A DNA stretch of 29,594 nucleotides from Kocuria sp. p3-SID1428 (GTDB lineage Bacteria > Actinomycetota > Actinomycetes > Actinomycetales > Micrococcaceae): contig NZ_JALXVH010000033.1 of the NCBI RefSeq assembly GCF_025149945.1, positions 1-29,594 on the forward strand, written 5' to 3'. Shown here one piece after another: positions 1 through 29,594 of this stretch. The first letter of the stretch is position 1. Every line of letters begins with the position of its first letter. The translations under genes and the position numbers were made by a program. The notes under the pieces were generated by a model that searched no databases, was not told where the DNA came from, and worked only from the letters and a program-made list of their open reading frames with translations.

Positions 1-381
1 GGGAGCCCGTCACCGGCGACGCGATTCCCGCTCCCTGGGCATAGCGATCCATCCACAACGAGATTCCACAGAAGGGCCTCCGAGGGCAGGGGGGAGGGGG
101 TCCACCCCGGCCGGAATCCCGCTCCCTGGGCATAGCGGTATCCCCCCGAGCAGGAGGGGTTTCCTCAGGCCCAGTAGGGCGTGTCTGGCCGGGTGATCGC
201 CGGAGCTGGGCGCTGCCCGGTTGGGGTGGCGCATCGGTTCCTCATGGCGGCGACGAGCCGGCTAGTTCGTGCCCACATTCTGCCCACACCTGCCCCCGAT
301 TCGGGGTGATCTAGGGGGGTGCTGGGAGACTCAGAGCCGCATGATTCCGGGGGTTCACTCTCCCAACCTGCGGTGTTGCGA
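1..381. other. Left-edge region without a convincing gene
   Basis: No open frame here has a ribosome binding site, conserved motif or recognisable product. The only sizeable frame, a 74-codon minus-strand one near 10-234, is rich in Pro, Arg and Gly and looks like GC-rich noise. The stretch does hold a duplicated 21-nt sequence (26-46 and 117-137) and one copy of a 15-nt repeat (273-287). It runs into a tRNA-like 3' end at 382-404, so it may be the end of an integrated element or its scar. That reading is an inference. Confidence 0.4.
26..137. repeat. Direct repeat of 21 nt, two copies 91 nt apart
   Basis: The sequence that begins TCCCGCTCCCTGGGCATAGC occurs at 26-46 and again, identically, at 117-137. 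Similarity extends a few bases to the left with one mismatch. The copies lie in non-coding sequence and are not simple low-complexity repeats. Their function is unknown. They could be part of an intergenic repeat family or protein-binding sites of a mobile element. Confidence 0.7.
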
Positions 382-404
382 GGGTTCGAGTCCCACCTTG
401 GGCA
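382..404 (+). other. tRNA 3'-end fragment, candidate attachment (att) core
   Basis: The sequence reads as a T-loop (TTCGAGT, 386-392) and an acceptor 3' strand (CTTGGGC plus discriminator A, 398-404). The 3' T-stem strand CCCAC would pair with GTGGG, but the genome has GAGGG, so identity to a tRNA fails about where the T-stem begins. No matching D-arm, anticodon arm or 5' acceptor strand (GCCCAAG expected) is found upstream. This is therefore not a complete tRNA. The acceptor and discriminator resemble class II (leucine) tRNAs. A strong terminator follows at once, as it does for real tRNA genes. The best reading is a partial tRNA copy left by site-specific integration; a chance match is possible. 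Confidence 0.45.
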
Positions 405-409
405 CTCTC

Positions 410-460
410 GGCCTGAGCCGCGATCTCATCGACAGACGAGGTCGCGGCTCAGGCCTTCTT
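410..460 (+). terminator. Rho-independent terminator after the tRNA-like fragment
   Basis: An 18-bp stem with one G-T wobble (410-427 pairing with 438-455) and a 10-nt loop is followed by a T-rich tract (TTCTTCACTTCTC). It starts 6 nt after the tRNA-like 3' end, on the same strand, so it probably was or is that tRNA's terminator. Confidence 0.75.
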
Positions 461-502
461 CACTTCTCTGTCCACATTCTGCCCACGTCGTGCCTGCACC
501 CG

Positions 503-561
503 CCGAGATCCCGCTTCCGTGCGCGTTTCAGCGGATTCAGCGCACGGAAGCCCGATCTCGG
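503..561. repeat. Long imperfect inverted repeat
   Basis: Arms 503-523 and 541-561 are complementary over 21 nt except for two positions, around a 17-nt spacer. A further copy of CGGGATCTCGG lies at 581-591 and pairs perfectly with the outer end of the left arm. There is no T-tract after it. It could be a structured intergenic repeat or a remnant of a small palindromic element. Confidence 0.6.
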
Positions 562-658
562 CAAGGCGGCTGCACGCAGACGGGATCTCGGCGCGTCGAT
601 GCGCGAACGGGCTCAGCTGTCGCTCAGCACGGCCTGGTCGGTCCTCCGTCGTGCAGAT

Positions 659-700
659 GACACCAGCCCCCGGATCCGCGGGGATCCGGGGGCTGGTGTC
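659..700 (-). terminator. Perfect 19-bp hairpin downstream of pyk
   Basis: Arms 659-677 and 682-700 are perfectly complementary with a 4-nt loop. The hairpin lies 27 nt past the pyk stop codon. No U-run follows on the minus strand, which is common for terminators in high-GC actinobacteria. A second short palindrome (GGCGCTGATCAGCGCT) sits at 701-716 between the stop codon and the hairpin. Confidence 0.65.
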
Positions 701-727
701 AGCGCTGATCAGCGCCGGGCGGGAGGC

Positions 728-2206
728 TCAGCCCTTCCAGGGGCCGATACGCTCGTGGCGCTCCTTGGCCTCCTCGGCCGTGGCGCCGGAGTCCTTCGCG
801 TCGCCGACGCGGTGCACCTTGACCAGGTTGGTCGAACCGGCAACGCCTGGGGGCGAGCCGGCGCAGATGACCACCAGGTCCTCCGGCGAAGCCAGATCAT
901 GCGACTGGAGGTAGAGGTCCACCAGGCGGGTCATCTCGTCGGTGTGGTCGACCTGATCGCTGAGGATCGGCTGGACGCCCCACAGCAGCGAGCAGAACGC
1001 CACGACGTTGGGGTCCGGGGTGAAGGCCAGGATCGGCTGCTGCGGGCGCAGACGGCACAGGCGGCGGGCCGTGTCACCGGACTGCGTGAACGTGGTGAGG
1101 TACTGGACGTCCAGCTGACGGGCCATGGTGACGGCCGCGCGGGTGATCGCACCGCCGCGGGTGCGCGGCTCCGTGACCATCTGGCCGATGCGCTCCCAGC
1201 CCTGGCGCTCGGTGGCCAGGATGATGCGCGACATGGTCTGCAGCGCCTCGATCGGGTAGGCGCCGATCGAGGTCTCGCCGGAGAGCATGACCGCATCCGC
1301 GCCGTCGAGCACGGCATTGGCGCAGTCCGAGGCCTCGGCGCGCGTGGGGCGCGGGTTCTCCATCATGGTCTCGAGGACCTGGGTGGCCACGATGACCGGT
1401 TTGGCCCAGCGGCGCGCCAGCTCGATCGCGCGCTTCTGCACGACCGGGACCTCCTCCAGCGGCAGCTCGACGCCGAGATCGCCGCGAGCGACCATGATGC
1501 CGTCGAAGCTGTCGATGATCTCGTGGAGGTTCTCCACGGCCTGCGGCTTCTCGATCTTGGCGATGACGGGGACGCGGCGGCCCTCCTCTTCCATGATCTC
1601 GTGCACGCGGGTGATGTCGTCGCCGGTGCGCACGAACGACAGCGCAACGAGGTCGCAGCCCGTGTTCAGGGCCCAGCGCAGGTCCACCTCGTCCTTGTCC
1701 GACAGGGCGGGGACGTTGACCGCCACGCCGGGCAGGTTGATGCCCTTGTTGTTCGAGACCTTGCCGGGCACCTCCACGACGGTGGTGACGTCGGTGTCGG
1801 TGACCTCGGTGGCCCTCAGGGCGACCTTGCCGTCGTCGATCAGCAGCTGATCGCCGGGCGCCACGTCCTGGGGCAGGCCCTTGAAGGTGGTGGAGCAGCG
1901 GCTGCGATCGCCTTCGATGTCCTCGACGGTGATGGTGAAGACATCGCCCACGGCGAGCTCGTGGGGGCCGTCGCCGAAGCGGCCGAGGCGGATCTTGGGA
2001 CCCTGCAGGTCCGCCATGATCGCGACGGTCTGGCCGAGGTCCTCGGAGGCCCGACGCAGGTTCTGGTACGAGGCCAGGTGCGTGTCGTGGGTGTCATGGC
2101 TCATGTTCAGGCGGGCGACGTTCAGCCCTGCCTGGATGGCCTCGGTGATCTTCTCGTAGGAGCTGATGGCCGGACCGATGGTGGCCACGATCTTCGCTCT
2201 GCGCAA
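728..2206 (-). CDS. pyk: Pyruvate kinase
   Basis: Cytosolic enzyme of the last glycolytic step, phosphoenolpyruvate + ADP to pyruvate + ATP. The 492-residue length is normal. Visible landmarks are the N-terminal KIVATIGP strand, Arg32 and Asn34 (ARLNMSH), a B domain at about 71-166, AKIEKPQA with catalytic Lys217 and metal ligand Glu219, and ARGDLGVE with metal ligand Asp243. Lys71 in QGPKIR sits where K+-dependent muscle enzymes have Glu, so I infer a K+-independent enzyme. The start is a TTG at 2204-2206 with a good AGGAGGAAG site just upstream. Conserved sequence begins at residue 2, and no ATG or GTG fits better. Open frame continues upstream but is not conserved. It follows gltBD on the same strand after a 338-nt gap, so it probably has its own promoter. 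Confidence 0.97.
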   Translation of the reverse strand: MRRAKIVATIGPAISSYEKITEAIQAGLNVARLNMSHDTHDTHLASYQNLRRASEDLGQTVAIMADLQGPKIRLGRFGDGPHELAVGDVFTITVEDIEGDRSRCSTTFKGLPQDVAPGDQLLIDDGKVALRATEVTDTDVTTVVEVPGKVSNNKGINLPGVAVNVPALSDKDEVDLRWALNTGCDLVALSFVRTGDDITRVHEIMEEEGRRVPVIAKIEKPQAVENLHEIIDSFDGIMVARGDLGVELPLEEVPVVQKRAIELARRWAKPVIVATQVLETMMENPRPTRAEASDCANAVLDGADAVMLSGETSIGAYPIEALQTMSRIILATERQGWERIGQMVTEPRTRGGAITRAAVTMARQLDVQYLTTFTQSGDTARRLCRLRPQQPILAFTPDPNVVAFCSLLWGVQPILSDQVDHTDEMTRLVDLYLQSHDLASPEDLVVICAGSPPGVAGSTNLVKVHRVGDAKDSGATAEEAKERHERIGPWKG

Positions 2207-2544
2207 GGCACTTCCTCCTGCTCGATGTCGGAACAGGCAGACGATCGCGCAGGCCCCCGAAGCTGCGAGGGAGGAATCCTGCGCGGCAGCTCTGCCGGGG
2301 TCATGCTCGCAGGCCCGGGGGCCCGCTTCCATCCCCCACCATACTCGCCCTGCAGGTGATCGGTCGGAGATGGGCGAATCCAAACGAGCGCTGAGGGCGA
2401 ACACCGAGATTCTCGTCACGTGCGGCGCCGGCGGGCACCGATCTCCGCCGTGCACGGGCGGGGCCCCTCGACCCGCGCACGACGGCCCAGTGCCCCGGAT
2501 CGCCTGCCCCGGATGATCGAACCCGGGGCAGGAAGCAAGGGCCT
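2207..2544 (-). promoter_or_regulatory. gltD-pyk intergenic region with probable pyk promoter
   Basis: This 338-nt gap has no supportable gene. On the minus strand, TATGGT (2338-2343) is a plausible -10 of the TAnnnT type, about 130 nt before the pyk start. No convincing -35 hexamer is seen. The gltD-proximal end holds a terminator-like hairpin (2505-2530). The long leader could hold control elements, but I recognise none. Confidence 0.35.
2505..2530 (-). terminator. Hairpin downstream of gltD
   Basis: An 8-bp stem (TGCCCCGG at 2505-2512 pairing with CCGGGGCA at 2523-2530) with a 10-nt loop starts 14 nt after the gltD stop codon. There is no U-run. It is a candidate terminator for the gltB-gltD transcript. 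Confidence 0.4.
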
Positions 2545-4000
2545 TCAGCGCAGGTCGATCGCCCGCGTGCTGGGGCGCACGGGCTCTGGCAGCCGGGTGC
2601 TGCCGGTGAGGTGCTTCTCGACCTCGGCGGCACAGGCGCGGCCCTCGGCGATCGCCCACACCACCAGCGAGGCGCCGCGGCCGGCATCCCCGCAGGCGAA
2701 GACGCCGCGCACCGAGGTCATGTAGCGATCGTCCCGGGCGACGGTGCCGCGAGGCTCGCGCCCGACCTGCAGCTGCGAGGTCAGATCCTCCGACTCGTTT
2801 CCCGTGAATCCCAGCGCCAGCAGCACCAGATCCGCCGGGATCTCGCGCTCGGTGCCGGCCTTGGGGACGCGGCTGCCGTCGGGCAGGTACTCGGTCTCGG
2901 CCAGGCGCAGAGCCTGCACCCGGCCGTGCGCACCGGCGATCAGCTCGACGGTCGAGGACAGGTAGACCCGATCCACGCCCTCCTCGTGCGAGGACGAGAC
3001 GTCGAGCACCTTGGGGGTCATGGGCCACGGCTCGGAGTCCGGGCGCGTCGCCGGCGGCTCGAAGCCGATCGCGATGTTGGTCACCGAGGCAGCACCCTGG
3101 CGGTTGGCGGTGCCGATGCAGTCGGAGCCGGTGTCGCCGCCGCCCAGCACCACCACGTGCTTGCCCTCGGCGCGGATCTGATCCGGCACCTCGTCGCCGG
3201 CGATGACGCGGTTGGACTGCGTGAGGTACTCCATGGCCTGGTGCACCCCGTCCAGCTCCCGGCCGGGAACGGACAGCTCCCGGGGCTCGAGTGAGCCGGT
3301 GGCCACGATCACGGCGTCGTAGCGGCGACGCAGCTGATCCCAGGTGATGTCCCGGCCGATCTCCACTCCGGTGCGGAAGCGAGTTCCCTCCTGCCTCATG
3401 ACCTCGAGGCGGCGCTCCAGCACGTGCTTCTCGAGCTTGAAGTCCGGGATGCCGTACCGCAGCAGCCCGCCGATGCGGTCGTCGCGCTCGAAGACCGCGA
3501 CCGTGAAACCGGCCTGCGTGAGCTGCTGGGCTGCGGCCAGACCGGACGGGCCCGAGCCGACGACGGCCACGGTCTGCCCGACCAGGCGGTCCGGGATGAA
3601 CGGCTCGAGCAGGCCGTCCTCGAGGGCCTTCTCCCCGATCTCGTACTCGATCTGCTTGATCGTCACGGCCGGCTGATTGATGCCCAGCACGCAGGCAGAC
3701 TCGCACGGGGCCGGGCACACCCGCCCGGTCAGCTCCGGGAAGTTGTTGGTCGCGTGCATGCGGGCCACGGCCTCGCGGTCACGACCGCGCCAGGTGAGGT
3801 CGTTCCACTCCGGGATCAGGTTGCCCAGCGGGCAGCCCTGGTGGCAGAACGGGATGCCGCAGTCCATGCAGCGCCCTGCCTGGTCGTGGATCACGGAAGC
3901 GTCCTGCCGGGTCTGGACCTCGGCGAAGTCCATGATGCGCACCGGCACCGGCCGCTTGGGCCGGTCCACGCGCTCGGTCGTCTTGAGGAATCCACGGGGA

Positions 4001-4008
<8 letters not shown>
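2545..4008 (-). CDS. gltD: Glutamate synthase (NADPH) small subunit
   Basis: FAD- and Fe-S-containing beta subunit of GOGAT. It takes electrons from NADPH and passes them to GltB, which makes glutamate from glutamine and 2-oxoglutarate. The protein is 487 residues. Two N-terminal cysteine groups for the [4Fe-4S] clusters are visible (Cys47, 50, 55, 59 and Cys98, 102, 106). An FAD-binding GSGPSG follows at 151-156, and a nucleotide-binding GGGDTGSD at 289-296. The start is GTG at 4006-4008, overlapping the gltB stop by 8 nt, with GGAGG about 10 nt upstream inside gltB. That implies translational coupling and equal subunit supply. An ATG further upstream in the same frame would add residues overlapping gltB that look unlike the family. 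Confidence 0.95.
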
Positions 4009-8719
<4,711 letters not shown>

Positions 8720-8826
8720 GGGGTTCTCCTCACCTGATGGCTGCGGCTCAGCACCGCTGCAGCGACGCGCTACCCCGACGGCAGCAGCCGGGCCGCGTCA
8801 GCGGCCTGCACGCTGATGCGGCGACG

Positions 8827-8870
8827 AGAATACTTCGGCGGTGTTTCCTGCCTGTTTCATGTCGCGTCAC
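8827..8870 (-). promoter_or_regulatory. Candidate promoter and GlnR-like motif upstream of gltB
   Basis: On the minus strand GTGAC (8866-8870), GAAAC (8854-8858) and GAAAC (8843-8847) occur in series with spacers of 7 and 6 nt. A -10-like TATTCT follows at 8827-8832. Actinobacterial GlnR sites are built from gTnAC and GaAAC half sites 6 nt apart, so one spacing is off by one. The context (nitrogen assimilation gene) is right, but the match is imperfect and no -35 is clear. Confidence 0.3.
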
Positions 8871-8919
8871 AGGACATCGGCTGAGCCTCAGCCCCCGTGC
8901 CGAGGCACAGCCGTCCCGC

Positions 8920-9891
8920 TCAGCCACTCGTGGCGGCGCGGGAAGGATCCGTGTCCCGGGTCTCGACGAAGGCCTGCAGCCGGACATCGGCGGCGCTGTC
9001 GGAGCCCGGCACCGGGGACGCGGACCCGACAGCGGCAGGAGCCGCGATGGAGCCGACGACGACGGACTTGCGCCGGGTCAGCCACGCGAACAGCAGCAGG
9101 CCCACTGCGATCAGAGCGGCTGCGGTGAAGACGTGGATGCGGATGCCCAGCAGCATGGCCGAGGGATCGATGCGCAGGAAGAGCTCGATCAGCATGCGCC
9201 CGGTGCCGTACCAGATCAGGTACAGCGCCATCGAGCGGCCGCCGTCGACGCGATGGGCGGTGGCGCGGCTGCGTCCCAGCCAGATGATCAGGCCCGCACC
9301 CAGCAGGTTCCACAGCGACTCGTACAGGAACGTGGGGTGGAACAGCGTGTCGGCAGGCAGTCCCTCCGGGAAGTTGCCCGAGGTGGGCGAGATCTCCAGG
9401 CCCCACGGCAGGGTGGTGGGGCGCCCGAAGAGCTCCTGGTTGAACCAGTTGCCCCAGCGGCCCAGGGCCTGGGCCACGAGCAGCGCCGGTGCCACGCAGT
9501 CGGCGAACAGGGCATAGGACGTCCCGCGCAGCCGGCACACGATCCACACGGCCAGCGCGCCGAAGGCCACGCCGCCCATGATCCCCAGCCCGCCCTTCCA
9601 CAGCTGCGGGATCTCGATCAGGCCCTGGGCGGAGCCGAAGTAGTACGACGGATCCGTGATGAGCACGTGGTACAGCCGAGCCCCGATGATGCCCAGCGGG
9701 ATGGCCAGAAGCGCCGCATCCATGACGAAGTCGCCGTCCTGGCCGCGGGCCTCCATGCGCCGGCTCGTGAGCGCGATCGCCGCCGCCATCCCGAGCAGGA
9801 TGCACAGGGCGTAGGCGTGGACCTCGAAGGGCCCGAACGAGAACCCGCTCCAGCTCGGCGAGGGGATCGACAGCGTGGGCGAGACGAGCAT
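8920..9891 (-). CDS. lgt: Prolipoprotein diacylglyceryl transferase
   Basis: Integral membrane enzyme that moves diacylglycerol from phosphatidylglycerol onto the lipobox cysteine of secreted prolipoproteins. It is 323 residues with about seven hydrophobic segments. The signature GRWGNWFNQELFG with its Arg, Asn and Glu is intact, and the C-terminal WYGTGRMLIELF arginine motif is present. The His of the E. coli HGG motif is Met here (GIMGG); loss of that His is also known in actinobacterial enzymes. The last 45 or so residues form a polar, Ala/Ser-rich cytosolic tail. The ATG at 9889-9891 has AGGAAGG upstream. It lies 82 nt after trpA, the usual actinobacterial position. Client lipoproteins in this window are the ABC binding protein and CtaC. 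A weak hairpin (8879-8893) lies downstream. Confidence 0.96.
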   Translation of the reverse strand: MLVSPTLSIPSPSWSGFSFGPFEVHAYALCILLGMAAAIALTSRRMEARGQDGDFVMDAALLAIPLGIIGARLYHVLITDPSYYFGSAQGLIEIPQLWKGGLGIMGGVAFGALAVWIVCRLRGTSYALFADCVAPALLVAQALGRWGNWFNQELFGRPTTLPWGLEISPTSGNFPEGLPADTLFHPTFLYESLWNLLGAGLIIWLGRSRATAHRVDGGRSMALYLIWYGTGRMLIELFLRIDPSAMLLGIRIHVFTAAALIAVGLLLFAWLTRRKSVVVGSIAAPAAVGSASPVPGSDSAADVRLQAFVETRDTDPSRAATSG

Positions 9892-9940
9892 GGGGGCCTT
9901 CCTGCTGCAGGTGCGCTCGGGAGGGGGTGGGAGGTGAGCC

Positions 9941-9965
9941 GGTGCGGGTGCTGTGCACCCGCACC
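9941..9965 (-). terminator. Hairpin between trpA and lgt
   Basis: A perfect 11-bp stem (9941-9951 with 9955-9965) and 3-nt loop start 8 nt after the trpA stop. No U-run follows. It may end or attenuate the trp transcript, or stabilise the mRNA 3' end, before lgt. Confidence 0.5.
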
Positions 9966-9973
9966 GGGAGGGA

Positions 9974-10906
9974 TCAGCTGCGGCCGGCGAGCTCGGCGGC
10001 CAGACGTCCGACGGCCTCGGCGCCGCCGTCGCGCAGGGCCTTCACGAGCGCGGTGCCCACGATCACGCCGTCGGCGTAGGCGCCGATCTCCTCGACATGC
10101 TCGCGGCGCGACACGCCCAGCCCGACGCACACGTTCTGCGCGCCTGCCGCACGGGCTCGCCGCACGACGTCCTGGGCGGCGTCCGAGACCGAGTCCCGGG
10201 CGCCGGTGACTCCCATGACGGACACGGCGTACACGAATCCGGACGCCGCCCGGGCCGTCATCTCCATGCGCTCGCGCGTGCTGGACGGGGCGACCAGGAA
10301 GATCCGGTCCAGCCCGTGGGCCGTGGAGGCCTCGAACCACTCCTGGGCCTCGTCCGGGATCAGGTCCGGGGTCACGATCCCCGAGCCGCCGGCGGCTGCC
10401 AGATCGGCGGCGAAGCGGTCCACGCCGTGCTGCATGACCAGGTTCCAGTAGGTCATCACGACGGCGACGGCGTCCGTTCGCTCGGTGATCGCCTGCACGA
10501 CGCGGAAGGCGTCCTCGGTGCTGACCCCGCGGGCGAGGGCCTGCGTGGTGGCCGCCTGGATGACCTCGCCGTCCATGACGGGGTCCGAGTACGGCAGGCC
10601 GACCTCGACGACATCTGCTCCGCCGCGGCCCAGGGCGACGGCGGCCTCGATGGACTCCTCGACGCTCGGGTAGCCGGCGGGCAGGTAGCCGATCAGCGCG
10701 GGCCGGCCCTCCGAGCGGCACTGCTCGATGCGCGCGGCCAGCCGCGAGTCGGGATCCTGAGCCAGACCCTCGGGGAGGAGCCGCTCGATCAGCGACCCGG
10801 GTCCGGACAGGCGCTCGGCCTGCACGGCAGCCTGAGGTGCCCCGGTCTGCTCGGTGACTGCTGCCTCGCCCGGGCGCTGGGACCCGGTGCTGCTGGTCTG
10901 GCTCAC
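9974..10906 (-). CDS. trpA: Tryptophan synthase alpha chain
   Basis: Cleaves indole-3-glycerol phosphate to indole and glyceraldehyde 3-phosphate; indole is channelled to TrpB. Catalytic Glu101 and Asp112 are visible in [14 protein letters not shown], and the TIM-barrel phosphate loop is recognisable near the C-terminus ([11 protein letters not shown]). At 310 residues it is about 40 longer than usual because of an N-terminal, low-homology extension ahead of [11 protein letters not shown] chose the GTG at 10904-10906, which overlaps the trpCB stop as GTGA and has AGGGGGAG at good spacing. An in-frame GTG at codon 18 is the alternative and would give about 293 residues. Overlap implies translational coupling to the TrpC-TrpB fusion. 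Confidence 0.95.
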
Positions 10907-13035
10907 AGCTGCTCCCCCTTCTCGGCGATCTTCTCTTCCCGGGAGTCGTCCGGGAGCATGTCGAACCACTCGGCGGCGGCGGCCACGTCCTTGTCCCCGC
11001 GCCCGGACAGCGACACGACGACGATCTTCTGCGCTGCTGCCTCCTCGCCCAGCTGCTCGCGCCACGCGGCGCCGAGCTGCACGGCACCGGCCAGGGCGTG
11101 TGAGGACTCGATGGCCGGGATGATGCCCTCGGTGCGGCACAGCACCCGGAACGCGTCCATGGCCTGGTCATCCGTGATCGCCGTGTAGACGGCCCGCCCG
11201 CTGGCGGCCAGGTGGGCGTGCTCAGGACCCACGGCCGGGTAGTCCAGGCCGGCGGAGATCGAGTGCGACTCGATGGTCTGCCCGTCCTCGTCCTGCATGA
11301 GGAACGTCTTGGCACCGTGCAGCACGCCGGGACGGCCCAGCGAGATGGTCGCGGCGTGGCGCGGGGTGTCCACGCCGTCGCCGCCTGCCTCGAAGCCGTG
11401 CAGCTCGACCTCGGGGTCATCCAGGAACGCGTGGAAGATGCCGATCGCATTCGAGCCGCCGCCCACGCAGGCGGCCACGGCGTCCGGGAGGCGGCCGGTC
11501 TGCGCCAGGATCTGGGCGCGGGCCTCGTCGCCGATCTGCTGGTGGAACCAGCGGACCATGGCCGGGAAAGGATGCGGGCCGGCCGCGGTTCCCAGCAGGT
11601 AGTGGGTGGTGTCCACGGAGGACACCCAGTCGCGCAGGGCCTCGTTGATCGCGTCCTTGAGCGTCTGCGAGCCGTGCTCCACGGCCACGACCTCGGCACC
11701 CAGCAGGTTCATCCGCGCGACGTTCAGGGCCTGGCGGCGGGTGTCCTCAGCGCCCATGTAGACCACGCACTCCATGCCCAGCAGCGCGGCGGCTGTGGCC
11801 GTGGCCACGCCGTGCTGCCCCGCGCCGGTCTCGGCGATCAGACGGGTCTTGCCCATGCGCTGGGCGAGCAGTGCCTGGCCCAGCACGTTGTTGATCTTGT
11901 GCGAGCCCGTGTGATTGAGGTCCTCGCGCTTGAGGAAGACGCGGCAGCCCGCGTGGGCCCCGAAGCGCTCGGCCTCGCTGAGCAGCGACGGGCGATTGGC
12001 GTAGTCGCGCGACAGCGCCTGGAACTGCTCCAGGAACTCGGGGTCGGCCTTGGCCTTCTCGAAGGTGTCGGTGACCTGATCGAGAGCGGCGATCAGGGAC
12101 TCGGGCATCCAGCGTCCGCCGAAGTCGCCGAAGTACGGTCCCGGGGCGTCCGAGTACCTGCGCTGGCCGGCCTGGGCCTCTCGCCGGCCTCGGGCCGCGG
12201 CGCGGATCGACTCGCCGAGGGTGCGGAACTGCGCGACGGTGCCGACCGGATCCCCGGCGCGCACCAGGGCCTCACCCGTGAGCACGGCATGGGCGCCCTG
12301 TCTGGCATAGTCCTCGATCTGGCCCGGGCCGCTGACCCCGGACTCGGCGACCAGCACGGCATCGGTCGGCAGGTGCTCGGCCAGGTGCCCGAAGCGATCG
12401 GTGTCGACATCGAGGGTCTTCAGGTCGCGGGTGTTGACCCCCACGATCTTCGCCCCCACCGCCGCCGCCCGGCGGATCTCCTCCTCGGTGTGCGTCTCCA
12501 CGAGGGCCTGCATCCCGAGATCCTCGGTGACCGCCAGCAGATGGGCCAGGGCGACGTCGTCCAGGGCGGCGACGATCAGCAGGATGAGATCGGCGCCGTG
12601 GGCACGAGCCTCGTGGATCTGGTACTCGTCGACCGTGAAGTCCTTGCGCAGGACCGGCACGTCCACGGCGGCGCGCACCGCGTCCAGATCCCCCAGCGAA
12701 CCGCCGAAGCGGCGCTGCTCGGTGAGCACGGAGATCACGGCCGCTCCCCCGCGCTCATACGCCGCGGCCAGGGCGGCGGGGTCCTCGATCGGGGCCAGGG
12801 CGCCCTTGGAGGGCGAGGAGCGCTTGACCTCGGCGATGATCTCGAGCGAGTCCTGGTGCGCTCCGCGCAGCGCGGCGATGGCATCGCGGGCCGGGGCCGC
12901 CTGGGCGGCCGCTCGTCGGATCTCCTCGAGCGGCACGACGGCGCGCCGGGCCTCGAGGTCCTCGCGGACACCGTCGATGATGGAGTCGAGGACCGTTCCG
13001 GTGGCCCTCACGCTTCCCTCGGGCTGCTCGGTCAT
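10903..13035 (-). CDS. trpCB: TrpC-TrpB fusion: indole-3-glycerol-phosphate synthase / tryptophan synthase beta
   Basis: One uninterrupted 710-residue frame carries two full enzymes. Residues 1 to about 275 are TrpC, with Glu69 and Lys71 (AEVKRSSPS), Lys131 (RKDF), Glu180, Asn201 and Glu231 matching the catalytic set of the family. After a linker of roughly 18 Arg/Ala/Gln-rich residues, TrpB begins at about 294 ([14 protein letters not shown]). It contains the PLP lysine Lys380 (HTGSHKINN) and the GGGSNA phosphate loop. Around the junction (about 12150-12240) I see no ATG, GTG or TTG in any frame and no strong ribosome binding site, so a separate TrpB start is unlikely. The start is ATG at 13033-13035 with AGGAGAGGA upstream. 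TrpA follows with a 4-nt overlap. Tethering should place the synthase that makes indole-glycerol phosphate beside the TrpA-TrpB complex that consumes it (inference). Confidence 0.95.
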
Positions 13036-13081
13036 ACGGGACGTGTCCTCTCCTGGAAGTCTGTGGTGGTCGCGGCATGGA

Positions 13082-13173
13082 CCGACCCGCAGGCCGGCTG
13101 ATCCGGTGCGGGTCGGGCTGATCGCGCAGCAGGGCGATCGGTGGCTCGCCAACGCTGCGTCCGCCGGCGAGCC
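13082..13173 (-). promoter_or_regulatory. Three consecutive hairpins in the trpCB leader
   Basis: In the 145 nt before trpCB are three perfect inverted repeats: 13143-13150 with 13166-13173 (8 bp), 13120-13125 with 13134-13139 (6 bp), and 13082-13091 with 13107-13116 (10 bp). No Trp-codon-rich leader peptide is seen, so classical attenuation is not supported. The first hairpin starts 7 nt after the preceding stop codon and may be a partial terminator. The others could be control or mRNA-stability elements. Confidence 0.4.
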
Positions 13174-13180
13174 GAGCGGG

Positions 13181-13516
13181 TCAGTGCTTGAGCTCGCCGC
13201 GCTCGTACTTGCGGACCTCGCCCTCGTAGCCCATGCCCATGCCCTTGAGGACGGCGCCCACGATCAGGCCCAGGACGACGACTCCCCCGCCGACCCACAT
13301 CAGGACGCTGCCGAGCTCCTGCACGAAGCCGATCAGGCCGATGACGATGCCCACGGACATGACGGCCACGCATGCCCAGGCGGCGACCGTGTTCCCGTGA
13401 CCGACGTAGCCGGTGTGGTCCAGGACGATGACATCCGGGCCGTGGGCCTCGCGCTCGGCCTCGAGGCGGGCTGCGGCCTCCGACGGTGCGGCGGAGCTGG
13501 TGGTCGCGTGCGACAT
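13181..13516 (-). CDS. Small two-helix membrane protein of the trp cluster (DUF6704-like)
   Basis: A 111-residue protein with a polar N-terminus (about 1-43), a motif [11 protein letters not shown] (about 40-50), and two hydrophobic segments (about 45-65 and 70-90). A short charged tail ([15 protein letters not shown]) follows. Similar small proteins with an HG...AAW motif sit between the Trp-associated membrane protein and trpC in related actinobacteria. I believe this is the DUF6704 family, but that name is from memory. The function is unknown; position suggests a link to tryptophan metabolism or simply conserved synteny. The ATG has GGGAG about 11 nt upstream. It is separated from its neighbours by 132 nt and 145 nt. 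Confidence 0.8.
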
Positions 13517-13648
13517 GGGTTCAGGTCTCCCTGCGGTGCTCGGGGTCGGGCCCCTCGTGCGGGGCGCCGACCAGTGATGGCGGTGCTGGACTCCATTGTG
13601 CCACTGACCGCGACTGTGACGCTCAGCGACAGGTGCGGAAGCGGCGGT

Positions 13649-14245
13649 TCAGGAGCCGGTGGGGTCGCGCCCTTCGGTCAGGGCATCCCACGAGTCGATG
13701 TCATCGCGGCGGTCCGACTCGCGCTCGTCCTCGCCTGCGGCCCGGCGCTGAGCCGTGCCGCGCTCGAAGCGCGAGGGGCCCGCAGCGGCCCAGGTCCGTG
13801 CCGAGACCAGGGCCCAGAGACCGCCGAGGATCACGAGGGCCGAGGCCGCGGCGCACAGCCAGGGCCCGGCCGTGAGCTCGTGCTCGGCTCCCGTGCCGAC
13901 CACGCCGGTCATCTCCCCGACGACGCCCTCGGAGACGCCGACAGGATCGGCGATCGCGCCGATCACGGCGATCAGCGAGCCCAGCCCGGAAGCGGCGATC
14001 ACCAGGGCCACGACCGGTCGCATGCGAGGACCGGCGATGGTCAGCGCCACCGCACCGGCCATGGCGACCAGTCCGAGGGCCGAGACAGCAGGAGCGGCGT
14101 CGCTGCCGCGCACGTCCACGTCGATCTGCGAGACCGCGGTGGCCACACTCGCGTGGACCCAGGTCATGGCGGAGGTGCCGAACAGCACGGCCCCCAGGGC
14201 CAGGCACAGCAGGACCACGATCGGCTTGCGCCGCAGGGCTGTCAT
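13649..14245 (-). CDS. Trp biosynthesis-associated membrane protein (TIGR02234 family)
   Basis: A 198-residue protein with four predicted membrane segments (about 8-28, 52-72, 77-97 and 128-148) and a charged, Arg/Asp/Glu-rich cytosolic tail of about 45 residues. Location and topology match the family found beside trpE in actinobacteria (Rv1610 in M. tuberculosis). The sequence TSAMTWVHA after the first helix is typical. The biochemical role is unknown; roles in Trp transport or enzyme anchoring have only been guessed. Its ATG overlaps the trpE stop as ATGA, so it is translationally coupled to trpE. Confidence 0.88.
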   Translation of the reverse strand: MTALRRKPIVVLLCLALGAVLFGTSAMTWVHASVATAVSQIDVDVRGSDAAPAVSALGLVAMAGAVALTIAGPRMRPVVALVIAASGLGSLIAVIGAIADPVGVSEGVVGEMTGVVGTGAEHELTAGPWLCAAASALVILGGLWALVSARTWAAAGPSRFERGTAQRRAAGEDERESDRRDDIDSWDALTEGRDPTGS

Positions 14246-15849
14246 CGGGCGGCTCCCGCGGCATCGTCGAACTGCTGCCGGGCCTCAGCGCCCAGACGGC
14301 GCGGGCGGCGCACGGACTGGGCGGCCAGGGCTGCGCGCAGCGGCGCCGCGGCCTTGTTCAGCGACTCGAGCGCCTCGGTCTCCGGGACGGAGTCGGCCAC
14401 GATCCCGCCGCCGGCCTGGACGTAGGCGCGTCCGTCGACGAGCAGCGCCGAGCGGATGGCGATGGCCACGTCCATGGAGCCGGCGAAGTCCATGTAGCCG
14501 ACCACTCCGCCGTAGACGGCGCGGCGCCGCGGCTCGTACTGGTCGAGCAGCTTCAGGGCGCGCGGTTTGGGCGCCCCGGACAGCGTGCCGGCGGGGAAGG
14601 CCGCGGCCAGGACGTCGTAGGCGCTCACGTCCGGGCGCATGCGCCCGACCACGTTGGAGCACAGGTGCATGATGTGGCTGAACCGCTCGATCGCCATGAA
14701 CTCGGTGACCTCCACCGAGCCCGGCTCGCAGACCTTGGAGAGATCGTTGCGCGAGAGGTCCACCAGCATGAGGTGCTCGGCGCGCTCCTTCTCATCGGCC
14801 AGCAGCTCCTGCCCCAGCGCCTGATCCTGCTCCGCCGTGGCCCCGCGGGGACGGGAGCCGGCGATCGGGTGGGTGACGACCTGGCCGTCCGAGACGTTCA
14901 CGAGCGCCTCCGGGGAGGAGCCGACCACGTGGAAGGGCCGGCCGTCGGCGTCCTCGAATGCGTAGAGGTACATGTAGGGACTCGGGTTGATCGAGCGCAG
15001 CATGCGGTAGACCTCCAGCGGATCCGCCGAGCACTCGACCTCGAAGCGCCGGGAGATCACGACCTGGAAGATCTCGCCGTCCACGATGGCCCTCTTGGCC
15101 TCCTCGATCGCGCTGAGGAAGTCCTCGCGCGGCCAGGACTGCTCGACGGCCTCCTCGATCCGGTCCCGGTCGATCACATCCTGGGCGATCGAGACCGGGG
15201 ACTGCGGCGACGGCCGGTCGAGCTTCTCGAGCATGGCGTCCAGACGCTCGACGGCATCCCGCCAGGCCTCATCCACGCGCCCGTCGGTGCCGTCGGCGTT
15301 GTAGGCATTGGCCACGAGCGTCACGGAGCCGTCCGTGTTGTCGTGCACGGCCATCTCCGAGACCAGGTTCATGGCCAGCTCAGGGATGCCCAGATCGTCC
15401 TGGGGCGGATCGGGCAGCTTCTCCCAGCGGCGCACGACCTCCCAGCCCAGGAAGCCGACCATGCCCGAGGACAGCGGCGGCGCGTCCTGGAAGCGCTCGG
15501 TGGCCAGCACGGACAGCGTCTCGCGCAGCGCCTCGACCGGGCTGCCGTCCACCGGCAGACCGACGGGGACGTCGCCGAGCCAGTGCGCCTGGCCGTCTCT
15601 GCTGATCAGGGTGGCGCGCGATCCCGCGCCGATGAACGACCAGCGCGACCAGATGCCCTGGGCGGCGGACTCCATCAGGAAGGTGCCCGACGGCGCCGTG
15701 CCGTCCTCGCTCAGCACCAGGCTGCGGTAGATCCCGATCGGGGTCAGCGCATCGGCCATCACCGTGGTGCGCACGGGGATGACGCGGTGATGCTTCGCCA
15801 GCTCCCGGAACTCCTCGAGACTCGGGGAGACGGTGCCCATCTGGTGCAT
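14242..15849 (-). CDS. trpE: Anthranilate synthase component I
   Basis: Makes anthranilate from chorismate with ammonia or glutamine nitrogen, the first committed step to tryptophan. At 535 residues it has the N-terminal regulatory domain (FLMESAA is the Trp-sensing LLES-type motif) and the chorismate-binding domain (PIAGSRPRG, DEKERAEHLMLVDLSRND, GAPKPRA, YGGVVGYMDF). I place the start at the ATG 15847-15849, preceded by AGGAAGAAG; conserved sequence (MGTVSPSLEEF) begins three codons later. An upstream in-frame ATG at 15906 would add 19 non-conserved residues. No trpG (amidotransferase) is adjacent, as is usual in this lineage; it must be supplied from elsewhere. Confidence 0.96.
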   Translation of the reverse strand: MHQMGTVSPSLEEFRELAKHHRVIPVRTTVMADALTPIGIYRSLVLSEDGTAPSGTFLMESAAQGIWSRWSFIGAGSRATLISRDGQAHWLGDVPVGLPVDGSPVEALRETLSVLATERFQDAPPLSSGMVGFLGWEVVRRWEKLPDPPQDDLGIPELAMNLVSEMAVHDNTDGSVTLVANAYNADGTDGRVDEAWRDAVERLDAMLEKLDRPSPQSPVSIAQDVIDRDRIEEAVEQSWPREDFLSAIEEAKRAIVDGEIFQVVISRRFEVECSADPLEVYRMLRSINPSPYMYLYAFEDADGRPFHVVGSSPEALVNVSDGQVVTHPIAGSRPRGATAEQDQALGQELLADEKERAEHLMLVDLSRNDLSKVCEPGSVEVTEFMAIERFSHIMHLCSNVVGRMRPDVSAYDVLAAAFPAGTLSGAPKPRALKLLDQYEPRRRAVYGGVVGYMDFAGSMDVAIAIRSALLVDGRAYVQAGGGIVADSVPETEALESLNKAAAPLRAALAAQSVRRPRRLGAEARQQFDDAAGAAR

Positions 15850-15948
15850 GATGCGACTTCTTCCTGCCGGGAGATCCCGGCCGTGATCTGGGTGCCGGTC
15901 CGTCATGGCGGGGCGCTCCAGGCAGGCTGCAGCGACCGCGCCGGCGCC

Positions 15949-16341
15949 TCAGCGCTCGCCCTGGACCGCCTGCAGCTGCCGGTCATCGAAGCATGTGCGC
16001 GTTCCTGTGTGGCAGGCCGGGCCCACCTGATCGACCTCGACCAGCAGGGCATCGCCGTCGCAGTCCAGGCTGATGCGGCGCACGAGCTGGATGTTCCCGG
16101 AGGTGTCGCCCTTGCGCCACAGCTCCTGCCGGGAGCGGGACCAGAACGTCACGCGACCGGTGGTGAGGGTGCGGTGCACAGCCTCCTCGTCCATCCAGCC
16201 GAGCATGAGCACCTCTCGGGTGTCGTGCTGCTGGATGATCGCGGCCACGAGGCCGTCGGCATCGCGCTTCAAGCGCGCGGCGACCGCGGGGTCCAGCTCG
16301 GGCGAGGACGGGCGGGCTGAGGGGCTGGGCTGTTCGTACAT
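15949..16341 (-). CDS. hisI: Phosphoribosyl-AMP cyclohydrolase
   Basis: Third step of histidine synthesis, hydrolytic opening of phosphoribosyl-AMP. The 130-residue length is right for a stand-alone HisI, with HisE encoded separately. Motifs seen are [28 protein letters not shown] and SGN near the middle, the metal-site CDGDALL, and the C-terminal CHTGTRTCF with its zinc cysteines. Start is ATG at 16339-16341 directly after an in-frame GTG (16342-16344). Neither has a clear ribosome binding site, while a -10-like TATAGT lies 5-8 nt upstream. The transcript may therefore be leaderless. trpE follows 99 nt later, so hisI and trpE may share a transcript. Confidence 0.95.
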
Positions 16342-16349
16342 CACCGGAC

Positions 16350-16355
16350 ACTATA
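16350..16355 (-). promoter_or_regulatory. Candidate -10 for leaderless hisI transcript
   Basis: TATAGT on the minus strand fits the actinobacterial TAnnnT -10 consensus. It ends 8 nt before the hisI ATG and 5 nt before the adjoining GTG, which is the distance expected from a -10 to a transcription start. No good -35 is seen. Confidence 0.45.
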
Positions 16356-16412
16356 GGCCCGCGCTCGGACGCCTCGGCCGCGCAGCTCGGCTCAGCGCTC
16401 GCAGCGATCCGC

Positions 16413-17177
16413 TCAGCGGACCTCGTGGCCCTCGGCGCGCAGCGCCGCCTTGACCTCGGCGATGGCGTCGACCGGCCCGAAGTGGAAGATCGAGGCTGCC
16501 AGCACGGCATCGGCGCCGGCGGCCACGGCGGGCGGGAAGTCTGCCGGACCGCCTGCACCTCCCGAGGCGATCAGGGGAACGCTCACCGCCGAGCGGACCT
16601 CCCGGATCATCTCCAGGTCGAAGCCCTCCCGTGTGCCGTCGGCATCCATCGAGTTGAGCAGGATCTCCCCGACTCCGCGGCGCTCGGCCTCGGCAGCCCA
16701 TTCGACCGCGTCGATCCCGGTGAGCTCCCGGCCGCCGTGCGTGGTGACCTCGAAGCCCGAAGCCGTTGTGCCCGTGCGCTTGGCATCGCAGGACAGCACG
16801 AGCACCTGATTGCCGAAGCGGCGGGTGATCTCGTCGATCACGTCCGGGCGCTTGATCGCCGCCGTGTTGATCGAGGCCTTGTCCGCCCCGCAGCGCAGCA
16901 GACGATCAACATCTTCGGCGGTGCGCACGCCGCCGCCCACGGTCAGCGGGATGAACACCCGATCCGCGGTGCGAGCGACGACGTCGAACGTGGTGGCCCG
17001 ATCCGAGGACGAGGCGGTGACGTCCAGGAAGGTCAGCTCATCGGCGCCGGCCTCGTTGTACCGGGCCGCCAGCTCGACCGGATCGCCTGCATCGCGCAGG
17101 TTCTCGAAGTTGACGCCCTTCACGACACGCCCGGCGTCGACGTCCAGACACGGGATGACGCGGATGGCCACACTCAC
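16413..17177 (-). CDS. hisF: Imidazole glycerol phosphate synthase subunit HisF
   Basis: Cyclase subunit that, with HisH, converts PRFAR plus ammonia to imidazole glycerol phosphate and AICAR. It is a 254-residue (beta/alpha)8 barrel. The two catalytic aspartates are Asp12 ([14 protein letters not shown]) and Asp131 (LSCDAKR), and both half-barrel phosphate loops are present (LTVGGGVR and IASGGAGG). Start is GTG at 17175-17177 with AAGGAGAAG upstream, giving the family's usual N-terminus; an ATG 8 codons upstream lacks support. The partner genes hisH and hisA are not in this window. It lies 93 nt after hisG and 71 nt before hisI. Confidence 0.96.
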
Positions 17178-17270
17178 GGCTTCTCCTTGCATTGCCCGCA
17201 CATGCGGGCTGGTGATCGAGGTGGATCAGGTCCTCTGACGGTCGCTGAAGCTGCACAGCGACTCGCGGCC

Positions 17271-18116
17271 TCAGAGCCGGGCCGCGTGGATCGGCGAGAC
17301 CAGGATGGCCCGGGCGCCCACGGCGTAGAGCTCGTCCATGACCTTGTTGGTATCTGCCCGGCGGACCATGGCCCTCACCGCCATGGCCCCGCGGTGACCC
17401 AGCGGCGAGATGGTGGGGCCTTCCATGCCGGGGGTCACGGCCGTGGCGGCCTCGAGCAGGTCCTCAGTGATGTCGTAGTCGATCATCACGTACTGCCTGG
17501 CCACGAGCACGCCCTGGATGCGTCGGCGCAGGACCTCCAGGCCCTCGGCCTCCGCCTTGGCGGCGTTGCGGATGAGCAGGGCCTCGGAGCGCATGATCGG
17601 CTCGCCGAAGATCTCCAGTCCGGCCGCCCGCAGCGTGTTGCCGGTCTCCACGACGTCGGCGATGGCATCTGCGACGCCCAGGCGGATCGAGGACTCGACG
17701 GCTCCGTCCAGGCGCACGACCTCGGCCTGGACTCCCTGCTGCGCCAGGTGGCGGCGCAGCAGGCTGTCGTAGCTGGTGGCCACGCGGCGGCCCTCGAGGT
17801 CCTGCAGCGAGGAGAACTGCCCGGCCGGGCCGGCGAAGCGGAACGTCGAGCGGGCGAAGTCCAGGCCCAGGTCCTCGACGGCGTCAGCCTCGGAGTCCAG
17901 CAGCAGGTCGCGGCCGGTGATCCCGACATCCAGCACTCCTCCCCCGACGTAGACGGCGATATCGCGCGGACGCAGGTAGAAGAACTCGACGTGGTTCTCC
18001 GGGTCGACCAGCACGAGCTCTCGGCTGTCGCGGCGCTGGCGGTAGCCCGCCTCGCTCAGCATGGCGGCGGCGGACTCTGACAGGGCGCCCTTGTTGGGCA
18101 CGGCGACGCGCAGCAT
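17271..18116 (-). CDS. hisG: ATP phosphoribosyltransferase, long form
   Basis: First and feedback-controlled step of histidine synthesis, joining ATP and PRPP. The 281-residue length, with a C-terminal part of about 75 residues (ITEDLLEAATAVTPGMEGPTI onward) that matches the ACT-like regulatory domain, identifies the long form that binds histidine itself. The catalytic core includes LRVAVPNKGAL, the DVGITGRD loop, and a PRPP-binding region around DAIADVVETGNTL. The ATG has AGGAG about 11 nt upstream. It follows hisE by 82 nt, the usual hisE-hisG pair of actinobacteria. Confidence 0.96.
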   Translation of the reverse strand: MLRVAVPNKGALSESAAAMLSEAGYRQRRDSRELVLVDPENHVEFFYLRPRDIAVYVGGGVLDVGITGRDLLLDSEADAVEDLGLDFARSTFRFAGPAGQFSSLQDLEGRRVATSYDSLLRRHLAQQGVQAEVVRLDGAVESSIRLGVADAIADVVETGNTLRAAGLEIFGEPIMRSEALLIRNAAKAEAEGLEVLRRRIQGVLVARQYVMIDYDITEDLLEAATAVTPGMEGPTISPLGHRGAMAVRAMVRRADTNKVMDELYAVGARAILVSPIHAARL

Positions 18117-18198
18117 GGTCGGTGATCGCTCCTGAGGATTCGTGCGGCGGATTACGTTCAGGGTGAGGGCGAGCCGGGGCCTTCCGAGCCGGGTGGGC

Positions 18199-18462
18199 TC
18201 AGAGGTGGTTGTAGACGTCCTCGAGGGAGATGCCCTTGGCCACCATCATCACCTGCAGGTGATACAGCAGCTGGGAGATCTCCTCGGCGGCCTCGTCGTG
18301 GGTCTCGTGCTCGCAGGCCATCCAGACCTCGGCGGCCTCCTCGACCACCTTCTTCCCGATGCCGTGGACTCCGCGGTCCAGCTCGGCGACGGTCCCCGAG
18401 CCCTCGGGGCGGGTTTCGGCCTTCTCTGTGATCTCTGCGAAGAGCTGCTCGAACGTTTTCAC
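18199..18462 (-). CDS. hisE: Phosphoribosyl-ATP pyrophosphatase
   Basis: Second step of histidine synthesis, removing pyrophosphate from phosphoribosyl-ATP. This is an 87-residue all-alpha MazG-like protein with [16 protein letters not shown] and the acidic metal-binding helix [16 protein letters not shown] intact. I choose GTG at 18460-18462, giving the family's standard start [11 protein letters not shown]. Another GTG three codons upstream (18469-18471) is possible. A TAGGGT element ends 7 nt before the chosen GTG, so the mRNA may be leaderless. It is the first gene of the his/trp block here. Upstream lies the accessory module in the same orientation. Confidence 0.94.
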
Positions 18463-18469
18463 GGGCCTC

Positions 18470-18475
18470 ACCCTA
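18470..18475 (-). promoter_or_regulatory. Candidate -10 for hisE
   Basis: TAGGGT on the minus strand matches TAnnnT and is separated by 7 nt from the hisE GTG. That places the transcription start at or next to the start codon. No clear -35 was found. Confidence 0.45.
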
Positions 18476-18507
18476 TCCTGCGGCGGCGGGGTGCTCCCGC
18501 GCGCAGC

Positions 18508-18532
18508 CCGTCCGCTGTCGGTGCCCGGACGG
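18508..18532 (-). terminator. Hairpin after the FAD/NAD(P)-binding protein gene
   Basis: A perfect 7-bp stem (CCGTCCG/CGGACGG) with an 11-nt loop lies 26 nt past the stop codon of the FAD-binding protein gene and upstream of the hisE promoter. No U-run follows. A terminator here would insulate the two transcription units. Confidence 0.4.
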
Positions 18533-18558
18533 TGCGAGCCTCCCGGCGTCGCGGCGCT

Positions 18559-20610
18559 TCAGAACGTGTACGTCGTCGCCTCGATGGTGCGCTGCTGCGC
18601 CGCGTCCTCCCTGTCCGCGCAGCTGCCCGCCAGGGCCCGCCACAGGCTGCGGGCCAGAGCGTCGCTGCTGCGGAACGGCTCGGAGTTCTGCCGCGGCCGG
18701 GCGAAGGCTCCCAGCGTCGGCACGGTCGTGAACACGCCGGCGGCGAACAGGTCCGGATGCGCCCGGCCGTGGCGGTCCACCACTCGGTACTGGGCATCCA
18801 CCTCCAGCTTGCCGGTGGTGACCATGGTCGACCCGTCGTCCGATGGGAAGGACTGCTCCTCCCCCAGCTCCCCGGCCAGCACGGAGCGCAGGACCGGATT
18901 GGCCGTGCCCGCCATCGACGGGCCGGGCAGGCGGGCCTCGACGAAGTGCGGGGCCTCGATCCACGGACCGCCCGCCCGGGAGCGGGCGGCGAACCCTCCG
19001 CCGGCCTCGTCGTGCTCGACGATCACGTCCGGACCCAGGAAGCGCACGAACCCCGCCTCGTGCAGGGCCAGCAGCTCCTGGAGACGGTGCGCCGGCGGAC
19101 CGGAGTCCACAAAGCTGAAGAACCCCGGCCACCAGCGGTTCATCATGCGCAGCCCGGCTTCGGTGAGCCGGTCCTCCGGCACCAGGTCCATCAGGGCCAC
19201 CCGCAGGTGCAGCAGTGCCAGGAACAGCGCCAGGGTCTGGCTGCGCTGCGGATCGCTGCGTTCGTCCATGTCCCGGCGGATGCTGCGCAGCACCGCCTCC
19301 TGCACCTGCTCGGCGTCCTCGAAGGTCAGCCCTTCCAGCGGCCGGTCGATCGCGTGCAGGTCCAGCAGATCGCGCGAGTCCCGGAACGTCTCGTGCAGCA
19401 GCCGCGACAGCTCGCTGGGCCCGGCCGCCGCGTACCGCCGGGCGAAGTCCTCCCAGCGCATGCCGTCGCGGACGCGCTCGGGGTGGCCCAGGACGATCTC
19501 GCGGTACCAGTGGTGCCCGGCCTCGCGGGTGATCAGGGGCCACAGGTGCTCGTCCCAGTCCAGCTGGGAGTTCTCGTCCAGCAGCCTCTCGATGGCGGCT
19601 GCGGTGACGAACTGCAGCCCGTCCGGGGCGAAGGGGGCGCGCAGCTGCGTGGAGATCTTGGAGTGGAAGGGCACGCCGCGGCGCGAGCCGACCCACAGCA
19701 GGGGCTCGCTGCCCGAGGGCTCGTAGACCAGCTCCTCGCCGGATTCGATCCTGGCGGGATCCGCGGAGCCGTCGCGCGTGCGGAAGCGCCCGCCGCGGCC
19801 CTCGTAGAGCAGCACCATCAGGTCGATGAAGCCCAGGCCCATGCCGGTGACGACCGCGCGCTGACCGGGCCCGAGCGCGCTCCAGTCGACGTCCTCGGTG
19901 TAGGAGGGCCGCGTGTAGCTGCCCTCCGACGCACTGGCGGCGGCGCCGCGGCGGCGCTGCCCGCGGGTGGCCAGGGCATCGGTGTGCCCGAGCAGCAGCA
20001 CGGCGGCATCGGCGTGCAGGACGGTCCCATCCTTCAGGCGCACGTCGTGGCCGCCGCGGGAGCACTCCGTGATCTCATCGGCCCACGTGGGGTGCACGAT
20101 CACGTCGTCGATGCCCGGCGAGGCGAGCGCGCGGTCCACCACGCGGCGCCACACCCACTGCAGGTAGCGCTGGTGGACGCGCCGGGTCGGGAAGTCCGCG
20201 CCGCGCAGCTGCCGGATGCGGCGCAGGTCGTCCTCGTCGTCGATCTCGGCGTCCTCGATCGAACCGTCGGCAACACCGGCCGCCCACTCCTCGAGCGAGG
20301 GGCCGTCCCAAGCCGCACCCTCGGCGACCACGGTCTCGTCGGTGAACATCGTCACGTCACGGGCCATCGAGTTGAGCTTGAGCAGCGGCGACTGGTCGTG
20401 GCGCCAGATCCGACCTGAGCCGGCCTCGAAGGGCTCGATCACGTGGACCCGCACGGGCCGGTCCACCATCCCGGACAGCTGCGCGGCATTGGCGGCCAGG
20501 CGCTCCAGCACGAGCGTGGCGCGCGGGCCGCCTCCGATCAGCACCAGCTCCCTGGTCCTGCGCGCGCCGCCCGGGCGGCGTCCGGCTGCCGAGCTCGTGT
20601 GCTGCGTCAT
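18559..20610 (-). CDS. FAD/NAD(P)-binding protein (NAD_binding_9-like), possible monooxygenase partner
   Basis: A 683-residue soluble protein. Residues 21-31 hold an N-terminal dinucleotide fold (ELVLIGGGPRA) and residues 251-265 a second glycine-rich motif (RAVVTGMGLGFIDLM). These features and the overall length match the FAD/NAD(P)-binding family that often sits beside luciferase-like monooxygenases and amino-acid ABC importers in actinobacteria. The exact reaction is unknown. It could oxidise or reduce the imported substrate, or hydroxylate an amine. The start is ATG at 20608-20610 with GGAGGA 6-8 nt upstream; open frame beyond it is not protein-like. It is transcribed divergently from the two monooxygenase genes, with 185 nt shared between them. 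It ends 96 nt before hisE. Confidence 0.85.
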   Translation of the reverse strand: MTQHTSSAAGRRPGGARRTRELVLIGGGPRATLVLERLAANAAQLSGMVDRPVRVHVIEPFEAGSGRIWRHDQSPLLKLNSMARDVTMFTDETVVAEGAAWDGPSLEEWAAGVADGSIEDAEIDDEDDLRRIRQLRGADFPTRRVHQRYLQWVWRRVVDRALASPGIDDVIVHPTWADEITECSRGGHDVRLKDGTVLHADAAVLLLGHTDALATRGQRRRGAAASASEGSYTRPSYTEDVDWSALGPGQRAVVTGMGLGFIDLMVLLYEGRGGRFRTRDGSADPARIESGEELVYEPSGSEPLLWVGSRRGVPFHSKISTQLRAPFAPDGLQFVTAAAIERLLDENSQLDWDEHLWPLITREAGHHWYREIVLGHPERVRDGMRWEDFARRYAAAGPSELSRLLHETFRDSRDLLDLHAIDRPLEGLTFEDAEQVQEAVLRSIRRDMDERSDPQRSQTLALFLALLHLRVALMDLVPEDRLTEAGLRMMNRWWPGFFSFVDSGPPAHRLQELLALHEAGFVRFLGPDVIVEHDEAGGGFAARSRAGGPWIEAPHFVEARLPGPSMAGTANPVLRSVLAGELGEEQSFPSDDGSTMVTTGKLEVDAQYRVVDRHGRAHPDLFAAGVFTTVPTLGAFARPRQNSEPFRSSDALARSLWRALAGSCADREDAAQQRTIEATTYTF

Positions 20611-20736
20611 CGTGTGTCCTCCGGGGCTGTCGTCCCCGCGGTCCGGGCCGCGCAGGCCGGTGCCGGCCTGCCGCGCTCGGCGCCGCGTCGTCGGAGCCTC
20701 GACGCTAGTCCAGCCGGGGCGCCGCGCGCCCGGCCG

Positions 20737-20799
20737 TATGACGAAATATGAGGTCGGAGGCGGGCGCTGGGACGGCTGGCGAGACAATGAGGAATATGA
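20737..20799. promoter_or_regulatory. Divergent control region with repeated TATGA
   Basis: Between the divergent FAD-protein and monooxygenase genes, TATGA occurs at 20737-20741 and 20747-20751, exactly 10 nt (one helical turn) apart. A third copy spans the monooxygenase start codon (20795-20799). This is an AT-rich island in a 70% GC background. Such phased direct repeats suit an activator or repressor, but no regulator gene is adjacent. The promoters themselves are not clear. Confidence 0.3.
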
Positions 20800-22211
20800 G
20801 CACTGACGAGAACCGCCCACGCCGCCGTGTCCATCTCGCGGCGCACTTCCCGGGCGTGAACAACGAGACCGTGTGGTCGGATCCCGTGCGCTCCGGGTCC
20901 AACATCGCCGTCGAGTCCTTCGTGCGCATGGCCCGCGACGCCGAGGAGGGCCTGATGGACTTCCTCTTCCTGGCGGAGGGTCTGCGCCTGCGCGAGCAGG
21001 GCGGACAGATCCACGACCTGGACGTCGTGGGCCGCCCCGACACGCTGACGATGCTCTCGGCCGTACTGGGGGCCACGGACCACATCGGCGTGGCCGGCAC
21101 CCTGACGGCCACCTACCACGAGCCGTACGAGCTGGCCCGGCAGCTGGCCACCATGGATCACCTCTCGGGCGGGCGCACGGCCTGGAACGTCGTGACCAGC
21201 CCGGACGCCTTCACCGGCGAGAACTTCCGCCGCGGCGGCTACCTCCCGTACGAGCAGCGCTACGAGCGCGCCGTCGACTTCATCCAGGCGGCCCGCACCA
21301 TGTGGGAGTCCTGGCCGCTCGATCCGGCGCAGGCGGGCCCGGACGCCGGGCGCTTCGTCCACCGCAGCGAGTTCTTCGATCTGGAGGGCCGCTTCGGGGT
21401 GCCGCGCAGCCCGCAGGTCCACCCCGTGGTGATGCAGGCCGGCGACTCCCCTTCCGGGCGCGACTTCGCGGCGGGCTCGGCCGATCTGATCTTCACCCGC
21501 CACTCCGGCCCGGAGAACGGGCGGGCCTTCCGCGACGACATCCGCTCCCGGCTCACCGCGATCGGCAGGGATCCCGACGAGATCCAGATCTATCCCGGCG
21601 TGTCCTTCGTGATCGGGGACACAGAGGAGGACGCGCAGGAGAAGAGCCTGGAGCTCTCCTGGGCGCAGCACTCCGGGGCCACTGCGCTGGCCACCGCCTC
21701 GCGGCTGTGGAACATGGATCTCTCCGAGCGCGATCCCGACGATCCGGTCCCGGACTTCGACCCGGTGGTCGACGGCCCCCAGCTCTCCCAGGGCCGGGTG
21801 AACCACTACCCCGACCCCGTGGGCACGGCCGAGTCCTGGCGCGAGCTCGGGCGGCGCAACGGCTGGTCGCTGCGCAAGGTCGTCTCCGTCGTGGATTCGC
21901 GGCATCACTTCGTGGGCACGCCCCGCTCGATCGCCGAGGCCATGAGCCGGGAGGTCGATCAGGGCGCGGCCGACGGCTTCATCCTGGTGCCGGCCTACGT
22001 CCCGGGCGGCTTCCGGGAGGTCGTGGACCGGGTGGTGCCCGAGCTGCAGGAGATGGGCGTCTACCCCGATCACCACGAGCCCGCGACGCTGCGCCAGAGG
22101 CTCGGGCTGCCCGAGCACCGCCCCGCCGAGCAGTGGGCAGCGCTGCGGGACGGGCAGGCGGCCGCCGCATCCGATGCCGCAGCAGCGGCCCAGCAGAGCC
22201 AGGAGGCCTGA
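20796..22211 (+). CDS. FMN-dependent monooxygenase, NtaA/SnaA/DszA family
   Basis: Bacterial luciferase-like flavin monooxygenase of 471 residues, the usual size for this family, which attacks C-N or C-S bonds with FMNH2 and O2. Visible family features are HLAAHFPGVN near the N-terminus, FLAEGLRL, the GRPDTLTMLSAVLG region, TLTATYHEPYELARQLATMDHLSGGRTAWNVVTS, and VMQAGDSPSGRDFAA for the FMN phosphate region. No signal peptide is present, so it is cytosolic. FMNH2 must come from a reductase; none of the classical NtaB type is in the window. The chosen ATG is close to a GAGG site (short spacing). The next gene starts 4 nt after the stop, and its ribosome binding site lies inside this gene's end. 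The substrate is unknown. Confidence 0.9.
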   Translation: MSTDENRPRRRVHLAAHFPGVNNETVWSDPVRSGSNIAVESFVRMARDAEEGLMDFLFLAEGLRLREQGGQIHDLDVVGRPDTLTMLSAVLGATDHIGVAGTLTATYHEPYELARQLATMDHLSGGRTAWNVVTSPDAFTGENFRRGGYLPYEQRYERAVDFIQAARTMWESWPLDPAQAGPDAGRFVHRSEFFDLEGRFGVPRSPQVHPVVMQAGDSPSGRDFAAGSADLIFTRHSGPENGRAFRDDIRSRLTAIGRDPDEIQIYPGVSFVIGDTEEDAQEKSLELSWAQHSGATALATASRLWNMDLSERDPDDPVPDFDPVVDGPQLSQGRVNHYPDPVGTAESWRELGRRNGWSLRKVVSVVDSRHHFVGTPRSIAEAMSREVDQGAADGFILVPAYVPGGFREVVDRVVPELQEMGVYPDHHEPATLRQRLGLPEHRPAEQWAALRDGQAAAASDAAAAAQQSQEA

Positions 22212-22215
22212 ACCC

Positions 22216-23271
22216 ATGACCGAGACGATCCTCTCCGTCGGGCTGGGAACGCTGCCCGACCTCGACGGCCCTCACGACGATCCCGCCGCCCTGCTCACCG
22301 GCCGGCTGCATCTGCGCGCCGCCCAGGACCTCGAGGCGCTGGGCGTCACGCAGCTGATGCTCGACGACGTCCTCGACGCCGGCGACGGCACCGACTCCGC
22401 CGCGATCCGGCTCTCGGCCCTGGAGCTCGCCGCTTGGCTCGCACCGGCCACGCAGCGGATCGGCCTGGTGCCCACGCTGACCACCACGCACACCGAGCCC
22501 TTCCTGCTGGGGACCATGACCGCGACGCTGGACTACGCGAGCCGCGGTCGCGCCGGCGTGCAGCTGGCGCCGTCCCTGCGCGCCTCCGAGGCCGCCGTCG
22601 TGGGGCGCCGACCGCTCGCCGAGCCGGCAGAGGCCTGGCGCGAGACCGGCGAGGTCGCGGATCTGCTGCGCCGCCTGTGGGACTCGTGGCAGGACGACGC
22701 GATCATCGCGGACACCTCCACCGACCGCTTCATCGATCGCGAGCGGCTGCACTACACGGACTTCGAGGGCACGGACTCCGTCGGGCAGCCCTTCACCGTC
22801 AAGGGCCCCTCGATCGTGCCGCGTCCGCCGCAGGGCCATCCGGTGATCGTCGTGCGACTCGAGGACGGGCACGGCCTGCGCGGTCCCCTCCCGGGCACCG
22901 CCTCCGACGTGGCCGTCGCGGCCGCCCAGGCGGATGCCGTGATCGTGCCGGCGGCGATCAGCGACGACGAGCTCGCCGTGCTGCGCCGCGGGGCCCCGCA
23001 TGCGCGCCTTCTGGCAGCACTTCCCCGCGAGGATCCCGCCGCGGCGATCGACGCACTCGTCGAGCGCCTCGCCGCGGCGGGGTCCGACGGTCGGGGCCTC
23101 GTCTTCGCCGGCGTGCACCTCGACGCGCGGCCGCACGATGCCGCCGAGCTCGCCGACCGGGCGATCTCGGCCCTGTCCCAGGCGGGGCTGAAGCCGGTGG
23201 CCAGCCAGACCGGATCGCTGCGGCAGCGCTGGGGACTGCCGACGGCCGACAACCAGTACGAGGGCGCCTGA
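22216..23271 (+). CDS. Second luciferase-like (LLM class) flavin oxidoreductase
   Basis: A divergent 351-residue member of the luciferase-like monooxygenase superfamily. LAPATQRIGLVPTLTTTHTEPFLLGTM and the DYASRGRAGVQLAPS stretch correspond to the conserved beta-4/beta-5 region of the barrel. The C-terminal half is more diverged than in the first monooxygenase. The start ATG at 22216 is preceded by AGGAGG (22201-22206), and the two genes are 4 nt apart, so they form one operon. The pair may act in sequence on one substrate, or one may serve as partner of the other. It converges on the ABC binding-protein gene with only 6 nt between the stop codons. Confidence 0.85.
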   Translation: MTETILSVGLGTLPDLDGPHDDPAALLTGRLHLRAAQDLEALGVTQLMLDDVLDAGDGTDSAAIRLSALELAAWLAPATQRIGLVPTLTTTHTEPFLLGTMTATLDYASRGRAGVQLAPSLRASEAAVVGRRPLAEPAEAWRETGEVADLLRRLWDSWQDDAIIADTSTDRFIDRERLHYTDFEGTDSVGQPFTVKGPSIVPRPPQGHPVIVVRLEDGHGLRGPLPGTASDVAVAAAQADAVIVPAAISDDELAVLRRGAPHARLLAALPREDPAAAIDALVERLAAAGSDGRGLVFAGVHLDARPHDAAELADRAISALSQAGLKPVASQTGSLRQRWGLPTADNQYEGA

Positions 23272-23277
23272 GGCGGC

Positions 23278-24258
23278 TCAGCTCGCGGACAGTGCGTCGC
23301 GCATCTGCTGCGCGTCCGTGACGGTCCGGGAGTCGTCGAGCCCCTCGTCCTGCAGCCCCCAGCGCTCCAGCGCCGCCTCGTAGCTGCCGTCTCCCATCGC
23401 CGAGTCCAGCGCGGCCTCCAGCGCCGGGGCCAGCCCGCTGTCCTTCGCGGTGGGCGCGGCCACGAGCGTGTTGTTCGGCCATCCCGCGCTGATCCGCCCC
23501 ACGACCTCCGTCTCGGATCCGGAGTCCTCCCGGAACGAGCCGCCGGGATACGGCCCCAGGTGCAGATCCGTCCTGCCGGAGACCAGCGACAGGATGGCGT
23601 CGGCGTCGTTGAGGTAGTACGACAGCTCGGCCGGCTCCAGACCCCGTTCCTCGAGCTCGCGGTTCCACTCGAGCAGGATGGCGTCCTGGTTGGTGCCCGG
23701 CGAGACGGAGACCTTCAGCCCGGAGATGTCCTCCGGGCCCTCGACGTGGAACTCGCTGCCCTGCCTGGCCTCGAAGCCCATGTACGCGGTGCGGTACGTG
23801 GCGAAATCGTAGAGCTCGAGCCGCGGCTCGGTCAGGCCCACGTTGATCATCACGGTCTCGATCTGACCGGTCTCCAGGCGCAGCGGCCAGTTCTCCCAGG
23901 TGGTGGCCTCGACCTCGAGCTCCAGGCCGAGCTTGTCCGCCATGAGCTGGGCGAGGTCGACCTCGGAGCCCACGACCGTGGACTGGTCCGTGGCCGCGAA
24001 GCCCAGCGGCACCGCCGCCGGGGTGGCCGCCACCGTGAGCTTGCCGTCCGCGGCCACCGACTCCGGCACGAGCGCTGCCGCCTTCGGATCGATGTCTGTG
24101 CGCACCCGATCGTCCTGCTCCGGCGAGAAGTCGAAGCGCTGGGCGGCCTCCACGCCGCCGCCGGCCGCTGCGGTGCCGATATCCACGGGATCGGCCGTGC
24201 ACCCCGGCAGGACGCCCAGGCCGAGCACCGCGGCACCGGCGATCAGTCCGCGCGCCAT
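23278..24258 (-). CDS. ABC transporter substrate-binding lipoprotein, polar amino acid type
   Basis: Secreted, membrane-anchored binding protein of 326 residues. It has a short positive N-terminus, a hydrophobic segment and a lipobox LPGC with Cys20 as the lipidation site. The family 3 (amino-acid) binding-protein fold is shown by FAATDQSTVVGSEVDLAQLMADKLGLELE, the GLTEPRLELYDFATYR region whose Arg normally holds the ligand carboxylate, and GLKVSVSPGTNQD. Residues about 21-75 form an extra N-terminal stretch before the fold. I prefer ATG at 24256-24258, with a strong GGAGGGAGG site. A GTG at 24286-24288, overlapping the ATPase stop as GTGA, is the alternative and adds 10 residues. It is the last gene of the permease-ATPase-binding protein operon. 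Confidence 0.9.
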   Translation of the reverse strand: MARGLIAGAAVLGLGVLPGCTADPVDIGTAAAGGGVEAAQRFDFSPEQDDRVRTDIDPKAAALVPESVAADGKLTVAATPAAVPLGFAATDQSTVVGSEVDLAQLMADKLGLELEVEATTWENWPLRLETGQIETVMINVGLTEPRLELYDFATYRTAYMGFEARQGSEFHVEGPEDISGLKVSVSPGTNQDAILLEWNRELEERGLEPAELSYYLNDADAILSLVSGRTDLHLGPYPGGSFREDSGSETEVVGRISAGWPNNTLVAAPTAKDSGLAPALEAALDSAMGDGSYEAALERWGLQDEGLDDSRTVTDAQQMRDALSAS

Positions 24259-24284
24259 CCGCCCCGACCTCCCTCCGACCGGGC

Positions 24285-25109
24285 TCACAGCACGTACTCC
24301 GGGTCGAGGTGCCGGCCCAGGAACTCCCGGGTCCGGGCATGCTGCGGGGCGGAGAACAGCTTCTGCGGCGGGCCCTGCTCCACGATCTCCCCGTCGGCCA
24401 TGAACACCAGGTGATCGGCCACATCCCTGGCGAAGGACATCTCGTGGGTCACCACGATCAGGGTCACGCCCTCATCGGCCAGGCCCCGGATGACCTCGAG
24501 GACCTCCTCGACGAGCTCGGGGTCCAGGGCGGAGGTCGGCTCGTCGAAGAGCAGCACCTTGGGGTGCAGCGCCATGGCTCGGGCGATCGCCACCCGCTGC
24601 TGCTGCCCGCCCGAGAGCTGGCGGGGATAGGCACCGCCCCGGTCCCCCAGCCCCACGCGATCGAGCAGGGCCTGGGCGGTGCGCCGCGCCTCCGCGCGGG
24701 GGCGCCCCTGAGCGTGCACAGGAGCCTCGATGATGTTCTGCTCCACCGTCATATGCGGGAACAGGTTGAACTGCTGAAAGACCATTCCCACCTGAGCGCG
24801 GCGGCGCAGGACCTCGCGCTCGGGCAGCTCGCGCAGGGCCTGGCCCTCGGGCTGGTAGCCGATCATCTCGCCGTCGATCGTGACCCGGCCGGCGTCCTGA
24901 GCCTCCAGGTGATTGATCGTGCGCAGCAGCGTGGACTTCCCGGACCCCGACGGGCCCATCAGGACCACGACCTGCCCGGGCTCGACGCTCAGGGAGACTC
25001 CGTGGAGGATCTCCCGGCCCGCGAACGACTTGCGCACGCCCTCCAGCGCGACCCGTCCTCGCGTGGGCACCCGGTCCCTGATCGAGCGGTTCGTCTCCTG
25101 CGCGCTCAC
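24285..25109 (-). CDS. Amino acid ABC transporter ATP-binding protein
   Basis: Cytosolic ATPase of the importer, 274 residues. Motifs are complete: Walker [10 protein letters not shown] (52-60), Q-loop Gln112, signature LSGGQQQ (165-171), Walker B LLFDEP (186-191), and the H-loop His in VVTHEM. The [16 protein letters not shown] sequence is typical of the GlnQ/HisP polar amino acid group. The GTG start overlaps the permease stop as GTGA, with GGGAG upstream. Confidence 0.95.
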
Positions 25110-26077
25110 AGCGAGCTCCCTTCCGTGTGCAGCCGGGTCCTCTTCCGCTCGCGGGCGTCGGCCCGCTCACTCGCCAGCCGTGCGCGCACCCGCTGCCAGG
25201 GGGTGGGCGGCAAGGTGCGCACCGCACCGCGCGCGACCCGGCGCTCGACGTAGTACTGGACGATGTTCAGCGCAGTGGTGATCACGATGTACCAGATGGT
25301 GGCGACCATGAGCATCGGGATGACCTCATTGGTGCGCGAGTAGATGATCTGCGCCGTGTAGAACAGATCCCCCAGCGCCAGGACGTAGACGATCGAGGTG
25401 CCCTTGACCAGGCTGATGATCTCGTTGAAGGCCGGGGGCAGGATCGCGCGCAGGGCCTGCGGCAACACGATCCCCACGGATCGCCGCCATGCCGGAAGCC
25501 CGAGCGCCTTGGCCGCCTCGAGCTGTCCCGCATCCACCGAGAGGATGCCGCCGCGGATGATCTCGGCGGCGTAGGCGGCCTGATGCAGGCTCAGCCCCAG
25601 GGCGGCGGCGGCGAACTTCCCGACGAGCTCCGTGGTGCTCGCCTCGAGGAGGACCACGTCGGTGAAGGGGATGCCCAAGACGAGCGTCTCATAGAGATAG
25701 CCGATGTTGTACCAGAGCAGCAGCTGCACGAGCAGCGGCACGGAGCGGAAGATCCAGATGTAGGTCCAGGCCAGTCCCGCGAGCACCGGCGAGCTCGACA
25801 TCCGCAGCAGCGCCAGCGCGAAGCCGAGCACGAACCCGGCGACGCCGGCGATGGCCGTCAGTGACAGCGTCAGCCCCAGGCCTCGCATGATCGACTCGGC
25901 GGTGAACCACTGCGCCACGACTCCCCACTGCCAGCGGGGGTTGGTGATCAGGGCCCAGACGATGACCAGGATGACGATGACGCCGAGCATCGAGGCGAGG
26001 CTGCGCCAGGGGTGGCGAGCCGGCAGCACCCGCACGGGGCTGTCCGGCTCGGGGGTGGAGGGCGAACGGCTGTCCAT
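25106..26077 (-). CDS. Amino acid ABC transporter permease, HisM/GlnP type
   Basis: Membrane permease of 323 residues with about five to six membrane segments after a polar N-terminus. The EAA loop is visible as EAAKALGLPAWRRSVGIVLPQAL, the coupling helix that docks on the ATPase. WTYIWIFRSVPLLVQLLLWY is typical of the HisM/GlnP family. Only one permease gene is present, so it probably forms a homodimer. The C-terminal tail is Arg-rich. The start is ATG at 26075-26077 with GGAG upstream. It is first in the operon behind a strong promoter. Confidence 0.94.
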   Translation of the reverse strand: MDSRSPSTPEPDSPVRVLPARHPWRSLASMLGVIVILVIVWALITNPRWQWGVVAQWFTAESIMRGLGLTLSLTAIAGVAGFVLGFALALLRMSSSPVLAGLAWTYIWIFRSVPLLVQLLLWYNIGYLYETLVLGIPFTDVVLLEASTTELVGKFAAAALGLSLHQAAYAAEIIRGGILSVDAGQLEAAKALGLPAWRRSVGIVLPQALRAILPPAFNEIISLVKGTSIVYVLALGDLFYTAQIIYSRTNEVIPMLMVATIWYIVITTALNIVQYYVERRVARGAVRTLPPTPWQRVRARLASERADARERKRTRLHTEGSSL

Positions 26078-26142
26078 GGGCTCCGGCCTTCGAGGGGGCG
26101 TCGGCGAGTCGAGGATTCGAGCGATCGCCGCGGACCCGGCAC

Positions 26143-26171
26143 AGCCTAGGAACGGGCTGCAGACCTTCCAA
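26143..26171 (-). promoter_or_regulatory. Promoter of the ABC importer operon
   Basis: On the minus strand, TTGGAA (26166-26171) and TAGGCT (26143-26148) are separated by exactly 17 nt. This is a good match to a housekeeping sigma promoter and by far the clearest in this window. The untranslated leader would be about 60 nt. Confidence 0.7.
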
Positions 26172-26178
26172 TTCTGCC

Positions 26179-26191
26179 GTCACGCAGTGAC
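26179..26191. promoter_or_regulatory. Palindromic candidate operator GTCAC-GCA-GTGAC
   Basis: A perfect inverted repeat with 5-bp arms and a 3-nt centre lies 7 nt upstream of the -35 hexamer. The position suits an activator, or a repressor of the importer operon. The regulator is not encoded in the window. Confidence 0.45.
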
Positions 26192-26284
26192 ATGCGGCGA
26201 TGCCCCACTGGACGATGGCCCAGCATCAAGTCCGTCCCAGGCAGGTGGGCGCTCGGCCGCCTCAGCAGCCTGCACCCGGACATG

Positions 26285-26323
26285 CGAAAGGCGCCGCCGC
26301 TCCTTTCAGGGAACGGCGGGGCC
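26285..26323 (-). terminator. Rho-independent terminator of the ctaCDF operon
   Basis: A 14-bp stem (26290-26303 pairing with 26310-26323, with one mismatch and one wobble) and 6-nt loop are followed on the minus strand by CTTTCG. It starts 21 nt past the ctaF stop and lies upstream of the importer promoter, so it separates the two units. Confidence 0.7.
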
Positions 26324-26344
26324 CTCGACCGACGGAGCCGGAGA

Positions 26345-26749
26345 TCAGTGGGCGTGCTCTCCGCGGCTGTGCTCGAAGACCATTCCGAACACGCCGAGCA
26401 TGGCGATCGGGAACGCGAGGCCCACGATCCACCAGTCGATGGCCAGGCCGAGCACGAAGATCATGGCACCGGCGCCGAACAGCAGCGGCGTCCAGGACCA
26501 CGGGGAGAAGTGCCCGTAGTCGCCGGCGCTGTCCGAGATCTCGCCCTCGAGGTCATCCTCAGGGAGCATCGCCTTGGCGCTACGCAGCGTCAGCTGGAAG
26601 TAGACCGCGAGGAAGGCGGACATCACGCCGACGGCCAGCAGGGCCGGGAAGCCGGCCAGCTCGTGGAAGTCGGTCACGAACCCGTAGATGAAGCCCACGA
26701 CGATGCAGAACGCCGTCAGCAGCCACATGACCTGGATCGTTGCCTTCAT
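26345..26749 (-). CDS. ctaF: Cytochrome c oxidase subunit IV (actinobacterial CtaF)
   Basis: Small membrane subunit of aa3 oxidase, 134 residues with four hydrophobic segments (about 5-25, 34-54, 86-104, 106-125) and a polar loop between helices 2 and 3. [17 protein letters not shown] sequence before helix 3 ([11 protein letters not shown]) is the hallmark of the actinobacterial subunit. Its ATG overlaps the ctaD stop as ATGA with GGAGG upstream. It is the last gene of the operon, followed by a strong terminator. Confidence 0.93.
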
Positions 26750-28491
26750 CGGGTGGCCTCCATGGTGTCGTGCTCGCGGCGATCCCGCTCGGTCGGGTTG
26801 GCCTCGGTGTCACCGGTGTGAGGATCCGGCGACAGGGCCGCCAGCTCCGGGTGGTGCAGGTCCAGGGCCGGGCGCTCCGAGCGGATGCGCGGCAGCGAGA
26901 CGAAGTTGTGCCGCGGGGGCGGGCAGGACGTCGCCCACTCGAGCGAGCCGCCGAAGCCCCAGGGATCGTCGACCTCGACCTTCCTGCCGCGCTTGTGCGT
27001 GATGTACACGTTCCAGAAGAACGGGACCATCGAGGCTGCCAGCAGGAAGGCGCCGATGGTCGAGAACTGGTTCATGAACGTGAACCCGTCCTCCGGCATG
27101 TAATCGGCGTAGCGGCGGGGCATGCCCACCACACCGAGCCAGTGCTGGATCAGGAAGGTCATGTGGAAGCCCACGAAGAGCATCCAGAAGTGGACCTTGC
27201 CGACACGCTCGTTGAGCATCTTGCCGGTGAACTTGGGCCACCAGAAGTAGAACGCGGCGAACATGCCGAACACGACAGTGCCGAAGACCACGTAGTGGAA
27301 ATGGGCGACCACGAAGTAGGAGTCCGAGACTTGGAAGTCCAGCGGCGGGGTGGCCAGGATGACGCCGGTCAGGCCGCCGAAGAGGAACGTGAACAGGAAG
27401 CCCAGGACCCACAGCATGGGAGTCTCGAAGGTGATCGAGCCCTGCCACATGGTGCCGATCCAGTTGAAGAACTTCACGCCCGTGGGCACCGCGATCATCA
27501 TGGTCATGAACGAGAAGAACCCGAGCATGACCGAGCCGGTGACGTACATGTGGTGGGCCCACACGGTCACGGACAGCGCGCCGATGGCGATGGTCGCGAA
27601 GACCAGGCCGACATAGCCGAACAGCGGCTTGCGGGAGAACACCGGGACGATCTCCGAGACGATGCCGAAGAACGGCAGCGCCAGCACGTAGACCTCGGGG
27701 TGGCCGAAGAACCAGAACAGGTGCTGCCACAGGATCGCGCCGCCGTTCTCGGCGTCGAAGATGTGCCCGCCCAGTCGACGGTCCATGCCCAGTGCGAACA
27801 GCGCGGCCGCCAGCGGCGGGAAGATCATGATGATCAGCAGCGCGGTGATCAGCGAGGTCCAGACGAACACCGGCATGCGCCACATGGTCATGCCCGGAGC
27901 GCGCATGCACAGGATCGTGGTGATGAAGTTGACGCCGCCCATGATCGTGCCGAAGCCCTGCAGGACCAGGCCGAAGACCCAGAGGTCGCCGCCGACTCCC
28001 GGCGAGAACGTGGTCGAGTTCAGCGGAGCGTAGGCGAACCAGCCGAAGGACGCGGCGCCCTGCGGGGTCAGGAAGCCGATCACGACGACGGTCGAGCCGA
28101 AGAGGAAGAACCAGAAGGCCAGCGCGTTCAGTCGCGGGAAGGCGACATCCGGCGCGCCGATCTGCAGCGGCACCAGCACGTTGGCCAGGCCGATGAACAG
28201 CGGGGTTCCGAACATCAGCAGCATCACCGTGCCGTGCATGGTGAACAGCTGGTTGTACTGCTCCTTGGTCTCCAGGATCTGCATGCCGGGAGCGAAGAGC
28301 TCTGCACGGATCAGCAGCGCCATGACGCCGCCGAGGCAGAAGAAGGCGAAGGACGTGATCAGGTACATGTACCCGAGCGTCTTGTGGTCCGTGGTGGTCA
28401 GCCAGCTGACGATGATCCGGCCCTTGGAGCGGGGCACGACCCGCGGTGCGACCGCGGCGGAGTCATTGGCTGAGTACTCGAGAGTGGTCAT
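26746..28491 (-). CDS. ctaD: Cytochrome c oxidase subunit I
   Basis: Catalytic subunit of the proton-pumping aa3 oxidase, 581 residues and about twelve membrane helices. Ligands are intact: His86 and His399 for low-spin heme a, His397 for heme a3, and His264, His313, His314 for CuB, with the Tyr268 cross-link. D-channel Asp115 ([15 protein letters not shown]), Glu266 (GHPEVY) and K-channel Lys340 (PTGVK) are also visible, so a canonical A-type pump is expected. The cytosolic C-terminal tail is long and charged. The ATG has GGAGAGAA upstream. It lies 14 nt after ctaC and overlaps ctaF. Confidence 0.98.
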
Positions 28492-28505
28492 ATTCTCTCC
28501 GTCCC

Positions 28506-29429
28506 TCAGTTCTCGTCGTACGTCGAGCCGGGCATGGAGTCCTGGTTCTCGATCGCTTCGTCATTGGTGTTCGGGTTGCGGTCGTACTCGGTGCCGAGCT
28601 GACCGGTGTTGCCCTGGTCGCGCAGAGTCTGCATCTGCTGGTCGTACTCCTCCTGGGAGACGATCTCGACGTTGAAGAGCATCTCCGAGTGGTACTCGCC
28701 GCACAGCTCGGCGCACTTGCCCTGGAAGGTGCCCTCATCGCCGGTGGTGAACGACAGGTAGTTGGTCTGGTTCGGGATCATATCCATCTTCTCGAGGAAG
28801 GCGGGGACCCAGAACGAGTGGATGACGTCGCGGGAGGTGATCTCCAGCTCGATATCGCTGTCGGCCGGCAGATACAGCGTGGGCAGCGTGTCCTCGACGC
28901 CCTCCGAGCCGTCCGTGTTCAGATGCGCCTGCGTGCCCGAGTAGTAGACGTCGTCATCGGTGTAGTTGAAGTCCCAGGCCCACTGCTTGCCGATGACCTG
29001 GATGGTGGTGTCCGGGTTGTCATGGCGCGGGGTGATGTCCGCCAGTACGCGCTCCGAGAACACGAACAGCGTGACGACCAGAGCGATCGGCACGAAGGTG
29101 TAAAAGATCTCCAGCGGCAGGTGGTAGGCGACCTGGCGGGGATAGCCGACCTCGTTCTTGCGACGGCGGTAGGCGATCATGCACCACAGCATCAGGCCCC
29201 AGGTCACCAGGCCGACGGCCATGGCCGCGATCCACGAGCCGACCCACAGGTCCAGGATGGCCTGAGCGTTGTCCGTGGGGGCAGAGTCCCCCACCGGCAT
29301 GAATCCGTTGCGGACCTGCTGGTTCAGCTCCGCGGAGCAGCCCGTCAGGGCGAGCAGCGCTGCGCCTCCGAGTGCGCTCAGCGTGAGCGTCCGGCGGCGT
29401 CGGCTGACGGTTCGGGAAAGCGAACTCAC
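28506..29429 (-). CDS. ctaC: Cytochrome c oxidase subunit II, lipoprotein
   Basis: CuA subunit that receives electrons from cytochrome c, 307 residues. The N-terminus has an Arg-rich region (SRRRRTLTL), a hydrophobic stretch and a lipobox LTGC with Cys31, so it is probably cleaved and lipidated. Two membrane helices follow (about 60-86 and 107-127), then the periplasmic-side cupredoxin domain. CuA ligands are complete: His204, Cys239, Glu241, Cys243, His247, Met250. There is no C-terminal cytochrome c domain. The tail of about 45 residues is Asn/Asp/Glu-rich. Start is GTG at 29427-29429 with AGGAAGG upstream. Confidence 0.97.
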
Positions 29430-29508
29430 AGACAGCCCTTCCTGTTCTCGATCGCGGTCCTGCCCGTCCGAGTGCTGGCGACGGTCAGGAGCCTGGGGTT
29501 TCTCCTGG

Positions 29509-29514
29509 AGTTTA
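29509..29514 (-). promoter_or_regulatory. Candidate -10 for ctaC
   Basis: TAAACT on the minus strand matches TAnnnT and lies about 80 nt upstream of the ctaC start codon. No clear -35 is seen at 16-18 nt. The rest of the region to the window end (29515-29594) shows no gene. Confidence 0.4.
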
Positions 29515-29594
29515 CCCCCTGCGCCCCGAACGTGCTGACACTTCGTCAGCCGTGTGTCCTGGTTTCCGGGGCATGCTGCCGCCCCAGGCTGGGG

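Follow-up and report, generated by a model that had tools for sequence, protein, structure and literature searches.

Does the long open frame on the minus strand of a Kocuria sp. p3-SID1428 contig represent one gene for two tryptophan enzymes and, if so, where else does such a gene occur, how did it arise and what might the joining of the enzymes achieve? The window (the whole stretch of DNA analyzed, 29,594 nucleotides) had been described in a first-pass annotation as encoding TrpC and TrpB in a single 710-residue protein at 10903..13035. These coordinates proved correct, with the gene on the minus strand. The frame runs from an ATG at 13035 to a TGA at 10903, has no internal stops and encodes a protein of 75.4 kDa in which TrpC (indole-3-glycerol-phosphate synthase, IGPS) is followed by TrpB (tryptophan synthase beta). 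We call the gene trpCB. Its parts and its neighbors are given in Table 1.

Table 1. Features of trpCB and of the surrounding genes; positions are those of the window.
Feature	Position	Strand	Remarks
lgt, next after trpA	8920..9891	minus	TIGR00544, 147.4 bits (cut-off 118.9)
trpA, 310 aa from GTG overlapping the trpCB stop (GTGA)	9974..10906	minus	TIGR00262, 231.7 bits
trpCB, indole-3-glycerol-phosphate synthase / tryptophan synthase beta	10903..13035	minus	710 aa, single frame
TrpB domain, residues 301–688	10972..12135	minus	TIGR00263 (NCBIfam)
Stretch without ATG, GTG or TTG in any coding-strand frame, residues 259–309	12109..12261	minus
TrpC end and linker, residues 264–300	12136..12246	minus
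TrpC (IGPS) domain, residues 16–263	12247..12990	minus	PF00218, 267.7 bits
GTG258, nearest upstream internal start candidate	12262..12264	minus	TrpB of P0037 begins at the matching codon
HGxxPAAW family small protein (DUF6704), upstream of trpCB	13181..13516	minus
Trp-operon-associated membrane protein	13649..14245	minus	PF09534; TIGR02234 below cut-off
trpE, anthranilate synthase component I	14242..15906	minus	NF010086, 729.1 bits (cut-off 693)
hisI	15949..16344	minus	NF000768, 179.5 bits (cut-off 126)
hisF	16413..17201	minus	TIGR00735, 341.8 bits (cut-off 294.55)
hisG	17271..18116	minus

Both halves belong to their respective enzyme families. The Pfam score of the TrpC half compares with a cut-off of 27 bits, and the same half reached 386 with NF001369 (cut-off 329). 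Solved indole-3-glycerol phosphate synthase chains, 4fb7_A and 3qja_A, which we take to be M. tuberculosis proteins, align with residues 11–274 and 13–274, respectively. The TrpB half scored 587.8 bits with TIGR00263 (cut-off 392.45), and its best solved match is 5tcf_B. The active-site residues of TrpC (E69, K71, K131, E180, N201, E231 and S232) and of TrpB (K380, E402, H408, D598 and S677) are all present in the Kocuria fusion and are invariant in an alignment (A1) of 42 chosen fusion proteins. The annotation's claim of two full-length enzymes with all catalytic residues is thus borne out, with the catalytic roles presumed by position from the E. coli and Salmonella enzymes.

Public names would suggest a different identity for some of these proteins. 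Among 17 Kocuria protein clusters named by NCBI (within P0002–P0035), seven (P0020, P0024, P0025, P0026, P0031, P0034 and P0035) are called "bifunctional phosphoribosylanthranilate isomerase/tryptophan synthase subunit beta". Eight others are named after one half only, one is hypothetical and one (P0018) is correctly named IGPS/TrpB. A TrpF/TrpB identity can be ruled out. The only Pfam matches in the 710-residue protein are IGPS and PALP, and the TrpF domain (PF00697) was found in none of the 27 genomes of the genus (control positive in 14 of 14), so the TrpF/TrpB name is wrong. Three of four Kocuria proteins scored above the cut-off of 819 of NF010376, the TrpF–TrpB model (P0025, 858.6; P0018, 850.3; P0020, 824.3), while P0003 (759.7) stayed below it. 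A score above this cut-off, combined with one below 1386 for the TrpC–TrpB model NF010375, probably explains the wrong name; yet P0018 also exceeds 819 and is rightly named. Wrong automatic names on some Kocuria proteins would mislead pathway reconstruction.

A missed stop codon or a frameshift introduced by sequencing or assembly could also produce a joined frame, and three fused-looking matches elsewhere (P0038–P0040) do resemble frameshifts in the TrpC tail. However, TrpC and TrpB lie in one stop-to-stop frame, with an in-frame junction, in 26 of the 27 genus genomes (L001–L025 and L141). Because the fusion is conserved genus-wide, the artefact reading is refuted, and we consider its probability practically nil. 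Near full-length, stop-free single matches were obtained for 25 of the 27 genomes; G020 gave two pieces of one frame (L141) and is fused as well. In the 27th genome, G003 (79% complete), the frame is open through the linker to the contig end, and TrpB is found on another contig in two frames. The nearest of these genomes, G001, is 94% identical in the TrpC–TrpB protein. Named matches assign the protein group to Kocuria, and the source of the window lies near K. palustris. The annotation had considered the fusion genuine rather than an annotation artefact and had expected that it might occur in relatives. Both expectations agree with the genome search, which also found the fusion in other lineages. 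Moreover, each of the 27 genomes has exactly one IGPS domain (PF00218) and exactly one TrpB above cut-off. We infer that trpCB is the sole found copy of TrpC and TrpB, for the source strain by way of its relatives.

We then turn to the junction itself. The reported absence of ATG, GTG and TTG was confirmed for residues 259–309 in all three forward frames. It is bordered by two start candidates: upstream, GTG258 forms part of GEALV, a TrpC motif, and downstream, ATG310 falls within the conserved start of TrpB, so that translation from ATG310 would give a TrpB lacking the beginning of this conserved region. The accompanying statement that there is no ribosome binding site is not strictly true at the edge of the start-free stretch, because GAGG lies 5 nt upstream of GTG258. 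Internal initiation at this codon would leave the cell with free TrpB in addition to the fusion, and one public K. palustris record, P0037, does start TrpB there. On the other hand, the GAGG letters are codons of GEALV, a motif that the split relatives compared also have inside TrpC, well ahead of their TrpB start, and the start codon of P0037 was assigned by annotation and not by experiment. Taken together, these observations make internal initiation improbable. P0037 (453 aa) is TrpB alone and shares 452 identical residues with the joined frame of L002, a close relative in the tree; a break in the record, a gene-caller choice or internal initiation would each account for it equally.

The linker is Arg/Ala/Gln-rich over residues 276–293, as the annotation had described it. 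The segment from GE(A/V)LV to GPY measures 38–62 residues in 32 Kocuria rows, some of which are duplicate records of one genome. Compared with L001, from the nearest genome, TrpB differs at 11/5/80 sites in codon positions 1/2/3 and TrpC at 11/7/61, as opposed to 4/6/9 for the linker (residues 269–300). Linker differences from L002 number 9/10/12, and the linker is equally long in all three proteins. This contrast indicates that the domains are strongly selected at the protein level and the linker hardly at all. A linker that changes this fast between close species is easier to reconcile with a simple tether than with a purpose-built channel. The AlphaFold2 monomer model (mean pLDDT 80.9, pTM 0.55) has a C-terminal TrpC helix at residues 263–289 and low confidence at residues 287–291, at 300–309 and at 552–602 of TrpB. 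The low confidence in the linker, together with the pTM, means that the two domains have no fixed arrangement in the model. As a prediction, the monomer is in keeping with two flexibly joined enzymes and is uninformative on the complex with TrpA.

The best explanation, and in our view very probably the right one, is a real, genus-wide TrpC–TrpB fusion whose two enzymes would each work in the ordinary way, linked by a flexible tether. TrpB would form the usual alpha-beta-beta-alpha complex with TrpA, encoded by the overlapping gene that follows, with one TrpC barrel attached at every TrpB N-terminus. Such an assembly would mainly keep TrpC and TrpB supplied at a fixed 1:1 ratio and physically close. 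A stronger version is a true metabolon, in which TrpC hands indole-glycerol phosphate directly to the TrpB-bound TrpA. Indole-glycerol phosphate is the substrate of TrpA, the partner of TrpB, and the same enzyme order has been fused in apparently separate lineages, both of which speak for this idea. Nevertheless, the varying junction length, the fast evolution of the linker and the AlphaFold2 model all argue against it, and a search of the open-licence PMC literature found no kinetic study of a TrpC–TrpB fusion. A true metabolon therefore appears unlikely. TrpC could conceivably pass indole-glycerol phosphate straight to TrpA, but the present analysis does not favor this over simple co-supply.

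The gene neighborhood places trpCB among genes of tryptophan and histidine synthesis. Along the minus strand the order is hisG, hisF, hisI, trpE, the membrane protein, the HGxxPAAW protein, trpCB, trpA, lgt and then gltB-like and gltD-like genes. Read from the overlapping GTG, TrpA carries about 60 residues ahead of its conserved core, and its family match begins at residue 62. The letters ATGA or GTGA also occur at the corresponding stop in most of the remaining Kocuria, as well as in some of the split relatives compared. Scans of 9900–17300 for promoters and terminators gave 0 and 0 sites, and there were no Rfam matches at the gathering threshold; both results say little for GC-rich DNA. PriA was considered for the gene at 16413–17201 and ruled out, since NCBIfam identifies it as HisF. 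A PriA above cut-off (TIGR01919) is encoded elsewhere in all 27 genus genomes.

The missing TrpF may bear on how the two genes came together. According to an excerpt of PMC1854888, trpF lies between trpC and trpB in the usual bacterial order. Loss of trpF may thus have made trpC and trpB neighbors. TrpF was likewise found in none of the 24 searched genomes of family f4 (11 genomes) and the Actinomyces family, split ones included. Since split relatives also lack TrpF, the loss is a precondition at most. We envisage an ancestor without trpF, in which PriA would have carried out the isomerase step and trpC and trpB would already have been adjacent; loss of the trpC stop and of the trpB start would then have joined the genes.

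How widespread is the fusion outside Kocuria? Fusions were called from stop-to-stop segments, and same-frame neighbors with an intervening stop (G041, G043 and G046) were counted as split. Of 185 sources, 44 yielded no pair: 42 are loci that matched in TrpB alone, and the other two are the pieces of G003. Among the matches listed, 34 Micrococcaceae genomes belong to other genera; 31 of them are split, one (G054) is fused and two (G029 and G055) are unclassed. In a sample of 396 genomes of the order, the stop-free full matches among those listed come from G001, from at least 25 genomes of family f4 and from at least four of genus g50. Among the matches listed for 396 genomes of the phylum, a sample that shows no f3 or f4 genome, only G001 gives a stop-free full match. 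With only the listed matches counted, and with fusions reported as two pieces (such as those of G020 and G111) missed by single-match counts, the numbers given for other genera are minimum values. We take family f4 to be bifidobacterial by its likeness to named matches. Several f4 genomes have no match among those listed in the order sample. Proteins that match the one from g50 are annotated as Actinomyces oris and A. viscosus, and the fusion is present in all six g50 genomes examined.

A few further loci deserve mention. In the f4 genome G408 (L233), TrpC and TrpB are separate, 1252 nt apart and lower-scoring, representing another type of genes. P0043–P0045 are TrpC–TrpB fusions of 658 aa; P0043 has a short linker and, in the tree, sits on a long branch away from the remaining fusions. 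L191 (G415), from a further genus of the Actinomyces family, is a 913-residue frame with TrpC and TrpB parts, the former short; it reads stop-free, though the match reported internal TGA codons. In P0038, P0039 and P0040 the TrpC tail turns Arg/Pro-rich as after a frameshift; they are probably not true fusions and for this reason were excluded from the tree.

The evolutionary relationship of the fusions was addressed with a quick IQ-TREE analysis of TrpC plus TrpB (LG+C20, no bootstrap). Of 158 prepared rows, 104 were named for the tree and 98 were used, six (L191 among them) having been dropped as duplicates or too short. A further 19 loci, which yielded one more fusion (G054), were added afterwards and are absent from the tree. 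The 15 Kocuria rows are monophyletic (SH-aLRT 99) within a Micrococcaceae clade (100) that also holds 23 split rows and the fused Paenarthrobacter P0036. Bifidobacteriaceae (nine rows) and Actinomyces (six rows) form their own clades, with SH-aLRT 100 each. Mapped on the tree, fused versus split states require five changes, P0036 and P0043 counted. A constrained clade of Kocuria and Bifidobacteriaceae was rejected (p-AU 0.0054), as was one of Kocuria and Paenarthrobacter P0036 (p-AU 7.8e-5). The joint clade with Actinomyces, which has a long branch, was rejected more weakly (p-AU 0.033). The first of these tests rejects descent from the bifidobacterial fusion, and the Kocuria fusion appears to be separate from the bifidobacterial one.

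We read these results as at least three separate fusions of TrpC and TrpB, although the tree alone does not separate gain from loss. For the same reason, it leaves room for a single ancestral fusion, common to Kocuria, Bifidobacteriaceae and Actinomyces, that was lost many times by fission; all three groups fall within one order, and the joint clade with Actinomyces was rejected only at the weaker level. Against such an ancestor stand the rejected clade of Kocuria and Bifidobacteriaceae, the large majority of split genomes in other Micrococcaceae genera among the matches listed and the dissimilar linkers of the groups, which together make it highly improbable. If the fusions did arise separately, one could picture a convergent TrpC–TrpB–TrpA metabolon, selected for the hand-over of indole-glycerol phosphate in actinobacteria that lack trpF and have adjacent trpC and trpB. 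It would have at least three origins (Kocuria, Bifidobacteriaceae and Actinomyces) and perhaps five (with Paenarthrobacter P0036/G054 and the P0043 group). We put this forward only as a tentative and rather unlikely generalization.

The fusion type itself, which the annotation had called much less familiar than TrpC–TrpF and TrpA–TrpB fusions, is not new. The TrpC–TrpB architecture has its own NCBIfam model, NF010375 (PRK13802), and bifidobacterial TrpB is described as "a chimeric polypeptide with TrpC" in a 2024 paper (PMC11085991). Excerpts of four other papers (PMC2395257, PMC11237513, PMC13055916 and PMC1854888) name TrpE–TrpG, TrpG–TrpD, TrpC–TrpF, TrpF–TrpB and other fusions, but not TrpC–TrpB. 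For the Kocuria fusion, no publication was found in the open-licence PMC literature. To judge from the sequences, trpCB is apparently an independent example of a known fusion type and not a new kind of enzyme.

Of the related fusions, two share only one half with the Kocuria protein. The TrpC–TrpF fusion (E. coli type, PRK09427) likewise has TrpC as its N-terminal half, but its partner is TrpF and not TrpB; trpCB scores 212.1 against a cut-off of 380. The TrpF–TrpB fusion (NF010376/PRK13803; PMC11237513, in excerpt) shares TrpB as the C-terminal half, whereas its N-terminal half is TrpF in place of TrpC. The 710-residue protein scored 770.5 bits with this model, below the cut-off of 819, and has no TrpF half. 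The Actinomyces fusion (A. oris and A. viscosus) joins TrpC to a downstream TrpB in a single chain of 755–757 aa, with trpA next in the locus read. However, it is only 48–49% identical to the Kocuria protein (alignment A1), adjoins trpD and represents a distant type in the tree. The bifidobacterial chimera has the same domains in the same order and a sequence identity of about 58% across 96% of the chain, and TrpF was found neither in the 11 f4 genomes nor in the genus. In contrast to these similarities, the two are separate in the tree and have different linkers. One Bifidobacterium protein scored 1392 with NF010375, above the cut-off of 1386, whereas the 710-residue protein scored 849 and four other Kocuria proteins 864–871. 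Kocuria thus offers a natural, genus-wide TrpC–TrpB chain, apparently separately evolved, to set beside the bifidobacterial one. It allows the effect of the fusion on tryptophan synthase assembly, a question raised and left unanswered for bifidobacteria in the excerpt of PMC11085991, to be compared between the two.
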